DNA of 64,000 nucleotides from Donghicola eburneus (GTDB lineage: Bacteria; Pseudomonadota; Alphaproteobacteria; Rhodobacterales; Rhodobacteraceae). Below, piece after piece: positions 1 to 64,000 of the stretch (its first letter is position 1; the number at the start of each line of letters is the position of its first letter). A program made the translations under genes and the position numbers. The notes beneath the pieces are model-generated. The model did not search any database. It was not told the origin of the DNA and saw only the letters and a list, made by a program, of their open reading frames with translations. Where the stretch lies: assembly GCF_900115865.1 (NCBI RefSeq), contig NZ_FOXY01000013.1:1-64000 (forward strand), read 5' to 3'.

Positions 1-1
1 G

Positions 2-94
2 ACCAGCGTGGGCACCCTGTCCATCCGCCGCTTCTTGCGCCCCGTGTGCTACCAGAACATCCCCGCGTCGATCCTGCCGGACGATTTGGGGTAA
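2..94 (+). CDS. 2,5-dioxovalerate (ketoglutarate semialdehyde) dehydrogenase, C-terminal end only
   Basis: Only the last 30 codons are in the window; the gene begins to the left. The tail contains RRFLRPVCYQNIP followed by LLP/ILPD-like residues, which I recognise as the C-terminus of the NADP-dependent alpha-ketoglutarate semialdehyde dehydrogenases of sugar-acid pathways. The context fits very well: the next gene is kdgD, whose product is the substrate of this enzyme, oxidised to 2-oxoglutarate. Only the tail was seen, so the catalytic Cys and Glu cannot be checked. It lies 22 bp upstream of kdgD and is probably co-transcribed with it. Confidence 0.7.
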   Translation, partial: TSVGTLSIRRFLRPVCYQNIPASILPDDLG

Positions 95-113
95 GACCAT
101 CCAAGGAGACTAG

Positions 114-1022
<909 letters not shown>

Positions 1023-1030
1023 GGCCCAAA

Positions 1031-2167
1031 ATGAAGATCACCGACGTTCGCACCCACCTGTTGGAACACCGCCTCGAGACGCCGTTCGAGAGCGCCTCGA
1101 TGCGGTTCGACCGCCGCGCCCATGTGCTGGTGGAGGTCATCTGCGACGATGGCACCATCGGGTGGGGCGAATGTTTGGGGCCTGCGCGCCCCAACGCGTC
1201 GGTGGTCGCGGCCTACAAGGGCTGGCTGATTGGCCAGAACCCGATGGAGACCGAGAAAATCTGGGCCACCTGCTATAACGCGCTGCGCGATCAGGGGCAG
1301 CGCGGGCTGGCGGTCACGGCCTTGTCCGGCATCGATATTGCCCTGTGGGATATAAAGGGCAAGGTGCTGGGGCAGTCCGTGTCCATGCTGCTGGGGGGGC
1401 GTTTTCGCGAGAGCGTGAAGGCCTACGCCACCGGTAGTTTTAAACGGGATGGCGTGGATCGGGTTGAAGATAACGCTGCCGAAATTGCGGCCCACAAGGC
1501 CGCCGGTTTCCACGCCGCCAAGATCAAGATCGGCTTTGACGTGGACGAAGACCTGCGCGTCATCCGTGCCGTGCGCGACGTGATGGGCGACGACATGCGC
1601 CTGATGATCGACGCCAATCACGGCTATGACGTGGTGGATGCGGTGCGTCTGGGAAACAAGGCTGCCGACTATGACATCGATTGGTTCGAAGAGCCCGTCG
1701 TCCCCGAACAACTAGGGGCCTATGCCGATGTGCGCGCGCGCCAGCCGATTCCTGTCGCGGGGGGCGAGACGTGGCACACCCGTTGGGGCTTTGCCGAGCC
1801 CTTCGCCAAGCGTCTGGTGGATATCGCGCAGCCTGACCTGTGCGGGGTCGGCGGCTTTACCGAGATGCGGCGCGTGGCCGATATGGCGGCGACCAGCGGC
1901 ATCCGTCTGGTGCCCCATGTCTGGGGGACCGGCGTTCAGATCGCGGCGGCGCTTCAGTGGATGGCGGCGCAGATTCCCAGCCCCGTGCGCCCTAGTCCCG
2001 TGGACCCGATCATGGAATTCGACCGGACCCACAACCCCTTCCGTCAGGCTGTCCTGACCACCCCGATCGAGCACGAAAATGGCGTTGTCCAGATTCCGAA
2101 CGCCCCCGGTTTGGGGATCGAGATCAACCGCGATGCGCTGCGTGAATTTGCCATGAAGGACGCGTGA
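1031..2167 (+). CDS. gci: D-galactarolactone cycloisomerase (enolase superfamily)
   Basis: Mandelate racemase/muconate lactonising family protein of 378 residues. It closely resembles the Agrobacterium Gci enzyme, which opens D-galactaro-1,4-lactone (and D-glucaro-lactone) to 3-deoxy-2-keto-hexarate. The barrel carries the KxK motif (K164, K166), metal ligands D194, E220 and E246, and H296 of VPHVWGTG, all at the spacing known for Gci. The N-terminal lid region with RFDRRAHVLVE is also typical. Gene order gci-gli matches Agrobacterium. Its product is the kdgD substrate. The stop codon overlaps the next start (TGATG). Confidence 0.93.
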   Translation: MKITDVRTHLLEHRLETPFESASMRFDRRAHVLVEVICDDGTIGWGECLGPARPNASVVAAYKGWLIGQNPMETEKIWATCYNALRDQGQRGLAVTALSGIDIALWDIKGKVLGQSVSMLLGGRFRESVKAYATGSFKRDGVDRVEDNAAEIAAHKAAGFHAAKIKIGFDVDEDLRVIRAVRDVMGDDMRLMIDANHGYDVVDAVRLGNKAADYDIDWFEEPVVPEQLGAYADVRARQPIPVAGGETWHTRWGFAEPFAKRLVDIAQPDLCGVGGFTEMRRVADMAATSGIRLVPHVWGTGVQIAAALQWMAAQIPSPVRPSPVDPIMEFDRTHNPFRQAVLTTPIEHENGVVQIPNAPGLGIEINRDALREFAMKDA

Positions 2168-3030
2168 TGATTGATCGCAAACTCACCGGTGCGCCGCCGA
2201 AAACCATCCTGCCGCGCGGAACTATCGACACCCAGATGCACATGTACGTGCCGGGCTATCCGGCGGTGGATGGCGGGCCGGGCCTGCCGCCTGCGCCCTT
2301 GCCGACACCCGACATGTATCGCTGCGCGATGGAGTGGCTTGGGATCGACCGCGTGGTGATCACCCAAGGCAACGCCCATCAGGCAGACAACGCATGTCTT
2401 CTGGCATGCGTGGCCGAGATGGGCGATCTGGCGCGTGGTATAGCGGTGATCAGCAAGGACACCTCGGACACCGAAATGGAGCACCTGACGGATGCCGGTA
2501 TCGTCGGCGCGCGGATCATGGACCTGCCCGGTGGGGCGGTGGGTTTGGAGCAGCTAGAGGCCGTCGATGCCAAGGCTGCCGATGCGGGCTGGATGACGGC
2601 CGTGCAGTTCGACGGCACCGCTTTGCCCGATCTGGAGTCGCGCTTGACGGCTCTGAAATCCCGCTGGGTTCTGGACCATCACGGCAAGATTTTCGGCGGC
2701 GTCACACCCACCCATGTGGACACCATCAAGCGCTTGATCGACACGGGCAACGTCTGGTTCAAGTTCGCGGGCTGCTATGAGGCGACACTGGTCGGTGGCC
2801 CCGACTACCCCGATATCGCCGAATTCGCTCGGGATATCGCTGCCTATGCCCCCGAACGCATCATCTGGGGCACCAACTGGCCGCACAATCTGGCGAAAAA
2901 GACCGAAGATTACCCCGATGACGCCGACCTGACCGACACGGTCCTGTCTTGGCTGCCGTACGACAAATCCTTGCAGTTGGCACTGGTAGAAAACCCTCAG
3001 GAGCTTTACGGTTTTCCCAAATGGGAGTGA
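2167..3030 (+). CDS. gli: D-galactarolactone isomerase (amidohydrolase superfamily)
   Basis: About 287 residues, related to the Agrobacterium D-galactarolactone isomerase, which converts the 1,5-lactone formed by uronate dehydrogenase into the 1,4-lactone used by Gci. It has the amidohydrolase-2 hallmarks: DTQMHMY near the N-terminus, DHHGKI in the middle and IIWGTNWPHN near the C-terminus. I chose ATG 2167, which overlaps the gci stop as TGATG; a GTG one codon upstream (2164) is also in frame. An ordinary lactonase of the same superfamily is the alternative, but the tight pairing with gci favours the isomerase. Confidence 0.88.
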   Translation: MIDRKLTGAPPKTILPRGTIDTQMHMYVPGYPAVDGGPGLPPAPLPTPDMYRCAMEWLGIDRVVITQGNAHQADNACLLACVAEMGDLARGIAVISKDTSDTEMEHLTDAGIVGARIMDLPGGAVGLEQLEAVDAKAADAGWMTAVQFDGTALPDLESRLTALKSRWVLDHHGKIFGGVTPTHVDTIKRLIDTGNVWFKFAGCYEATLVGGPDYPDIAEFARDIAAYAPERIIWGTNWPHNLAKKTEDYPDDADLTDTVLSWLPYDKSLQLALVENPQELYGFPKWE

Positions 3031-3033
3031 GGC

Positions 3034-3930
3034 ATGAGACTGGTTTCTATCGGGGAATGTATGATTGAAATGTCGGGCGCCGGAGAGAACCTCTGGCGTT
3101 CGGGTTTTGCAGGGGACACGTTTAACACCGCTTGGTACGCGCGGGCGACTTTGCCCGCTGGATCAGTGGATTACGTGACCTGCGTGGGCACCGATCCGGT
3201 GTCGCAGCAGATGGTGGATTTCATGGGGGCAGGGGGCATTGGCACCGATCATGTGATGCGCCATCCGACCCGCGTGGCGGGCCTCTATATGATCACGCTC
3301 AAGGACGGTGAGCGTAGCTTTACCTACTGGCGCGATCAGGCAGCGGCGCGCTGTCTGGCCGACGATCCGGCGGCTTTGACCGCTGCTGTGAACGGGGCCG
3401 ATCTGGTGTATTTCTCGGGGATCACCTTGGGCATTCTGACCGCTGATCGCCGCGTCGCTTTGCTGGAGTCTCTGCAGGGGCAACGAGTCGCTTTTGACCC
3501 CAACCTGCGCCCGCGCCTTTGGCCCGATACCGAGACCATGTGCGAGGCCATCATGCAGGCCGCGCATGTCAGTGAGATTGCCCTGCCGAGCTACGAGGAC
3601 GAGGCGGATTTCTTTGGCGACGCAGACCCCGAGGCGACGCTGAAACGTTACGCGGATGCGGGCGCGACCGAAATCGTGGTCAAGAACGGCGGTGGCGACA
3701 TGCTGGTGCTAGCAGATGGCCAAACTCATCTGATCGAACCCGGTCCCAAGGCACAGCCCGTGGATACCACCGGCGCGGGGGACAGCTTCAATGGTGCGTA
3801 TTTTAGTGCCCGCTTACAGGGCCTACCCGCACCCGAAGCGGCGCGTTATGCCCACGGGATCGCCAAGCAGGTGATCGGCCACAAGGGGGCGCTCATGCCC
3901 ATGGATCAGATCGCAAAGGACGCCGCATGA
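3034..3930 (+). CDS. kdgK: 2-dehydro-3-deoxygluconokinase (PfkB family)
   Basis: Ribokinase/PfkB-type kinase of 298 residues. It shows the N-terminal GECMIE start, the AGDTFN substrate motif (27-32), the DPNLRPRLW segment (155-163) typical of KDG kinases, and the DTTGAGDSF signature with catalytic D250. It phosphorylates 2-keto-3-deoxygluconate in the Entner-Doudoroff branch. This is not a step of the KdgD route encoded just upstream, so the operon seems to serve two sugar-acid routes. It starts 3 bp after gli and overlaps the next gene by 4 bp. Confidence 0.85.
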   Translation: MRLVSIGECMIEMSGAGENLWRSGFAGDTFNTAWYARATLPAGSVDYVTCVGTDPVSQQMVDFMGAGGIGTDHVMRHPTRVAGLYMITLKDGERSFTYWRDQAAARCLADDPAALTAAVNGADLVYFSGITLGILTADRRVALLESLQGQRVAFDPNLRPRLWPDTETMCEAIMQAAHVSEIALPSYEDEADFFGDADPEATLKRYADAGATEIVVKNGGGDMLVLADGQTHLIEPGPKAQPVDTTGAGDSFNGAYFSARLQGLPAPEAARYAHGIAKQVIGHKGALMPMDQIAKDAA

Positions 3931-4553
3931 CCCGCATTCTTGCCTTTGGTGACAGCCTGACATGGGGCCACAAACCCGAAGATGGCACCCGCCACCCCGC
4001 AGAGTTCCTGTGGCCGAACGTGTTGCAGCAGGAGCTTGGGGTCGAGGTGATCTCCGAAGGGCTCGGTGGCCGGACCACCGTATTTGATGACCATTCTGGT
4101 CCCTGTTGTCGCAACGGCGCCAAGGTGCTGCCAATCCTACTGCATTCCCACAGCCCGCTGGATTTGGTGATCGTGATGCTTGGGACCAACGATTTGAAGC
4201 CCACGATCTGCGGCCGCGCCGAGGGGGCGACTGCGGGGATGAAGCGGCTCGCGCAGATCATTCGCGCGCACCCCTATGACGGCATCGGTCAGGTGCCCAA
4301 AGTCCTGCTGGTTTCGCCGCCCCCCTGCGTGATCGGGCCAGACGGTGTGACGGGTGGTGGGCGTGATGTGGCGGAAACTCAGCGCCTCGCGCCAATGTAT
4401 CAGCAGCTGGCGCTGGACCTTGGCGTTGCGTTTTTCGACGCGGGTACGGTTGCCACGACCTCGGCCATTGATGGCGTGCATTTGCCCGCAAAAGACACAG
4501 CTTCGATCGGCAGTGCATTAGCAGCGCCTGTGCGGGAACTCCTGAACCTCTGA
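3927..4553 (+). CDS. SGNH/GDSL-family hydrolase
   Basis: A 208-residue SGNH hydrolase. The four family blocks are visible: FGDSL (catalytic S10), GLGGRT (G47), MLGTNDL (N88) and a C-terminal D182-x-x-H185 in DGVHL. No signal peptide is seen, so it is probably cytoplasmic. It overlaps kdgK by 4 bp (ATGA), which makes it the last gene of the sugar-acid operon. It might remove acyl or lactone esters from the incoming substrate, but that is inference. Natural substrates of this family cannot be predicted from sequence. Confidence 0.8.
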   Translation: MTRILAFGDSLTWGHKPEDGTRHPAEFLWPNVLQQELGVEVISEGLGGRTTVFDDHSGPCCRNGAKVLPILLHSHSPLDLVIVMLGTNDLKPTICGRAEGATAGMKRLAQIIRAHPYDGIGQVPKVLLVSPPPCVIGPDGVTGGGRDVAETQRLAPMYQQLALDLGVAFFDAGTVATTSAIDGVHLPAKDTASIGSALAAPVRELLNL

Positions 4554-4556
4554 CCG

Positions 4557-5372
4557 TTAAGTGGCTGCGCGAAGGAGCGTGCGATACCGCTGTTGGCTGC
4601 CCTTCAGGTGCTGGCGCATTGCATCCCGCGCGCCCTGTTCGTCGCCGTTCAGAATGGCGGTGACAATGTTGTCGTGCTCTGTGTTGATCATGGCCCCATA
4701 AGCATGCGGGGAGCCTTCGGACGATGCCGTGTCCAAAGCGCGCCGCGGAATGCTGTTCGGGCCGACCACCTGCAAAAATTCACAGAAGCGTGGATTGTTT
4801 GTCGCCTCGGCGATGGCGAGGTGCAGATCGAAATCCGCATCGGCAGAGGGCGCGCCACTGGTGTTCGCGTCTGTCACTGTGCGCAGGGCGTCGATGATCC
4901 GCTCTTCTTGCGAGGGGCTGCGGCGCTGTGCGGCCAGACCGGCGGCCTCGACCTCGACTGCGGTGCGCAATTCCAACAGCTCGATCATGGACGACAGGCG
5001 CGCGCTGTCGATGTTGGTAAAGGGTGCAGGCACCTCGGCGGCGGGCTCTAGCACGTAGACGCCCGACCCTTGGCGCGGCTCGACCAAGCCATCGGCGCGT
5101 AGAGCGGCAATCGCCTCTCGCACAACCGTGCGGCTGACGGTGTGATCGCGGGTGAGTTGCGCTTCGCTAGGAAGTTTGTCGCCGGGGCAATATTTCCCAG
5201 ACAGGATCATGGCCCGAAGGTCATCTCGTAGGGTTGCCACCAGTGTTTTGCGGGCCGAGGTTGTTATTGTTTTGCTCCTGATAACTGCTGGTTGCGCGGT
5301 TCGGACGGGCTTCGCGGCCCAAGCGTTGCGCGGACTGGCAGGATTTGGTTCAAGGGTACAAGAGTCTGACAT
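4557..5372 (-). CDS. FadR-type GntR-family transcriptional regulator
   Basis: The N-terminal winged helix-turn-helix (GDKLPSEAQL, TVVREAIAALRADGLVEPRQG) is followed by a helical FCD ligand domain (DFDLHLAIAEATNNPRF; HDNIVTAILNGD; MRQHLKGS). It ends 3 bp from the SGNH gene and converges on it. Most likely it represses the sugar-acid operon in response to an intermediate. The start is uncertain. ATG 5372 has no Shine-Dalgarno sequence and touches a palindrome. An AGGAG at 5275-5279 sits 7 nt before an in-frame ATA at 5267, which would give a more typical 236-residue protein. In-frame extension upstream of 5372 is also possible. Confidence 0.87.
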   Translation of the reverse strand: MSDSCTLEPNPASPRNAWAAKPVRTAQPAVIRSKTITTSARKTLVATLRDDLRAMILSGKYCPGDKLPSEAQLTRDHTVSRTVVREAIAALRADGLVEPRQGSGVYVLEPAAEVPAPFTNIDSARLSSMIELLELRTAVEVEAAGLAAQRRSPSQEERIIDALRTVTDANTSGAPSADADFDLHLAIAEATNNPRFCEFLQVVGPNSIPRRALDTASSEGSPHAYGAMINTEHDNIVTAILNGDEQGARDAMRQHLKGSQQRYRTLLRAAT

Positions 5373-5386
5373 ACAATTGCAATTGT
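5373..5386. promoter_or_regulatory. 14-bp perfect palindrome, candidate operator
   Basis: ACAATTGCAATTGT is identical to its own reverse complement. It lies between the FadR-type regulator and the divergent DUF2254 gene and abuts the regulator's first ATG. FadR-subfamily proteins bind short palindromes and often regulate themselves, so an operator is plausible; this is inference. Confidence 0.4.
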
Positions 5387-5480
5387 GAGGCCCGACTTCA
5401 CCGCGAAAAGCGCATCGCGGGCGGGGAACCCAATGTCGGATGGCGCGTTCCACTTCGACGCAAAGCAAAGGAGTGCCGCC

Positions 5481-6728
5481 GTGCTGGGACAATACCTGTG
5501 GAAACTGCGGCAGGTGCTCAAGGAAATCTGGGTGAGGGTGCTGGGATACGGCGCGATCGCCGTGCTGGCTGCCTTGGTGTCCCCGTCTTTGGCCCCGTAT
5601 GTCCCCGAAAATCTGAGGTTTGATCCAGGTGATGGCGCGGTTGAAGAGGTGCTTCAGATCATCGCCTCATCTATGTTGGCAGTGACGACATTCTCGCTGT
5701 CTATCGCGGTGCAGGCCTATGCCGCTGCGGCAACCTCGGCCACCCCCAGATCCACGGCTTTGCTGCAGCAGGACACGACAACGCAGAATGTGCTGGCGAC
5801 CTTCCTTGGGGCGTTTCTGTTCAGTTTGATGGCAATCATCGGACTGGAGGCGGGCCTATACAGCGACGACGGGAAATTCCTGCTGTTCGTCTCGACCGTA
5901 CTGGTTGTGGCGATGGTCGTTCTGGCGCTGCTGCGCTGGATCTCCCACTTGATCAACTTCGGCCGCATGAACGACACGCTCGACCGGGTGGAGCAAGCCG
6001 CGACCCAAGCGATCAAGACCCGTGTCGCAGCGCCCTTTCTTGGCGCCACCCCGCGTCTTGGAGCAATCCCGCCGGATGCGCGGGCTGTCTATCCGGCGCA
6101 GGTTGGGTACGTGCAGCATGTGGATGTGGCAGGGCTGGATAAGCTGGCCGAGGAGATGGATATCGAGGTTTGGATCTCTGAACCCGCGGGCAAGTTTGTG
6201 CATCCTTCCATTCCAATCCTCTATGTGACAGGCACGCGGCTAGACGAAGAGCAGATGGCGACAGTGCGCCAAGGTGTCACCATCGGGCGCGAACGCAACT
6301 TTGACCAAGATCCGCGCTTTGGTCTGATTGTTTTGTCAGAGATTGCGCTGCGTGCGCTATCTCCTGCGGTGAATGATCCGGGTACCGCAATTGACGTGAT
6401 TTCGCGGCAAGCACGGGTGCTGAGCCTTTGGAAGCCTGAACCGCCGGACGAGCCGGATTGCAAGCGGGTCCATATGCCCCCGATCTCTGGCCAGAACATG
6501 ATTGATGACGCGTTTCATGCGCTCACGCGCGATGGCGCGGCCTTTGTCGAAGTTCAAATACGGTTGCATATTGCATTGAAAGCTCTGGCAAAGAATAATG
6601 CAGAGGTGTTTGAACCGGCAGCCACCGCGTTGGCGGACCTGAGTGTACAAAGATGTACGGATGCGGGCATGTGTGATGACGACATTACCCGCCTGCGGAA
6701 ACATGCCGATCTGACTCATCTTTTGTAG
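5481..6728 (+). CDS. DUF2254-family membrane protein
   Basis: About 415 residues. Two N-terminal hydrophobic segments (YGAIAVLAALVSPSLAPYV; a stretch near IASSMLAVTTFSLSIAVQAYA) and two more around GAFLFSLMAIIGLEAGLY and FVSTVLVVAMVVLALL are followed by a soluble C-terminal half. This matches the DUF2254 family of inner-membrane proteins of unknown function. I chose GTG 5481 because AAAGGAG (5467-5473) lies 7 nt before it; ATG 5433 and GTG 5385 are in-frame alternatives with poorer sites. It is divergent from the FadR-type regulator, and no functional link to its neighbours is evident. Confidence 0.8.
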   Translation: MLGQYLWKLRQVLKEIWVRVLGYGAIAVLAALVSPSLAPYVPENLRFDPGDGAVEEVLQIIASSMLAVTTFSLSIAVQAYAAAATSATPRSTALLQQDTTTQNVLATFLGAFLFSLMAIIGLEAGLYSDDGKFLLFVSTVLVVAMVVLALLRWISHLINFGRMNDTLDRVEQAATQAIKTRVAAPFLGATPRLGAIPPDARAVYPAQVGYVQHVDVAGLDKLAEEMDIEVWISEPAGKFVHPSIPILYVTGTRLDEEQMATVRQGVTIGRERNFDQDPRFGLIVLSEIALRALSPAVNDPGTAIDVISRQARVLSLWKPEPPDEPDCKRVHMPPISGQNMIDDAFHALTRDGAAFVEVQIRLHIALKALAKNNAEVFEPAATALADLSVQRCTDAGMCDDDITRLRKHADLTHLL

Positions 6729-6828
6729 CTTTTTCTTTGAGTACGACTATTTTCTTTGGAACCTCCTGTGTGTTCAGTGCTTTGGTTGGTATGGCCGGGG
6801 CCAACTCGGCTGCCGAAGAGGACTTATT

Positions 6829-7428
6829 TTGAAGCTACCGATTGGTTATGACCGGACATCCGAGTTCGGCTCCCAACTTCCTGACCAAGATTTGCTCAAG
6901 CGATTGCGGGCGGAAACCCACGCGGTCCACGAGGAATTGGATCACCTATTTACCCCCTTCCAAGATGCGCCTCTTGACCATCTGGGATCGTTTTTGGCGG
7001 CCCAAATGGCCGGTTTGACCGCTCTGTCGACAGCTGCGCGCGTACCGCACGACGAGAACACGCTCATCCTTCTGTCCGAAACGTTGGACCGTTTAGAGCA
7101 AGACTGCCGATATTATGAATTGTCTGTCCCCGTGTTGCGTCACAAGCGGGACCTGCACCCGTTGGCTGTGGCTTATCTAGTGATCGGCTCGCGCATGGGC
7201 ACCGAAGTGCTGCGCCGCAACCTGATCAAGCACGGGATCGAGCGTATCCCGCTTTATTTTACACCCCAAGATTACAAGCACGCTTGGCAAGATTTGTGTG
7301 CACGTTTGCAAGGCATGGCTGGCGCTGGACCTGAGGCTGACGATATTTGCGCTAGCGTAATTGCGGGTTTTCATTTATTCCACGATGCCGAAGCCCGAAC
7401 CCGTGACTTGACAGGGAAATTCTCGTGA
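6829..7428 (+). CDS. Biliverdin-producing heme oxygenase
   Basis: A 199-residue all-helical protein of the bacterial heme oxygenase (BphO/HO-1-like) family. The proximal helix contains LRAETHAVHEELD, with H34 the likely heme ligand, and the distal helix contains VIGSRMGTEVL. It cleaves heme to biliverdin, the chromophore of the phytochrome encoded next. The start is a TTG with GAAGAGGA just upstream; no in-frame ATG exists at the right place. Its stop overlaps the phytochrome start (GTGA), which implies coupled translation of the chromophore supply and the apoprotein. Confidence 0.85.
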   Translation: MKLPIGYDRTSEFGSQLPDQDLLKRLRAETHAVHEELDHLFTPFQDAPLDHLGSFLAAQMAGLTALSTAARVPHDENTLILLSETLDRLEQDCRYYELSVPVLRHKRDLHPLAVAYLVIGSRMGTEVLRRNLIKHGIERIPLYFTPQDYKHAWQDLCARLQGMAGAGPEADDICASVIAGFHLFHDAEARTRDLTGKFS

Positions 7429-9998
7429 ACGATGCCTTAGCTTCAGGTGAGCCGTATGATGGCCAAGTCGACCTGACGACCTGCGATCGTGAGCCCATTC
7501 ATATTTTGGGCCGCACGCAGTCTTATGGTGTTCTGATTGCTGTATCCTCTGACTGGATCATTCAGCATGTGTCCGAGAATATTGAGCCTGTCCTACACGA
7601 GACACCAGAGAACCTGATTGGCACGCCGTTGGATGCGGTGATGCCGCGCAAAGCAATGTCGCGCATCCGTGCCAAGGTTCTGGAAGGTCGCGAAACGATC
7701 GCGCGCCTATTCGGTATCAAGCTGCTGGACCCGATGACCCGCTACGATGTGTCGATCCACAAGAGCGGACGACACACGATCATCGAATGCGAGCCCAAGC
7801 AAACCCATCATGTGGATTCCGATACTCTGTCGGATGTCTATCCCCTGATACAGCGCATCCGCGCGGCTGGCGATATCAATCAGGTGGTGACCGAGGCGGC
7901 GCGCGCCGTGCGGTTGTTGACCGGCTTTGACAGTGTGATGGTCTACCAGTTTCAGGGCGATGCCTCTGGTTCTGTTGTGGCGGAGAACCGTCGCGGTGAC
8001 TTGCCAAGCTATCTGGGGCTGCGCTTTCCGGCGTCTGACATCCCAGTGCAGGCGCGCCAACTTTATAAGCGCAGCCTGTTGCGATTGATTGCGGATGTCG
8101 ATGACGAGGGCAGCGCGCTCTACCCTCAGGTTTCGCCCGAAGGCAGCCCGCTGGACTTGTCGCTATCTGTGACGCGTGCGGTGTCCCCGATTCATCTGGA
8201 GTACCTGCGGAACATGGGCGTTCAGGCGTCGATGTCCGTGTCGATCATGCGCAACGGAGAGCTGTGGGGCTTGTTTGCCTGCCACCATCACTCTCCGCGC
8301 TATCTGGAATTCGAGCGTCGCACAGCGGTGGAACTGTTCGCCCACCTCTTTTCCTATGAGCTGACCCATTTGGAAGAGCAGGAGCGGTCCCGCGCGCAGT
8401 CCGAAATGTCGAGCCTACAGACCCGCCTCATGGCCTTGATGGCGCAGGGCGAAGACCTGGCGGAGAGCCTGATCAAGGTTTCGAGTGACCTGCGTGAAGT
8501 GATCCCTCATGACGGAATGGTCCTATTTGCCGATGGTGATTTCCACCAGATTGGCTCGACCCCGACCAAAGAGGAATTCGCCGGTCTGGCCCGTTTCCTG
8601 AACACCACTGCAGCATCTGGTGTTTTCACGAGCGATAGCATTGGCAAACAGTACAAACCTGCGGTCGACTGTGTGGATCGCTTTGCGGGTCTGATGGCGA
8701 TCCCCATTTCACGCCGTCCGCGGGACTATCTGGTTCTTTTCCGCCGCGAGATTGCGACCTCGGTCACATGGGCGGGCAATCCGCAAAAGCCGGTGACGCC
8801 CGGACCCAACGGCCTGCGTCTGACACCGCGCAAAAGCTTTGATGCATGGCGAGAGATCGTCGCGGGGCATTGCGTCCCGTGGAACGAACACGCCAAGCAC
8901 TCGGCAGAGCTCTTGCGTGTGCTTTTGCTTGAGATTTTCCTCAAGATTACTGATGCCACTGCCGATGAGCGCAAGCGCGCCCAAGAACGCCAAGAGCTTC
9001 TGATTTCAGAGTTGAACCACCGTGTTCGCAACATCCTGAACCTGATGCGCGGACTGGTGAAGCAAAGCTCGCAGGAGCGCGACACGGCAGAGGCTTTTGC
9101 ACAGCGTTTGGATGGCCGTATCCAGTCGCTGGCCCGGGCGCATGACCAACTCACCGAGGACGAGTGGGATTATTCCTCGCTCAAAGATCTGATCCATCTG
9201 GAATTGGCGGCCTACACAAGCGGTGAGTCGTCTGGCCGCGTAGAATTGCTGGGGGATGACGTTCAGATATCGCCGCGTGCCTTTACCAATCTGGCACTGG
9301 TCATCCATGAATTGGTGACCAACTCGGTGAAATACGGGTGCCTGAGCAACGAGAGCGGCCGCCTGATCATTGCTCTGGGCAAAGATGGCGTGGGCGGGTT
9401 GACCATCGATTGGCGCGAGCGCGGTGGTCCTGCGGTAACGCCGCCGAAGCGCCGAGGCTTTGGCTCTTCGATCATCGAACGGTTCGTGCCTTTTGAACTG
9501 CAAGGCGAGGCGGACATTCAGTACAAAGTGTCCGGCGTCGAAGCCCGCTTTGTCATTCCTGCAAACCACGTCGAATTTGTCGTCGTCGAAAAGACAGAGT
9601 CAGTCGTCGCCGAAGAGAGCGCGGGTGCAGTCAACCTGACAGGCGTTGCGCTTGTGCTTGAAGATACGATGATCATCGCCATGGATGCGGCAGACATCAT
9701 GACGGAACTCGGGGCGACCGACGTACGCATCTGTTCTAACGTCAACGACGCCCTCAAGGAAATTGAGACCCATGACCTTCAGATCGCGATCCTTGATGTG
9801 AACTTGGGATCAGAGCAATCGCTGCCCGTTGCCGAAAAGCTTGCAGAAATTGGGGTCCCATTTGTTGTCGCAACAGGGTATGGTGATCGCGAGGACTTGA
9901 AGGGGCTCTACCCCGATTGTCCTTTTGTTCGAAAGCCGTTTTCGAACGAAACTCTCGAGGCTGCGGTGGCCGAAGCCATGGATGCCAGTAAAAAGTGA
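7425..9998 (+). CDS. bphP: Bacteriophytochrome hybrid HWE histidine kinase
   Basis: An 857-residue red/far-red photoreceptor. Domain order is PAS (about 20-130), GAF (about 150-315), PHY (about 330-510), HWE-type kinase (about 525-715) and a C-terminal receiver (about 740-853). The biliverdin-attaching cysteine is C20, in TTCDREPIHI. GAF landmarks are PASDIP (202-207), SPIH (H257) and CHHH (287-289); the PHY domain shows TWAGNPQKP and LTPRKSFDAW. The kinase has H532 in ELNHRVRN, the N-box HELVTNSVKYG and the IDWRERGGP motif that marks the HWE family. The receiver has E746/D747, phospho-acceptor D791, T817 and K837, so it looks functional. The start is GTG. Confidence 0.93.
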   Translation: MNDALASGEPYDGQVDLTTCDREPIHILGRTQSYGVLIAVSSDWIIQHVSENIEPVLHETPENLIGTPLDAVMPRKAMSRIRAKVLEGRETIARLFGIKLLDPMTRYDVSIHKSGRHTIIECEPKQTHHVDSDTLSDVYPLIQRIRAAGDINQVVTEAARAVRLLTGFDSVMVYQFQGDASGSVVAENRRGDLPSYLGLRFPASDIPVQARQLYKRSLLRLIADVDDEGSALYPQVSPEGSPLDLSLSVTRAVSPIHLEYLRNMGVQASMSVSIMRNGELWGLFACHHHSPRYLEFERRTAVELFAHLFSYELTHLEEQERSRAQSEMSSLQTRLMALMAQGEDLAESLIKVSSDLREVIPHDGMVLFADGDFHQIGSTPTKEEFAGLARFLNTTAASGVFTSDSIGKQYKPAVDCVDRFAGLMAIPISRRPRDYLVLFRREIATSVTWAGNPQKPVTPGPNGLRLTPRKSFDAWREIVAGHCVPWNEHAKHSAELLRVLLLEIFLKITDATADERKRAQERQELLISELNHRVRNILNLMRGLVKQSSQERDTAEAFAQRLDGRIQSLARAHDQLTEDEWDYSSLKDLIHLELAAYTSGESSGRVELLGDDVQISPRAFTNLALVIHELVTNSVKYGCLSNESGRLIIALGKDGVGGLTIDWRERGGPAVTPPKRRGFGSSIIERFVPFELQGEADIQYKVSGVEARFVIPANHVEFVVVEKTESVVAEESAGAVNLTGVALVLEDTMIIAMDAADIMTELGATDVRICSNVNDALKEIETHDLQIAILDVNLGSEQSLPVAEKLAEIGVPFVVATGYGDREDLKGLYPDCPFVRKPFSNETLEAAVAEAMDASKK

Positions 9999-10055
9999 TT
10001 TCTGTTTGGCGCGTTCGCTGTGTACGCTAGTGCCGAAGGAAAGGTGGGGTCTGAA

Positions 10056-10712
10056 ATGAGTATCCTTCTCGGCGATTTGCGCATCGATGCGTCAGCGTTG
10101 GAGACAGTGCTTGGCACAGTCGCGCAGCGCGCCAACATGTGTGTAAAGGTTCTCGATCAACATGGTGTGGTCCGCGCTGTAAACGAGCGTGGGCTGGCGA
10201 TTTTGCACGTATGCCAAGAGGATTTCTGCGGTCAGGTCTGGACCTCTCTCTGGGATGGCGAGTCCCAGCAGCGTGCCATCTCTGCGGTGAACCAAGGTTT
10301 CCGTGGGATTGCGAACAGCTTTTCGGGTACTTTTCAGACTGGCGACGGTGTTATGCGGTCGTGGGTCGTCGAGGTTGTCCCTCTGAATAACCAAGAGAAT
10401 GTCGTGGATTCGTTGCTAGTGATCTCGAACGACGTAACAGCGCACCCTTATCCTGTCGGCGCGCAGCCAGAGACAATCGAGGCGATGCAATCGCTGCTCG
10501 CCGCGAACAAGGATTCGCTGCACAATCTGAATAACATCGTCAGCATGACGGCCGGTGCCTCGCGTATTCTGTCGCGTGAACCCGACGCAGAGAAGGTGGC
10601 GCAGCTCTCGCAATATCTGCACGAGTGCAGTCTGAAGTGCCACGATGCGATTGCTCGCCTGCAAAGCGCGGTCGAGGCTGTCGAGGAAGCTCAGAAAGAC
10701 GCGCTGGCTTAA
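10056..10712 (+). CDS. PAS-domain protein with H-box-like helix, no ATPase domain
   Basis: About 218 residues. Residues 30-128 resemble a PAS fold. A C-terminal helical region contains KDSLHNLNNIVSMTAGASRIL, which looks like a histidine-kinase dimerisation/phospho-acceptor helix with H156. The chain ends 62 residues later, with no N-, G1- or G2-box, so it cannot be a complete kinase. It follows the phytochrome gene in the same direction after 57 bp. It may act as a phosphotransfer or dimerisation partner for the phytochrome receiver (inference). ATG 10056 follows GGTGGGG; GTG 10020 is an in-frame alternative. Its stop codon lies inside a palindrome shared with the convergent gph gene. Confidence 0.7.
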   Translation: MSILLGDLRIDASALETVLGTVAQRANMCVKVLDQHGVVRAVNERGLAILHVCQEDFCGQVWTSLWDGESQQRAISAVNQGFRGIANSFSGTFQTGDGVMRSWVVEVVPLNNQENVVDSLLVISNDVTAHPYPVGAQPETIEAMQSLLAANKDSLHNLNNIVSMTAGASRILSREPDAEKVAQLSQYLHECSLKCHDAIARLQSAVEAVEEAQKDALA

Positions 10713-10720
10713 GCCAGCGC
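10701..10720. terminator. 20-bp perfect palindrome holding both stop codons of two convergent genes
   Basis: The arms GCGCTGGCTT and AAGCCAGCGC are exact reverse complements. The central TTAA supplies the TAA stop of the PAS gene (10710-10712) and of gph (10709-10711 on the minus strand). On the plus strand a GAGCGTTTTC tract follows. It probably acts as a hairpin terminator, weak on the minus strand because no T-run follows there. Confidence 0.6.
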
Positions 10721-11362
10721 GAGCGTTTTCTCAATTAGATCAACGAAGTCCGCGTAGCTTCCAAAGGCTGCGGTCTTTGGGATGCTGTTTAGATCAGTCT
10801 TGTGGTAGCCCTCGGTAAAGAACAGGAAAGGCACACCACCGCGTTGCGCAGTTTCGGCGTCTACTTCGCTATCCCCGACGTAGATCACCAGTCCATCGCC
10901 AAGCGCGTCTGCTGCTGCGTGCAGCATTGCTGGGTCGGGCTTGTGGGTGGGCAGCGTGTCGCCGCCAATCACGCTGTCGAACAAGCGCGCCATATCGAGA
11001 TGCGCTAGAATAGCTTCGGTCGGTTTGAAGGGTTTGTTGGTACAGATGCCCAAGCTATGCCCTTTGGCTTTCAGCGCCTCTAGCGCAGGCACAGCGCCAT
11101 CAAACACCACGGTCAGATCAACTGCGCTGACGTAGCCGATTTTGAACGCCGTGAGCAGTCGGTCCTGTTCGCTGTCGGGAATGTCCCGCGCTGCGCGCAT
11201 GCGCGCCACGAACGTCGGTGCGCCGTTGCCGATAAAGCTGCGCGTCTGCTCCAATGTGATGGGCTGATGCCCCTCGGCCCCTAGGACGCCGTTGGCAACA
11301 GCTTGGATGTCCGGCGCGCTGTCAATCAGCGTGCCGTCCAGATCAAAGATGATGCGCGCCAT
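10709..11362 (-). CDS. gph: Phosphoglycolate phosphatase (HAD superfamily)
   Basis: A 217-residue HAD hydrolase with motif I FDLDGTLID (D7, D9), motif II ICTNKP, the motif III lysine in THKPDP, and motif IV YVGDSEVDAETA. The short helical cap and length fit Gph, which removes 2-phosphoglycolate arising from DNA repair or Rubisco oxygenation. It directly follows rpe (TAAATG, no gap). The rpe-gph pairing is common in bacteria, including Calvin-cycle operons, and supports the call; other sugar phosphatases of subfamily IA remain possible. Confidence 0.85.
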   Translation of the reverse strand: MARIIFDLDGTLIDSAPDIQAVANGVLGAEGHQPITLEQTRSFIGNGAPTFVARMRAARDIPDSEQDRLLTAFKIGYVSAVDLTVVFDGAVPALEALKAKGHSLGICTNKPFKPTEAILAHLDMARLFDSVIGGDTLPTHKPDPAMLHAAADALGDGLVIYVGDSEVDAETAQRGGVPFLFFTEGYHKTDLNSIPKTAAFGSYADFVDLIEKTLALA

Positions 11363-12049
11363 TTACTGAGCGCTTTCGGCAGCCGCACGAATGGTACGAA
11401 TGTTTTCGCCATAGACCTCGGGGTTGTTGACCGACCCGCCACGGAACACGGCAGAGCCCGCGACCAGTACGTCCGCGCCCGCTGCAGCGACCAAAGGCGC
11501 CGTGGTCGGGTCAACACCGCCATCGATCTCGATATGTACGGGGCGATCCCCAATCATCTCGCGCAGCTTGCGGATTTTGGTCGTCAGGTCGATGAACTTC
11601 TGGCCGCCAAAGCCGGGGTTTACGGTCATGACGCAGACCAGATCGGTCAGGTCCAGCAGATGCTCGATCGCGTCCGCAGGAGTGCCGGGGTTCAGTGCGA
11701 CGCCTGCCTTCATGCCCGCGCCGCGGATCGCCTGCAGGGTGCGGTGGATGTGGGGGCCTGCCTCAATGTGGGCGGTCAGGTAGTCGGCGCCTGCGTCCGC
11801 ATAAGCGTCGATGTAAGCATCAACTGGGCTGATCATCAGATGCACATCCATCACCGTTTTCACGTGCGGGCGAAAGGCTTTGACCGCGGGCGCGCCGAAG
11901 GTCAGGTTTGGAACGAAGTGTCCGTCCATGACGTCTACGTGGACCCAGTCTGCGCCCTGAGCTTCAATCGCTTGGATTTCTTGTCCGAAGTTGGCGAAAT
12001 CTGCCGACAGGATCGAAGGGGCAATCTTGATAGACCGGTCAAAGCTCAT
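11363..12049 (-). CDS. rpe: Ribulose-phosphate 3-epimerase
   Basis: A 228-residue TIM barrel interconverting ribulose 5-phosphate and xylulose 5-phosphate. Landmarks are IAPSILSADF at the N-terminus, the HVDVMDGHFVPN metal/substrate loop, DVHLM, VMTVNPGFGGQKF and IEIDGGV, then VAGSAVF for the phosphate. The ATG at 12049 has AAGGAG 8 nt upstream and gives the usual family N-terminus, so I preferred it to the longer in-frame extension. First gene of the rpe-gph pair. Confidence 0.95.
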   Translation of the reverse strand: MSFDRSIKIAPSILSADFANFGQEIQAIEAQGADWVHVDVMDGHFVPNLTFGAPAVKAFRPHVKTVMDVHLMISPVDAYIDAYADAGADYLTAHIEAGPHIHRTLQAIRGAGMKAGVALNPGTPADAIEHLLDLTDLVCVMTVNPGFGGQKFIDLTTKIRKLREMIGDRPVHIEIDGGVDPTTAPLVAAAGADVLVAGSAVFRGGSVNNPEVYGENIRTIRAAAESAQ

Positions 12050-12270
12050 CTGGCGTCTCCTTGGGTGGCGCAGCAATGCGCGTTTTCTTGGGACATGCTC
12101 TAGACTATTTGCCGCCGCTTGGCAGTCGCAAAATGCGGTGCGCGGTTCGTTGGTTTGGCTAAACGGTTTGCTCAAAAATCAGGCGATATACTGAATCTTG
12201 GGTAATAATTGCGCGGCCCTTCATTGTGGTGTCACGGTCCGCACGGGATAGTGCCTGCCAGGAGGACCGA

Positions 12271-13047
12271 ATGACGACCCCGCCTTTGATTGTTTTTACC
12301 GATTTGGACGGCACTTTGTTGGACCACGAGACCTATGATTGGTCGCCCGCAAAGCCGGTTCTGAACGACTTGGCAGAGAGGGGCATTCCGGTGATCCTCA
12401 CCAGCTCCAAAACAGCGCCAGAGATTGCAGAATTGCGTAGCGCGATGGCGCTGGATGCATGGCCCGCGATCTGTGAAAACGGGGCAGGGGTCATGCCAGC
12501 TGGGGCGGGCGCGTTGCCCGACCGCGCACCTTATTTCCAATTACGCGAAGTATTGAACCAAGTGCCAGATGCGCTTCGACAGCACTATTGCGGTTTCGGC
12601 GACATGGACGCGTCGGGTGTGGCCGAGGCGACCGGCCTGCCGCTTGAGAGTGCTGAAAAAGCCGCGCTAAGGGCCTTCTCCGAGCCTGGGGTGTGGACTG
12701 GCACAGACGAGGACAGAGGGGCCTTTGTCGCGGCGCTCGCTGCTCTTGGGGTGACAGCACGGGATGGAGGTCGGTTTCTGACGCTGGGGTGGGGCCGGAT
12801 GAAATCCGACGCGATGGCCGAAGTATTGGCCATGTACGGTCAGCCCCCCTGCATCGCCTTGGGCGACGCACCCAATGACATCGAAATGATCCAGAACGCG
12901 ACCCACGGCGTGATCATTCCGAACCCCCACCGCGCACCTTTGTCCCCCTTGAAGGGCGAGGCCGAGGGGCGCGTTATACGGGAACAACTGGCAGGCCCCG
13001 AAGGTTGGGCGCACGCGGTGCGGGACATCTCGCGACGGTATAAATAA
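12271..13047 (+). CDS. Glucosyl/mannosyl-3-phosphoglycerate phosphatase (HAD)
   Basis: A 258-residue HAD phosphatase of the mannosyl-3-phosphoglycerate phosphatase (MPGP/YedP-like) type. Motif I is TDLDGTLLD (D11, D13), motif II LTSSKT, and motif IV ALGDAPNDIEM; the C2-type cap lies in between. The ATG has a near-perfect AGGAGG 6 nt upstream. The neighbouring glycosyltransferase and GH13 phosphorylase point to glucosyl-3-phosphoglycerate as the real substrate, giving the compatible solute glucosylglycerate. Mannosyl-3-phosphoglycerate cannot be excluded. The spacing to the glycosyltransferase is 19 bp. Confidence 0.8.
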   Translation: MTTPPLIVFTDLDGTLLDHETYDWSPAKPVLNDLAERGIPVILTSSKTAPEIAELRSAMALDAWPAICENGAGVMPAGAGALPDRAPYFQLREVLNQVPDALRQHYCGFGDMDASGVAEATGLPLESAEKAALRAFSEPGVWTGTDEDRGAFVAALAALGVTARDGGRFLTLGWGRMKSDAMAEVLAMYGQPPCIALGDAPNDIEMIQNATHGVIIPNPHRAPLSPLKGEAEGRVIREQLAGPEGWAHAVRDISRRYK

Positions 13048-13066
13048 AACAATAAGGATCAGAACC

Positions 13067-14287
13067 TTGGCCGATTTTCACCAGAATGGACATATTGCAA
13101 CGCTCCACAACCTGCGCGCCAAAACAGCCGAGGAAATGAGCCACGAGCTGACCACCTTTGCCGAGGACCGCAAGATCACCCTGATCCTGCCCTGTCTCTA
13201 TTCAGAGCTTGAATTGCCCGCAATCGAACAGATCGTCGACGAACTGTCCAAGGTACCCTATCTGCACCGGATCATTATTGGTCTCGACCGTGCTAATGCC
13301 GAACAGTATCGGCACGCGGTCAAATTCTTTTCCCGCCTACCGCAGAACCATGTGGTGATCTGGAACGACAGTCCGCGCAATCTGGCGATTGGTGAGCGGC
13401 TGCAATACCACGGCCTGTATCCCGCTGAGCCGGGCAAAGGCAAAAACGTTTGGGGCTGTCTGGGCTACATGATGGCGTGTCGCGATACCTCGGTCATGGC
13501 GATCCACGACTGCGACATCGCCACCTACAAGAAGGATATGCTGACACGTCTGGTGTATCCTGTTGCGAACCCGCGATTCCCCTATCAGCTGTCCAAGGGC
13601 TACTACCCCCGCATCGGGGACGGCAAAATCAATGGACGCGTGACGCGCCTGCTGGTCAGCCCATTGCTGATCGCACTCAAGAAGGTCGTGGGAGACAAGG
13701 ACTACATCGATTTCCTGCGCAGCTTCCGCTACCCGCTGTCTGGCGAGTTCGCCATGCGCACGGCGATGCTGCCGGACCTGCGCATCCCCAGCGACTGGGG
13801 GCTGGAGATTGGCGTCCTGTCCGAGGCATGGCGGAACCTTGCGCCGAAGTCGGTCTGTCAGGTCGAGATCAGCGATGCCTACGATCACAAGCACCAAGAG
13901 CTGTCGCCCGAGGATGCCGCGACCGGCCTAAACCGGATGTCCACCGACATCTGCAAGGCGATTTTCCGCAAGTTGGCTGCGGACGGCACAGTGTTCACGC
14001 CCAACGTCTTCCGTACGCTCAAGGCTGTCTATTACCGCACTGCGCTAGATGTGCTCGAAAGCTATTACAACGATGCGGAGATGAATGGCCTGACTATCGA
14101 CCGCCACAAAGAAGAGCAGAGCATAGAGCTCTTTGCCGAAAACATCATGACGGCGGGGCATGCGTTCCTAGATAACCCGTTTGAGACGCCCTTTATCCCC
14201 ACGTGGTCGCGCGTGCACGCGGCAGACCCGACTTTGATGGCGGATATGCTGACCGCGGTCAAAGACGACTACGCAGACCTCGCCTGA
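13067..14287 (+). CDS. gpgS: Glucosyl-3-phosphoglycerate synthase-like glycosyltransferase
   Basis: A 406-residue GT-A-fold protein with the metal-binding DCD motif in MAIHDCDIAT (D148, D150) and a GKGKNVW loop (123-129). The sequence resembles the GpgS/GT81-like enzymes that transfer glucose from a nucleotide sugar to 3-phosphoglycerate. The start is TTG 13067 with AAGGA 8 nt upstream; the next in-frame ATG is at codon 24. Together with the upstream phosphatase it would make glucosylglycerate, an osmolyte or reserve made under salt or nitrogen stress in other bacteria. The gene symbol rests on context. Confidence 0.75.
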   Translation: MADFHQNGHIATLHNLRAKTAEEMSHELTTFAEDRKITLILPCLYSELELPAIEQIVDELSKVPYLHRIIIGLDRANAEQYRHAVKFFSRLPQNHVVIWNDSPRNLAIGERLQYHGLYPAEPGKGKNVWGCLGYMMACRDTSVMAIHDCDIATYKKDMLTRLVYPVANPRFPYQLSKGYYPRIGDGKINGRVTRLLVSPLLIALKKVVGDKDYIDFLRSFRYPLSGEFAMRTAMLPDLRIPSDWGLEIGVLSEAWRNLAPKSVCQVEISDAYDHKHQELSPEDAATGLNRMSTDICKAIFRKLAADGTVFTPNVFRTLKAVYYRTALDVLESYYNDAEMNGLTIDRHKEEQSIELFAENIMTAGHAFLDNPFETPFIPTWSRVHAADPTLMADMLTAVKDDYADLA

Positions 14288-14315
14288 GGTCTGTGTTGCA
14301 TGGTGTGGATAAAAG

Positions 14316-14337
14316 AAGGGGCCCCGGAGGGCCCCTT
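14316..14337. terminator. Bidirectional rho-independent terminator
   Basis: A 9-bp perfect stem (AAGGGGCCC / GGGCCCCTT) closes a CGGA loop. A-rich sequence lies on the left and TTTG on the right, so it can serve both the rightward gpgS gene and the leftward phosphorylase gene. Confidence 0.8.
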
Positions 14338-14342
14338 TGTCG

Positions 14343-16079
14343 TTAAAGGTGGTTGCTGATCCAGCGGCATTGATAAGGGGCCAATTGGATTTTCTGGCCG
14401 TGCGTGTGAATGGCCTCTCCAGTCAGCAGATCGTACCAGTCATGCCCGTCGATCAAGTTGATGGAAACGGGATCAATCTCCACTGTTTCATCGCTGACAT
14501 TGTGCAGGGCAAAGATGGATTGGTCCCGTTCCAGACTCTGACGCCAGATGCCAAAGATGCGGTCGTCCAGTTGCAGGGTGAACTGTGTGGCATTGGGGTG
14601 GAACGCAGGCTGCCGGCCTCGGATCGAAATCCGACGCTTCATTTCGGTCAGGACACGGCTCTGAGTACTCTGCGGGTCTGACAGCTCAGCATTCAGTGCG
14701 GGATAATCCCACCGATGCCGGTTGATCGCGCGGTTCAGGCCGGTCTTCTCGACTCCCGCCAGATCGTTTGAGGTCGCCAAGAGCACGTGGATGTAGAACG
14801 CAGGAATACCTTCCAACGCCATGACGATGCTCTGCGCCGCAAGGAAGCGGTCAATCTGTAGATCGTCCTGCCCCTTCATCGTCCCTTTGAGCGCGTCAAA
14901 GAAGGTGATGTTCAGTTCATAGGGGCTTTGCCCGCCATTGGGCAGGCTGCGCATCGAAACAAGGCCGCCGTGCGCTTTGACGCAATCGATGACCTGCTCG
15001 GTTTCGGCAGGGGGCAGGATCCCTTCGGCGGGGCGCATTCCGATGCCGTCGTGGCTGGCAGAGAAGTTCAGGTAGGCACACCCGAGCTGCGCGGGGGGCA
15101 TCGTGGCTTGCCAGCGGTTCAAATATTTCGCCGATCCCGAAAGCATGGCGTGCAAGAGCAGTGGCGGCAAAGAGAAGTTGTAGACCGCGTGCGCCTCGTT
15201 CCGGTTCCCGAAGTAGGACAGGTTTTCCGCGTTCGGCACATTGGTTTCGGTGAGAAGGATCACGGGCTCTTGGGCAAAGTCAGCGAGCAGACGCATCAGG
15301 CGCACAATGGCGTGGGTCTGGGGCATGTGGATCGACTTGGTGCCGATCTCCTTCCAGATAAAGGCGACCGCATCCAGGCGCACGATCCGCACGCCATTGT
15401 CGATGTGCAGGCGCGTGACACGCAGGAATTCCAGCAAAACCTCTGGGTTCCGGAAGTCCAGATCGACCTGATCATGGCTAAAGGTGCACCAAACATGGCG
15501 CGTGCCATTGGCCGTATTCACCTCGCGCAGCAAGGGGTGCGTGCGCGGGCGGACGACTTCTGACAGATCATCCTCGGGCGAGGCTTCGAAGAAGAACTTG
15601 TCATAGGGCTCGTGCCCCTGACGGTATTCGTTGAACCAAGTGGATTGGCTGCTGACGTGGTTCAGGACCAGATCGGACATCAGCTTGAACTGCTTGGCGA
15701 TGCGCTGGATGTCCGGCCAGTCGCCGAGGGTAGGGTTCACGGTGCGGTAGTCCGTGACCGCAAAACCATCGTCCGAAGTAAAGGGAAAGAACGGCAGGAT
15801 ATGCACGCCGTTGATCACGCCCTTCAGGTGGCGGGTCAGGAAGTCGCGCAGCAGGTCCAAAGGCTTGTGCTGCCCGTCACGGATCGAATTGCCGTAGGTG
15901 ATAACCATGCAGTCCCGCTCGGACCACAGATTGTTCGACGGCGTCCGAGGCCGCTTGCGGCGCGCTGTCCCCTCGGGCCAGAAGGCGTGCTGCACCGCTT
16001 GGCTCAACTCGGCTGGATCATGGTCGGGGTAAATCTGCGTCAGCAGGTCATGCAGGCGGATCAGAAACGGGTCGCGCAT
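14343..16079 (-). CDS. GH13_18 sucrose phosphorylase-family enzyme, probable glucosylglycerate phosphorylase
   Basis: About 578 residues with the GH13 barrel regions: DLVLNH (region I), VRIVRLDAVAF with nucleophile D236, LLTETNVP with acid/base E278, and SASHDGIG. The subfamily contains sucrose phosphorylase and glucosylglycerate phosphorylase. The convergent synthesis genes make the latter the best guess: it would release glucose 1-phosphate and glycerate from glucosylglycerate. The start is uncertain. ATG 16079 has AAGAAGG 11 nt upstream, while an in-frame TTG at 16085 has the same site 5 nt away. Sucrose phosphorylase is the main alternative. Confidence 0.75.
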   Translation of the reverse strand: MRDPFLIRLHDLLTQIYPDHDPAELSQAVQHAFWPEGTARRKRPRTPSNNLWSERDCMVITYGNSIRDGQHKPLDLLRDFLTRHLKGVINGVHILPFFPFTSDDGFAVTDYRTVNPTLGDWPDIQRIAKQFKLMSDLVLNHVSSQSTWFNEYRQGHEPYDKFFFEASPEDDLSEVVRPRTHPLLREVNTANGTRHVWCTFSHDQVDLDFRNPEVLLEFLRVTRLHIDNGVRIVRLDAVAFIWKEIGTKSIHMPQTHAIVRLMRLLADFAQEPVILLTETNVPNAENLSYFGNRNEAHAVYNFSLPPLLLHAMLSGSAKYLNRWQATMPPAQLGCAYLNFSASHDGIGMRPAEGILPPAETEQVIDCVKAHGGLVSMRSLPNGGQSPYELNITFFDALKGTMKGQDDLQIDRFLAAQSIVMALEGIPAFYIHVLLATSNDLAGVEKTGLNRAINRHRWDYPALNAELSDPQSTQSRVLTEMKRRISIRGRQPAFHPNATQFTLQLDDRIFGIWRQSLERDQSIFALHNVSDETVEIDPVSINLIDGHDWYDLLTGEAIHTHGQKIQLAPYQCRWISNHL

Positions 16080-16152
16080 AATCAAAAGGGCCTTCTTTTT
16101 AGGCCAGACTAAGCACTAGGTCCCCGATTGAAAGCCCCCGCGCATCGGAAAG

Positions 16153-16167
16153 GCCCGCATCGCGGGC
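16153..16167 (-). terminator. Short GC hairpin after the ArsR-family gene
   Basis: GCCCGC-ATC-GCGGGC forms a 6-bp stem with a 3-nt loop about 30 bp past the regulator's stop codon, followed on the minus strand only by CTTTCC. It may be a weak terminator. Confidence 0.35.
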
Positions 16168-16197
16168 AGTCGCCGAATAATTGGGCAGTGGCTCAGG

Positions 16198-16527
16198 TCA
16201 GTCTTTGGGGGCACAGAACAGCGAATACAGCATGTTGATCACTTGCGTGGTGCGATCATCTGCGAGGCTGTAATAGATGGTTTTGCCGTCGCGGCGGGTC
16301 GAAACCAGCCCCTCTTCTCGCAGGCGGGCCAGCATCTGACTGACAGCGGCCTGACGAATGTCCAAAAGCTGCTCCAACTCGCCCACACTGCGTTCCCCCG
16401 AGCCCAGATGGCACAGGATCATCAGTCGACCTTCGTGGGCCAACGTCTTAAGATAAGCCGCAGCTGCCTGAGCGTTGCTCGACATCTCGGAGGGTTCGGC
16501 GTGCAATTTTTCCAAGGGCGCGTTCAT
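16198..16527 (-). CDS. ArsR/SmtB-family regulator, SqrR/BigR persulfide-sensor-like
   Basis: A 109-residue winged-helix repressor with the recognition segment IRQAAVSQMLARLREEGLV. It has exactly two cysteines, C39 in ILCHL and C105 in SLFC near the C-terminus. Their 66-residue spacing equals that of the two redox cysteines I recall for SqrR of Rhodobacter capsulatus and BigR, which sense reactive sulfur species through an internal polysulfide bridge. The metal-site motif ELCVCDL of classical ArsR proteins is absent. No sulfide:quinone reductase or persulfide dioxygenase gene is adjacent, so the target is unknown. Confidence 0.85.
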   Translation of the reverse strand: MNAPLEKLHAEPSEMSSNAQAAAAYLKTLAHEGRLMILCHLGSGERSVGELEQLLDIRQAAVSQMLARLREEGLVSTRRDGKTIYYSLADDRTTQVINMLYSLFCAPKD

Positions 16528-16591
16528 ATGATTCTGCTTTTCGTCGCGACACTATACCTGCGGGTTAATCCGGATTCGAGACTCTCGGGCG

Positions 16592-17305
16592 CTATTCTCC
16601 GGCAGCAATCTTGTTTAGCAAACCTGCCAAGCGGGTAGGGTCTGCAAAAAACGGAGAGTGCGAGCAGTCCATAGCGTATACATCGCGCTCTGGCCAACCG
16701 TCTGTCATCGTTCGCTGATATTCCGGCGGGATTGTGCGGTCATCGTCACAGCGGATGTAGCTTTTGGGCACTGACGCGTAGTTTTCGCCAATCTCTATCG
16801 GGGTTTCCTGCGGTTTGATCGGCTGTTGCCCCAGTCGCGTCAGGGCGAATGCAACCGTCTCTGGCGGGCAGTCGTGATAGAAAACATCCCGCGCCTGCGC
16901 TGGATCGATGCCAAAGCTGATCCCGTCGGGGGCTTTGATCACCGCCTGCATGAGCGGCTGATAGGGCGCTTCGCGGCGCATGTCTGCCAGCCCCATGCCG
17001 TTGCGGGGTGCATAGGCGCAGACGTAGACGAGGCGCTCGAAATTGGTGGGGTCCAACTCTGCCGCGCGTGAAATCGGAAAGCCCGCCATGCTGTGTCCCA
17101 CAACGATGGTGGGGCCCTTCATGGCCCTGAGAATCGCCTCTGCGTACATATCCAGCGTGACATCGGCCAAGGGTGTACCGTCCGAGCCGTGGCTTGGCAG
17201 GTCAATGGCGCGGGCCGAATGGCCACGGGTGCGCAGGGCAGGGATCAGATCGCGCCAGCACCAAGCGCCATGGCAAGAGCCGTGAATTAGGAGAAAATCA
17301 CTCAT
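16592..17305 (-). CDS. Alpha/beta-fold hydrolase (methylesterase/salicylate-esterase-like)
   Basis: A 237-residue hydrolase with the oxyanion-hole motif LIHGSCHGAWCW, the nucleophile elbow VVGHSMAG (S72), and a C-terminal His in MDCSHSPFF. The short cap and N-terminus resemble plant-type methylesterases and hydroxynitrile lyase relatives. It overlaps the pcaD start region by 4 bp and is the second gene of that pair. The substrate is not predictable from sequence. Confidence 0.8.
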   Translation of the reverse strand: MSDFLLIHGSCHGAWCWRDLIPALRTRGHSARAIDLPSHGSDGTPLADVTLDMYAEAILRAMKGPTIVVGHSMAGFPISRAAELDPTNFERLVYVCAYAPRNGMGLADMRREAPYQPLMQAVIKAPDGISFGIDPAQARDVFYHDCPPETVAFALTRLGQQPIKPQETPIEIGENYASVPKSYIRCDDDRTIPPEYQRTMTDGWPERDVYAMDCSHSPFFADPTRLAGLLNKIAAGE

Positions 17306-18093
17306 GAGAGGTGTCCTGTCGCATTCAGGAAATCAGTTAGCGCGCGGGCATAGGTTTCGGGTTGGTCCACACAGGGCAGGTGGCCTGCACGGCGGATCAA
17401 TGAAAACTCGGAGCCGGGGATCAGTTCGGTGGTTTCGCGCACAAGATCGGGCGGGGTTGAGGCATCGTTGACAGCCCCTATCCCCAGTGTGGGCAGGCGC
17501 AGGCTGGCCGTCGGCGTGTAGAAGTCAGTGCCCTTGATCGCTTCCATGGCGGCGATGTAGCCCTCGGGTGAGGTATCTTCGAGAATTTCTTTCACCTGCT
17601 GGATATGCGGCGTGGACAAATCCTGACGCGGGAACCAGCGCGCGAGCGACGCTTGAACCACGGCGCCGTGCCCTTGGGTACGGGCCTCTTCAATCCGTTT
17701 CGCCCAAAGCGTTTCGTGGCCGATGCGGGCAGCGGTATTGGACAGGATCAGGCAGCGCACCAGATCAAGCCGTTTGACAGCAATCCCTTGGGCAATCAGG
17801 CCGCCGATGGATAAGCCGCAAAAGGCAACATCCTTGGCATTCAGGTGGTCCAGCAGACGTTCTGTGTCGCGCACGAGTGCGCCCATACTGTAGGGGCCAG
17901 CAGGCACGTCGGATTTCCCGTGGCCCCGCAGATCAAAGCGGATCACGCGCAGCGCGTCTGGCAACAGGTTGCACACCTGATCCCAGATCGTAAGGTCCGT
18001 TCCCAGCGCATGGACAAGAACCAACGCAGGTGCATGTTTGGGGCCTTCGTCGCGGTAGTGGAGCCGCAAGTCAGGGAGAAAAGCGAAAGGCAT
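17302..18093 (-). CDS. pcaD: 3-oxoadipate enol-lactonase-like alpha/beta hydrolase
   Basis: A 263-residue alpha/beta hydrolase with VHALGTD near the oxyanion hole, FDLRGHGKS, the nucleophile elbow CGLSIGG (S95), and His in RRAGHLPCVDQP. These match PcaD, which hydrolyses 3-oxoadipate enol-lactone in the protocatechuate branch of the beta-ketoadipate pathway. No other pca gene is present in this window, so a related lactonase or esterase role is possible. Translationally coupled (4-bp overlap) to the downstream hydrolase. Confidence 0.75.
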   Translation of the reverse strand: MPFAFLPDLRLHYRDEGPKHAPALVLVHALGTDLTIWDQVCNLLPDALRVIRFDLRGHGKSDVPAGPYSMGALVRDTERLLDHLNAKDVAFCGLSIGGLIAQGIAVKRLDLVRCLILSNTAARIGHETLWAKRIEEARTQGHGAVVQASLARWFPRQDLSTPHIQQVKEILEDTSPEGYIAAMEAIKGTDFYTPTASLRLPTLGIGAVNDASTPPDLVRETTELIPGSEFSLIRRAGHLPCVDQPETYARALTDFLNATGHLS

Positions 18094-18182
18094 ATTTTAT
18101 TCTTATTTTTGGGTGCGCAGAGCCTACGCGGCGAAGGTGCACAGGGCAACTCTTTCGCACAGAGCCGGTCCAAATCCGCCGA

Positions 18183-19160
18183 TTACTCCAGCGTTGCAAG
18201 CGCTTTGCTGAATTGTGCCGGATCAACATTGCCGCCAGAGACAACCGCAACGACGGCGTCACCTTGGATGTCGTCCGTATGGTAGAGCGCTGCGGCCAAG
18301 GCAACGGCCCCCCCCGGTTCAGCAACGATCTTGAGCCGCAGGAACGCTTGGGCCATTGCGCGCAAGGCGTCATTGTCAGTTACAGCGATCCCCGGTCCGC
18401 AAAGGCGCTGCTGGATCGGAAAGGTCAATAGACCCGGCGCAGGCGTCACGATCGCGTCGCAGATGCTGCCGGACGGCCGGTCATTCGAAAGGATTTCCCC
18501 AGCGATCAGCGAACGCTTCGTGTCGTCGAAACCGACGGGTTCAACGGGACGGGCCCGCATCTGGGGTGCGTGCGCCTCGAGCGCTAGTGCGACCCCAGCG
18601 GTCAATCCGCCGCCCCCGCAGCACACTAGAACGTCGCCTGTTGTGACACCCAGTTCCGCCGCTTGCTCTGCGATCTCAAGACCCGTGGTGCCTTGGCCCG
18701 CGATCACCATGGGCTCGTCATAGGGTTTGATCAGGGTCAGACCGCGCTCTTTGCTCAGGGCTTGGCCGATCGCTTCTCGGCTTTCGCCGCCCACGCGATC
18801 ATAGGTCACCACCTCGGCACCTAAGGCGCGGGTGTTGGCCAGTTTCAGGGCAGGGGCATCTTCGGGCATCACGATGACCGAGGGCACACCATGGCGCGCA
18901 GCGGCATAGGCGATCCCTTGAGCATGGTTTCCGCTGGAATAAGCTAAAACGCCTTTGGCGCGGACCTCTGGGTCCAGCGCCGAGAGGGCAGACCATGCCC
19001 CGCGGAATTTAAAAGATCCGGTGTGCTGCAAACACTCTGGTTTGACCAGAACCCGCCGCCCTGCCAACTCGTTAAGAAAGGGTGACTCCAGCAGCGGGGT
19101 GCGGCGGGCGTGACTCTTTAGGCGTTCGGCGGCGGCGGTGATCGCAGCGATGTCGGTCAT
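18183..19160 (-). CDS. Threonine/serine dehydratase (PLP fold type II)
   Basis: A 325-residue PLP enzyme. The cofactor lysine is K51 in GSFKFRGA, SSGNHAQG binds the substrate carboxylate, and CCGGGGLTAG binds the phosphate. There is no C-terminal ACT domain, so it is the short, probably unregulated catabolic form rather than biosynthetic IlvA. Serine racemase or threo-3-hydroxyaspartate dehydratase are alternatives in the same family. It overlaps the preceding hydrolase gene by 4 bp. Confidence 0.82.
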   Translation of the reverse strand: MTDIAAITAAAERLKSHARRTPLLESPFLNELAGRRVLVKPECLQHTGSFKFRGAWSALSALDPEVRAKGVLAYSSGNHAQGIAYAAARHGVPSVIVMPEDAPALKLANTRALGAEVVTYDRVGGESREAIGQALSKERGLTLIKPYDEPMVIAGQGTTGLEIAEQAAELGVTTGDVLVCCGGGGLTAGVALALEAHAPQMRARPVEPVGFDDTKRSLIAGEILSNDRPSGSICDAIVTPAPGLLTFPIQQRLCGPGIAVTDNDALRAMAQAFLRLKIVAEPGGAVALAAALYHTDDIQGDAVVAVVSGGNVDPAQFSKALATLE

Positions 19161-19999
19161 GCAGGAACTCGGATACTCTCTAGAACAGCGTTGATTGCCT
19201 TTAACGCTTCGGGTTCATCGAGGAAAGGCACATGGCCCCGATCCGGCACGGTCGCGACCACCAAGTCCCCGTGACGTCGCGACATTTCAGCAACCGTCGC
19301 TTCAGACAAGAGATCCGAGTTTGCCCCGCGGATCACAGCAACCGGTTTACCTTTGAGCGCATCAAAGAAGGGCCACAGATCGGGGAAGTCGCCTGCCTTG
19401 GCCTGCTCGCGCATGGCATCCCCGAGCCGCGGATCGTAGCGCAGCACCACGTGGTTGTCGGCCTGACGGTAGATCGCTGCCGCATGTGCGCGCCAGCGCG
19501 ACAACGGGACGTTCGGAAACTCTCCGCCGGCTTCTGCTTTGGCCATTGCTTGCGCAGCGGTTTCCAGATCGGGAAAGCGCGGGGTGACGCCCACGTAATC
19601 CTTGATCCGGTCCAGTCCGTCTTCGTCTATGACAGGGCCTATGTCGTTCAGAATAACACCCTGAAGGAGCTGCGGATGCGTCACCGCCAGCCCCATCGCG
19701 ATCAGGCCGCCGCGAGATGTCCCAAGGATGACGACCCGTTCCAATCCTAGAAATGCACAAAGTTCGACCACATCCGCAGCCTCGCGCGGGATCGAATAGT
19801 TCATGTAGTCGCCATCCCACTCGGACAGCCCGCGCCCACGACTGTCGAGTGTGATCGCACGCACACCCTTGAGATGGGGCAGCACGAACTGGAAATCGTC
19901 GCCATTGCGGGTCAGCCCTGGCAAGCACAGCACGGGCAGTCCGTCACCTTGGTCGGTGTAATGCAGGCTCAGTCCATCACTTGTGTCAAAACGGGGCAT
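19157..19999 (-). CDS. Alpha/beta-fold hydrolase
   Basis: A 280-residue hydrolase with LCLPGLTRNGDDF at the oxyanion hole, LDSRGRGLSEW, the nucleophile elbow ILGTSRGG (S95), and His in VPDRGHVPFLDEP. The ATG at 19999 overlaps the stop of the haloacid dehalogenase gene (TAATG) and has GGAGG 7 nt upstream, so I rejected the longer in-frame extension. It is the middle gene of a three-gene leftward operon ending in the dehydratase. The substrate is unknown. Confidence 0.82.
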   Translation of the reverse strand: MPRFDTSDGLSLHYTDQGDGLPVLCLPGLTRNGDDFQFVLPHLKGVRAITLDSRGRGLSEWDGDYMNYSIPREAADVVELCAFLGLERVVILGTSRGGLIAMGLAVTHPQLLQGVILNDIGPVIDEDGLDRIKDYVGVTPRFPDLETAAQAMAKAEAGGEFPNVPLSRWRAHAAAIYRQADNHVVLRYDPRLGDAMREQAKAGDFPDLWPFFDALKGKPVAVIRGANSDLLSEATVAEMSRRHGDLVVATVPDRGHVPFLDEPEALKAINAVLESIRVPA

Positions 20000-20685
20000 T
20001 AGATTTCCTCCAAAACGTCTGTAATTCCGGTCAAGTCTGCAGCGACGAAACGGGGCCGCCACGGCATCCTGTCTATCGGCTGACCCATGCGATTGACCCA
20101 GAGCGTGTTGAAACCGTAGCCCGCAGCACCAGCGGCATCCCATCCATTGGACGACACGAACAGGACTTCATCCGCGCTGGTGTCAAAGCGTGCGCCAACC
20201 AGATCATAGACAGCGTAATCCGGCTTGTAGACACCTGCGTCTTCGACCGAGATCAAACCGTCAAGAAAATTCGCAATTCCGGCGGACACTACCGCATCTT
20301 CCAGCATTTTCGGCGATCCATTTGACAGGATTGCACATCGTTTGCCCATGGACTTCAGGGAGCGCAGGATTTCAGGTACCTCAGGATAGGCAGGTAGTGC
20401 CCGATAGAGATCCAGAAGCTGCGTCCGAAGGGTGGCATCCTGATCCAGTCCCATCGCCTCGAGCGACCAGTCTAGACTGTCTTGGGTCACCTGCCAGAAA
20501 TCGGTATGGGCCCCGGTGATGGCTCTGAGCCAAGTGTATTCTAGCTGCTTTGCCCGCCACGATGCAGCCAAGGCGGGCCAGTGGTCCGCCAATGCCTGTC
20601 CCTCTGGCGTGGACGCAGCCTGTTTGGCGGCGCCCGACACGTCAAAGAGCGTGCCATAGGCGTCGAAAATACAGGTCGATGTCAT
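19999..20685 (-). CDS. Haloacid dehalogenase, type II
   Basis: A 228-residue HAD protein of the (S)-2-haloacid dehalogenase group. Motif I is FDAYGTLFD with nucleophile D8; unlike HAD phosphatases, the second acidic residue is replaced. Also seen are ASWRAKQLEYTWLRA, ILSNGSPKML, KPDYAVY and FVSSNGWDAAGA. GGAGGAG lies 7 nt before ATG 20685, which rules in this start over a 15-codon extension. It heads the operon. Many roseobacters carry this enzyme, and it probably acts on short 2-halo-acids. Confidence 0.88.
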   Translation of the reverse strand: MTSTCIFDAYGTLFDVSGAAKQAASTPEGQALADHWPALAASWRAKQLEYTWLRAITGAHTDFWQVTQDSLDWSLEAMGLDQDATLRTQLLDLYRALPAYPEVPEILRSLKSMGKRCAILSNGSPKMLEDAVVSAGIANFLDGLISVEDAGVYKPDYAVYDLVGARFDTSADEVLFVSSNGWDAAGAAGYGFNTLWVNRMGQPIDRMPWRPRFVAADLTGITDVLEEI

Positions 20686-20857
20686 CAAGGTCTCCTCCCC
20701 TTGTGGGCATAGACTGCACGCATTCCCCATAAAATAAAAGCGGTTTGCAATCTGCGGGCACGATCCCTAAGTTCGTAAGGATCGCAAAGGAGAACCCGCG
20801 CAACGGACCGTGGCCTCCGCCAACTCACCCTCCGAAAATGTAGAAAGCGAGTCCCTC

Positions 20858-21286
20858 ATGACCGAAGCAAAATCGGGCGATAAAGTACGCATCCATTACA
20901 CTGGCACTCTGAACGATGGCAGCCAGTTCGACAGCTCGGCGGGTCGTGACCCACTGGAATTCACTCTGGGCAGTGGCCAAGTGATCGCTGGCTTTGACAA
21001 GGGCGTCACCGGCATGACCGTTGGCGAGAAGAAAAACATCACCATCCCCGCAGCCGAAGCCTATGGCGAGCGTCAGGAAGAAGCGTGCCAGCCCGTGCCG
21101 CGCGCAGACATTCCCGCAGACATCCCACTGGAAGTTGGCCTGCAGCTGCAGATGCAGACCCCCTCGGGTCAAGTTGTTCCCGTCGTCGTTCAGGAAGTCA
21201 CCGAAGAGCAGGTGGTTCTGGACGCAAACCACCCGCTGGCCGGTCAGGATCTGACTTTCGCGCTGGAGCTGGTCGAGATCGCCTGA
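20858..21286 (+). CDS. FKBP-type peptidyl-prolyl cis-trans isomerase (SlyD-like)
   Basis: About 142 residues with the FKBP core KVRIHYTGTLNDGSQFDSS, EFTLGSGQVIAGFDKGV, TVGEKKNITIPAAEAYGER, and an inserted flap as in SlyD/FkpB proteins. It lacks the His-rich metal tail of E. coli SlyD. It is probably a cytoplasmic folding helper. ATG 20858 gives the usual N-terminus but has only GCGAG upstream. A GTG at 20810 would add 16 residues and lies 17 nt after a good AAAGGAG, so the start is uncertain. Confidence 0.88.
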   Translation: MTEAKSGDKVRIHYTGTLNDGSQFDSSAGRDPLEFTLGSGQVIAGFDKGVTGMTVGEKKNITIPAAEAYGERQEEACQPVPRADIPADIPLEVGLQLQMQTPSGQVVPVVVQEVTEEQVVLDANHPLAGQDLTFALELVEIA

Positions 21287-21311
21287 TCTCTTCGCTCAAA
21301 ACGGTTTGACG

Positions 21312-21340
21312 GGGCGGCCTTTGGGTCGCCCTTGTTTTTG
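21312..21340 (+). terminator. Rho-independent terminator of the FKBP gene
   Basis: GGGCGGCC and GGTCGCCC pair (one G-U) around a TTTG loop and are followed by TTGTTTTTG. It lies 25 bp beyond the FKBP stop. Confidence 0.8.
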
Positions 21341-21393
21341 GGGGCAGGGCGCAGAGAGTGGTAGCCAAGACCTTTGTCAATCACGAGGTCTCC

Positions 21394-21758
21394 ATGCCCG
21401 CGCAAACACTGCCTTAGGCTGGAACTTGCCGCTACGGCGCAACGGCCGTTTCGGTGAATGTGCCTGCGGTCATGACATCGGCATGCCATTGCAAGGGATG
21501 CTAGCGGATGAGTTCTAGCGCCCACTCTCTCTCCGCAATGTAGCCCACTCTGGGTTTGAGGTTGTGCGGGGTGCGACCGTGCTCGGGGGTGCGAAATCCT
21601 CTGATCTCACCCATCATTATTGCCCGGATGGTTATAGCTGGCTGTTCACATGCATCGGAATACTGCCGGATCTAGTGAACGTGCGGGTCTCAATGTTTGA
21701 TGATCTGGACTGGTGTCGCCCGTTCATTTAGACCCAGACCTCCGCAAGCTTAGCCGCA
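21394..21758 (+). pseudogene. Decayed GFA-family (glutathione-dependent formaldehyde-activating-like) gene
   Basis: This fills most of the roughly 530-bp gap between the FKBP gene and fabI. Conceptual translation gives CRYGATAVSV, then PAVMTSACHCKGC, RMSSSAHSLSAM, GFEVVRGATVLGGAKSS, HHYCPDGYSWLFT and VNVRVSMFDDLDWCRPFI. These are in the order of GFA proteins, with the zinc-binding CxC and CxxC blocks recognisable although the second is damaged. The reading frame is interrupted by TAG at 21415, 21502 and 21541, a frameshift between 21541 and 21552, and TAG at 21729. With at least four lesions I judge it non-functional. Confidence 0.7.
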
Positions 21759-21833
21759 AATTCAAAACGCGCACCCGTGTGGATGCGCGTTTTGAATTCG
21801 GCAAGCAGACAAGATCAAATGTTGTCTGCTTGC
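21759..21833 (-). terminator. Tandem hairpins at the 3' end of fabI
   Basis: There are two perfect inverted repeats in a row. AATTCAAAACGCGCA (21759-21773) pairs with 21784-21798 around a 10-nt loop. GCAAGCAGACAA (21801-21812) pairs with 21822-21833 around a 9-nt loop containing the fabI stop codon. The first, followed by TTTTGAATTT on the minus strand, looks like the terminator; the second lies in coding sequence. Confidence 0.65.
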
Positions 21834-22603
21834 GGCATACCTAGGACGTGGAAGCCTCCATCCACGGTGATGATCTCGCCGCTGGTGCACGCGCCGTAGT
21901 CCGAGGCCAAGTAGACAGCGGTGCCGCCCACGGCTTCGAGCGTTGCGTTGTCGCCCAAGGGCGCGTTCGCTGCGGTGTGCTTGAAGGTTTTACGTGCGCC
22001 GCCGATCGCTGCGCCTGCCAGCGTTTTCATCGGGCCAGGGGAGATCGCGTTCACGCGGATGCCCTGTTGGCCCAGATCGTTGGCCAGATAGCGGGTGGCC
22101 GATTCCAGCGCCGCCTTGGCCACGCCCATGACGTTGTAGTAGGGGGTCACGCGGTTCGAGCCCTGATAGGTCAGGGTCAGCAGCGTACCGCCGTTCGGCA
22201 TCATCTTGGACGCGCGGCGCGCCACGTCGATGAAGCTGAAGCAAGAGATTTCCAACGAGTGCTTGAAGTTGTCTCGGCTGGTGTTGATGAAGCGTCCGGT
22301 CAGCTCGTTCTTGTCCGAATACGCGATCGCGTGAACGACAAAGTCGATGCTGTCCCAACGCTCTTTGAGCGCGGCGAAACCGGCATCCAAGGACGCCTCG
22401 TCGGTGACGTCCATATCAACCAGGAAATCCGAGCCCACGCTCTCTGCCAGCGGTTTGACCCGCTGACCGAACGCTTCGCCTTGGTAAGAGAACGCCAGTT
22501 CCGCGCCCTCGGCGGCCATTGCGCTTGCAATGCCCCAAGCAATCGAGCGGTTGTTGGCGACACCCATCACCAGACCGCGTTTGCCCTTCATCAAATCAGC
22601 CAT
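21815..22603 (-). CDS. fabI: Enoyl-[acyl-carrier-protein] reductase (NADH)
   Basis: A 262-residue short-chain dehydrogenase-type protein with the FabI-specific cofactor motif GVANNRSIAWGIA and the catalytic pair Y156-x6-K163 in PYYNVMGVAKAALE. It reduces trans-2-enoyl-ACP in the last step of fatty acid elongation. It sits 9 bp downstream of fabB and is co-directional with fabB and fabA, so it is probably the last gene of a fabA-fabB-fabI unit for unsaturated and saturated fatty acid synthesis. Confidence 0.95.
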   Translation of the reverse strand: MADLMKGKRGLVMGVANNRSIAWGIASAMAAEGAELAFSYQGEAFGQRVKPLAESVGSDFLVDMDVTDEASLDAGFAALKERWDSIDFVVHAIAYSDKNELTGRFINTSRDNFKHSLEISCFSFIDVARRASKMMPNGGTLLTLTYQGSNRVTPYYNVMGVAKAALESATRYLANDLGQQGIRVNAISPGPMKTLAGAAIGGARKTFKHTAANAPLGDNATLEAVGGTAVYLASDYGACTSGEIITVDGGFHVLGMPQADNI

Positions 22604-22612
22604 GTTCTAAAA

Positions 22613-23842
22613 TCACCCCAGATACTTGCTGAGCAGCATGGACCCGTTGGTCCCGCCGAAACCAAACGAGTTGGTCATTACAGTGTCGAGACCCGCGTTA
22701 TCCACGCGCGCCGTTGCGATCTCTTCGGGCTTCAGCGCGGGGTCCAGCGTTTCGACGTTGATCGACGGTGCGATGAAGTCGTTCTGCAGCATCAAGAGGC
22801 AGTAGATGGCCTCTTGGGCGCCGGTTGCGCCCTGGCTGTGACCAGTCATCGATTTGGTCGAGGAGATCAGCGGTGTGTTGCCTTCGCCAAAGACGCGGCG
22901 GACCGCTTCGACTTCGCCCACATCGCCCACGGGGGTCGAGGTGCCGTGCGCGTTGATGTAACCAACTTTGCGCTCGGGGTTCAGGGACTGCAGGGCCAGA
23001 CGCATCGCGCGCTCGCCGCCTTCGCCGCTGGGGGCAACCATGTCGTGACCGTCCGAGGTCGCGGCGTAGCCAGTCACTTCGGCGTAGATTTTGGCGCCGC
23101 GGGCCAGAGCGTGCTCTAGATCTTCCAGAACGACGATACCGCCGCCGCCACCGATGACAAAACCATCACGGTCCGCGTCAAACGCACGCGAAGCCTTCTC
23201 GGGGGTGTCGTTGTATTTCGAGGACATCGCGCCCATCGCGTCGAACAGGCAGGACAGGGTCCAGTCTAGCTCTTCGCCGCCGCCTGCGAACATCACGTCC
23301 TGCTTGCCCATCATGATCTGCTCGGCTGCGTTGCCGATGCAGTGCAGAGAAGTCGAGCATGCCGAGGTGATCGAGTAGTTGATGCCCTTGATCTTGAACG
23401 CGGTCGACAGGTTCGCCGAGATGGTCGAGCTCATGCATTTCGGAACCGCAAAGGGCCCGATCCGCTTGGGCGACATGTTCTTCAGAACCGTCTGGTGGGC
23501 AGCGAGCATGGAGCTGGTCGAGGGACCACCGGAACCGGCCACAAGGCCGGTGCGCTCGTTCACGATGTCCGACTCTTCAAGACCGGCATCGGCGATGGCC
23601 TGCTGCATGGCGATATGGGCATAGGCCGCACCGGGGCCCATGAAGCGCAGGGTGCGCTTGTCTACGTGCTGGGTGACATCAAGGTTGATCGCGCCTGCGA
23701 TCTGGCTGCGAAAGCCGTATTCCTTCATGTCCTCGTTGGCTGTGATGCCCGAACGGCCAGCCTTCAGGCTGTCCAGAACTTCGGCGGCATTGTTACCAAT
23801 GGACGATACTACGCCCAAACCTGTGACGACGACGCGGCGCAT
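22613..23842 (-). CDS. fabB: 3-oxoacyl-[acyl-carrier-protein] synthase I
   Basis: A 409-residue condensing enzyme with active-site C162 in TSACSTSLHC, His in NAHGTSTPVGD, the Lys/His segment STKSMTGHSQGA, and the glycine-rich NSFGFGGTNGS near the end. FabB (KAS I) rather than FabF is indicated by direct linkage to fabA. It elongates the cis-3-decenoyl-ACP made by FabA. The gap to fabA is 36 bp. Confidence 0.94.
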   Translation of the reverse strand: MRRVVVTGLGVVSSIGNNAAEVLDSLKAGRSGITANEDMKEYGFRSQIAGAINLDVTQHVDKRTLRFMGPGAAYAHIAMQQAIADAGLEESDIVNERTGLVAGSGGPSTSSMLAAHQTVLKNMSPKRIGPFAVPKCMSSTISANLSTAFKIKGINYSITSACSTSLHCIGNAAEQIMMGKQDVMFAGGGEELDWTLSCLFDAMGAMSSKYNDTPEKASRAFDADRDGFVIGGGGGIVVLEDLEHALARGAKIYAEVTGYAATSDGHDMVAPSGEGGERAMRLALQSLNPERKVGYINAHGTSTPVGDVGEVEAVRRVFGEGNTPLISSTKSMTGHSQGATGAQEAIYCLLMLQNDFIAPSINVETLDPALKPEEIATARVDNAGLDTVMTNSFGFGGTNGSMLLSKYLG

Positions 23843-23878
23843 GGCGCACTCCTCTTCCCTGATGGAAATCGTGATGGA

Positions 23879-24388
23879 TTAGCTCTCGGAGAGAGCGACC
23901 TTCATGTCTTTGACCTGATAGATGACTTCGCCATCGGCTTCGACGATGCCATCGGCCACACCCATGGTCAGACGGCGGGTCTGAACGGCTTTGGTGAAGT
24001 TCACGCGGTAGGTCAGCATTTTGCGATCGGGGCGGACCATACCGGTCAGTTTAACCTCTCCCACACCCAGAGCATAGCCGCGACCCTGCCAGCCACGCCA
24101 GCCTAGGTTAAAGCCGGTTAGCTGCCACAGGCCATCCAGACCCAGACAACCGGGCATGATCGGGTTGCCGGGGAAGTGGCAGTCAAAGAACCACAGGTCC
24201 GGTGTGATGTCGAATTCGGCGATGATGTGGCCTTTGCCATGCTCGCCGCCATCGGCAGAAACTTCAGTAATCCGGTCCATCATCAGCATCGGCGGGGCAG
24301 GCAGCTGTGCGTTGCCGGGTCCGAACAATTCACCTCGTGCACATTTCAGCAGCTCTTCTTTGTCGAAGCTGGTGGGATAATCGGCCAT
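23879..24388 (-). CDS. fabA: 3-hydroxydecanoyl-[acyl-carrier-protein] dehydratase/isomerase
   Basis: A 169-residue hot-dog protein. The active-site helix segment [19 protein letters not shown] contains H71 and D85, matching H70 and D84 of E. coli FabA. It dehydrates 3-hydroxydecanoyl-ACP and isomerises the trans-2 product to cis-3, the branch point of unsaturated fatty acids. First gene of the fabA-fabB-fabI set, divergent from irr. Confidence 0.95.
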
Positions 24389-24521
24389 CGAGGCGGCTCC
24401 TTATGATGGTTTTACGGTCATTTCGCGTTTCGCACCCCTTAGCACCCGCGCACAAAGGGTGGCAAGGGCATGACGTGTTGGCACGTCGTTATACGTTCCA
24501 TTGGACAGCGTATTCGGGGCG

Positions 24522-24551
24522 TTGAAAAACCCTAGGGAAACGTCCTATATT
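24522..24551 (+). promoter_or_regulatory. Candidate sigma-70 promoter of irr
   Basis: TTGAAA (24522-24527) and TATATT (24546-24551) are separated by 18 bp, in the divergent fabA-irr region, 31 bp upstream of the irr ATG. Confidence 0.5.
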
Positions 24552-24581
24552 CCCTTTTAACCCAGAACAGCCCGAGGCAGC

Positions 24582-24998
24582 ATGACTACCACAGCGACAG
24601 AACGCGGAACCGACTGGCTTGCGACAGCAGGTCTGCGTCCGACGCGGCAACGTCTGGCACTTGCCGAGTTGCTGGTTGGCGACGGCGAAGATCGCCACGT
24701 CACCGCAGAGAGCCTGTATTCCGCCGCGCTGAAGCAGGGGCACAAGGTGTCGCTGGCGACAGTTTATAATACCTTGCGCGCATTTTGCGACGTGGGGCTG
24801 ATCAACGAGGTGACGGTGGATGGCTCAAAGAGCTATTTCGACACGAACACCCACGACCACCCGCACTTCTACTGGGAAGACGAGGCGCGCCTGACCGACG
24901 CCCCTGCTGAGGATCTGGAAATCATCAGCCTGCCCAACGCACCTGCAGGGATGGAAATTGCCAAGGTCGATGTGGTGATCCGTTTGCGCCGCAAGTAA
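24582..24998 (+). CDS. irr: Fur-family iron response regulator Irr
   Basis: A 138-residue Fur-superfamily protein. GLRPTRQRLALAELL and VSLATVYNTLRAFCDVGLINEV form the DNA-binding domain; GSKSYFDTNTHDHPHFYWED begins the dimerisation domain. This is the pattern of Irr, the heme-dependent regulator of iron genes in alphaproteobacteria, rather than Fur or Zur: the CxxC zinc pairs are absent. In the usual Irr heme-sensing His cluster (HHH) the middle residue is Pro here (H93-P94-H95), with another His at 91. Location next to fabA is conserved in Rhodobacterales as far as I recall. Confidence 0.88.
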   Translation: MTTTATERGTDWLATAGLRPTRQRLALAELLVGDGEDRHVTAESLYSAALKQGHKVSLATVYNTLRAFCDVGLINEVTVDGSKSYFDTNTHDHPHFYWEDEARLTDAPAEDLEIISLPNAPAGMEIAKVDVVIRLRRK

Positions 24999-25022
24999 GA
25001 CGGCACAACAGGGGATATAGCG

Positions 25023-25047
25023 AAGGGGCCGCGAGGGCCCCTTTTTT
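25023..25047. terminator. Bidirectional rho-independent terminator
   Basis: AAGGGGCC pairs with GGCCCCTT around a GCGAG loop, followed by a T-run on the plus strand. It lies between irr and the convergent kinase gene and its T-run touches the kinase stop codon. Confidence 0.75.
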
Positions 25048-27649
25048 AATGCTCCAGAGTAATCTGTAGATCGTCGAGAGTTTTTACGACTTCTTCCCGT
25101 GCGATTTGCCAGCTGCGGTTCAGATGGCTGACGGACGCGCCGATGTCGAAATCTGGGTCAGTCTTTAGCCCCGTTTGAGCCGCGGCCAGATCGTGGTGGA
25201 AGTCGCTGAGGCCAAAGCTGCCTGCCGAGCCTGCAGTTTTGTGCACCATTGAGGTGATCTCGGCGCGGTGCTCTTCGTCATGTGGCATCGCGGCCATTTC
25301 TACGAATACGCCGTCCGTCTCGGTGATAAAGCGCCCGACCAGTCCCGACAAATCCTCTGGCGGCAGATCGCGAGCAAGCGACTTGATCACATTCTCTTCG
25401 GGTTCTGCTTCTTCGACGTGGTCAGGGTCAAAGCTGTCATCCTCACCGATCCACTGGTTCAGCGTCTTGGTCAACTCGTTGCGAACGACAGGTTTGTTGA
25501 GAACAGCGTTCACCCCCGCATCGATAAAGCTTTGTAGCTCTTCGGGCATGGCGTGGGCAGTGACCGCGATAATCGGCGAATGGGCATTCGGCCCGCCGCT
25601 GGCGCGGATGTGCTTTGTTGCGGTGACGCCATCCATACCAGGCATGGAGATGTCCATCAGGATTGCATCGTATAGATCAATGCTGGTCTTCTCTACCGCT
25701 TCCAGACCGTTGTGGGCTTCGGATACCGTGTGCCCCTGCGCCTCTAACATCTCGCGCAGAACGCGGCGGTTGATCTCGTTATCCTCGACCATCAACAGGT
25801 TCGCACCAGCTTTGACGGTGTTGGCCAGAGCCGCGAATTGAGCAGTATCGTCGTTGGTCTCAGTCTTGACGATGGGCAGGCGGACCCAGAACAGGCTGCC
25901 TTCGTCGACTTCGCTCTCGACGCCGATTTTGCCGCCCATCATCTGCACCAGTCGGCGCACGATCCCGAGGCCAAGGCCAGAGCCCTCGACGGCGCGGTCG
26001 TAGTTGGCATCCACAGTCTCAAAGTCATCGAACACGCGGTCGATGTCGCTCTCCGGAATGCCGCAACCGGTGTCCAGAATGCGCAACTCCAACTCGGGGC
26101 GGCCGTCCATGGTCAGAGGATCTAGAATCTCTGCCTCGACGGTGATCTCGCCGTTTTCGGTGAACTTGATCGCATTGTTCACAAGGTTCAGCAGGATCTG
26201 GCGCAGACGGGCGCGATCAGACAGCACGCCTTTGACCGGATCGCCAACCCATTCGTAGTGCAGCTGGTTGTCGTTCTTGCGAGCGAGCGCCAGTTGCGAG
26301 GCCAGAACCTCTTGGATCAGACGTTCGGGGTCGAAGCTAGAATTGTTCAGCCCATCAACCTCGGTGTCGAGCTTGGTCAGGTCTAGAACATTGTTGATCA
26401 GGTCGAGCAGGACGCGACCCGAGAAGTCCATATTGTCGATGTAGAAGTTCTGTTTGTTGTCGGTGCGGGTCTGACGCAGCAGGTCGAGCATGCCCAAGAG
26501 CCCGTTGAGCGGCGTGCGCATCTCGTGGCTCATGATCGCAAGGAAACGGGACTTTGTCCGCTCGCCAGCCAGTGCGCGGTCACGGGCTTCGACCAATTCG
26601 CGCTCGGCTTGTTTGCGATCAGAGATGTCGCGGATAAAGCTGACGAAATAGATTTCATCGTCCGAGACAACTTCTTCGATGGACAGTTCTACAGGAAAGA
26701 TCGCTCCTGATTTGCGCTGTGCCTCAATCTCGATCCGGCCTCGGCCGACCAGACGGGTTTCCCCACGGTCGCGCATGCGCTGCATCCCGATCTCGTGGGC
26801 GCGGCGGTATTCTTCGGGAATGATCAGATCTGTCAGGTTGCCGCCAATCACTTCGGCGCTTGTGTAGCCAAAGACCTTTTCAGCGGCGCCGTTGAACTGG
26901 TGGATAAAGCCGTCAGTGTCCACCACCAGAACTGCGTCAAGAGAGCTGTCCAAGATGGTCTGCATGCGGGCAGCCAATTGGCGCTGCTCGATGGCGCGGC
27001 GTTCATTGGTGCCAGCCAAGCGGAACAGGATTAGGATGGTCACGGCCAGTGCAATCATCATGCCGATGGTCAAAGCCCCCAGCATCTGCATCATGCGCAG
27101 CACAGTCTCGCGGGCGACGTTCGAAATCCCGACGTAGTTCTGTAGATTTTCCAGCGATGCGGTGCGGACCAAGTCGCCGATCCGCGCGTCGCGCAATGAC
27201 AGAGTGGGGAGGCCCGCAGCCAGCATTTCATCGCTGCCGTCGATCAGGGGAATGGACTGATCCAATTCATTTCGGATCACTCCAAAGATGGCGCGCGTTT
27301 CTGCGCCGCCTTCGTATTTGTACAGGCCGCGTAGGTTTGAAACCGTGTCCACCCGGCTGTAAAAAATGTCGAACTTCTGGCGCAGGTCACGCAGCTTGGC
27401 AGGGTTGTCGCCGTCTGTGCGGGCTTCCTGAAGTGCGGAAGAAAACTTCAGGTATTCGACTTCGAGCTGCGACAGCGTCCAGATCACACTGTCGGACGTC
27501 GCGACTTGCAGCTCCTTTTGTTTTTGAAAGACGCTGAGGGTCAGTGCCGTCACAGAAGCCAAAGCAATGCCAATAAAGAGCACGAGCGCGACCATTCGAA
27601 GGCCGCGCCCTTTCAGGCGGATTTGCTCTGTCTTGCGCTTGTTCGACAC
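25046..27649 (-). CDS. Membrane hybrid sensor histidine kinase (ArcB-like layout)
   Basis: An 867-residue protein. Two transmembrane segments (about 18-40 and 190-210) flank a periplasmic helical sensor region. These are followed by PAS (about 225-345), HisKA with H375 in FLAIMSHEMRTPLNG, HATPase with NNAIKF, DTGCGIP and GSGLGLGI, a receiver with D666 in ILMDISMPGMDG and K719, and a C-terminal HPt-like domain with H803 in MVHKTAGSAGSFG. A multistep phosphorelay within one chain is implied. The gene encoding a secreted partner lies 15 bp upstream, so the sensor probably works with it. The cognate response regulator is not in the window. Confidence 0.9.
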   Translation of the reverse strand: MSNKRKTEQIRLKGRGLRMVALVLFIGIALASVTALTLSVFQKQKELQVATSDSVIWTLSQLEVEYLKFSSALQEARTDGDNPAKLRDLRQKFDIFYSRVDTVSNLRGLYKYEGGAETRAIFGVIRNELDQSIPLIDGSDEMLAAGLPTLSLRDARIGDLVRTASLENLQNYVGISNVARETVLRMMQMLGALTIGMMIALAVTILILFRLAGTNERRAIEQRQLAARMQTILDSSLDAVLVVDTDGFIHQFNGAAEKVFGYTSAEVIGGNLTDLIIPEEYRRAHEIGMQRMRDRGETRLVGRGRIEIEAQRKSGAIFPVELSIEEVVSDDEIYFVSFIRDISDRKQAERELVEARDRALAGERTKSRFLAIMSHEMRTPLNGLLGMLDLLRQTRTDNKQNFYIDNMDFSGRVLLDLINNVLDLTKLDTEVDGLNNSSFDPERLIQEVLASQLALARKNDNQLHYEWVGDPVKGVLSDRARLRQILLNLVNNAIKFTENGEITVEAEILDPLTMDGRPELELRILDTGCGIPESDIDRVFDDFETVDANYDRAVEGSGLGLGIVRRLVQMMGGKIGVESEVDEGSLFWVRLPIVKTETNDDTAQFAALANTVKAGANLLMVEDNEINRRVLREMLEAQGHTVSEAHNGLEAVEKTSIDLYDAILMDISMPGMDGVTATKHIRASGGPNAHSPIIAVTAHAMPEELQSFIDAGVNAVLNKPVVRNELTKTLNQWIGEDDSFDPDHVEEAEPEENVIKSLARDLPPEDLSGLVGRFITETDGVFVEMAAMPHDEEHRAEITSMVHKTAGSAGSFGLSDFHHDLAAAQTGLKTDPDFDIGASVSHLNRSWQIAREEVVKTLDDLQITLEH

Positions 27650-27664
27650 GTCAGGGGTCCTGAA

Positions 27665-28177
27665 TTAGTCCGCGACGTTGATCGAGCGGAGCTGCCAGAT
27701 GCTGTTCGAGAAAACGACCTCGCTCTGAAACTTGGGGTCCAGATCGTAAGGGTAGACCAGCCACAGGGGGCCTTTGCTGCGGACCGACATTGGTTCGCCG
27801 TTCATCTTGGTCGCGATAACAGGCCCGGGGAAGCCGTCGGTGCCTGCGTCCATTTCGATAGAGTAGTCATTCAGCGCGGTGGCCCGCAACTCGGTCGAGC
27901 CAGCGCCAACAGCATCTAGGACGGTCTTCAGGCTGGGTCCTTTGAAGGTCGGAGTGCCTTCGGTCCACTGGGTGGTGGTCTCAAAGCTTTCGGTGCCCAG
28001 AGCTTCGAGCATTTCGATGTCGAAATCCGCCTGATCGCCGTTGTTGGTTTCTGTGATGTTGCCGGTGACGGTCAGAACAACTTCGCCGGTGGGGGCATCG
28101 AGCGCATTGGCCATGGCAGGGGCAAGCCCGAGTGCCGCGATTGCGAAGGTTTTCCCCATGAAATCCATGAAAGACAT
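27665..28177 (-). CDS. Secreted protein of molybdopterin-oxidoreductase-like fold, likely partner of the kinase
   Basis: A 170-residue protein with a cleavable signal peptide ending near AMANALDAP. The mature part has LTVTGNI, FDIEMLEALG, PSLKTVLDAVGA, LNDYSIEMDA and GPLWLVYPYDLD, which resembles the small SUOX-like oxidoreductase domains. It contains no cysteine at all, so the molybdenum-ligating Cys is missing and a binding rather than catalytic role is likely. It ends 15 bp before the hybrid kinase start. I infer a periplasmic sensory or ligand-binding subunit. Confidence 0.65.
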   Translation of the reverse strand: MSFMDFMGKTFAIAALGLAPAMANALDAPTGEVVLTVTGNITETNNGDQADFDIEMLEALGTESFETTTQWTEGTPTFKGPSLKTVLDAVGAGSTELRATALNDYSIEMDAGTDGFPGPVIATKMNGEPMSVRSKGPLWLVYPYDLDPKFQSEVVFSNSIWQLRSINVAD

Positions 28178-28287
28178 GACTACGCCTCCTACGTAAAAAA
28201 TGGCTTCGTTGTTGGCTTATCACGCCACCATAAGGGCGGGCACCTGATCAATGGAGCATTCAGTACCTCCGAAAGGTTGTATTCGGG

Positions 28288-29166
28288 TCAGAACCATTGC
28301 CCCGGTTCCATCAGGCCAAGGTCCATCAACTGTGCGGAATCCCATTCGAATTTTGTTGATGCGTGCCACATAAAACTATGGATATTAAAGGCGCTGCCGG
28401 GGTTGCGGCGCAGCGCCTTAGCGGCGCGAAAACTGGCAACTGCGGCTGTCAGGTTGTGATGCCACGGGCAAGAGTACGTATTATACTCCTCGTCGGTGAA
28501 CGTGTAGTCGCTCAGCAGGGCCACGCCGGGCTTGGCTTTGAAGATAGAGATTCGGTCGATTTTGCGGCGCGGTGCGGGGACATACTCCTCGAACCGCCAG
28601 CGTAATCCGCCAAAGAAATCGAGCTGCCGTTCCTTGGGGTGGCGCATGGCATCAGGACGCCCCAAAGCGAAATAGCCTGAACGGTCCAAATAAGCTTCGT
28701 CCAGGTTCACGGCATCGGGATGCTCGTTCAGGTCCTTGGCATACAGATCAACCACATAGGTCAGCATCGCATCGCGGCGCTCCTCGGTGTGGAAGGTGAC
28801 CATTTCGCCAATGGTGCGCGTCTCGCAGAAGGGGAAAAACAGATACTCTGCGTTATAGCAGTAAAAGACCCATTGGCCCTGCATCTGTTCGGACACGGCA
28901 TTCACGGCGTGGGGCAGGGCGCCGTCAGGCAAGAGGTCGTACATCACGAAATGCACTTTCTCTGCGTCCGGCCCTTCGGTGATGTGGGGTTCGATCTCGA
29001 TGGTTGGGCCGCCGAAAATCACAACATTCCGAAACCCGAGGCAAAGGTGGTGCAAAATGGTTGAGTCGAGCTCTACCGGATCTTCGGCAAAAATCAGGGC
29101 GATGGGACCTTTGGCAAAAATTGCGGTCCCACGTTTCAAAAATTCGTTCAAATTCGCGTAGTTCAT
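28288..29166 (-). CDS. Conserved protein of unknown function, possibly a divergent GT-A glycosyltransferase
   Basis: A 292-residue soluble protein that I do not recognise with certainty. LHHLCLGFRNVVIFGG and the layout around GQWVFYCYNAEYLFF recall GT2/GT92-type transferases (a HxxxLG...i.d segment, then DxDEF), but the DxD metal motif is replaced by NAEY. The C-terminal half contains FGGLRWRFEEYVP, SCPWHHNLTAAVASFRAAKAL and a terminal FEWDSAQLMDLGL. No signal peptide or membrane segment is seen. ATG 29166 is preceded by GGAT; a TTG one codon upstream is also in frame. It is divergent from miaB. Confidence 0.55.
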   Translation of the reverse strand: MNYANLNEFLKRGTAIFAKGPIALIFAEDPVELDSTILHHLCLGFRNVVIFGGPTIEIEPHITEGPDAEKVHFVMYDLLPDGALPHAVNAVSEQMQGQWVFYCYNAEYLFFPFCETRTIGEMVTFHTEERRDAMLTYVVDLYAKDLNEHPDAVNLDEAYLDRSGYFALGRPDAMRHPKERQLDFFGGLRWRFEEYVPAPRRKIDRISIFKAKPGVALLSDYTFTDEEYNTYSCPWHHNLTAAVASFRAAKALRRNPGSAFNIHSFMWHASTKFEWDSAQLMDLGLMEPGQWF

Positions 29167-29286
29167 CAATTGATCCTATGATGCGATCCCGCCCAAATTG
29201 GGTCATTCTGCCTGCCATTGCAAGATAAGCCCCAAGGGGATAAAAGCTGCGCTCAAACTTTCCCCATACAGAACCGGAAGCGCGTC

Positions 29287-30600
29287 ATGGCCGAGCCTAA
29301 GAAGCTGTACATCAAAACCTATGGCTGTCAGATGAACGTCTACGACAGCGAGCGGATGGCCGAAGTCATGGACGGGTACGTCAAAACCGAGACGCCCGAA
29401 GACGCGGACATGATCCTGCTGAACACCTGCCACATTCGTGAGAAGGCCGCCGAGAAGGTCTATTCCGAACTGGGCCGTTTCAAAAACCTCAAGGCCGAGA
29501 AGCCAGATCTGCGCATCGGTGTCGCGGGCTGTGTCGCTCAGGCCGAAGGCGAAGAGATCATGCGCCGCCAGCCGATGGTCGATCTGGTCGTCGGTCCCCA
29601 AAGCTACCACCGCCTGCCTGAACTCGAGGCAAAATCGCGTGCGGGTCAGAAACCCGTGGACATCGACTTCCCCGAGGAAGACAAGTTCGAAAAGCTGAAA
29701 GGCCGCCCCAAAGCGTCGCGTGGCCCGACCGCATTCCTGTCCGTCCAAGAAGGCTGTGACAAATTCTGTGCGTTCTGTGTGGTGCCGTATACCCGCGGCG
29801 CCGAGGTTTCGCGTCCCGTTCAGCAGATCATTCGCGAGGCAAATGATCTTGTCGAGCGCGGTGTGCGTGAAATAACTTTGCTGGGTCAGAATGTGAATGC
29901 TTATCACGGCGAAGGTGAAGGCGGCACGTGGTCCCTGGCCAAGCTGATCTGGGAACTGGACAAAGTTGATGGGCTGGAGCGCATTCGTTTCACCACGAGC
30001 CACCCCAATGACATGTCCGATGATCTGATCGAGGCGCATGGCACCTGCAAGAAATTGATGCCTTATCTGCACCTGCCCGTGCAGTCTGGCTCTGACAAGA
30101 TCCTGAAACGGATGAACCGCAGCCACACTGCTGAAGAATACCTGAAATTGATCGAGCGTATTCGCGAAGCTCGTCCTGATATTCTGATGTCGGGTGATTT
30201 CATCGTCGGCTTCCCCGAAGAAACCGAAGAGGATTTCCAGGCGACCATGGATCTGCTCGAAGCGGTGAAATACGGCTACGCCTATTCCTTCAAGTATTCC
30301 ACGCGCCCCGGCACCCCCGCGGCAGAGCGTGAACAGCTGTCCGAGGACGTGAAATCCGAGCGCTTGTCCCGCCTGCAAGCAGTTATCACCCGTCACCAAC
30401 GCGAGGTGCAGGATGATATGGTCGGCCGCAAGGTAAACGTACTTTTTGAAAAGCCCGGTCGACTAGAAGGTCAGATGGTCGGTAAGTCGGAATATCTGCA
30501 CGCGGTTCACGTTCAGGCGGATGGATTGACAGCCGGTGATCTGCGTCAGGTGGAAATCACCGAAAGTGGCCCGAATTCGCTGGCAGGTCGCCTCGTCTGA
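29287..30600 (+). CDS. miaB: tRNA-2-methylthio-N6-dimethylallyladenosine synthase
   Basis: A 437-residue radical-SAM methylthiotransferase. The N-terminal UPF0004 domain carries [17 protein letters not shown] and VAGCVAQ, whose three cysteines bind one Fe-S cluster. The radical-SAM CxxxCxxC motif is in [10 protein letters not shown]; the C-terminal TRAM domain starts after about 370. It modifies adenosine 37 of tRNAs reading U-initial codons. I chose ATG 29287 as the usual family N-terminus ([14 protein letters not shown]); upstream codons have no good ribosome site. Confidence 0.95.
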
Positions 30601-30633
30601 TTCGGGCGAGCCGCCTGTCAAAGTGTTGACTGT

Positions 30634-30665
30634 CCCGTTATTCTCATCATTATGGGGGTAACGGG
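30634..30665 (+). terminator. Weak inverted repeat after miaB
   Basis: CCCGTTA and TAACGGG are perfect 7-bp arms around an 18-nt loop, followed by CTTATTGTTTTC. It could terminate miaB. A TTGACT at 30626 with ATTATG 17 bp downstream overlaps it and might instead be a promoter for the ompA-like gene; the two readings cannot be separated here. Confidence 0.35.
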
Positions 30666-30806
30666 CTTATTGTTTTCATTCGGACGTGTGTAGCTATTCC
30701 CTTAGCCGGATATAAACGATTTTCCCCAATGGATTAGAGATAAGCCTTCGGGTAAGTTTCGTTTAAGGTTCCTATTTGCGAAATTGTTCGGATCGGGGAA
30801 GGAAAT

Positions 30807-31415
30807 ATGAAAAAAAGTTTGACACGCACTGCTGGCGCCATCGTCGCGGCCTGTACTGCGCTGGCGGCCGGAACTGCATTTGCACAGCAAGGGTACGTCA
30901 CCAACGAGAACTACGGCGTGCAGCAAGTTCAGCAGGGTGCCACGGTCACTGTTCAGGGTGAGCAGTACATTCCCACGATTTGGATTGACCCCGATGGCTG
31001 CGAGCATTGGGTGATGGATGATGGTGCCGAGGGCTACATGAGCCCCCACGTGCGCCGCGACGGAACTCCTGTCTGCCACGAGCGGAACCTGTGCGGCGTT
31101 CTGAATACCGACCAGTATTTCCCGACCGATAGCTCGCGGATTACCGCGCCGGGCCGCCAGCGTCTGCAGGAGTTCTTTCAGGGTGCAGATGCCCGCGCTT
31201 ACATCGTGGCGGGTCACACCGACAGCCGCGCAAGCGACGAATACAACATGAAGCTGTCCCTGCGCCGCGCGAATGCTGTGGCCAAGGTTGGCAATTCGGT
31301 CGGCGCGCCGATCATCGACATTCGCGGTTACGGAGAGCGGATCCCCAAGGCTCCGAACGACACCGTTGAGGGTATGGCGCAAAACCGCCGCGTCGAAATC
31401 TTCTGCATCCGGTAA
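30807..31415 (+). CDS. OmpA-family envelope protein with an extra N-terminal two-cysteine domain
   Basis: A 202-residue protein with a signal peptide (cleavage near AFAQQ). A compact domain (58-90) containing DPDGCEHW, DDGAEGY and GTPVC precedes an OmpA C-terminal peptidoglycan-binding domain (about 98-202) with FPTDSS, VAGHTDSRASDEYN, LSLRRANAV and NRRVEIF. There is no lipobox, so it is probably periplasmic or associated with the outer membrane by other contacts. The same two-cysteine domain occurs in the lipoprotein encoded 12 bp downstream. GGGAAGGAAAT precedes the ATG. Confidence 0.85.
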   Translation: MKKSLTRTAGAIVAACTALAAGTAFAQQGYVTNENYGVQQVQQGATVTVQGEQYIPTIWIDPDGCEHWVMDDGAEGYMSPHVRRDGTPVCHERNLCGVLNTDQYFPTDSSRITAPGRQRLQEFFQGADARAYIVAGHTDSRASDEYNMKLSLRRANAVAKVGNSVGAPIIDIRGYGERIPKAPNDTVEGMAQNRRVEIFCIR

Positions 31416-31427
31416 TGTGAGGAAAAC

Positions 31428-31763
31428 ATGAAACTCATCAAATCCCTTCTTATCGGTTCTTGCGTTCTGACCTTGGCAGCCTGCGAAGGCGGTACTTGGG
31501 AGGGCGGCTTTCTTGGTGGCAACAACGGCGACATGACCCGTGACCGCGGCATCGACTCCAAAGATCTGAGCCAACTGCAGGCTGGCATCTGGGTTGATCC
31601 GAACGGCTGCGACCACTGGATCATCGACGACGGTGTCGAAGGCTATCTGTCTCAGCGTCTCGACAAATACGGCAAGCCCGTGTGTTCCGGTGCGGCCCCG
31701 CCGACATATGCAACCGGCGACTTCAAAGAGGGCGCGACCGCTATCATCGGCGACCCGATTTAA
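31428..31763 (+). CDS. Small lipoprotein sharing the two-cysteine domain of its neighbour
   Basis: A 111-residue protein with a lipoprotein signal (LTLAAC, lipidated C19). After a Gly/Asn-rich linker, residues 54-86 repeat the domain seen in the preceding OmpA-type protein: DPNGCDHW, DDGVEGY, GKPVC. Of 33 aligned positions 19 are identical, and the Cys-Cys distance (61 to 86) is the same 25 residues. GAGGAAAAC precedes the ATG. The function is unknown; a paired envelope role is inferred from adjacency and shared domain. Confidence 0.8.
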   Translation: MKLIKSLLIGSCVLTLAACEGGTWEGGFLGGNNGDMTRDRGIDSKDLSQLQAGIWVDPNGCDHWIIDDGVEGYLSQRLDKYGKPVCSGAAPPTYATGDFKEGATAIIGDPI

Positions 31764-31791
31764 AAATCGCAAATGCTTTAAAATTCACAGG

Positions 31792-31817
31792 AACCCCGGC
31801 GCTTTGTCGGGGTTTTT
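31792..31817 (+). terminator. Rho-independent terminator after the lipoprotein gene
   Basis: AACCCCG and CGGGGTT form a 7-bp stem around a 9-nt loop, and the right arm runs directly into TTT. It separates the envelope pair from phoH. Confidence 0.8.
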
Positions 31818-31948
31818 CTCTGTGCGCCTGTCACAATTACGTACCAAGACTTGCGCAGGCCTTCTGAAGTTGGCAGCATCAAGAAAAGACTTAGCGGAGA
31901 GCAACTTGAAATTACGCGCCCCGTCCGCCAGCAGAAGTGTGCTGGACC

Positions 31949-32953
31949 ATGGCTGAACTCTTCATTGAATTCGAAGATAACCGTCTGCTGTCAACGCTTT
32001 GCGGCGAATACGACAGACACTTGACCCAGATCGAGAAGGCGCTGACCGTTCAGTTGGTCCGCCGCGGGAACCAGATCACCATCATTGGCGAACAAGAGAA
32101 CGCAGACATCGCGCTAGATGTGCTGGAGACTTTGTACGAGCGTCTGGAAACAGGGCGTCCGGTCGAGCCTGCGGATGTGGACCGCGAATTGCGCATGGAC
32201 ACCCATCCGCCAGAGCCCACACCCAATGGCGATCAACTCGAGATGTTCGGGCGCGGCAATTACGAGATCAAGACGCGCAAGAAGGTCATTGAACCGCGTA
32301 CCGACGCGCAGAAGGCCTATGTGAAGTCCTTGTTCGAGAATGAACTCGCCTTTGGCATCGGTCCCGCAGGCACCGGTAAAACGTACTTGGCTGTGGCGGT
32401 CGGCGTGTCGATGTTCATCGATGGCAAAGTGGATCGCATCATCCTGTCCCGTCCCGCAGTCGAGGCAGGGGAGCGTTTGGGCTTTTTGCCCGGCGCGATG
32501 GAGGACAAGGTCGATCCCTACATGCAGCCGCTTTATGACGCTCTGAACGACTTCTTGCCCGGAAAGCAGCTTGCCAAGCTGAAAGAAGAAAAGAAGATCG
32601 AGATCGCGCCGCTGGCCTTTATGCGTGGCCGGACGCTGTCGAACGCCTTTGTGGTGCTGGACGAGGCGCAAAACGCCACGACCATGCAGATGAAGATGTT
32701 CCTGACTCGGCTTGGCGAAGGCAGCCGCATGGTGATCACCGGCGACCGTTCGCAGGTCGATCTACCGCGTGGTGTCCAATCCGGGCTGTCCCATGCTGAG
32801 CAACTGCTAAATGGGATCAAGGACATCAGCTTCAGCTACTTTACTGCCAGCGATGTTGTGCGACATCCTCTGGTGCGCGCGATCATCGAAGCGTATGACG
32901 AGGACTCGCAGAAGGCGTTCGAGCGCCAGCAGCAGCGTCAGCAGCAACAGTAG
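31949..32953 (+). CDS. phoH: PhoH-like ATPase/RNA-processing protein
   Basis: A 334-residue P-loop protein with Walker A GPAGTGKT, Walker B FVVLDEAQN, sensor ITGDRSQVDLP and an N-terminal KH-like region (about 10-75). The C-terminus is Gln-rich. PhoH proteins are thought to act in RNA metabolism together with the YbeY endoribonuclease, encoded 8 bp downstream. ATG 31949 gives the usual start; GTG 31937 is an in-frame alternative, and neither has a strong Shine-Dalgarno sequence. Confidence 0.9.
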   Translation: MAELFIEFEDNRLLSTLCGEYDRHLTQIEKALTVQLVRRGNQITIIGEQENADIALDVLETLYERLETGRPVEPADVDRELRMDTHPPEPTPNGDQLEMFGRGNYEIKTRKKVIEPRTDAQKAYVKSLFENELAFGIGPAGTGKTYLAVAVGVSMFIDGKVDRIILSRPAVEAGERLGFLPGAMEDKVDPYMQPLYDALNDFLPGKQLAKLKEEKKIEIAPLAFMRGRTLSNAFVVLDEAQNATTMQMKMFLTRLGEGSRMVITGDRSQVDLPRGVQSGLSHAEQLLNGIKDISFSYFTASDVVRHPLVRAIIEAYDEDSQKAFERQQQRQQQQ

Positions 32954-32961
32954 GGCACAGC

Positions 32962-33468
32962 ATGATCACCGATTGCGTCATCGAGGACGACCGCTGGGAA
33001 GAGGTCGGTCTCGAAGAGTTGGCCGAAAAGGCCGCAACCGCAGTCCTGGAGCATCTGGAACTTGGCACGGACGGCTGGGAAATCGCCGTCCTTGCCTGTG
33101 ATGACGCGCGGATCAAAGAGCTGAACGCCGACTTTCGCGAAAAGGACAAGGCCACGAACGTGTTGTCTTGGCCATCCGAAGAGCGTGCACCTGACGCACC
33201 GGGTGAGACGCCGTTTTATCCCGACCTTCCCGATCCCGATGGCCCGCCCGAAGAACTGGGAGATATCGCGATTTCCTACGACACCTGTCTGGCCGAGGCC
33301 GAGGCAGGCGGCATTCCGTTCGAGAACCACGTGATCCATCTGACCGTTCATGCGGTCCTGCACCTGTTAGGGCACGACCATATCGATGACATGGATGCAA
33401 CGCTCATGGAGGGGATCGAAACGGAAATACTTGGCAAAATGGGTATTCCTGACCCATATACTTTATAA
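32962..33468 (+). CDS. ybeY: Endoribonuclease YbeY (rRNA maturation)
   Basis: A 168-residue UPF0054 protein with the zinc motif HxxxHxxGHxH in HAVLHLLGHDH and the preceding LNADFREKDKATNVLSWP segment. It processes the 3' end of 16S rRNA and acts in ribosome quality control. It carries a slightly longer acidic-proline insertion (PFYPDLPDPDGPPEE) than short homologues. The gene lies between phoH and corC, the standard order. Confidence 0.95.
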   Translation: MITDCVIEDDRWEEVGLEELAEKAATAVLEHLELGTDGWEIAVLACDDARIKELNADFREKDKATNVLSWPSEERAPDAPGETPFYPDLPDPDGPPEELGDIAISYDTCLAEAEAGGIPFENHVIHLTVHAVLHLLGHDHIDDMDATLMEGIETEILGKMGIPDPYTL

Positions 33469-33504
33469 AGCAACGGACAGGTTGCGGGTTTTGGAACAGG
33501 ATTA

Positions 33505-34398
33505 ATGGGCGACACCAACGACGGATCTTCTATCGCAGCGCCAGGCGCGCTTCCGGTGGATGGGGATGAAGCAGCAAGTAACAGCGGATTCCTGCGGAAA
33601 TTCTTTTCAATCATAGGCCCTTCTGGCGAAGGCGCAGAGGACGGCGAGGACACCCCAGACGGGGGCGCACCCACGGTTGGTCTGGCGAACTTGCGCCGCA
33701 TGCGGGTCGAAGATGTCGCGATTCCCAAAGTCGAGATTGAAGCTGTCCCCAACGACATTTCCCTCGAAGGTCTGGTCGATGTGTTCCGCGAGAGCGGGAT
33801 GTCGCGTCTACCGGTTTACGAGGGCACGCTCGACACACCCGTTGGGATGATCCACCTCAAGGACTTTGCCCTGAAGCACGGGTTTGGCGAGACCGAGACA
33901 TTTGACATTAACGGGCTGATCCGACCGCTGCTTTTCGTCCCGCCGTCGATGACGATCGGGGTGCTGCTGCAAAAGATGCAGACAGAGCGTCGGCACATGG
34001 CACTCGTGATTGATGAATATGGTGGTGTGGACGGTCTGCTGACCATTGAAGACCTGATCGAACAGGTCGTGGGCGAGATCGAGGATGAGCACGACACTGA
34101 TGACGACCAGTTCTGGACGAAAGAGCCGAACGGTCGTTACATCGTACTGGCCAAGACCCCTCTGGACGACTTCGAAGAAGAGCTGGGTCACTCCCTGACT
34201 GACAACGAAGACGTCGACGAAGAAGAGATCGATACCTTGGGCGGTTTGATCTTTATGCTGGCGGGCCGTGTTCCAGCGCGCGGCGAGGTGATCCAGCACC
34301 CTGCGGGCTTCGAGTTTGAGGTGATTGACGCCGATCCGCGACGCATCAAGCGCATGCGTGTCCGGCCAACACCCGAAGGCGGAGTGGCCGCTGAATGA
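33505..34398 (+). CDS. corC: CBS-domain transporter-associated protein (CorC/TlyC family)
   Basis: A 297-residue cytoplasmic protein. Two CBS motifs (about 70-185, with SRLPVYEG and MALVIDEYGGVDGLLTIEDLIE) are followed by a CorC_HlyC domain (about 205-290, DDFEEELG, TLGGLIFMLAGRVP). The family is linked to Mg2+/Co2+ efflux, and in many proteobacteria the gene sits between ybeY and lnt as here. The last 4 bp overlap lnt. Confidence 0.88.
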   Translation: MGDTNDGSSIAAPGALPVDGDEAASNSGFLRKFFSIIGPSGEGAEDGEDTPDGGAPTVGLANLRRMRVEDVAIPKVEIEAVPNDISLEGLVDVFRESGMSRLPVYEGTLDTPVGMIHLKDFALKHGFGETETFDINGLIRPLLFVPPSMTIGVLLQKMQTERRHMALVIDEYGGVDGLLTIEDLIEQVVGEIEDEHDTDDDQFWTKEPNGRYIVLAKTPLDDFEEELGHSLTDNEDVDEEEIDTLGGLIFMLAGRVPARGEVIQHPAGFEFEVIDADPRRIKRMRVRPTPEGGVAAE

Positions 34399-35894
34399 CC
34401 CAACGCTTGCGGCGCCTCATGATCGGGTGGGGCGCCCCTTTGATATCTGGCGCCGTGGCCGCGATGGGTCAGGCGCCATTTGATTTTCTGCCCGCTCTTC
34501 TTGCGGGTTTCGTGGCAGCTTTGTGGTGGTGGCCTCGATGCGCCTCGCCGAAACAGGCTGCCAAGTTCGGCTGGCTCTTTGGCACCGGCTATTTCGCTGT
34601 CACGCTGTCTTGGATTGTTGAGCCCTTCTTGATCGAACCAGAGGTGTTCGGCTGGATGGCCCCTTTTGCGCTGGTCTTTATGGCGGGTGGGCTGGCCTTG
34701 TTCTGGGGGCTGGCGGGTTACATCGCGAAAAGGATTGGCGGGCATCCGTTGGCCTATGCGGGAACGCTGGCGCTGGTCGAGCTTTTGCGGGCCTACGTGC
34801 TGACGGGATTCCCGTGGGCGCTTGCCTCGCAGGGTTTGGTCAATTGGGGCGCCTATCAGGCCGCTGCTTGGATCGGGCCGCATGGGGTGAATCTGGCGTT
34901 TTTGTTGGTCTGTGCGGCGGTGCCTTTGATCGTGCGTCGGCGATGGATTGCTGTGCCTTTGGCGCTGTTAATCGGGGCAGGGGTGTTCTGGCCCGTTCCG
35001 AAATCCGATGTGTCTGGCGATCTGCCCATCGCGCGCGTGATCCAACCCAACGCTGTCCAGAGCCAAAAATGGACCGAGGCCAACGTCCGCAAGTTCTTTG
35101 ACCGCCAAGTTGCATTTACCGCTGCGCCTGCCGATCCGCGCCCCGATTTGGTCATCTGGCCCGAAACGGCTGTCCCCTTTGTTCTGGAATATGCAGGCCC
35201 TGCTTTGGGATATGTGGCAGAGCAGGCTGCGGGCAGCGAAGTGCTGCTCGGCATTCAGCGGACAGAAGGGGCGGGGCGCTGGTTCAACTCTGCTATTCTG
35301 CTGGATGATGCGGGCGCGCCGGTTGCGGTCTACGACAAATACCACCTTGTGCCCTTTGGGGAGTATCTGCCATTCCAAGCGTTCTTTGACCGCTTTGGTT
35401 TGACGGGCCTCGCGGCGTTCGGAGTGGGCGGCTATTCGGCGGGGGACGGGCCCCACGTGTTCGACGTGCCGGGGGTCGGACCGATCCTGCCGCTGATTTG
35501 TTACGAGGCGCTCTTTCCTCAGAATGTATTCGGCGCGCCCGAGCGTCCCGCGCTGTTGGTGCATATGACCAACGACGCTTGGTTCGGCAACTTCTCGGGT
35601 CCTTATCAGCATCTGGCCATCGCGCGGATGCGGGCGATTGAGTCCGGCATTCCAGTTGTCCGCTCGGCCAATACCGGGATTTCGGCGGTCATCGACGCCT
35701 ACGGCAACGTGCTGGGGCAGGTTGAACTGAACAGCGCAGGCTATCTGGACCTGCCCGTTCCAACCTCTCGAAAGATGACGCTGTATAGCCGGACGAGTGA
35801 TTGGCTCGCTATGCTCTTGATTTTAGGAATAGTTGCATCAGCTTTCCAGTTTCGCGGTCCGATTTCCGTTGACGCGGATGCCGGAGAAGCTTAG
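34395..35894 (+). CDS. lnt: Apolipoprotein N-acyltransferase
   Basis: A 499-residue inner-membrane enzyme. Six or so N-terminal hydrophobic segments (to about 190) and one at the C-terminus (LAMLLILGIVASAFQF) flank a nitrilase-type domain. The catalytic triad is visible: Glu in VIWPETAVP, Lys in YDKYHLVPFGEYLP and Cys in LICYEALFP. It adds the third acyl chain to lipoproteins; Pal and the small lipoprotein in this window would be substrates. Confidence 0.94.
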   Translation: MTQRLRRLMIGWGAPLISGAVAAMGQAPFDFLPALLAGFVAALWWWPRCASPKQAAKFGWLFGTGYFAVTLSWIVEPFLIEPEVFGWMAPFALVFMAGGLALFWGLAGYIAKRIGGHPLAYAGTLALVELLRAYVLTGFPWALASQGLVNWGAYQAAAWIGPHGVNLAFLLVCAAVPLIVRRRWIAVPLALLIGAGVFWPVPKSDVSGDLPIARVIQPNAVQSQKWTEANVRKFFDRQVAFTAAPADPRPDLVIWPETAVPFVLEYAGPALGYVAEQAAGSEVLLGIQRTEGAGRWFNSAILLDDAGAPVAVYDKYHLVPFGEYLPFQAFFDRFGLTGLAAFGVGGYSAGDGPHVFDVPGVGPILPLICYEALFPQNVFGAPERPALLVHMTNDAWFGNFSGPYQHLAIARMRAIESGIPVVRSANTGISAVIDAYGNVLGQVELNSAGYLDLPVPTSRKMTLYSRTSDWLAMLLILGIVASAFQFRGPISVDADAGEA

Positions 35895-35910
35895 GGGCCT
35901 TTTTCATATT

Positions 35911-35957
35911 CCTGTCACAACGGCTTCCTGGCGTGACTAGCGACATTTAATGGAGCA
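35911..35957 (+). promoter_or_regulatory. SAM/SAH riboswitch controlling metK
   Basis: In the 68-bp leader of metK, GTCAC (35914-35918) pairs with GTGAC (35933-35937). The enclosed AACGGCTTCCTGGC loop is the conserved core of the SAM/SAH riboswitch class. About 15 nt downstream TGGAGCA contains the ribosome-binding site GGAG, which can pair with the TTCC of the loop to form the pseudoknot. Ligand binding would hide the Shine-Dalgarno sequence and shut off SAM synthetase translation. The match to the remembered consensus is close to exact. Confidence 0.92.
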
Positions 35958-35962
35958 CTTCA

Positions 35963-37132
35963 ATGACCAGACAGAACTACATCTTCACCTCGGAATCTGT
36001 CTCCGAGGGGCATCCTGATAAGGTGTGCGATCGTATCTCGGACGCGGTGCTCGACGCGCTGCTGTCAGCCGAGGAAAACGCGCGCGTGGCTTGCGAAACT
36101 TTTGCGACCAGCGGGATGGTGGTTGTCGGCGGCGAAGTGGGCTTGTCCGATCAGGAACAGCTGCGCAACTATATGGGCAGCATCACCCAGATCGCCCGTG
36201 ATTGCATCCGTGACATCGGTTACGAGCAAGAGCAGTTCCACTGGAACACCTGCCACGTGCTGAACTTCTTGCATGAGCAGTCCGCGCACATTGCGCAGGG
36301 TGTGGACCGTGATGGGGCGGGCGACCAAGGGATCATGTTCGGTTTCGCGACCAACGAAACCCCCGAACTGATGCCCGCGCCGATCCAGTACGCACACGCG
36401 GTGTTGCGCCGTCTGGCGGACGCACGCAAGTCCGGCGCGGAGCCGACCCTGCGTCCTGACGCGAAGTCGCAGATTTCGTTGCGCTACGAGGACGGCAAGC
36501 CGGTGGAAGTGACCTCGATCGTGCTGTCGCACCAGCATGCGGACGAAGCGCAAACCAGCGACGACATCCGCGCGATTGTCGAGCCCTATATCCGCGAGAT
36601 CATCCCGGCTGAATTGCTGACCGCAAAGACAGAATGGTGGGTGAACCCCACTGGGACGTTTGTGATCGGTGGTCCCGACGGGGACGCGGGCCTGACAGGT
36701 CGCAAGATTATCGTGGACACCTACGGCGGCGCAGCGCCCCACGGCGGCGGTGCATTCAGCGGCAAAGACCCGACCAAGGTGGACCGCTCTGCTGCCTACG
36801 CCGCGCGGTATCTGGCCAAGAACATCGTGGCTGCAGGGCTGGCGGACAAGTGCACCTTGCAGGTGAGCTATGCGATTGGCGTGGCGAAGCCCTTGTCGAT
36901 TTACGTGGATTGCCACGGCACAGGGAAAATCGAGGAGGCCGCAATCGAGGCAGCGATTCCCCGCGTGATGGATCTGTCGCCCCGTGGCATCCGCACGCAC
37001 CTGGACTTGAACAAGCCGATCTATTCGCGCACCGCAGCCTACGGTCACTTTGGTCGCGCGCCCGAAGCGGATGGCGGATTCAGCTGGGAGCGCACCGATC
37101 TGGCAGAGGCTCTGGCCCGCGAAATTCGCTGA
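35963..37132 (+). CDS. metK: S-adenosylmethionine synthetase
   Basis: A 389-residue three-domain enzyme with [24 protein letters not shown], the ATP/Mg loops DQGIMFGFA and [14 protein letters not shown], and the P-loop-like [16 protein letters not shown]. It makes SAM from methionine and ATP. The ATG follows GGAGCACTTCA, whose GGAG is part of the riboswitch. A terminator follows within 60 bp, so it is probably monocistronic. Confidence 0.97.
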
Positions 37133-37159
37133 TTTCCGGCGACATCGGGATTCGTAGAC

Positions 37160-37189
37160 GGGGCCCCTTGTGGGCCCTGTTTCGTTTTT
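37160..37189 (+). terminator. Rho-independent terminator of metK
   Basis: GGGCCC pairs with GGGCCC around a CTTGT loop (plus one G-U pair), followed by GTTTCGTTTTT. Confidence 0.8.
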
Positions 37190-37254
37190 GAGTATTTAAG
37201 GCAAAAAGAAGCTGGGGCTTGTTTTGGGCAGGGCGCGGCTTTATTGGGCAGGCC

Positions 37255-37977
37255 ATGAGCGACGAGACACCGAAAACACACCCCTCTGGCGCGCCTTGGC
37301 GTAACTTCTATGGACGGTTCAAGGGCAAAACCTTGCGGCCGAACCAGAAGGAATTTCTGGAAGAGGATCTGGAGCCTTTGTCCCCCGGTCCGGTCGGTTG
37401 GGATGTGAACCCTGACCGCGAGAAGCTGGATGTGGAGGCCATGTTTGACGGACGTCCACTCTGGCTGGAGATCGGCTTTGGCGGCGGTGAGCATCTGGTC
37501 CACATGGCGAAGACCTATCCCGATATGGGGATTATTGGCTGTGAGCCGTTCATCAACGGTGTCGCCATGCTGTTGGGGAAAATCCGCGAGGCTGGCGTGA
37601 CCAACCTGAAGGTGCACCCCGGTGACGCGCGCGATCTGTTTGACGTGCTGCCCGATGGCTGCGTCCAGAAGGCGTTTCTGAACTACCCCGATCCTTGGCC
37701 TAAGAAGCGGCACCATCGTCGCCGCTTTGTCACCCAAGAGCACTTGCAGCCCTTGGCTCAGGTGATGGCGCAGGGGGCCGAGTTTCGCGTGGCCACCGAT
37801 ATTCCCGACTACGTTCGCCAGACCATGCAAGAGGTTCCGCAAGCGGGCTTTGAATGGCTGGCCGAAGGGCCGTCCGACTGGCGTGAGCCTTGGGGCGACT
37901 GGATTTCCACGCGCTACGAGCAGAAGGCTCTGCGCGAGGGGCGCACGCCCCATTACATGACTTTCCGTCGCCGCTGA
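37255..37977 (+). CDS. trmB: tRNA (guanine-N7-)-methyltransferase
   Basis: A 240-residue Rossmann methyltransferase that makes m7G46 in tRNA. It has LWLEIGFGGGEHL for SAM binding, GCEPFINGV, and the family signature NYPDPWPKKRHHRRRF. ATG 37255 (MSDETPKT) was preferred over an in-frame start 12 codons upstream that lacks a ribosome site. It lies behind metK, whose product it consumes, but a terminator separates the two. Confidence 0.94.
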   Translation: MSDETPKTHPSGAPWRNFYGRFKGKTLRPNQKEFLEEDLEPLSPGPVGWDVNPDREKLDVEAMFDGRPLWLEIGFGGGEHLVHMAKTYPDMGIIGCEPFINGVAMLLGKIREAGVTNLKVHPGDARDLFDVLPDGCVQKAFLNYPDPWPKKRHHRRRFVTQEHLQPLAQVMAQGAEFRVATDIPDYVRQTMQEVPQAGFEWLAEGPSDWREPWGDWISTRYEQKALREGRTPHYMTFRRR

Positions 37978-38043
37978 GGGCGATAGACCATGCCCTTTGT
38001 TTGCGATAACAGAAGGGCGGATTGATTGAACGAGGAACGCCCG

Positions 38044-39390
38044 ATGTCTGCACATGGCACGCCCATCCCGATGACCGCCTATGCTTCTGGTCCCCTGACC
38101 GGAGAGGCTCATGTCCCCGGGGACAAGTCGATTAGCCACCGTTCGCTGATCCTTGGCGCGATGGCCGTGGGCGAGACTAAGATTTCTGGCCTGCTCGAGG
38201 GGCAAGACGTTCTGGACACCGCGAAAGCGATGCAGGCGTTCGGTGCCGAAGTCACCAACCACGGTGGCGGCAATTGGTCGGTCAAGGGTGTGGGCGTTGG
38301 TGGTTTTGCCGAACCTGACAACGTGATCGACTGCGGGAACTCTGGCACCGGTGTGCGCCTGATCATGGGCGCGATGGCGACATGCCCGATCACGGTGACC
38401 TTTACCGGTGATGCCAGCTTGAACAAGCGTCCGATGGCCCGTGTGACCGATCCGATCGCGCTGTTTGGCGCGCAGTCGGTTGGTCGCAGTGGTGGCCGCT
38501 TGCCCATGACCATCGTCGGCGCAGCAGAGCCGACCCCCGTGCGCTACACCGTGCCGATGCCCTCGGCTCAGGTGAAGTCGGCGGTTCTGCTGGCCGGTCT
38601 GAATGTGCCGGGTGAGACTGTGGTGATCGAGAAAGAAGCCACCCGCGACCATACCGAGCGGATGCTGGCCGGTTTCGGGGCAGAGATTTCGACGGTGGAA
38701 ACCGAAGAGGGCCGCGTGATCACCCTGAAGGGCCAGCCCGAACTGAAGCCGCAGGACATCACCGTGCCGCGCGATCCGTCGTCGGCGGCGTTCCCCGTGT
38801 GTGCGGCGCTGCTGGTGCCCGGCTCGGACGTGCTGATCCCGAATATCGGCCTGAACCCGACCCGCGCTGGCCTGTTCACTACTCTGCGCGAAATGGGCGC
38901 GGACCTGACCTATGAAAACGAGCGCGTTGAGGGCGGCGAGCCCATGGCTGACCTGCGCGCCAAGTATTCGCCCAACATGAAGGGCATCACCGTCCCGCCC
39001 GAGCGTGCGGCCTCGATGATCGACGAATACCCTGTGCTGTCCGTTGTCGCGGCCAATGCGACCGGCGACACCGTGATGCGCGGCGTCAAAGAGCTGCGGG
39101 TCAAGGAAAGCGACCGCATTGATGCGATGGCCAAGGGCCTACGCGCCAACGGGGTCGAGGTCGAAGAGGGCGATGATTGGTGGATCGTCAAAGGTCTGGG
39201 TGCTGGCAATGTGCCCGGCGGCGCGACCTGCGAGACCCATCTGGATCACCGCATCGCCATGTCCTTCCTCGTGGGCGGTCTGTGCAGCCAGAAGCCGATC
39301 AGCGTGGATGACGGCGGCGCGATTGCCACCAGCTTCCCGATCTTCGAAACGCTGATTTCGGGGCTCGGTGGCAAGATCGAGCGAACCTGA
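38044..39390 (+). CDS. aroA: 5-enolpyruvylshikimate-3-phosphate synthase (class II type)
   Basis: A 448-residue shikimate-pathway enzyme with two inside-out barrels. Seen are [51 protein letters not shown] and KESDRIDAM. Overall it resembles the class II (CP4-like) enzymes. At the residue that is Ala in the glyphosate-insensitive CP4 protein it has Gly (G101, in NSGTG), as in class I enzymes. ATG 38044 has GAGGAA 8 nt upstream; a TTG six codons upstream is in frame. Confidence 0.95.
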
Positions 39391-39392
39391 TC

Positions 39393-39422
39393 AAAGGGCG
39401 GCCCCAGCGGGTCGCCTTTTTC
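39393..39422 (+). terminator. Rho-independent terminator of aroA
   Basis: AAAGG-G-CGGCCC and GGGTCGCCTTT pair with one bulged G and one G-U around a short loop, running into TTTTTC. Confidence 0.7.
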
Positions 39423-39520
39423 TTTGGGTCCGGTTGCAGGAAACTGCCCGCTCATTGCGGGATGCTTGTTCCCGATGGCGGTCTGGGCTAGGACAGACAT
39501 CCGATTGACAGGAGGCCCCT

Positions 39521-40141
39521 ATGTTCACAGTCGCGATTGATGGACCTGCCGCATCCGGCAAAGGCACGATTTCCCGCGCAATTGCTGCGCATTTCGGGTT
39601 TGCACATTTGGATACGGGCCTGCTGTATCGCGCGACGGGGCGCAAGACTTTGGACGGGACGCCCGCGCTGGAAGCGGCACAAACCCTCACGGCAGAGGAT
39701 TTGCAGGGCGACGCTTTACGCGCGCCCGACGTGGCCCAAGCTGCCAGTAAAGTCGCTGCGATGCCGGACGTCCGCAAAGCTTTGGTCGATTTTCAGCGGG
39801 CCTTTGCAGCGCGGGCAGGGGGGGCGGTATTGGACGGGCGCGATATTGGCACTGTCATTTGCCCCGACGCCGAGGTGAAGCTGTTTGTTACTGCCAGCGA
39901 CGATGTCCGTGCGGAACGGCGCTGGAAAGAGCTGACCTTCAAAGGGCACAAGGTCTCGATCGAAGAGGTTTTGGCAGATTTGCGCGAGCGGGATCGCCGT
40001 GACAGCACCCGTGCGGATGCCCCGATGAAAGCAGCGGATGACGCTCTGCAACTGGACACCACCAGCTTGTCAATCGAAGAGGCCGTCGCGTCTGCCGTCA
40101 AACGGATTGAGGCGCGTCAGGCGGAACTGGCCAAGCTCTGA
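39521..40141 (+). CDS. cmk: Cytidylate kinase
   Basis: A 206-residue nucleoside monophosphate kinase with P-loop [14 protein letters not shown], the substrate segment [31 protein letters not shown] and the lid [12 protein letters not shown]. It phosphorylates CMP/dCMP. It is shorter than E. coli Cmk, as is common in alphaproteobacteria. aroA-cmk-rpsA is a widely conserved order. Its last 25 bp overlap a convergent acetyltransferase gene. Confidence 0.95.
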
Positions 40142-40554
40142 TCAGGCAGGCTGATCTGCATATTGCGGTAGGGTTGGCTCTCTTTGAAAAAGACGTCGCC
40201 GAAAGGCTGGAACCCGAATTTCGCGTAGAATGGCATGGCGCTTTCGCGGGCGCTGAGCCAAACCCGATCCGCGCCAGATGCCTCTGCCACGCTGAGCGCA
40301 TGGCGCATCATGAGCGTGCCGACGCCTTGTCCTTGACAGTCAGAACGGGTTGCAAACTTACGTAACTGCATCGCGGACTCGTTTTTGAAGAGCGACAGGA
40401 CACTGACCATTTTGCCGCCTACGTGGGCGCCGAAATGTAGGGCCGACTCGTCGCCAGCAACGCGGCTGAAATCCACCGGATGATCTGGCCAGAGCACGGA
40501 ATGGCGCAGGGGCAGGGTGTCCTTGGCGCTGATTTGAACGATTTGAACCTGCAT
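40117..40554 (-). CDS. GNAT-family N-acetyltransferase
   Basis: A 145-residue acetyltransferase with the acetyl-CoA loop [10 protein letters not shown] (motif [12 protein letters not shown]), [19 protein letters not shown] (motif B) and [11 protein letters not shown]. The substrate is unknown. It is inserted on the opposite strand between cmk and rpsA, and its 3' end overlaps the cmk coding end by 25 bp. Confidence 0.82.
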
Positions 40555-40776
40555 CGGGGCCTGTTTCGCTGGGTTTCACGGGGTCTGGTGCTTGCCAGTG
40601 GGACGAAAATCGCTTATTCCGCGCCTCGTCAACATGGCAATGACCAGACGGAACCCAAGGGTCGGATACACCAACCGGCCCTGCTTTGTTTGAAAATCGC
40701 CCGAAAGACCAACCCAAAGACCGGCGGAGACAACCGCTCGGCCAGAAAAAACGTTAGTAAAGGAAAAACGGACGCT

Positions 40777-42453
40777 ATGGCGAACGCAATGATGGAGGAA
40801 TTCGAAGCCCTCCTGCAAGAAAGCTTCGAAATCGACACCCCCGAAGAAGGTTCGGTTGTCAAAGGTAAGGTCATCGCAATCGAAGCGGGCCAAGCCATCA
40901 TCGACGTAGGCTACAAAATGGAAGGCCGCGTTGATCTGAAAGAATTCGCAAACCCCGGCGAAGCTCCTGAAATCGCAGTCGGCGACGAAGTAGAAGTGTT
41001 CCTGCGCTCTGCTGAAAACGCCCGCGGCGAAGCTGTTATCTCGCGCGAGATGGCACGCCGTGAAGAAGCATGGGACCGCCTGGAAAAAGCATACGCAGAC
41101 GATGCACGCGTCGAAGGCGCGATCTTCGGCCGCGTCAAAGGTGGCTTCACCGTCGATCTGGGTGGCGCAGTTGCGTTCCTGCCCGGCTCGCAGGTTGACG
41201 TACGCCCCGTACGCGACGCAGGCCCGCTGATGGGTCTGAAGCAGCCCTTCCAGATCCTGAAAATGGACCGTCGCCGTGGCAACATCGTTGTGTCGCGCCG
41301 CGCCATCCTGGAAGAGTCGCGCGCCGAGCAGCGTGCAGAAGTCATCGGCAACCTGTCCGAAGGTCAGGCGGTCGAGGGTGTTGTCAAGAACATCACCGAG
41401 TACGGTGCATTCGTTGACCTGGGCGGCGTTGACGGCCTGCTGCACGTCACCGACATGGCATGGCGCCGTGTAAACCACCCCTCCGAGATCCTGTCGATCG
41501 GCGAAACCGTCAAGGTTCAGGTCATCAAGATCAACAAAGAAACCCACCGCATCAGCTTGGGCATGAAGCAGCTGCAAGCCGATCCGTGGGATTCGGTTGC
41601 TGCGAAGTACCCGCTGGAAACCGTTCACACCGGCCGCGTCACCAACATCACCGACTACGGTGCGTTCGTGGAGCTGGAGCCCGGCGTCGAAGGTCTGGTG
41701 CACGTTTCGGAAATGTCGTGGACCAAGAAAAACGTCCACCCCGGCAAAATCGTTTCGACCTCGCAGGAAGTCGAAGTCATGGTGCTGGAAATCGACGAAG
41801 CCAAGCGTCGCGTTTCGCTGGGTCTCAAGCAGTGCATGCGTAACCCCTGGGAAGTCTTTGCTGAGACCCACCCCGAGGGCACCGTTGTTGAAGGCGAAGT
41901 CAAGAACATCACCGAATTCGGTCTGTTCATCGGCCTCGAAGGCGACATCGACGGCATGGTTCACCTGTCGGACCTCACTTGGGAAGGCCGCGGCGAAGAC
42001 GTCATCGGCGACTACACCAAAGGCGACGTTGTCAAAGCGGTTGTCTCGGAAGTCGACGTCGAGAAAGAGCGTATCTCGCTGTCCGTCAAAGCTGTTGGCG
42101 GCGATCCCTTCGCAGAAGCCATTGGCGGCGTGAAGCGCGGCTCGATCATCACTGTTGAAGTGACCGCGATCGAAGACGGCGGCATCGAAGTCGACTACGA
42201 AGGCATGAAGTCCTTCATCCGTCGCTCGGACCTGTCGCGTGACCGTGCGGACCAGCGCCCCGAGCGTTTCCAGGTTGGCGACAAGATCGACGTTCGCGTC
42301 ACCAACGTCGACAGCAAGTCGCGTCGTCTGGGCCTGTCGATCAAGGCACGCGAGATTGCAGAAGAGAAAGAAGCCGTCGAACAGTTCGGCAGCTCGGACT
42401 CGGGTGCATCGCTCGGCGATATCCTCGGCGCAGCGCTGAAGGGCAACGAGTAA
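40777..42453 (+). CDS. rpsA: 30S ribosomal protein S1
   Basis: A 558-residue protein of six S1 RNA-binding repeats. The later ones are clear from the recurring [14 protein letters not shown] / [13 protein letters not shown] / [14 protein letters not shown] segments followed by [16 protein letters not shown] and MVHLSDL. It brings mRNA to the ribosome. ATG 40777 ([13 protein letters not shown]) follows AAAGGAAAAACG. The in-frame region upstream overlaps the divergent acetyltransferase and lacks family similarity, so it was excluded. Codon use is strongly biased, as expected for a highly expressed gene. Confidence 0.97.
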
Positions 42454-42483
42454 TCCTCGTTCCTTAAATCAAAGAGTTACATT

Positions 42484-42513
42484 AGCCCCGCAGGTTTTCT
42501 GCGGGGCTTTTTC
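42484..42513 (+). terminator. Rho-independent terminator of rpsA
   Basis: AGCCCCGCAG pairs perfectly with CTGCGGGGCT around a GTTTT loop, followed by TTTTTC. Confidence 0.9.
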
Positions 42514-42700
42514 TATGGCCGATTCGGTGAAAAACCGACCAAACGGATGGTTTCTGTGCTGCGGCATTCCTGCAAAAACGGGGTTCGTGGGCAGAAAGAT
42601 ACCAAAATTCACGACTTGCCTGCGATTTTGTTTCGTTTTCAGGCATTTGGCCCTATTATCAGATTTACAAGATATATTGCTGGCGAGGGGGAGACATCTG

Positions 42701-43000
42701 ATGATCCGTTCGGAACTCATTCAGATCATTGCCGACGAAAATCCGCACCTGTATCAACGCGATGTCGAGCGCATCGTGAATACGGTCTTCGAAGAAATCA
42801 CCGAAGCAATGGCGCGGGGAGACAGAGTCGAGTTGCGCGGCTTTGGCGCTTTTTCGGTGAAGAAGCGTGATGCGCGGATCGGTCGCAATCCTCGAACAGG
42901 TGAGACTGTTGAAGTCGAAGAGAAATTTGTACCTTTCTTCAAAACCGGCAAGCTGCTGCGAGACCGGTTGAATGGTTTGGAAGAGTCTGAAGAAGAATAA
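42701..43000 (+). CDS. ihfB: Integration host factor subunit beta
   Basis: A 99-residue HU/IHF-type DNA-bending protein: [35 protein letters not shown], and the beta-arm [15 protein letters not shown] with its intercalating Pro. ATG 42701 has GGGGGAG nearby. Position after rpsA is the conserved place of ihfB. Its stop overlaps the next start (TAATG). Confidence 0.95.
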
Positions 43001-43353
43001 TGATCCGCTATATTCGTTATGCATTTTTGGCCGTGATTGCGGTCGTTTTGGTCGCGATCGCCGCGGCCAACCGTGAAGCTGTCAGCCTGCAATTGCTGCC
43101 CGAAGGTCTGGCGGACATCGCTGGCTGGAACTTCATGCTCGAACTGCCCTTGTTCCTTGTGATCTTTGCCAGCGTGATCGCTGGTCTTTTGATCGGGTTC
43201 GTCTGGGAGTGGATGCGCGAGCACAAGCACCGCGCCGAAGCCCGCCGTCAGAAGCACGCGGCGCAGAGCCTGAACCGCGAAGTCGAAAAGCTGCGCGGCG
43301 AGAAGCACAAGGGTAAGGACGAGGTTCTGGCCCTGTTGGAGAGCAACGGCTAA
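43000..43353 (+). CDS. lapA: LapA-domain (DUF1049) inner-membrane protein
   Basis: A 117-residue protein with two membrane segments (YAFLAVIAVVLVAIAAAN; ELPLFLVIFASVIAGLLIGFVWE) and a basic C-terminal helical tail. This is the lipopolysaccharide assembly protein A-like domain. In enterobacteria LapA works with LapB in controlling LPS synthesis; no lapB is seen here. Overlaps the ihfB stop by 1 bp. Confidence 0.8.
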   Translation: MIRYIRYAFLAVIAVVLVAIAAANREAVSLQLLPEGLADIAGWNFMLELPLFLVIFASVIAGLLIGFVWEWMREHKHRAEARRQKHAAQSLNREVEKLRGEKHKGKDEVLALLESNG

Positions 43354-43356
43354 CCC

Positions 43357-44001
43357 ATGTCCTCTGGAATCAGAGTTAAAATCTGCGGTCTGAGCACCGC
43401 AGAAGACGTGCGCGCTGCGGCAGAGGCCGGGGCGCGCTACGTTGGTTTTGTGTTCTTTCCCAAGAGCCCCCGTAACGTGACCATCGAACAGGCCCGTGAT
43501 TTGGCCGTTGAGGTGCCTTTGGGTGTGGCCAAGGTGGCTTTGACTGTGAACGCGGATAACGACCTGTTGGATGCGATCACAGGGGCTGTACCGCTCGATA
43601 TGATCCAGCTGCACGGGTCCGAAAGCCCAGAGCGTGTGACCGAGGTCAAAAAGCGCTATGGCCTGCCTGTGATGAAGGTCGTGGGTCTGTCGGGCGCGGA
43701 TGATCTGTCGCGTATTGCCGAATACGAAACGGTTGCCGACCAGATCCTCGTGGATGCCAAGGCACCCAAGGACGCGGATTTGCCAGGTGGCAACGGGCTG
43801 TCCTTTGACTGGCGTCTGCTGGAGGGGCGCGAGTGGGCGGTGCCGTGGATGCTGGCGGGCGGTCTGCACGCAGGCAATGTGGCCGAGGCGATCGCGCGGA
43901 CGGGCACCCGTCAGGTTGATTTATCTTCTGGTGTCGAAAGTGCGCCGGGCGTCAAAGATCCCCAGAAAATCAAGGAATTCATGCAGGCCGCTCTGGCCTG
44001 A
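43357..44001 (+). CDS. trpF: Phosphoribosylanthranilate isomerase
   Basis: A 214-residue TIM barrel of tryptophan synthesis with VKICGLST (catalytic Cys), [42 protein letters not shown] and [10 protein letters not shown]. It lies 3 bp after lapA and upstream of trpB, with trpA absent from the window. Confidence 0.95.
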
Positions 44002-44116
44002 TGCACCCCTTTGTGGCGGCGGTTTCGCGATGGCGGGACCGATTGCCGCTTTTCGCTGGAAATGCCGCTCTATGTTGCATATCCACGTGCAAAATCTCAG
44101 TTGAAAGGCGCCCGAG

Positions 44117-45361
44117 ATGAATGATCTTTTCAACAGCTTCATGACCGGACCCGATGACAAAGGCCGCTTTGGCAAATTCGGCGGACGGTTCGTGTCGGAA
44201 ACGCTGATGCCGCTGATCCTCGAGCTTGAGGAGCAGTACGAGCATGCCAAGACCGATCCCGAGTTCTGGGCCGAGATGGACTACCTGTGGAAACACTACG
44301 TAGGCCGTCCGTCGCCGCTGTATTACGCAGAGCGCCTGACCGAGCAGCTTGGCGGGGCCAAGGTGTACTTCAAGCGCGACGAGCTGAACCACACCGGCGC
44401 GCACAAGATCAATAACGTGTTGGGTCAGATCATTCTGGCCCGCCGCATGGGCAAGACCCGCATCATCGCGGAAACTGGCGCAGGCCAGCATGGCGTTGCG
44501 ACCGCGACTGTCTGTGCGAAATTCGGTCTGAAATGCGTTGTTTATATGGGCGCGCACGACGTTGAGCGTCAGAAGCCCAACGTGTTCCGCATGCGCCTGC
44601 TGGGGGCTGAGGTTGTGCCTGTGACCAGCGGTCGTGGCACCCTGAAGGACGCGATGAACGATGCCCTGCGGGACTGGGTGACCAACGTGGAAGAGACGTT
44701 TTACTGCATCGGCACCGTGGCTGGTCCGCACCCCTATCCTGCGATGGTTCGTGATTTCCAAGCCATCATCGGCAAGGAAACCCGCGAGCAGATCATGGAA
44801 GCCGAAGGCCGTCTGCCCGACACTCTGATCGCTGCGATCGGCGGTGGTTCGAACGCGATGGGCCTCTTCTACCCGTTCCTTGATGACAAGGACGTGGGCA
44901 TCATCGGCGTCGAAGCGGGCGGCAAGGGCGTGAACGAAAAGATGGAGCACTGTGCCTCGTTGACCGGCGGTCGTCCGGGCGTGCTGCATGGCAACCGTAC
45001 CTATCTGCTGCAGGACGAGGATGGCCAAATCCTTGAAGGGCATAGCATTTCTGCAGGTCTCGACTATCCGGGCATCGGCCCAGAGCACAGCTGGCTGCAT
45101 GAAACCGGCCGCGCGGAATATGTCTCGATCACCGACAAAGAGGCGCTTGAGGCGTTCCAGCTGTCGTGCAGCACCGAAGGCATCATCCCCGCGCTGGAGC
45201 CTTGTCACGCGCTGGCCCACGTTGCCAAGATCGCGCCGACTTTGCCCAAAGACCACCTGATCGTCATGAACATGTGTGGCCGTGGCGACAAAGACATCTT
45301 TACCGTGGCGCGCCATTTGGGTGTGAACATCGCGGGCGAAGAAGGCCGCGATCTGGGCTAA
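44117..45361 (+). CDS. trpB: Tryptophan synthase beta chain
   Basis: A 414-residue PLP enzyme condensing indole with serine. It has [15 protein letters not shown] (PLP lysine in AHKINN), [29 protein letters not shown] (phosphate loop) and a C-terminal [10 protein letters not shown]. TrpB-1 type, the standard partner of TrpA. A terminator follows. Confidence 0.97.
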
Positions 45362-45394
45362 ACCCCGCCGAACAGCTTAATGACTGATGAACAG

Positions 45395-45421
45395 CCCCGC
45401 AGGTTCGCCTGCGGGGTTTTT
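45395..45421 (+). terminator. Rho-independent terminator of trpB
   Basis: CCCCGCAGG pairs with CCTGCGGGG around a TTCG tetraloop, followed by TTTTT. Confidence 0.92.
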
Positions 45422-45465
45422 CGTGTCTGGCCCATGAAAACAAGGGGTTTGGCGATGCCGGCTCA

Positions 45466-45519
45466 CGTATGGCTGGCGTATGGTTTACGTCATGACGTTC
45501 CGGCTGGCTCTAGGCCTAG
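45466..45519. promoter_or_regulatory. Cluster of direct repeats and palindromes upstream of the PepSY locus
   Basis: CGTATGG occurs twice, 11 bp apart (45466-45472 and 45477-45483). Then come the perfect palindromes ACGTCATGACGT (45487-45498) and CTAGGCCTAG (45510-45519), whose centres are 22 bp apart, about two helical turns. The block lies 130-185 bp upstream of the first PepSY gene, in a 288-bp non-coding gap. It looks like a protein-binding region; which regulator binds is unknown, the locus-encoded LuxR-type protein being a candidate. Confidence 0.45.
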
Positions 45520-45649
45520 GGTTTAGGGGCGGTCTGCAGGCGCGCCATAACCCGCTCTATACCCCTTGGCGCATTTTCTTGGCGGCTGGCTCTGCCCAAG
45601 ACAGAGGCAGAGGCCAGAGACATTTCTGGCGCAGACGGGAGAGATCACG

Positions 45650-46303
45650 ATGATCAACAAACTGACAGCGCGCGTCGCGCTGGTGGGGGTGCTGTGTGTG
45701 GGCGGCGCGCAGGTATTTGCCCTGACCGTGGACGAGGCGATCAGCGCCACGACAGAGGCGGGCTACAGCGCGGTCGCGGTGCGGACCTCTCGGGATGGGG
45801 CGGTGACTTCGGTTCTGGCGACGGACGGGTCCAGCTACTACGAGATCGACTACGACACCGAGAGCGGCGCCGCGACCTCGACCACAGAAGTGACGCCGCG
45901 CGATGCCAGCTTTGAAACCTTGTCGACCGAGGACACATCAGCCGCGATTGCCGCCGCCGAGGAGTCGGGGCTGACCGTGGTTGCGGTGCGCGAGACCGAT
46001 AGCGGGGTCGAGGTTTTGGCCACAGATGGCAACGCGATGTACGAGGTCAGCTATGACAGCGACTCGGGCGCGGCGACCACGACCGAAGCCACGCGCGGCG
46101 GTCGCAAGGGGCATGGCCGCGATGATCGCGATGATGACGACGAGTCTGATGATGACAGCAGCTCGGACGCGGACGACAGTTCCGATGACAGCTCGGATGA
46201 CGACGAGGACGATGAGTCCGACGACGATCATGGGGGGCGCGACCGCGATCGGGACCGCGATCGTGACAGGGATCGTGAGGGGCGCGGCGGCGGAAACCAC
46301 TAA
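45650..46303 (+). CDS. Secreted protein with two PepSY-like repeats and an Asp/Ser-Arg/Asp tail
   Basis: A 217-residue protein with a signal peptide (about 1-24, ending QVFA). Two related repeats follow (26-82 and 95-148). Each has an Ala-rich helix with a conserved glycine, then VAVR..., VLATDG, Y-E-(I/V) and a SGAAT(S/T)TTE ending. The tail has an Asp/Ser-rich block (157-193) and an alternating Arg-Asp block (197-210). The repeats recall PepSY domains, which inhibit or bind in the periplasm. The acidic tail could bind Ca2+ or other cations (inference). ATG 45650 follows GGGAGAGATCACG. Confidence 0.75.
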   Translation: MINKLTARVALVGVLCVGGAQVFALTVDEAISATTEAGYSAVAVRTSRDGAVTSVLATDGSSYYEIDYDTESGAATSTTEVTPRDASFETLSTEDTSAAIAAAEESGLTVVAVRETDSGVEVLATDGNAMYEVSYDSDSGAATTTEATRGGRKGHGRDDRDDDDESDDDSSSDADDSSDDSSDDDEDDESDDDHGGRDRDRDRDRDRDREGRGGGNH

Positions 46304-46337
46304 GCCGCACGTACAACATTAGGAAAGCTGGCCCTGT

Positions 46338-46351
46338 GCATGGTACCATGC
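46338..46351. promoter_or_regulatory. 14-bp perfect palindrome before the second PepSY gene
   Basis: GCATGGTACCATGC equals its reverse complement and lies 33 bp before the ATG. Its half GCATGG differs by one transition from the GTATGG of the direct repeats at 45466-45483, which hints at a common binding factor. Confidence 0.4.
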
Positions 46352-46384
46352 GCGGGGCGTACGCTTAGGAACTGGGAAGACCGC

Positions 46385-46870
46385 ATGAAGAAAGTTTTGG
46401 CAGGATTGGTCTTTGGGGTCGGTTTGATCCCCGTCGCAGGCCATGCGGAAACGGTCAAAGAAGCGATCATTCAGGAACTGGCCGCTGAAGGATACACCAA
46501 GATCACGGTGTCGCGGACGTTGCTGGGGCGGCTGCGCTTTGTCGCGACAGGAGAGAACGGCTCTCGCGAAGTGGTGGTGCAGCCCAGCAATGGCGCGATT
46601 TTACGAGATCACTCTGACGACGATGATGATGATCGGCGCGGCGGTTCGGGCGAGCGGAACCGCGACTGGTCCGGTGGTTCTGATGACAGGGATGATCGGG
46701 ATAGTGACCGCGACGATGACGGTGATGATGATCGGGACACTGATCGCGATGACGACCGTGATGATGATCGCGACGACGACAAAGACGACAAGGATGATCG
46801 CGACGATGACCGCGGGGGCGGGCGCGATGACGACAAAGACGATCGGGACAACGATCGCGATGACGACTAG
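46385..46870 (+). CDS. Secreted single-PepSY-like protein with a long Asp/Arg repeat tail
   Basis: A 161-residue protein: signal peptide (1-21, AGHA cleavage), one PepSY-like unit (22-74: TVKEAIIQELAAEGYTKI, LRFVATG, SREVVVQPSNGAILRD), then from residue 77 to the end almost only Asp, Arg, Lys and Gly in RDDD/DDRD units. The head resembles the repeats of the preceding protein, so the two genes are probably paralogues. The start ATG 46385 has GGGAAGA 5 nt upstream. It ends 18 bp before the LuxR-type gene. Confidence 0.75.
   Translation: MKKVLAGLVFGVGLIPVAGHAETVKEAIIQELAAEGYTKITVSRTLLGRLRFVATGENGSREVVVQPSNGAILRDHSDDDDDDRRGGSGERNRDWSGGSDDRDDRDSDRDDDGDDDRDTDRDDDRDDDRDDDKDDKDDRDDDRGGGRDDDKDDRDNDRDDD
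46613..46867 (+). repeat. Imperfect GAY/CGY tandem repeat encoding the Asp/Arg tail
   Basis: About 255 bp of near-repetitive GAT/GAC and CGC/CGT codons. Units such as GATGACGACCG recur with synonymous changes, so the amino-acid pattern is kept while the DNA varies. A shorter stretch of the same kind is at 46238-46279. Confidence 0.8.
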
Positions 46871-46888
46871 GAGGCGCAAGGGAACGCA

Positions 46889-47428
46889 ATGAAAGAAGCA
46901 GAAAAGAAGATGCGCCTGCAGCGCCTTGGGATGGCCTCGGTCATCGGGCTGCAGGCGTTTTGTGCCTTGGTGTTTATCTGGGAAATTGTTGTGTCTGTGC
47001 TGGGGCTGCCGTTCAATCTGGTGCCGTGGAGCCTGTTTGAGCTGGTCGAGATCGGGGCGGCGGTGGGCCTGCTGCTGGGGATTATCGTGGGCGGTATGGT
47101 GCTGCGGAATACCGCGCGGCGGGCCGAGGCAGCCGAGACCCGGTTGCGGGCGGCCAGCCGTGAATTCATGGAACTGCTGGAAGAGCGGTTTCTGGAGTGG
47201 GGCCTGACACCGGCCGAGCGGGATGTGGCGCTGTTTGCCTTCAAGGGGCTGTCCACCGCCGAGATCGCGGGGATGCGCAACACGTCCGAAGGCACGGTCA
47301 AGGCGCAGACCGCTGCCATTTATCGCAAGGCCAGTGTGTCCGGCCGTGCGCAGTTGATGAGCGTGATTATCGAAGACCTGCTGATGGACGAAACCCAGCC
47401 CAGTCCGTTCCGTCAGGCGGCGGAATAA
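46889..47428 (+). CDS. Membrane-anchored LuxR-family (GerE-type HTH) protein
   Basis: A 179-residue protein. Two transmembrane helices (about 15-38 and 52-73) are followed by a helical linker (75-104) and a LuxR-type HTH (105-165): LTPAERDVALFAFKGLSTAEIAGMRNTSEGTVKAQTAAIYRKASVSGRAQL. There is no receiver or autoinducer domain. A short loop between the membrane helices is the only part that could face the periplasm. Same strand as the two PepSY-like genes with short gaps, so it may sense or regulate them (inference). GGAGG precedes the ATG by about 14 nt. Confidence 0.82.
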   Translation: MKEAEKKMRLQRLGMASVIGLQAFCALVFIWEIVVSVLGLPFNLVPWSLFELVEIGAAVGLLLGIIVGGMVLRNTARRAEAAETRLRAASREFMELLEERFLEWGLTPAERDVALFAFKGLSTAEIAGMRNTSEGTVKAQTAAIYRKASVSGRAQLMSVIIEDLLMDETQPSPFRQAAE

Positions 47429-47784
47429 GTCTCGAGCACTTCGAGCGGGATGATGTCGAGGGCGCGCTGGTGTGTGGCCTCGAGATCAACCTGAGGGGCG
47501 CAGCCTTCGTCATGGGCCTGTAGGAAGCGGCTGGCGCAGAGGCACCATTTGTCGCCGGGCATGAGGCCGGGGAAGCCGAACTCCAGCCGCGGGGTCGACA
47601 GGTCGTTCCCTACATATTTCGAGAATGCGAGGAATTCGGCTGTCATGACGGCGCAGACCGTGTGGCTGCCTTGGTCCTGCCAGCAGGTGTTGCACGACCC
47701 GTCGCGGAAAAAGCCGGTCATCGGGTCGGTGGAGCAGGGGCGCAAGGGGCCGCCGTTCACGTTGAGGGAAGGTTCCTTTTCCAT
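47413..47784 (-). CDS. DUF2237-family protein
   Basis: A 123-residue cysteine-rich protein matching the DUF2237 pattern: NGGPLRPCSTDPMTGFFRDGSCNTC, GSHTVCAVMTAEFLAFS, GFPGLMPGDKWCLCASRF and LEATHQRALDIIPL. Function is unknown; several conserved cysteines suggest metal or redox chemistry. Its last 16 bp overlap the LuxR-type gene, converging on it. Confidence 0.85.
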   Translation of the reverse strand: MEKEPSLNVNGGPLRPCSTDPMTGFFRDGSCNTCWQDQGSHTVCAVMTAEFLAFSKYVGNDLSTPRLEFGFPGLMPGDKWCLCASRFLQAHDEGCAPQVDLEATHQRALDIIPLEVLETYSAA

Positions 47785-47843
47785 CTGCTCTGCCTTTCTG
47801 GATGTCTTTGGTAGGATAGCCCAGCGCGGGCGGCTGACCAGTC

Positions 47844-48554
47844 CTAGCGGAACTTGTCGGCCAGCTTTTGCAAGGGCGTGCGCGTGTCTTCGGCTGGGGC
47901 CTGCGGTTCGGGCGCAGCTGCGGGCTTGGGTTCTGGCTTGGCCTTGGGCTTTTTCGACGGATCGCCGCCGGTGCTGCCATTGCGGGGCGGGTTCACGCGC
48001 AGGGCGACCGCGTTCTGGAATTTGGCGTTATCGCCGCGGGCAAGGGCAGGCGCCCCGTCCGAGATGCCGCGCATCATGTCGTCGAGCCAGCCCTGTTCGG
48101 CCTTGGCGAAGTCGTTCAGCACATAGGATGCAACTTTGTCCTTGTGACCGGGGTGGCCGATGCCCAGGCGAACGCGGCCATACTCGGCCCCGATGTGCTG
48201 GTGGATCGAGCGCAGACCGTTGTGGCCCGCGTGGCCGCCGCCCTGTTTGACGCGCAGTTTGCCGGGGGCAAGGTCGAGCTCGTCGTGAAAGACGATGACG
48301 TCCTGCGGCTCTAGCTTGTAGTAGCGCATCGCCTCGCCCACGGACTGGCCGGACAGGTTCATGAAGGTCTCGGGCTTGAGCAGGATCGCGCGGTCAGAGC
48401 CAAAGCGGCCCTCGGTGATCTGGCCGTTGAAGCGGGACTTCCACGGGGGGAAGCCGTGGTCGGCGGCGATCTGCTCCAGTGCCATGAAGCCGATATTGTG
48501 CCGGTTGCCTGCGTATTTCGCACCGGGATTTCCAAGACCGACGAAGAGGAGCAT
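47844..48554 (-). CDS. pth: Peptidyl-tRNA hydrolase
   Basis: A 236-residue enzyme with VGLGNPGAKYAGNRHNIGF (N10, catalytic H20), KPETFMNLSGQSV and the HDELDLAPGKLRVKQGGGHAGHNGLRS region. It recycles peptidyl-tRNA. The last 45 or so residues form an Ala/Pro/Lys-rich tail beyond the usual E. coli length, as in other Rhodobacterales. Downstream of rplY on the same strand but separated by a gene on the other strand. Confidence 0.95.
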   Translation of the reverse strand: MLLFVGLGNPGAKYAGNRHNIGFMALEQIAADHGFPPWKSRFNGQITEGRFGSDRAILLKPETFMNLSGQSVGEAMRYYKLEPQDVIVFHDELDLAPGKLRVKQGGGHAGHNGLRSIHQHIGAEYGRVRLGIGHPGHKDKVASYVLNDFAKAEQGWLDDMMRGISDGAPALARGDNAKFQNAVALRVNPPRNGSTGGDPSKKPKAKPEPKPAAAPEPQAPAEDTRTPLQKLADKFR

Positions 48555-48654
48555 CTGGAACCTTCCTTGCTGATGGGCTGCGATGGCATATATGCCAACT
48601 CAGGGCAGCCTTCGCCACCCTTGCCGCAATGACAAAGACGTAAAGGAGAGGCTG

Positions 48655-48966
48655 ATGTACCTCACGATGAACCGGTTCAAAGTCAAAAAGGGATCCGAAG
48701 AGGCGTTCGAAGAGGTCTGGCGCAGTCGCGACAGCCATCTGAACACCGTTCCCGGATTCAAAGCGTTCCACCTGATGAAGGGGCCAGAGGCCGAGGACTA
48801 TGTCCTGTATGCCTCGCACACCGCGTGGGCAGATGAGGCGTCGTTCGTGGCGTGGACCAAGTCCGAGGCGTTCCGCATGGCCCACAAGGGGGCGGGCAGC
48901 AACAAGGACATGTATATGGGGCCGCCCGAGCTGGAGATTTTCGAGACCGTCCAGTCGGTCGCCTGA
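48655..48966 (+). CDS. Antibiotic biosynthesis monooxygenase (ABM)-domain protein
   Basis: A 103-residue ferredoxin-like dimeric protein: MYLTMNRFKVKKGSEEAFEEVW, VPGFKAFHLMKGP, YVLYASHTAWADEASFVAW and a C-terminal ELEIFETV strand. ABM/IsdG-like proteins include small heme-degrading enzymes; no proof of that here. AAAGGAG lies 6 nt before ATG 48655. It sits alone on the plus strand between pth and rplY. Confidence 0.85.
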   Translation: MYLTMNRFKVKKGSEEAFEEVWRSRDSHLNTVPGFKAFHLMKGPEAEDYVLYASHTAWADEASFVAWTKSEAFRMAHKGAGSNKDMYMGPPELEIFETVQSVA

Positions 48967-48995
48967 TCCCCAGACCATGGACCGCTAGACAACAA

Positions 48996-49021
48996 AAAAC
49001 GGAGCCCGAAGGCTCCGTTTT
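48996..49021. terminator. Bidirectional rho-independent terminator
   Basis: AAAACGGAGCC pairs with GGCTCCGTTTT around a CGAA loop. A-run and T-run on both sides allow it to serve the ABM gene and the convergent rplY. Confidence 0.88.
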
Positions 49022-49050
49022 CCGTATCCGATAGGATCAGAGGGGGAAGA

Positions 49051-49674
49051 TTACTCTTCGCCGCCTTCTGCTTCTTCTTCGTCGTCATCGCCACCAACGA
49101 GGCCCGCGGGCGCCGAGATGTTCGCGATCACGAAATCACGATCGGTGATGGTGGGGCGAGTGCCCTCGGGCAGGGTGATGTCCGAGATGTGGATCACGTC
49201 GCCGATCTGGCGGCCTGCCAGGTCAACAACCAGCTTCTCGGGGATGTCGCCTGCGGTGACCATCAGCTCTACGTCGGGACGTACAACGGTCAGAACGCCG
49301 CCTTTTTTCAGGCCGGGGCACTCTTCGTCGTTGATGAACTCAACGTGGATGAAGAGGTTCACACGCGAAGTGCGGCGCAGACGCATGAAGTCAACGTGGG
49401 TCGGCAGGTCTTTGACAACATCACGCTGGACGTTGCGGCAGATGACGCGCACGTCTTCTTGGCCTTCGACCTTCAGGTTCCACAGCTGCGACAGGAAGCG
49501 GCCGTTCTTCAGCGCTTTGATCAGCTTGTTGTAGGGGATGTTGATCGGCTGGGGGTCAACGCCACCGCCGTAAACAATACCAGGAACGAGGTTCTCGCGA
49601 CGAGCTTGACGAGCGGCCCCCTTGCCTGTCCCCGTGCGCACTTGTGCTTCGAAATCAAGGACTTCACGTGCCAT
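49051..49674 (-). CDS. rplY: 50S ribosomal protein L25 (general stress Ctc type)
   Basis: A 207-residue protein: the N-terminal L25 5S-rRNA-binding domain ([21 protein letters not shown]) is followed by the TL5/Ctc C-terminal beta domain ([29 protein letters not shown]) and a Glu/Asp-rich tail. The long form is the rule in alphaproteobacteria. Confidence 0.96.
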
Positions 49675-49836
49675 GATTTAATCTCCAAAAATTGTGGGCA
49701 TCCTCCAAGGGTGTATGCCCGGTCAATGCCGGTTCGCGCCGGCCCAAAAACGAAGCGTCCCGCGCTGGTGGGCTGCGGGACGATCCGTTCGCGGGCGTAT
49801 AGTCGAATTTACCGGATAGGGAAAGAGCGTATGCGC

Positions 49837-49876
49837 GCAAAACAGGCCGGAGATACTGGAAAATCCCCTGTTTTGC
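49837..49876 (-). terminator. Inverted repeat downstream of the sulfotransferase-like gene
   Basis: GCAAAACAGG (49837-49846) pairs perfectly with CCTGTTTTGC (49867-49876) around a 20-nt loop, about 30 bp past the stop. There is no clear T-run after the right arm on the minus strand, so the terminator role is tentative. Confidence 0.4.
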
Positions 49877-49905
49877 CGGGGGTAGAGGCTGTTTCGGGCC
49901 GCAGG

Positions 49906-50547
49906 TCAGGCGGCCGATTCGGTGTCCTCTTGGGGGGTGCTCAGATAACCGCCCGATGCGATGAGCGCGTCATAGAGCGCGTATTCATCGGCGCGTTCCT
50001 CGCGGAAGCGCAGGGCCAGTTCGTCCGAAATGGGGGTGGGGGCCTTGGGCGAGACGTTCTTGCGCGGGATTTTCATCGGCTCTTCGAAGATGTTGGCCAG
50101 AAATTCGTCCAAGAGTTCTGCGTGCTCGATCGCAAAGAGATGATGCATGCCGTTCTTGCCGGATTTACCCGCGAGGAAGTTCATCTGGGTGCCGACGGCG
50201 GCAACCGAAGGCGGTTTGAACTGGAGTGAGAGTTCGATGAACTGCTCGAAACTCATATTGGCGGTCGAGTTTTTATCGTCGGCTTTGAGCCGCGAGCGGT
50301 ATTTGTACCAGCTGCGCATCAGGTCGAGCGGTTCGCGCATGACGGCCATCCGTTCGGGCACGAGGTTGAACGCCTTTTGCAGGAAGGGGCCGAAGCTGCG
50401 CTCGTACTTGCGCATGTTCAGGTGTTTCACCGCAGGGGCGCCGCGCATGATGATGTCGGCCTTGCCCTTGAGGGCGGCTTGGTAAGAGGTTGTGCCGGTC
50501 TTTGGGACGGCGAAGAAAACCAGATTGTGTTTGAGAAAGACCAGCAT
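49906..50547 (-). CDS. Sulfotransferase-family-like protein
   Basis: A 213-residue protein whose N-terminus LVFFAVPKTGTTSYQAAL matches the PAPS 5'-phosphosulfate-binding loop of sulfotransferases, and MAVMREPLDLMRSWYKYRSR matches the 3'-phosphate motif (R-x-P...S). It is shorter than typical sulfotransferases, and the acceptor is unknown. ATG 50547 was chosen; a TTG one codon upstream is in frame. No carbohydrate genes lie nearby. Confidence 0.75.
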   Translation of the reverse strand: MLVFLKHNLVFFAVPKTGTTSYQAALKGKADIIMRGAPAVKHLNMRKYERSFGPFLQKAFNLVPERMAVMREPLDLMRSWYKYRSRLKADDKNSTANMSFEQFIELSLQFKPPSVAAVGTQMNFLAGKSGKNGMHHLFAIEHAELLDEFLANIFEEPMKIPRKNVSPKAPTPISDELALRFREERADEYALYDALIASGGYLSTPQEDTESAA

Positions 50548-50753
50548 CAATTCATCCGTGTTTTCCTATGGTTGTCTGCGGGAGCAGCGACTTGTCAAGC
50601 TGTCTGACCGGTTGGAGGGGCTGTGTTGCGCGCGTGCCGCGCGCTGGGCCTGCGGCCCGATGGGTATTTGGGCCAAGAAAGAGGGTGCTGGGTCGCTGGA
50701 AATTCGGGTGGGGGTCGCGTATTGCTGAAGAAGGAATGTGTTTGGAGGATGCC

Positions 50754-51383
50754 ATGGCGCCTGAAGAGGTCGAAGCTCTTTTTACCCGCAGCAGTGGTGA
50801 GTATCTGTTTGCCCGCTGGGGCCGCCCGATTGCACCGGTGGTGTTCGGGGTCGAAGAGGCGACATTGCAGGTGGTCAAGGGCGCTCTGGAGGCTGTCGTC
50901 GCGCTGGCGGGGCATCAGCTGGCGGAAACCGATCCCGAGCTGGGCTCGAACCTGATGGTGTTCTTTTTCCGCGAGTGGAAAGAGCTGACCGAGGTGCCGC
51001 ACATGGAGCAGCTGGTGCCGGATCTGGGGCCACTGGTCGGGCGGCTGGAAGCGGCGGATGCCAACCAGTACCGGTTCTTCCGGTTTGACAAGGACGGGGC
51101 GATCCGTGCGGCCTTTGTGTTCCTTCGGATGGACAAGGAGCTGTCCAAGGTGCCTGCGGAGACTTTGGCGTTGAGCCAGATCGTGCAGACCATGCTGCTG
51201 TGGTCGGACGAGGCGTTTCGGGATCGCAGCCCCTTGGCTGTGGCGGGGGATCATACGATCCTGCGGCCCGATTTCGCGGGGCTGATCAAGGCGGCCTATG
51301 ATCCTGTGATGCCCGCGATGGCGCAGGACCCAAGCCACGCCCTGCGCTTGTCGGCGCGGGTGGCGATGTACGCGCCGGACTGA
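50754..51383 (+). CDS. Conserved hypothetical protein
   Basis: A 209-residue soluble protein that I do not recognise. It begins MAPEEVEALFTRSSGEYLFARWGRPIAPVVFG, with a repeated mixed alpha/beta pattern, MVFFFREWKELTEV, YRFFRFDKDGAIRAAFVFLRM and a C-terminal helical part. No signal peptide, membrane segment, cysteine pair or nucleotide-binding motif is visible. GGAGG lies 5 nt before ATG 50754, deciding the start against a 62-codon extension. It precedes the Tol-Pal cluster by about 80 bp. Confidence 0.75.
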   Translation: MAPEEVEALFTRSSGEYLFARWGRPIAPVVFGVEEATLQVVKGALEAVVALAGHQLAETDPELGSNLMVFFFREWKELTEVPHMEQLVPDLGPLVGRLEAADANQYRFFRFDKDGAIRAAFVFLRMDKELSKVPAETLALSQIVQTMLLWSDEAFRDRSPLAVAGDHTILRPDFAGLIKAAYDPVMPAMAQDPSHALRLSARVAMYAPD

Positions 51384-51465
51384 CGCGGGGTGTAAGCGGG
51401 TGTTGTGGGTTGCTCGTGCGGAGGGGCGGCCTTAGGGTCGGCCGTGTTTAGCAAGAGGCACTTTT

Positions 51466-51855
51466 ATGACGCACCGGTTTTCCTTGCGGGTCTATTACGA
51501 AGACACCGATCTGGCGGGTATTGTTTACTATGCCAACTATCTGAAATTCATTGAACGGGCGCGGACCGAGTGGGTGCGCGGGCTGGGTGTGGACCAGAAG
51601 GCCCTGAAGGAATCAGAGGGAATCGTTTTTGCGGTGCGGCGTGTTGAGGCCGATTACCTGTCACCTGCACGTTTCGATGACGATTTGGTGGTCGAAACGA
51701 CCCTTGAGGCGGTCACGGGCGCTCGCATTATTCTGCACCAAGAGGTCAAGCGCGGCGAGGAAGTGTTATTTGCCGCACAGGTGACCGTGGTCGCGCTGTC
51801 CGAAACGGGCCATCCGGCGCGGCTTCCGGCGAGTATTCGCCTGCTTCTGCACTAA
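51466..51855 (+). CDS. ybgC: Tol-Pal system-associated acyl-CoA thioesterase
   Basis: A 129-residue hot-dog thioesterase with the catalytic segment YYEDTDLAGIVYYANYLKFIERARTEW, whose Asp is the catalytic base. YbgC is the conserved first gene of tol-pal clusters and hydrolyses short-chain acyl-CoA or acyl-ACP. Confidence 0.93.
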   Translation: MTHRFSLRVYYEDTDLAGIVYYANYLKFIERARTEWVRGLGVDQKALKESEGIVFAVRRVEADYLSPARFDDDLVVETTLEAVTGARIILHQEVKRGEEVLFAAQVTVVALSETGHPARLPASIRLLLH

Positions 51856-51975
51856 AAAAGGCACTATTACGGCTTGTTGACGCGCTTGTGTTGGCAAGCC
51901 TCTCCAAAACGCTGTATTTTGCTGCGACACTAACCGCGCATTGAAAAGTGCGGATCTGAAGGCAAGAGCAGGCAT

Positions 51976-52671
51976 ATGGACGCAACGACCCTCGCAGTGG
52001 CGCAGGAGATTGATTTCTCCTTCTGGGCCCTTTTTGCACGCGCGACATTCGTCGTTAAAATCGTAATGATCCTATTGATCGCCGCCTCTGTGTGGGCGTG
52101 GTCGATTATCATCCAGAAGTACATCGTGTACCGGAAGGCCAAGCGCGAATCCGCGGCCTTTGACGATGCGTTCTGGTCGGGCGAGCCCTTGGACGAATTG
52201 TTCGACAATCTGGGGCCGGACCCCGAGGGACGACAGGAACGGATTTTTGCGGCCGCGATGACAGAGTGGCGCCGCAGCCATGACGCCGAAGGTCATCTGA
52301 TCCCCAACGCCCAAGCGCGCATTGAACGCAGCATGAACGTGGCCATCACCCGCGAGGCGGATGATCTGCAGGGGCAGCTGGGCTATCTGGCGACCATCGG
52401 GTCGGTGACCCCGTTCGTGGGTCTGTTCGGCACCGTGGTCGGCATCATGAACTCTTTTATCGAGATTGCAGAGCAGCAGAACACCTCGCTTGCGGTTGTG
52501 GCACCCGGTATCGCCGAGGCGCTGCTGGCGACCGCGTTGGGTCTGCTGGCCGCGATCCCGGCGGTTGTGTTCTACAACCAGCTCAGCACCATTTCGGACA
52601 AGATTTTGGGCGGGTACGAGGCGTTTGCCGACGAATTCTCGACCATCCTGTCGCGCCAGCTGGATAGCTGA
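51976..52671 (+). CDS. tolQ: Tol-Pal system protein TolQ
   Basis: A 231-residue MotA/TolQ/ExbB proton-channel protein. Three membrane segments are seen (about 15-45, 135-160 and 170-195), with GYLATIGSVTPFVGLFGTVVGIMNSF and AEALLATALGLLAAIPAVVFYN. With TolR it uses the proton gradient to drive TolA during cell division. Confidence 0.95.
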   Translation: MDATTLAVAQEIDFSFWALFARATFVVKIVMILLIAASVWAWSIIIQKYIVYRKAKRESAAFDDAFWSGEPLDELFDNLGPDPEGRQERIFAAAMTEWRRSHDAEGHLIPNAQARIERSMNVAITREADDLQGQLGYLATIGSVTPFVGLFGTVVGIMNSFIEIAEQQNTSLAVVAPGIAEALLATALGLLAAIPAVVFYNQLSTISDKILGGYEAFADEFSTILSRQLDS

Positions 52672-52674
52672 TCC

Positions 52675-53142
52675 ATGGGCGCGGGTGTCATGAAACGAGA
52701 GAGAGCGTCCGGCGGCCGTCGCCGCAGTCGGGCGCAGCCGATGGCCGAGATCAACATCACGCCTTTTGTGGACGTGATGCTGGTGCTCTTGATCATCTTT
52801 ATGGTCGCGGCGCCGCTGATGACCGTGGGTGTCCCCGTGGAGCTGCCGAAATCGGCTGCGGGCGCGCTGTCGTCTGATCAGGAAGAGCCGCTGACCGTGA
52901 CCATGACCGGCGATGGCCGCGTGATGATTATGACCACCGATGTGGCGATGGAAGATCTGGTCAGCCGTCTGCAGGCCATTGGCGCAGAGCGGGCGACGAC
53001 CAAAGTGTTTTTGCGGGCCGATGGCAACGTCCCGTATTCGGATGTGATGACAGTGATGGGTGCGCTGAGTGCGGGGGGCTTCCCCGATATTGGTCTGGTG
53101 ACCGATACTGGCGGGGCGCGCCTGACAGGGTCTGGGAACTAG
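52675..53142 (+). CDS. tolR: Tol-Pal system protein TolR
   Basis: A 155-residue ExbD/TolR protein with one membrane helix containing the proton-carrying Asp (ITPFVDVMLVLLIIFMVAAP) and a periplasmic domain. The Arg/Ser-rich N-terminus is cytoplasmic. ATG 52675 is 3 bp after tolQ; ATG 52690 is a possible shorter start. Confidence 0.94.
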   Translation: MGAGVMKRERASGGRRRSRAQPMAEINITPFVDVMLVLLIIFMVAAPLMTVGVPVELPKSAAGALSSDQEEPLTVTMTGDGRVMIMTTDVAMEDLVSRLQAIGAERATTKVFLRADGNVPYSDVMTVMGALSAGGFPDIGLVTDTGGARLTGSGN

Positions 53143-53151
53143 GGGCGAACG

Positions 53152-54270
53152 GTGAAGACCGGCACCTATATCTCTGGCGCAGGGCACACGGTGCTGCTGC
53201 TGTGGGCGATCTTTGGGGGGGCCTTCAACTCGGAGCCTTTGCCCATTGAGAACGCCACCGACGTCTCGCTGATTTCGGCCGAGGAGTTTGCCGCGCTGAC
53301 TGCGCCGCAGACCGCCGAGGATGCCGAAGAGGTCGTGCCCCAGCCGACAGAGGCCGACACGCCTCAGGAGTTGGATCAGGCGCTGCGCCCGCCCGAACTG
53401 CCTGTGACGCCGCCGCAGCCCGAGCCGGAACCGGAGCCTGAACCCGAACCGGCCCCCGCGCCGGAGCCGGAGCCCGTGATCCCCGAGGTCGCGGCAGAGG
53501 CGCCCGACGCGCCGCCGAGCGATACGCCGACGCCCGAAGAGGCGCCCCGCGTGGCGCCCGAGCCGGTCGAGGCCCCGCCCGAGGATGTCGAGGTTGCGCC
53601 CGAACGCCAAGAGGCAGCAGATGCCGAGGTGCCCGCAGAGGCCCCTGTGCAAGAGGAACAGCAAGCCGCCGCACCGGAGGCCGCAACGACAGAGATCGTG
53701 ACCGAAGCCGAGGAGCCTGCCTCGTCGATGGAGCGGTCCTTGCGTCCGATGATGCGCCCGAACCGTCCGACGCCGCCACCGGTCGAGACCGCCGAGGCCG
53801 AGGCGCCGGCAGAGGAAGAGCCGCCCGCCGAGACGCCGGCAGAAGAGCCGGAACCGGCTGCCGATCCGCTGGCCGGTGCGCTCGAGGGCGCGTTGGCCGA
53901 AGCTTTGGGTGGCGCGACCAGCGAGCCTGCGCCAAGTCGCAGTGCCGCCCCGCCCCTGAGCGCCGGAGAGCGTGAAGGTCTGCGCGTGTCGGTCCAGCAG
54001 TGCTGGGTTGTGGACGTGGGATCGCAAGCGGCAAACGTGACGGTCGTGGTCGGCATGAACATGAACCCCGACGGAACGGTGGATCAGGGCAGTATCAACC
54101 TTGTGTCCGCGTCAGGGGGCGAAGGCCCCGCCGTCGAGACTGCCTATCAGGCCGCACGCCGCGCCATTTTGCGCTGCCAACGCCAAGGATATCCGCTGCC
54201 CTCGGAAAAATACGAGCAGTGGAAACAGATCGAAATGACTTTTGACCCTTCGCAGATGAGATTGCGTTAG
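53152..54270 (+). CDS. tolA: TolA-like cell envelope protein with Pro/Glu-rich linker
   Basis: A 372-residue protein: a short N-terminal membrane anchor (about 5-25), a long Pro/Glu/Ala-rich region (about 60-265), and a C-terminal TonB/TolA-like domain (about 280-372) with [22 protein letters not shown] and [18 protein letters not shown]. The linker is [12 protein letters not shown]-type, suggesting an extended rod rather than the Lys/Ala coiled helix of E. coli TolA. GTG start with GGGGCGAAC upstream. Context makes the identity secure. Confidence 0.9.
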
Positions 54271-54314
54271 GGTCAACCAAGGAACAGAGACTCACCGAAC
54301 GTGAGGATGGAGTA

Positions 54315-55649
54315 ATGATGAAACCCTTTGCACACGCCCTCGCTCTGGCACTTGCTCTGGTCGCTGGCACCGCTGCGCCTGTTTTTGCGCAGGGCGGGCC
54401 GCTCCGGATTGATATTACCCAGGGTGTGATCGAACCGATGCCGATCGCGGTCCCGCAATTCGTGGCGGAAACCGCTGGTGCGCAGGATATGGCCGCGCAG
54501 CTGACCCGCGTGATCGCCGCCGATCTGGTGGGCACGGGCCTGTTCCGCGAGATCCCCCGCGAGGCGCATATCAGCACCATCAGCAATTTCTCGGCCCCCG
54601 TGCAGTATGCCGACTGGAAGGCCGTGAACGCACAGGCGCTGGTGACGGGGGCGGTGTCCACGGATGCGAGCGGCCGTCTGATCGTGAAATTCCGTCTGCA
54701 TGACGTGTTTAGCAACGGCGAGATGGGCGAGGGCCTGCAATTCGCGGGCACCACCGATGGCTGGCGCCGCATGGCCCACAAGGTTGCCGATCAGGTCTAT
54801 AGCCGTATCACCGGCGAAGGCCCGTATTTCGACAGCCGCGTTGTGTTCGTGTCCGAGCAGGGCCCCAAAGCCCAGCGTCAGAAACGTCTGGCGATCATGG
54901 ATTACGACGGCGCGAACGTGAACTACCTGACCGACAGCAGCAGCATCGTGCTGGCGCCGCGCTTTTCGCCCACGGGGGATCGCGTGCTATACACCAGCTA
55001 CGAAAGCGGCTTCCCCCGCATCTACGTGATGGACGTGGGCAGTGCGACCCGTCGCCCGCTGGCCGATCAGCCCGGCACCATGAGCTTTGCCCCCCGTTTC
55101 GGCCCTGATGGCAACACCGTGGTGTATTCTGTGACCGAGGGCGGCAATACCGACCTGTATTCGCTGAACCTTGCTTCGGGCCAACGGGGCCGTTTGACCA
55201 GTGCGCCCTCGATCGAGACTGCGCCGAGCTTTAGCCCCGATGGCAGCAAGATCGTGTTCGAGAGTGACCGCTCGGGCAGCCAGCAGCTGTACATTATGTC
55301 CGCGAGCGGCGGCGAGCCGACCCGCATCAGCTTTGGCGATGGTCGTTATGGCACGCCCGTGTGGTCGCCCCGTGGGGATATGATCGCGTTCACCAAGCAG
55401 AACAAAGGCCGCTTCCACATCGGCGTGATGCGCGTGGATGGCAGCGAAGAGCGTCTGCTGACCGCGTCGTTCCTGGACGAAGGCCCGACTTGGTCGCCCA
55501 ATGGCCGCGTGATCATGTTCACCCGCGAAACGCAGGGCGAGAATGGTGCCGCAGCGCTGTACTCGGTCGATATCTCGGGCCGCAATCTGAAGCGTGTCAG
55601 CATTCCCGCAGGCGGATCGGACCCCGCGTGGTCTCCGTTACAGCGGTAA
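54315..55649 (+). CDS. tolB: Tol-Pal system beta-propeller protein TolB
   Basis: A 444-residue periplasmic protein with a signal peptide (to about AAPVFAQG), an N-terminal alpha/beta domain and a six-bladed propeller of WD/PD40 repeats ([76 protein letters not shown]). It binds Pal and is released through TolA. Confidence 0.96.
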
Positions 55650-55713
55650 CCGTATCTTGGGCGCAAGCCTTGTGTTATAAAGCTCAAAAATTGAAAGAGC
55701 AGGAACCTAAATC

Positions 55714-56235
55714 ATGAAAACTCTTGGCACAATCGCAGTTCTCGTTGCGGCCCTTGGCCTCTCGGCGTGTTCCAAAACCGGTGCGGACCGTTTTGGCGCG
55801 GACGGGGGCGCTGGTGCGGGCGCAGGCTATGGCGCAGGCGCAAACGGTGCCTATGGCGATCCGTCGAGCCCCGCGTATTTCCAGCAGGCCGTTGGTGACC
55901 GTGTGCTGTTCCTTGTGGACCAGTCGTCGCTGACCGCAACCGCGCAGGAAACCCTGTACAAGCAGGCCCAGTGGCTGCTGACCAATAGCGATTACAAGGC
56001 TGTGATCGAAGGTCACGCGGACGAGCAGGGCACGCGCGAGTACAACATCGCGCTGGGTGCGCGCCGTGCGACCGCTGTGCGTGATTTCCTGATCTCGCAG
56101 GGTGTGCCCGCGACCCGTCTGGAAACTGTGTCGTATGGCAAGGAGCGCCCCATCGCTGTCTGCTCGAGCGAGGACTGCTATTCGCAGAACCGCCGCGCTG
56201 TGACCGTGATTTCGGGCAGTGCCTTTTCCAGCTGA
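55714..56235 (+). CDS. pal: Peptidoglycan-associated lipoprotein
   Basis: A 173-residue OmpA-family lipoprotein with lipobox LSAC, a Gly/Ala-rich linker, and the peptidoglycan-binding domain (VLFLVDQSSLTATAQETL, VIEGHADEQGTREYNIALGARRATAV, SYGKERP, NRRAVTVI). It anchors the outer membrane to peptidoglycan and partners with TolB. Confidence 0.96.
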   Translation: MKTLGTIAVLVAALGLSACSKTGADRFGADGGAGAGAGYGAGANGAYGDPSSPAYFQQAVGDRVLFLVDQSSLTATAQETLYKQAQWLLTNSDYKAVIEGHADEQGTREYNIALGARRATAVRDFLISQGVPATRLETVSYGKERPIAVCSSEDCYSQNRRAVTVISGSAFSS

Positions 56236-56264
56236 TTTGTGACCGCGTTTAAAAGGAGTTTGGG

Positions 56265-57113
56265 ATGATCCGGCAGACCTTGGGTGCGCTGATGATCGGG
56301 ACAGTTCTGGCTGGTGCGCCTGTTTGGGCGCAGCAGGCGGACGAGGCAACACTGGCGGATTTGCGCCAGCAGCTGTCTGTGCTGAATGTGGATATCCAGC
56401 GCCTGAAGCGCGAGCTGTCCACCACAGGCGCGCCCGGTGGATCGGTGCAGGGCGGATCGGTGCTGACCCGTGTGGACGCCATCGAATCCGAAATGACCCG
56501 TCTGACCAACCGGATCGAGGAGTTGGGCCACCGGATCGAGACTGTCGTCACCGCGGGCACCAACCGCGTGAACGATCTGAACTTCCGTTTGTGCGAGCTG
56601 GAAGCCAGCTGCGATATCTCGACCCTTGAGGATATGCCGCGTTTGGGCGGGGCAGAGACGGGGGCGGCTATGCCGGTCTCTCCGATCCAGCCTGCGACGG
56701 GCGGGTCCGAGTCCGCTGGCACCGAACTGGCTGTCAGCGAGCAAGCGGATTTCGACCGTGCGCAACTGGCCCTGACCGAAGGGCGCTTTGACGAGGCGGC
56801 GGCGGATTTCGCTGCGTTCATCGAGGCGTATCCCGGGAGCCCTTTGACCGCGACGGCCCATCTGGGCCGCGCCAAGGCGCTGAAGCAGCAGGCTGACACC
56901 CGCGAAAGCGCGCGCGCTTATCTGCAGGCGTTCTCCACCGATCCCGAAGGGCCCGGCGCTGCCGAAGCCTTGACCGGACTGGGATCGGCTCTGGGGCAGC
57001 TTGGCCAGTTGAACGAGGCGTGCGTGACCTTGTCCGAGGTCAGTGTCCGTTTCCCCGGTGATCCGGCGGTGTCCGATGCCAGCACGGCGATGGGCGATCT
57101 GGGCTGCTCGTGA
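56265..57113 (+). CDS. cpoB: Cell division coordinator CpoB (YbgF)
   Basis: A 282-residue periplasmic protein: signal peptide ending near PVWAQQ, an N-terminal coiled coil (about 25-100, with LADLRQQLSVLNVDIQRLKREL and IEELGHRI) for trimerisation, and C-terminal TPR repeats (about 155-280). It couples Tol-Pal with cell-wall synthesis. Overlaps tilS by 4 bp (GTGA). Confidence 0.93.
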   Translation: MIRQTLGALMIGTVLAGAPVWAQQADEATLADLRQQLSVLNVDIQRLKRELSTTGAPGGSVQGGSVLTRVDAIESEMTRLTNRIEELGHRIETVVTAGTNRVNDLNFRLCELEASCDISTLEDMPRLGGAETGAAMPVSPIQPATGGSESAGTELAVSEQADFDRAQLALTEGRFDEAAADFAAFIEAYPGSPLTATAHLGRAKALKQQADTRESARAYLQAFSTDPEGPGAAEALTGLGSALGQLGQLNEACVTLSEVSVRFPGDPAVSDASTAMGDLGCS

Positions 57114-58339
57114 GCGAGGCGCTTCGTAACGTCATTGCGCGGCTTCGGGCCGCGCCACAGCCCCTCGGCATTGCGGTGTCGGGGGGCTCTGATTCTGTGG
57201 GGTTGATGCGGGCTGCGGTGGCGGCGGGTCTGAAACCGCAGATCGTGACCGTCGACCATGGCCTGCGCCCTGAGTCGCGGGCCGAGGCCGAGGGCGTGGC
57301 AGAGGCCGCTCGGCTCTTGGGGCTGTCCCACGACATTCTGGAATGGACCGACTGGAGCGGGCAGGGGAACTTGCAGGACGCCGCCCGCCGTGCGCGGCAG
57401 CGGTTGATCGGTGCGTGGGCGGCGGAGCGCGAGATTCCCGTGGTTGCCTTGGGGCATACACAGGACGATCAGGCCGAGACGGTGCTGATGCGGCTGTCGC
57501 GGGCGTCGGGCGTGGATGGTCTGTCGGCGATGCCCGAGTGGCGCGAATCTTATTGGGGCCACTGGTGGCGTCCGATGCTGGATTGCCCACGTCAGGAGAT
57601 CCGTGACTGGCTGACGGATAGCGGAGTGCCTTGGGTCGATGATCCGTCCAACGAGAACGAACGCTTCACCCGTGTGAAAATGCGCAAGGCGATGCCGCTG
57701 CTGACAGAATTGGGGATCGGAGCCGACGTTTTGGCGCAGGTGGCCCTGCACCAGCAGCAAGTGCGGGACGCTTTAGAAGAAATTACATCGGATTTGGCTG
57801 CGCAAATTGCCACAGTTGATGGCGGCGTGCTGGAATTACAGGCAGAGCCCCTGTGGGCCGCCCCGACAGAAATTTCGCGTCGGCTGATATTGGCGGCGTT
57901 GCGCTGGATCGCGCCCGCGCCCTATGCGCCGCGCTCCGATGCCGTCGAAGGGGCGATCGCGAATCTGCGGGACGATCAGCCCACGACCTTGGCCGGATGT
58001 GCCCTGCGCCCGCGCAAGGGCACTATCGCGATTTTCCGTGAATACAACGCCGTGCGCGACATCACAGCCACGCCTCCAGCCTTGTGGGACGGGGTGTGGC
58101 AAGCCATCCCGCCGGAAGGTACGGAACCCGCCGAAATCCGCGCTTTGGGCCCCGAGGGCATGCGCCAACTGCCCGACGGGCGCCCCGACACGCGCCCCTA
58201 CGCTGCCCTGATCGCAGAGCCAGCGGTATGGAAAAACGATCGATTGATCGCCGCGCCAATGGCCGGTTGGCCCTGCGGATGGCAGATTCATCGTGAAATC
58301 GGGGCAGATGATTTCACTCAAAGCATCTTATCGCATTGA
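57110..58339 (+). CDS. tilS: tRNA(Ile)-lysidine synthase
   Basis: A 409-residue PP-loop ATPase with VSGGSDSVGLM, VDHGLRPESRAEAEGV, LGHTQDDQAETVLMRLSR and WVDDPSNENERFTRVKMRK. It changes C34 of tRNA-Ile2 to lysidine, essential for AUA decoding. GTG start overlapping cpoB. Position before ftsH is widely conserved. Confidence 0.95.
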   Translation: MSEALRNVIARLRAAPQPLGIAVSGGSDSVGLMRAAVAAGLKPQIVTVDHGLRPESRAEAEGVAEAARLLGLSHDILEWTDWSGQGNLQDAARRARQRLIGAWAAEREIPVVALGHTQDDQAETVLMRLSRASGVDGLSAMPEWRESYWGHWWRPMLDCPRQEIRDWLTDSGVPWVDDPSNENERFTRVKMRKAMPLLTELGIGADVLAQVALHQQQVRDALEEITSDLAAQIATVDGGVLELQAEPLWAAPTEISRRLILAALRWIAPAPYAPRSDAVEGAIANLRDDQPTTLAGCALRPRKGTIAIFREYNAVRDITATPPALWDGVWQAIPPEGTEPAEIRALGPEGMRQLPDGRPDTRPYAALIAEPAVWKNDRLIAAPMAGWPCGWQIHREIGADDFTQSILSH

Positions 58340-58363
58340 ACCTCGCTTCTGACTCTCTATTTT
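58336..58363 (+). promoter_or_regulatory. Possible promoter of ftsH
   Basis: TTGAAC (58336-58341) and TATTTT (58358-58363) are 16 bp apart, about 55 bp before the ftsH start. A heat-shock sigma factor could recognise it, since ftsH is often RpoH-dependent, but the match to that consensus is partial. Confidence 0.35.
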
Positions 58364-58416
58364 GATGTGAAAAGGTCAGGGCGCGTCTCTGGCTTTGGAC
58401 TTCAAGGAGATGACTT

Positions 58417-60333
58417 TTGCAAAACGCGCGTAGCATCGCATTCTGGGTCGTGCTGTTTCTGCTGGTCCTTGCCCTGTTCAATCTGTTCAGTGGCAGTGGC
58501 ACCTCGATGCAGAGCCAGACCGTCAGCTATTCGGAGTTTGTGCAGTCTGTGGACAACGGCAATGTCGCCCGTGTGACGCTGGATGGGGAAACCATCCGCT
58601 TCCAAGGCAGCGATGGTCGGGACTATCAGACGATCAAACCCGGTGACGCTCAGATCACCCAGACCCTGGTCGACAACAACATTCCGTTCGAGGCACGGAG
58701 TCAGGAACAGAGCGGTCTTCAGACCTTCCTCGTGTCCCTGCTGCCGTTCCTGCTGCTGATCGGCGTCTGGATTTTCTTTATGAACCGGATGCAGGGTGGC
58801 GGCGGTGGCCGTGGCGGCGCTATGGGCTTTGGCAAGTCCAAGGCCAAGCTGCTGACCGAGAAGCATGGCCGCGTCACCTTTGACGACGTGGCAGGCATCG
58901 ACGAGGCCAAAGAAGAGCTGGAAGAGATCGTGGAATTCCTGCGCAACCCGCAGAAGTTCAGCCGCCTTGGCGGTAAGATCCCCAAAGGGGCGCTGCTGGT
59001 GGGCCCTCCGGGTACTGGTAAAACGCTGCTGGCCCGCTCGATCGCGGGTGAGGCGGGGGTACCCTTCTTCACCATCTCGGGCTCTGACTTTGTGGAAATG
59101 TTCGTGGGTGTGGGCGCAAGCCGCGTCCGTGACATGTTCGAACAGGCGAAAAAGAACGCGCCCTGTATCGTGTTCATCGACGAAATCGACGCTGTGGGCC
59201 GTGCCCGTGGTGTTGGCATCGGCGGCGGCAACGACGAGCGTGAGCAGACCCTGAACCAGCTGCTGGTCGAAATGGACGGCTTCGAGGCGAACGAGGGCGT
59301 GATCATCATCGCGGCCACCAACCGCCGCGACGTTCTGGACCCCGCACTGCTGCGTCCGGGCCGCTTTGACCGTCAGGTCACCGTGCCGAACCCCGACATC
59401 AAAGGCCGCGAAAAGATTCTGGGCGTTCACGCGCGCAAGACCCCGCTGGGCCCCGACGTTGACCTGCGCATCATCGCGCGCGGCACGCCCGGTTTCTCAG
59501 GTGCGGATCTAGCGAACCTCGTGAACGAGGCCGCGCTGATGGCTGCACGTATCGGGCGTCGTTTCATCACAATGGAAGATTTCGAAAACGCCAAGGACAA
59601 GGTCATGATGGGCGCAGAGCGCCGCAGCATGGTCCTGACCGCCGATCAAAAGGAAAAGACCGCCTACCACGAGGCTGGTCACGCCGTGGTCGGTCTGGAA
59701 CTGCCCCAGTGTGATCCGGTCTACAAAGCCACGATCATCCCGCGCGGTGGTGCCTTGGGTATGGTGGTGAGCCTGCCCGAAATCGACCGCCTGAACTGGC
59801 ACAAGTCGGAATGCGAGGAAAAGCTGGCGATGACCATGGCGGGCAAAGCCGCCGAGATCATCAAGTACGGCGAAGACATGGTCTCGAACGGTCCGGCTGG
59901 CGACATCCAGCAGGCGTCTGCTCTGGCCCGTGCCATGGTCCTGCGCTGGGGCATGTCGGACAAGGTCGGCAACATCGACTATTCCGAAGCCCACGAAGGC
60001 TACTCTGGTAACACCGCAGGCCTGTCTGTCTCGGCCCACACCAAAGAACTGATCGAAGAGGAAGTGCGCGGCATCATCCAACGCGGATACGAGCGCGCCT
60101 ACCAGATCCTCACCGAAAAGAACGAAGAGTGGGAGCGTCTGGCCAAGGGTCTGCTCGAGTACGAGACCTTGACCGGCGAAGAGATCAAGCGCGTCATGCG
60201 CGGCGAGCCGCCCCAAGCGTCGGGTCAGGATGACGAGGATGACGCGGGCTCCAGCAGCATCACGGCGATCCCCAAAACCCGCGGCAAGAACAAGCCGTCG
60301 GGGGACACACCGGAACCCGAACCTTCGGCATAA
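58417..60333 (+). CDS. ftsH: ATP-dependent zinc metalloprotease FtsH
   Basis: A 638-residue membrane protease. Two N-terminal membrane helices (about 5-25 and 103-123) flank a periplasmic domain. The AAA module has Walker A GPPGTGKT, Walker [11 protein letters not shown], the pore loop FVEMFVG and SRH RPGRFDR. The zinc site is HEAGH. It degrades misfolded membrane proteins and regulators such as LpxC or RpoH. The start is TTG 58417 with AAGGAG 8 nt upstream; no in-frame ATG is available at that place. The C-terminal tail is Asp/Pro-rich. Confidence 0.97.
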
Positions 60334-60342
60334 CGCCATATC

Positions 60343-60372
60343 AAACGCCCCGCCCAATCGCGGGGCGTTTTG
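60343..60372 (+). terminator. Rho-independent terminator of ftsH
   Basis: AAACGCCCCGC pairs perfectly with GCGGGGCGTTT around a CCAATC loop, then TG CTTTT. Confidence 0.9.
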
Positions 60373-60477
60373 CTTTTCCGGCCTCTGGTGGCCGGAACAC
60401 AATTCCCCGCTTCTTTTTGCAGAAAATACTCACTATCCCGAAGGGGCACACAGTCTCGAAGGACGAAAGGACACACC

Positions 60478-61077
60478 ATGCCCGCCCTGAAGCCCACATC
60501 CTTTAGCGCAAAGATCACTTGGCTGGGGCACGTGCTAGACCGCGACGCATCGCTGGCCTCCGAGCCGCTAGAGCAGATGGACCTGACATGGGCTGGCGTT
60601 GCAACCGAATCTCACGGGGGCGAAACGCGGCCTTCTTGCACGCGCGTTCGATCCCAGCACCCCAAGGGCACCGAGATCGCCAACGTCCGGCAGTTGACGA
60701 TTCTGTCGGCCGAGGAATTGGCTGAAATCGCTGCCGAGATGGGCGTTGATGCGTTCAACCCCGCGTGGGCAGGCATCAGCATCGTGATCGAGGGCATTCC
60801 CGATTTCACTCATGTGCCGCCGTCGTCGCGCCTGCAGGCCGAGAGCGGGGCAACCATCGTCATCGACATGGAAAACCGCCCCTGCCATCTACCCGCCAAG
60901 GTCATCGAAGAAGAGGCGCCCGGCAAAGGCAGAGCCTTCAAAGCTGCCGCTCTGAACCGCCGCGGTGTGACCGCTTGGGTCGAACGTCCTGGCGCGCTGA
61001 AGGTGGGCGATACCTTGCGCCTGCACATCCCCGACCAGCCTGTTTGGCAGCATCTGGACGCCGCGCGGGCGGAATAA
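60478..61077 (+). CDS. MOSC-domain-like protein
   Basis: A 199-residue protein with the beta-barrel pattern of MOSC (MoCo sulfurase C-terminal) domains: an N-terminal LDRDASLAS...MDLTWAGV part, ILSAEELAEIAAEMG, the segment FTHVPPSSRLQ and a Cys in MENRPCHLPAKVIE near the usual conserved position. A sulfur-carrier role for molybdoenzymes would be a reasonable guess, but it is not shown. ATG 60478 follows GAAAGGACACACC; an in-frame extension upstream runs through the ftsH terminator and was rejected. Confidence 0.75.
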   Translation: MPALKPTSFSAKITWLGHVLDRDASLASEPLEQMDLTWAGVATESHGGETRPSCTRVRSQHPKGTEIANVRQLTILSAEELAEIAAEMGVDAFNPAWAGISIVIEGIPDFTHVPPSSRLQAESGATIVIDMENRPCHLPAKVIEEEAPGKGRAFKAAALNRRGVTAWVERPGALKVGDTLRLHIPDQPVWQHLDAARAE

Positions 61078-61164
61078 AGCGGTTAGGGCCGATCCGGCAC
61101 TTGTTCTGAGGTGCAGAACCGATTACCTGCGGGCGCAACACTCGCCCGCAGGAGATATGACAGG

Positions 61165-61479
61165 ATGGACAGGACGCGCCGCGCCCCTACCGAATGCCCC
61201 GACATGCCTACCTTGCGTGCCCAGATAGATGATCTGGACACCCAGCTTGTGACGCTATTGGTTGAGCGCGCGACCTATATCGACCGTGCCATCCAGTTGA
61301 AACCGGACGCAGGTTTACCCGCCCGTATTCGCGACCGAGTCGAGCAAGTTGTCGCTAACGTGCGCAATAAGGCGGATTCGCAGGGGCTTGACCCCGATTT
61401 GACTGAGAGCCTCTGGCGCAAGATCATCGACTGGTCGATCGATCGCGAGGAACGGGTTCTCGGGACCCACAAGGAGTAA
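61165..61479 (+). CDS. Chorismate mutase (AroQ type)
   Basis: A roughly 104-residue all-helical protein: [26 protein letters not shown], a middle helix with [17 protein letters not shown], and a last helix [17 protein letters not shown]. These are the three helices of AroQ, which converts chorismate to prephenate. An isochorismate pyruvate lyase of the same fold is the alternative. ATG 61165 follows AGGAG at 61149-61153 (12 nt); ATG 61204 is a shorter in-frame option. It is 4 bp before folD. Confidence 0.82.
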
Positions 61480-61483
61480 CCAG

Positions 61484-62386
61484 ATGACCGCGAAGATCAT
61501 CGACGGCAAGGCCTTTGCGGCCACGGTACGCGAAAAGGTGGCAGGCCATGTCAGCCGCCTGAAAGAAGAGCACGGCATCACCCCCGGTCTGGCGGTGGTT
61601 CTGGTGGGTGAGGACCCCGCGTCGCAAGTCTATGTCCGCTCCAAGGGCAAGCAGACCATCGAAGCGGGCATGAACAGCTACGAGCACAAGCTTGATGCCG
61701 CCACATCCGAGGCGGATCTGCTGGCGCTGATTGATCAGCTGAACAATGATCCTGCGGTTCACGGTATTCTGGTGCAGCTGCCGCTGCCCGATCATCTGGA
61801 CAGCGATCTGGTGATCAACTCGATTGATCCGGCCAAAGACGTGGACGGCTTCCATATCTCGAACGTGGGTCTGTTGGGCACCGGTCAGAAGGCGATGGTG
61901 CCTTGCACGCCGCTGGGCTGCCTCATGATGCTGCGTGATCATCACGGGTCGCTGTCGGGAATGGACGCGGTCGTGATTGGCCGCTCGAACATCGTGGGCA
62001 AGCCGATGGCGCAACTGCTGCTTGGCGATAGCTGCACTGTTACCATCGCGCATAGCCGCACGAAGGATCTGGCCGATGTGGTCCGCCGCGCGGATATTGT
62101 GGTTGCCGCTGTTGGCCGTCCCGAGATGGTGCCTGGCGACTGGATCAAAGAAGGTGCGACCGTGATCGACGTGGGCATCAACCGCATCGACGCCCCCGAA
62201 AAGGGCGAGGGCAAGACCCGTCTGGTGGGCGACGTGCATTTCGAGAGCGCTGCGGCCGTTGCGGGCGCGATCACCCCTGTTCCGGGTGGTGTCGGCCCCA
62301 TGACCATTGCGTGTCTGTTGGCCAACACTGTGACCGCGTGCTGCCGTGCGAACGGTCTGGCGGAGCCTCAGGGTCTGACCGCGTAA
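61484..62386 (+). CDS. folD: Methylenetetrahydrofolate dehydrogenase/cyclohydrolase
   Basis: A 300-residue bifunctional enzyme with [16 protein letters not shown] (the catalytic Tyr and Lys), [26 protein letters not shown] and [20 protein letters not shown]. It interconverts methylene-, methenyl- and formyl-tetrahydrofolate. GGAGTAACC precedes the ATG. Confidence 0.96.
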
Positions 62387-62415
62387 GCTGGTTCAGGTTT
62401 GGCGAATTCAAAGGT

Positions 62416-62447
62416 GCGCGGTCCGCTGGACCGCGCGCTTTTTTGTT
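62416..62447 (+). terminator. Rho-independent terminator of folD
   Basis: GCGCGGTCC pairs perfectly with GGACCGCGC around a GCT loop, followed by GCTTTTTTG. The next 200 bp (to 62649) are GC-rich and I see no gene or repeat in them. Confidence 0.9.
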
Positions 62448-62649
62448 TGTGGGGTGCTCGGGACCTCACCAAAGCAGCTACGAAGCCTGCCCGCGCGCAT
62501 GGACTGGCGTGACAGGCGGCGGCCTCCGTCTCAAGGAAAATAGCGGTATCCCCGCGTGCCGCGCGGAGCCTCCGCGATTTGCCTTGCGCCGGAGCCCTTT
62601 GCCCGTCTCTTGGTCCTGCGTGCGAGGGCAGGCTCCGAAGCAGCAGGGG

Positions 62650-63084
62650 TCAGGTGCGGCGTTCGAGCTTGGTGGCGAGGTGGATCAGGCTCTCGATCTC
62701 TTTGACGCCGCGGGCGCTGCCGATCCATTCGAGGGTGCGGTCCAAAGTGGCGGTGTCGTCTGTGGCAACCTCGATCACCAGATCATAGCGGCCCGAGGCG
62801 CTGTGGATGGCCTTGACCTCTGGCAGGGATTTGATGCGTCCTACGATGGCCGAGGTTTCGTGAGGATCTGTGCAGACCAAAAGCGTGCCGCTGATGGCGG
62901 GGCGGGCGCCCGCGCCGAGGCGGATCGAGTAGCCCTCGATCACGCCGGATTTTTCCAGACGTTCGAGACGGGCCTGAACGGTCGTCCGCGCAAGGCCGAT
63001 GCGGCGGGCGATGGTCGATACGCTCATGCGGGCATTTTCCGACAGGGCTGCGATCAGGGCGAGGTCTGTTGCGTCAAGTTGCAT
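62650..63084 (-). CDS. Lrp/AsnC-family transcriptional regulator
   Basis: A 144-residue protein: an N-terminal AsnC HTH (MQLDATDLALIAALSENARMSVSTIARRIGLARTTVQARLERLEKSGVIEGYSI) and a C-terminal RAM ligand domain (VKAIHSASGRYDLVIEVATDD, GVKEIESLIHL). ATG 63084 gives the usual N-terminus; longer in-frame extensions lack similarity and run into the divergent gene's leader. Divergent from the molybdoenzyme gene, which it may control. Confidence 0.9.
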   Translation of the reverse strand: MQLDATDLALIAALSENARMSVSTIARRIGLARTTVQARLERLEKSGVIEGYSIRLGAGARPAISGTLLVCTDPHETSAIVGRIKSLPEVKAIHSASGRYDLVIEVATDDTATLDRTLEWIGSARGVKEIESLIHLATKLERRT

Positions 63085-63113
63085 GGTCTGAACCGGTCCT
63101 TGGGCAAATTGCT

Positions 63114-63150
63114 TTGCCGAATCATACGATATGACTTTGCATTTCGGCAA
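63114..63150. promoter_or_regulatory. Candidate operator between the Lrp gene and the molybdoenzyme gene
   Basis: TTGCCGAA (63114-63121) and TTCGGCAA (63143-63150) are exact inverted copies separated by 21 bp. Between them lies TCATA-CGA-TATGA (63122-63134), a second inverted repeat. Lrp-family proteins often bind such elements next to their own genes. Confidence 0.45.
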
Positions 63151-63250
63151 GGTGATGAATGCCTGACAGTCTGGCGCGAATGGATGATGGTGGCTGGACT
63201 TGTTGGATAGGCCGACTACTGTCGGAAGAAAGACCGCTATGGAGGACAGC

Positions 63251-64000
63251 ATGGAGAAGTTCGGCAAGAGCCAGCCGGTGACGCGCCGCGAGGACATCCG
63301 TTTTCTGACCGGCGGGGGGCGTTATGTCGATGATATCGTTCCCGACGGCGCAGGTGTCGGGGTGTTTTTACGCTCTCCGGTGGCGCATGGGCGGATCACA
63401 ACGCTGGACGTATCAGCAGCCCGCGAGGCGGAGGGCGTGCTGTGTGTGTTGACCTGCGAGGATCTGATCGCGGCGGGCATGAATGTGGCCATGCGCGGTA
63501 TGGTTCTGACGAACCACGATGGCAGCAAGGCTGCGGCACCAGAGCGTCCCATGCTGGCGCGGGATGTATTGCGATTCGTCGGGGAGCCTGTGGCGCTGGT
63601 CGTCGCTGAGACAGCGCAAGCGGCCAAGGATGCGGTCGAGTTGATCGAACTGGATTACGAAGAGCTGCCCGCGAAGCTGGATTATGACGCGGGCGGGCCT
63701 GTCGTGCATCCCGAAGCGCCGGACAACTGTGCCTTTGATTGGGACATGGGGGACGAGGCTGCGACGGAAGCAGTGTTCGCCGAAGCCGCTCATGTGGTGT
63801 CGCTGGAGATCGAGGACAACCGGATCATCGTAAACTCGATGGAGCCGCGCGGCTGTTTCGCCGAGTGGGACGGCAGCCGCTTGCACTTTGCCTTTAACGG
63901 GCAGGGCGTGTGGGCGATGAAGGGCGATCTAGCCAAGGCGATGGGTTTGGAGCCCGAGCAGATTCGCGTCACCAACCCCGATGTGGGGGGCGGTTTCGGC
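63251..64000 (+). CDS. CoxL/XdhB-type molybdopterin-binding subunit, N-terminal part
   Basis: The first 250 codons; the gene runs off the right edge. RREDIRFLTGGGRYVDDI, VFLRSPVAHGRI, VGEPVALVVAETAQAAKDAVELIELDYEELPA, NSMEPRGCFAEWDG and the final NPDVGGGFG are typical of the large subunit of xanthine dehydrogenase/CO dehydrogenase-family hydroxylases. The active-site loop that would separate form I CO dehydrogenase from other hydroxylases lies beyond the window. GGAGG lies 5 nt before ATG 63251. Substrate unknown. Confidence 0.88.
   Translation, partial: MEKFGKSQPVTRREDIRFLTGGGRYVDDIVPDGAGVGVFLRSPVAHGRITTLDVSAAREAEGVLCVLTCEDLIAAGMNVAMRGMVLTNHDGSKAAAPERPMLARDVLRFVGEPVALVVAETAQAAKDAVELIELDYEELPAKLDYDAGGPVVHPEAPDNCAFDWDMGDEAATEAVFAEAAHVVSLEIEDNRIIVNSMEPRGCFAEWDGSRLHFAFNGQGVWAMKGDLAKAMGLEPEQIRVTNPDVGGGFG

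Follow-up and report, generated by a model that had tools for sequence, protein, structure and literature searches.

A link between PepSY proteins and two-component sensors has lately been established, although the way in which such proteins signal is still poorly understood. The exported PepSY protein DbfQ contacts the kinase DbfS at its sensor domain, in a pathway that is activated by outer-membrane damage, and the DbfQRS-like modules described in excerpts of the same source include DbfQ-DbfR-DbfS of V. cholerae and PA2658/PA2659, with BqsS, of P. aeruginosa (PMC12714742). The screen reported there, as the excerpted text describes it, was confined to PepSY genes with a kinase or response regulator in their vicinity (PMC12714742), so that a version relying on a LuxR-type protein alone would escape it. 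Other PepSY proteins are known to bind metals. One of these, the subject of the UipA study, is said to bind uranium/iron. LanPepSY proteins bind lanthanides (PMC12482762, PMC11899968). Operons of the SHP/DHC/cytochrome b type encode a sensor kinase and a response regulator, and the periplasmic accessory protein Orf1 has been postulated to form part of one such sensor (PMC2909971). No earlier description of a PepSY protein paired with a membrane LuxR-type regulator was found in the open-licence papers searched, in agreement with the first-pass annotation of the DNA studied here, which knew no named system of such composition.

The locus in question occupies positions 45650-47428 of the window, by which we mean the whole 64 000-nucleotide stretch of Donghicola eburneus DNA that was analysed. 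Open reading frame listing and inspection of the sequence place three genes there, all on the + strand, which we call A, B and TM-LuxR (Table 1). We take gene A to start at the ATG at 45650, which gives a signal-like N-terminus; the open reading frame listing starts it at a TTG further upstream.

Table 1. Features of the A/B/TM-LuxR locus and its borders (window coordinates).
Feature	Position	Strand	Remarks
Intrinsic terminator-like hairpin following trpB	45393..45418	+	11 pairs, T-rich tail
Further GGTTTA half-site	45482..45487	.	read from sequence; not identical in L001
Degenerate candidate operator TAGGCC-TAG-GGTTTA	45511..45525	.	three-base spacer, poor left half; weak match to relatives' palindrome
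Gene A, exported protein with two PepSY-like repeats and Asp-rich tail	45650..46303	+	217 aa
Gene A head repeat 1	45722..45880	+	limits approximate
Gene A head repeat 2	45929..46078	+	limits approximate
Gene A tail	46097..46300	+	68 residues: 28 D, 4 E, 11 R, 1 K
Gene B, exported protein with single PepSY-like head and Asp/Arg tail	46385..46870	+	ATG 46385, 161 aa
Gene B head, modelled part	46445..46621	+
Gene B tail	46613..46867	+	85 residues: 47 D, 1 E, 16 R, 3 K
TM-LuxR, membrane LuxR-type regulator	46889..47428	+	179 aa
TM-LuxR two-TM region, residues 12-76	46922..47116	+	hydropathy
TM-LuxR GerE/LuxR HTH, residues 106-158	47204..47362	+	Pfam 30.5 bits, cut-off 23.5
Convergent DUF2237 gene closing the block	47413..47784	-	176.6 bits

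The gaps between the genes are 81 nt (A to B) and 18 nt (B to TM-LuxR), and the DUF2237 gene overlaps the 3' end of TM-LuxR by 16 nt. The earlier description of three same-strand genes lying between a terminator and a convergent gene is therefore accurate, the borders being the trpB hairpin and the DUF2237 gene. The A-B gap holds a near-perfect palindrome, 88% complementary (46331-46358), in which the terminator scan found no T-run. In Donghicola mangrovi (locus L001) a third exported acidic gene, with no head match, lies between A and B (4959-5390).

The third gene encodes a membrane protein with a DNA-binding end. Its hydrophobic stretches fall in two helices, it has a short loop, and its LuxR/GerE helix-turn-helix scores above the family cut-off (Table 1). 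Five of the first 14 residues are positive and two negative; by the positive-inside rule, both ends of the protein are expected to be cytoplasmic. Neither Pfam nor NCBIfam detected a receiver domain, the NCBIfam response-regulator models matching the HTH end only, so that the two-TM, LuxR-type protein lacking a receiver proposed in the first-pass annotation is what we also find. Among 24 sequences, residues Q22, C25, W47, E51 and E54 are invariant. The fold model of the protein is weak (pLDDT 65.7).

The products of A and B both begin with hydrophobic stretches (residues 5-28 and 3-22, respectively) and end in tails with net charges of -20 and -29, in both of which Asp makes up a fraction of 0.87 of the acidic residues. 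Profiles iterated from the head of A or the head of B reach the same set of proteins and the two heads are hence homologous, which upholds the initial view of two exported proteins with related heads and acidic tails. That view had passed over the two repeats in the head of A, where B has one. Nine columns are invariant in 29 B-type heads, including T34, L36, G37, R38, R50, R63 and D64.

The assignment of these heads to the PepSY fold, also made at first pass, stands in part. In its favour, heads of relatives match PepSY_2 weakly, with hits in 12/29 for B (best E 0.001) and in 12/18 for A (best E 4.8e-7), and four divergent partners found with the same head profiles, all that were tested, score 50.0, 49.6, 61.9 and 37.7 bits against a cut-off of 24.3. 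Against it, the A and B heads of the window matched none of the Pfam PepSY models, and a search of the head profiles against PDB sequences returned no PepSY entry. Ribosomal protein S3, which topped the PDB-sequence list for repeat 2 of A, looks like a chance match and was set aside. A model of the B head, built from six rows comprising the window and L001, consists of a helix followed by four strands (pLDDT 93.3). With this model, Foldseek gave no match at E 0.001, and VIA-align gave resemblances to CD1622 (Z 6.3), YpmB (6.0), YpeB (5.2) and UipA (7ath, 5.2), no Z value reaching 8 and the highest-ranking row (7.7) being unrelated. The calcium-binding entry 3u1w appeared at Z 6.5, among unrelated rows of up to 7.7. 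The model supports a PepSY fold without proving it, and we therefore write 'PepSY-like'.

In order to judge whether the three genes belong together, we examined 248 genomes of the family. TM-LuxR was matched in 176 of them (E 1e-3), 147 of these at 1e-10 or better, and the B-head profile in 112. Every one of these 112 genomes carries TM-LuxR and falls within the 147, and B occurs in none of the 72 TM-LuxR-negative genomes (Fisher p 1e-24). Among the head matches listed, 143/150 lie upstream of a TM-LuxR gene, in the expected order and within 2.5 kb; among the regulator matches listed, 117/150 are paired with a head in the same way. Co-occurrence of the homologues had been named beforehand as one of the tests of the locus, and it holds.

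Gene order was studied in 61 loci around the strongest regulator matches, with limited flanks; the top-ranked regulators of G000, G039 (the genome of L001, itself included), G216, G068 and G166 lie outside this set. At least two exported genes precede the regulator in 42 of the 61 loci, arranged as A-B in 33, acid-B in eight and A-acid-B in one. A head gene is present in 57; three of the four misses (L134, L139 and L151) match the B-head profile and the fourth, L149, is an EF-hand variant. The A/B/TM-LuxR block is a conserved module, and its arrangement, which recurs across the family, is more than chance. It could be argued that the genes stay together only through the synteny of the trpB-pth region, with no functional tie, since the whole region is conserved (trpB was recognised upstream in 51/61 loci, and the convergent DUF2237 gene in 43/61). 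We consider this highly improbable, however, because the pairing recurs with other neighbours elsewhere in genomes and the palindrome described below tracks the module. We reject chance or mere synteny on the basis of the 143/150 pairing among the heads listed, the 16/20 divergent loci (see below) and the 112/112 against 0/72 genomes.

The surroundings of 20 regulators with no head match at the first pass were examined, and in 16 a more divergent PepSY-like open reading frame was found upstream. This frame adjoins the regulator in seven loci (L062, L063, L065, L066, L075, L076 and L077) and precedes a cytochrome b561-like gene in nine (L067-L074 and L081), with confirmation by Pfam in L069, L073 and L081; upstream of the regulator in L064, L078, L079 and L080 no PepSY-like frame was found. 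The host genome itself has a second module of this kind on another contig (L103, G000:C15, about 169150-170500), made up of a PepSY_2 protein, a cytochrome b561 and a TM-LuxR. In a class-wide sample, 20/385 genomes matched the regulator at 1e-15, and 16 of these do not belong to the family; eight of the 16 have a PepSY-like frame within 1.5 kb upstream, and the other eight showed no PepSY neighbour within 1.5-kb flanks. A phylum-wide sample gave matches in 20/299 genomes, two of them outside the class. In one genome (G497) a head gene and TM-LuxR occur as a side-by-side convergent pair of copies (L083, 929-3044). When 66 hand-chosen and hand-labelled regulators were placed on a quick tree, gene contexts were seen to cluster (16 changes, compared with 40.2 in shuffles), and the trpB-locus set falls within a 22-row branch with a support of 97. 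Pairing with PepSY is a widely shared trait, and acidic tails mainly mark the trpB clade. The exported heads are constant across clades and are the likely periplasmic partners of the regulator.

These distributions bear on the view that the exported proteins are output only, with the regulator hairpin sensing membrane state, redox or a small molecule, the acidic proteins binding cations or coating a surface, and the heads having no part in sensing. Tails, not heads, make up the bulk of A and B, as such a view would have it, and at the trpB locus of G062 (L079/L149) the usual place of the PepSY-like genes is taken by a gene for an exported, acidic-tailed protein that has two EF-hand-like loops (EF-hand_6 score below cut-off), so that tail, regulator and an exact upstream palindrome are retained and the PepSY head is lost. 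Cytochrome neighbours with no PepSY match would likewise suit a redox or membrane signal: in L091, L092 and L094, relatives of TM-LuxR stand where a two-component pair might be expected, next to genes for diheme cytochrome c and DUF1924, and in L269 the regulator lies beside a cytochrome b561-like gene. However, pure output does not predict that the PepSY head should accompany the regulator in most clades and the acidic tails mainly in one, and we regard this explanation as unlikely.

A candidate operator emerged when 50 upstream regions were scanned for dyads, namely that of the window and those of 49 relatives drawn from the 51 trpB-recognised loci (L139 and L149, which have no head gene by our rule, were left out). 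The scan yielded TAAACCnnGGTTTA, and the palindrome TAAACYnnRGTTTA precedes the operon exactly in 31/49 relatives and with at most one mismatch in 37/49, compared with means of 0 and 0.04 in shuffled sequences; the best sites in control stretches of equal length within the regulator gene are at least four mismatches away. The remaining 12/49 have at least two mismatches and no site within one, and 6/49 have three, or four or more. The exact palindrome occurs in 96/248 genomes, that is 77/112 of those with B and 19/136 of the others. Related sites with up to two mismatches were found in 9/20 other-clade loci (2.2 kb upstream; 0.7 in shuffles), and related sites in 6/25 loci of the class set (0.75 in shuffles). 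TAAACYnnRGTTTA is thus probably the operator of TM-LuxR, as judged from conservation. In the window and in L001, which is from the same genus, the site is present solely in degenerate form; Table 1 gives the copy of the window, and the stretch of L001 aligned with it reads TATACC-GCT-GGTTTA. A perfect palindrome, ACGTCATGACGT, also lies upstream of gene A (45487-45498), and its core, CGTCATGACG, is found in 2/50 upstream regions, those of the window and L001. In the class relatives L085, L086 and L087 a GTAAGCnnnnGCTTA-type palindrome lies near the PepSY start, and the recognition helix is changed (TVRAQL for TVKAQT). The transcriptional link among the three genes that the first-pass annotation supposed stands as a prediction, drawn from their spacing and the conserved upstream palindrome.

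We tabulated 75 exact sites, a sample from the 96/248 genomes with sites. A listed regulator follows 36/75, additional copies of the locus (L211, L213 and L215) account for three, and the remaining 36, seven of which are in G136, mostly look unrelated. In a 20-genome scan, 7/8 of the zero-mismatch sites listed were at the A/B/TM-LuxR operon, and the palindrome looks like a mostly local operator. The host genome (G000:C25:247700; L207, L222) and its genus-mate (G039:C56:21424; L208, L223) each have an exact palindrome, with different spacers, 31-32 bp from the start of one and the same multicopper oxidase gene; this gene has strong relatives in only 3/198 genomes. Once mismatches are tolerated, the control pattern, which is the reversed one, often equals or outnumbers the palindrome (24 versus 5 in the host genome, 52 versus 4 in G110), and the far sites are therefore hints only.

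Some of these far sites would suit a role in metal handling. A and B would then bind a metal (Ca2+, Fe2+ or a lanthanide), as metal-binding PepSY proteins such as LanPepSY and, reportedly, UipA do, and the regulator would be a metal-responsive switch. UipA and the calcium-binding 3u1w are among the fold matches given above, and in three genomes exact palindromes precede an EF-hand gene (L204/L227, 120 bp) and RTX calcium-binding genes (L209/L224, 40 bp; L210/L226, about 33 bp). RTX genes are, however, common in the family Rhodobacteraceae, and the control pattern weakens these sites as it does the others. The locus itself yielded neither a metal site nor a metal gene, and in one study, as its excerpted text reports, lanpepsy did not raise the La binding of cells (PMC12482762/PMC11899968). 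We hold this explanation to be possible, if somewhat doubtful.

The reading that we prefer, and believe rather likely to be right, is that the locus is an autoregulated module in which a dimer of the membrane LuxR-type protein binds the palindrome and the PepSY-like proteins are periplasmic partners that feed back on it. It is built on the linkage of the genes, the homology of the heads, the topology features and the conserved palindrome. The regulator would sit as a two-helix hairpin in the inner membrane, its HTH facing the cytoplasm; its dimer, bound before the operon, would determine how much of the exported PepSY-like proteins is made, and we infer that it thereby regulates its own gene. 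In the periplasm, the heads may contact the hairpin as ligand or gatekeeper, and the Asp-rich tails may associate with cations or with basic surfaces. Transcription would then respond to how much A and B protein is present, to its load of cations or to where it is located. Cation binding is favoured by the Asp bias and by the EF-hand-like head swap in one locus; as far as can be judged from sequence, a cation or envelope signal is plausible. On this preferred reading one membrane protein would take over the roles that kinase and response regulator share in PepSY-kinase modules, such as that of DbfQ with DbfS. A bolder proposal, which we put forward tentatively and think more apt to fail than to hold, is that of a one-component membrane signalling class across Alphaproteobacteria, in which exported PepSY proteins would serve as the readout of a two-helix LuxR-type protein. 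Members of the trpB clade would have acquired disordered Asp-rich tails on the PepSY partner, turning it into a cation-loaded periplasmic ligand, and the cell would measure extracellular Ca2+ or a related metal by means of an autoregulated loop whose operator is close to being a single site. A pared-down system in which a PepSY partner faces a two-helix DNA-binding membrane protein with a candidate operator would make the step from PepSY protein to membrane testable with one reporter, and a testable role would follow for a gene block kept in 112/248 sampled genomes of the family.

Comparison with described systems places the locus near several of them and inside none. The regulator resembles the LIC13292 family (NF047608) in length and in its HTH and linker, which align over TM-LuxR residues 87-168, but it scores 62.2 bits against a cut-off of 200 and its membrane part falls outside the alignment. 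Cytochrome b and diheme cytochrome c genes lie beside a regulator in the SHP/DHC/cytochrome b operons, much as some relatives of TM-LuxR adjoin b561 or DHC/DUF1924 genes, although the regulators of those operons, in the excerpts of their description, are two-component. Like A and B with their PepSY-like heads, LanPepSY and UipA are exported, and they have PepSY domains, two of them in LanPepSY, which is the number of head repeats in gene A; metal binding is the property described for them in the excerpts of their sources, whereas the Asp-rich tails and the TM-LuxR partner are features of the present locus. The DbfQRS-like modules are alike in that a small exported PepSY protein, sometimes two, is encoded beside a membrane regulator, the corresponding proteins here being PepSY-like. 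They differ in having a histidine kinase and a response regulator where the present block contains A, B and TM-LuxR only, with a two-TM LuxR-type protein instead, and, as far as their excerpted description goes, in the long Asp-rich tails borne by the proteins here. Since kinase and response regulator are absent from the block, we do not file the locus as a DbfQRS member; it is better described as a kinase-free variant of PepSY-coupled membrane signalling, apparently new to the open-licence literature searched.
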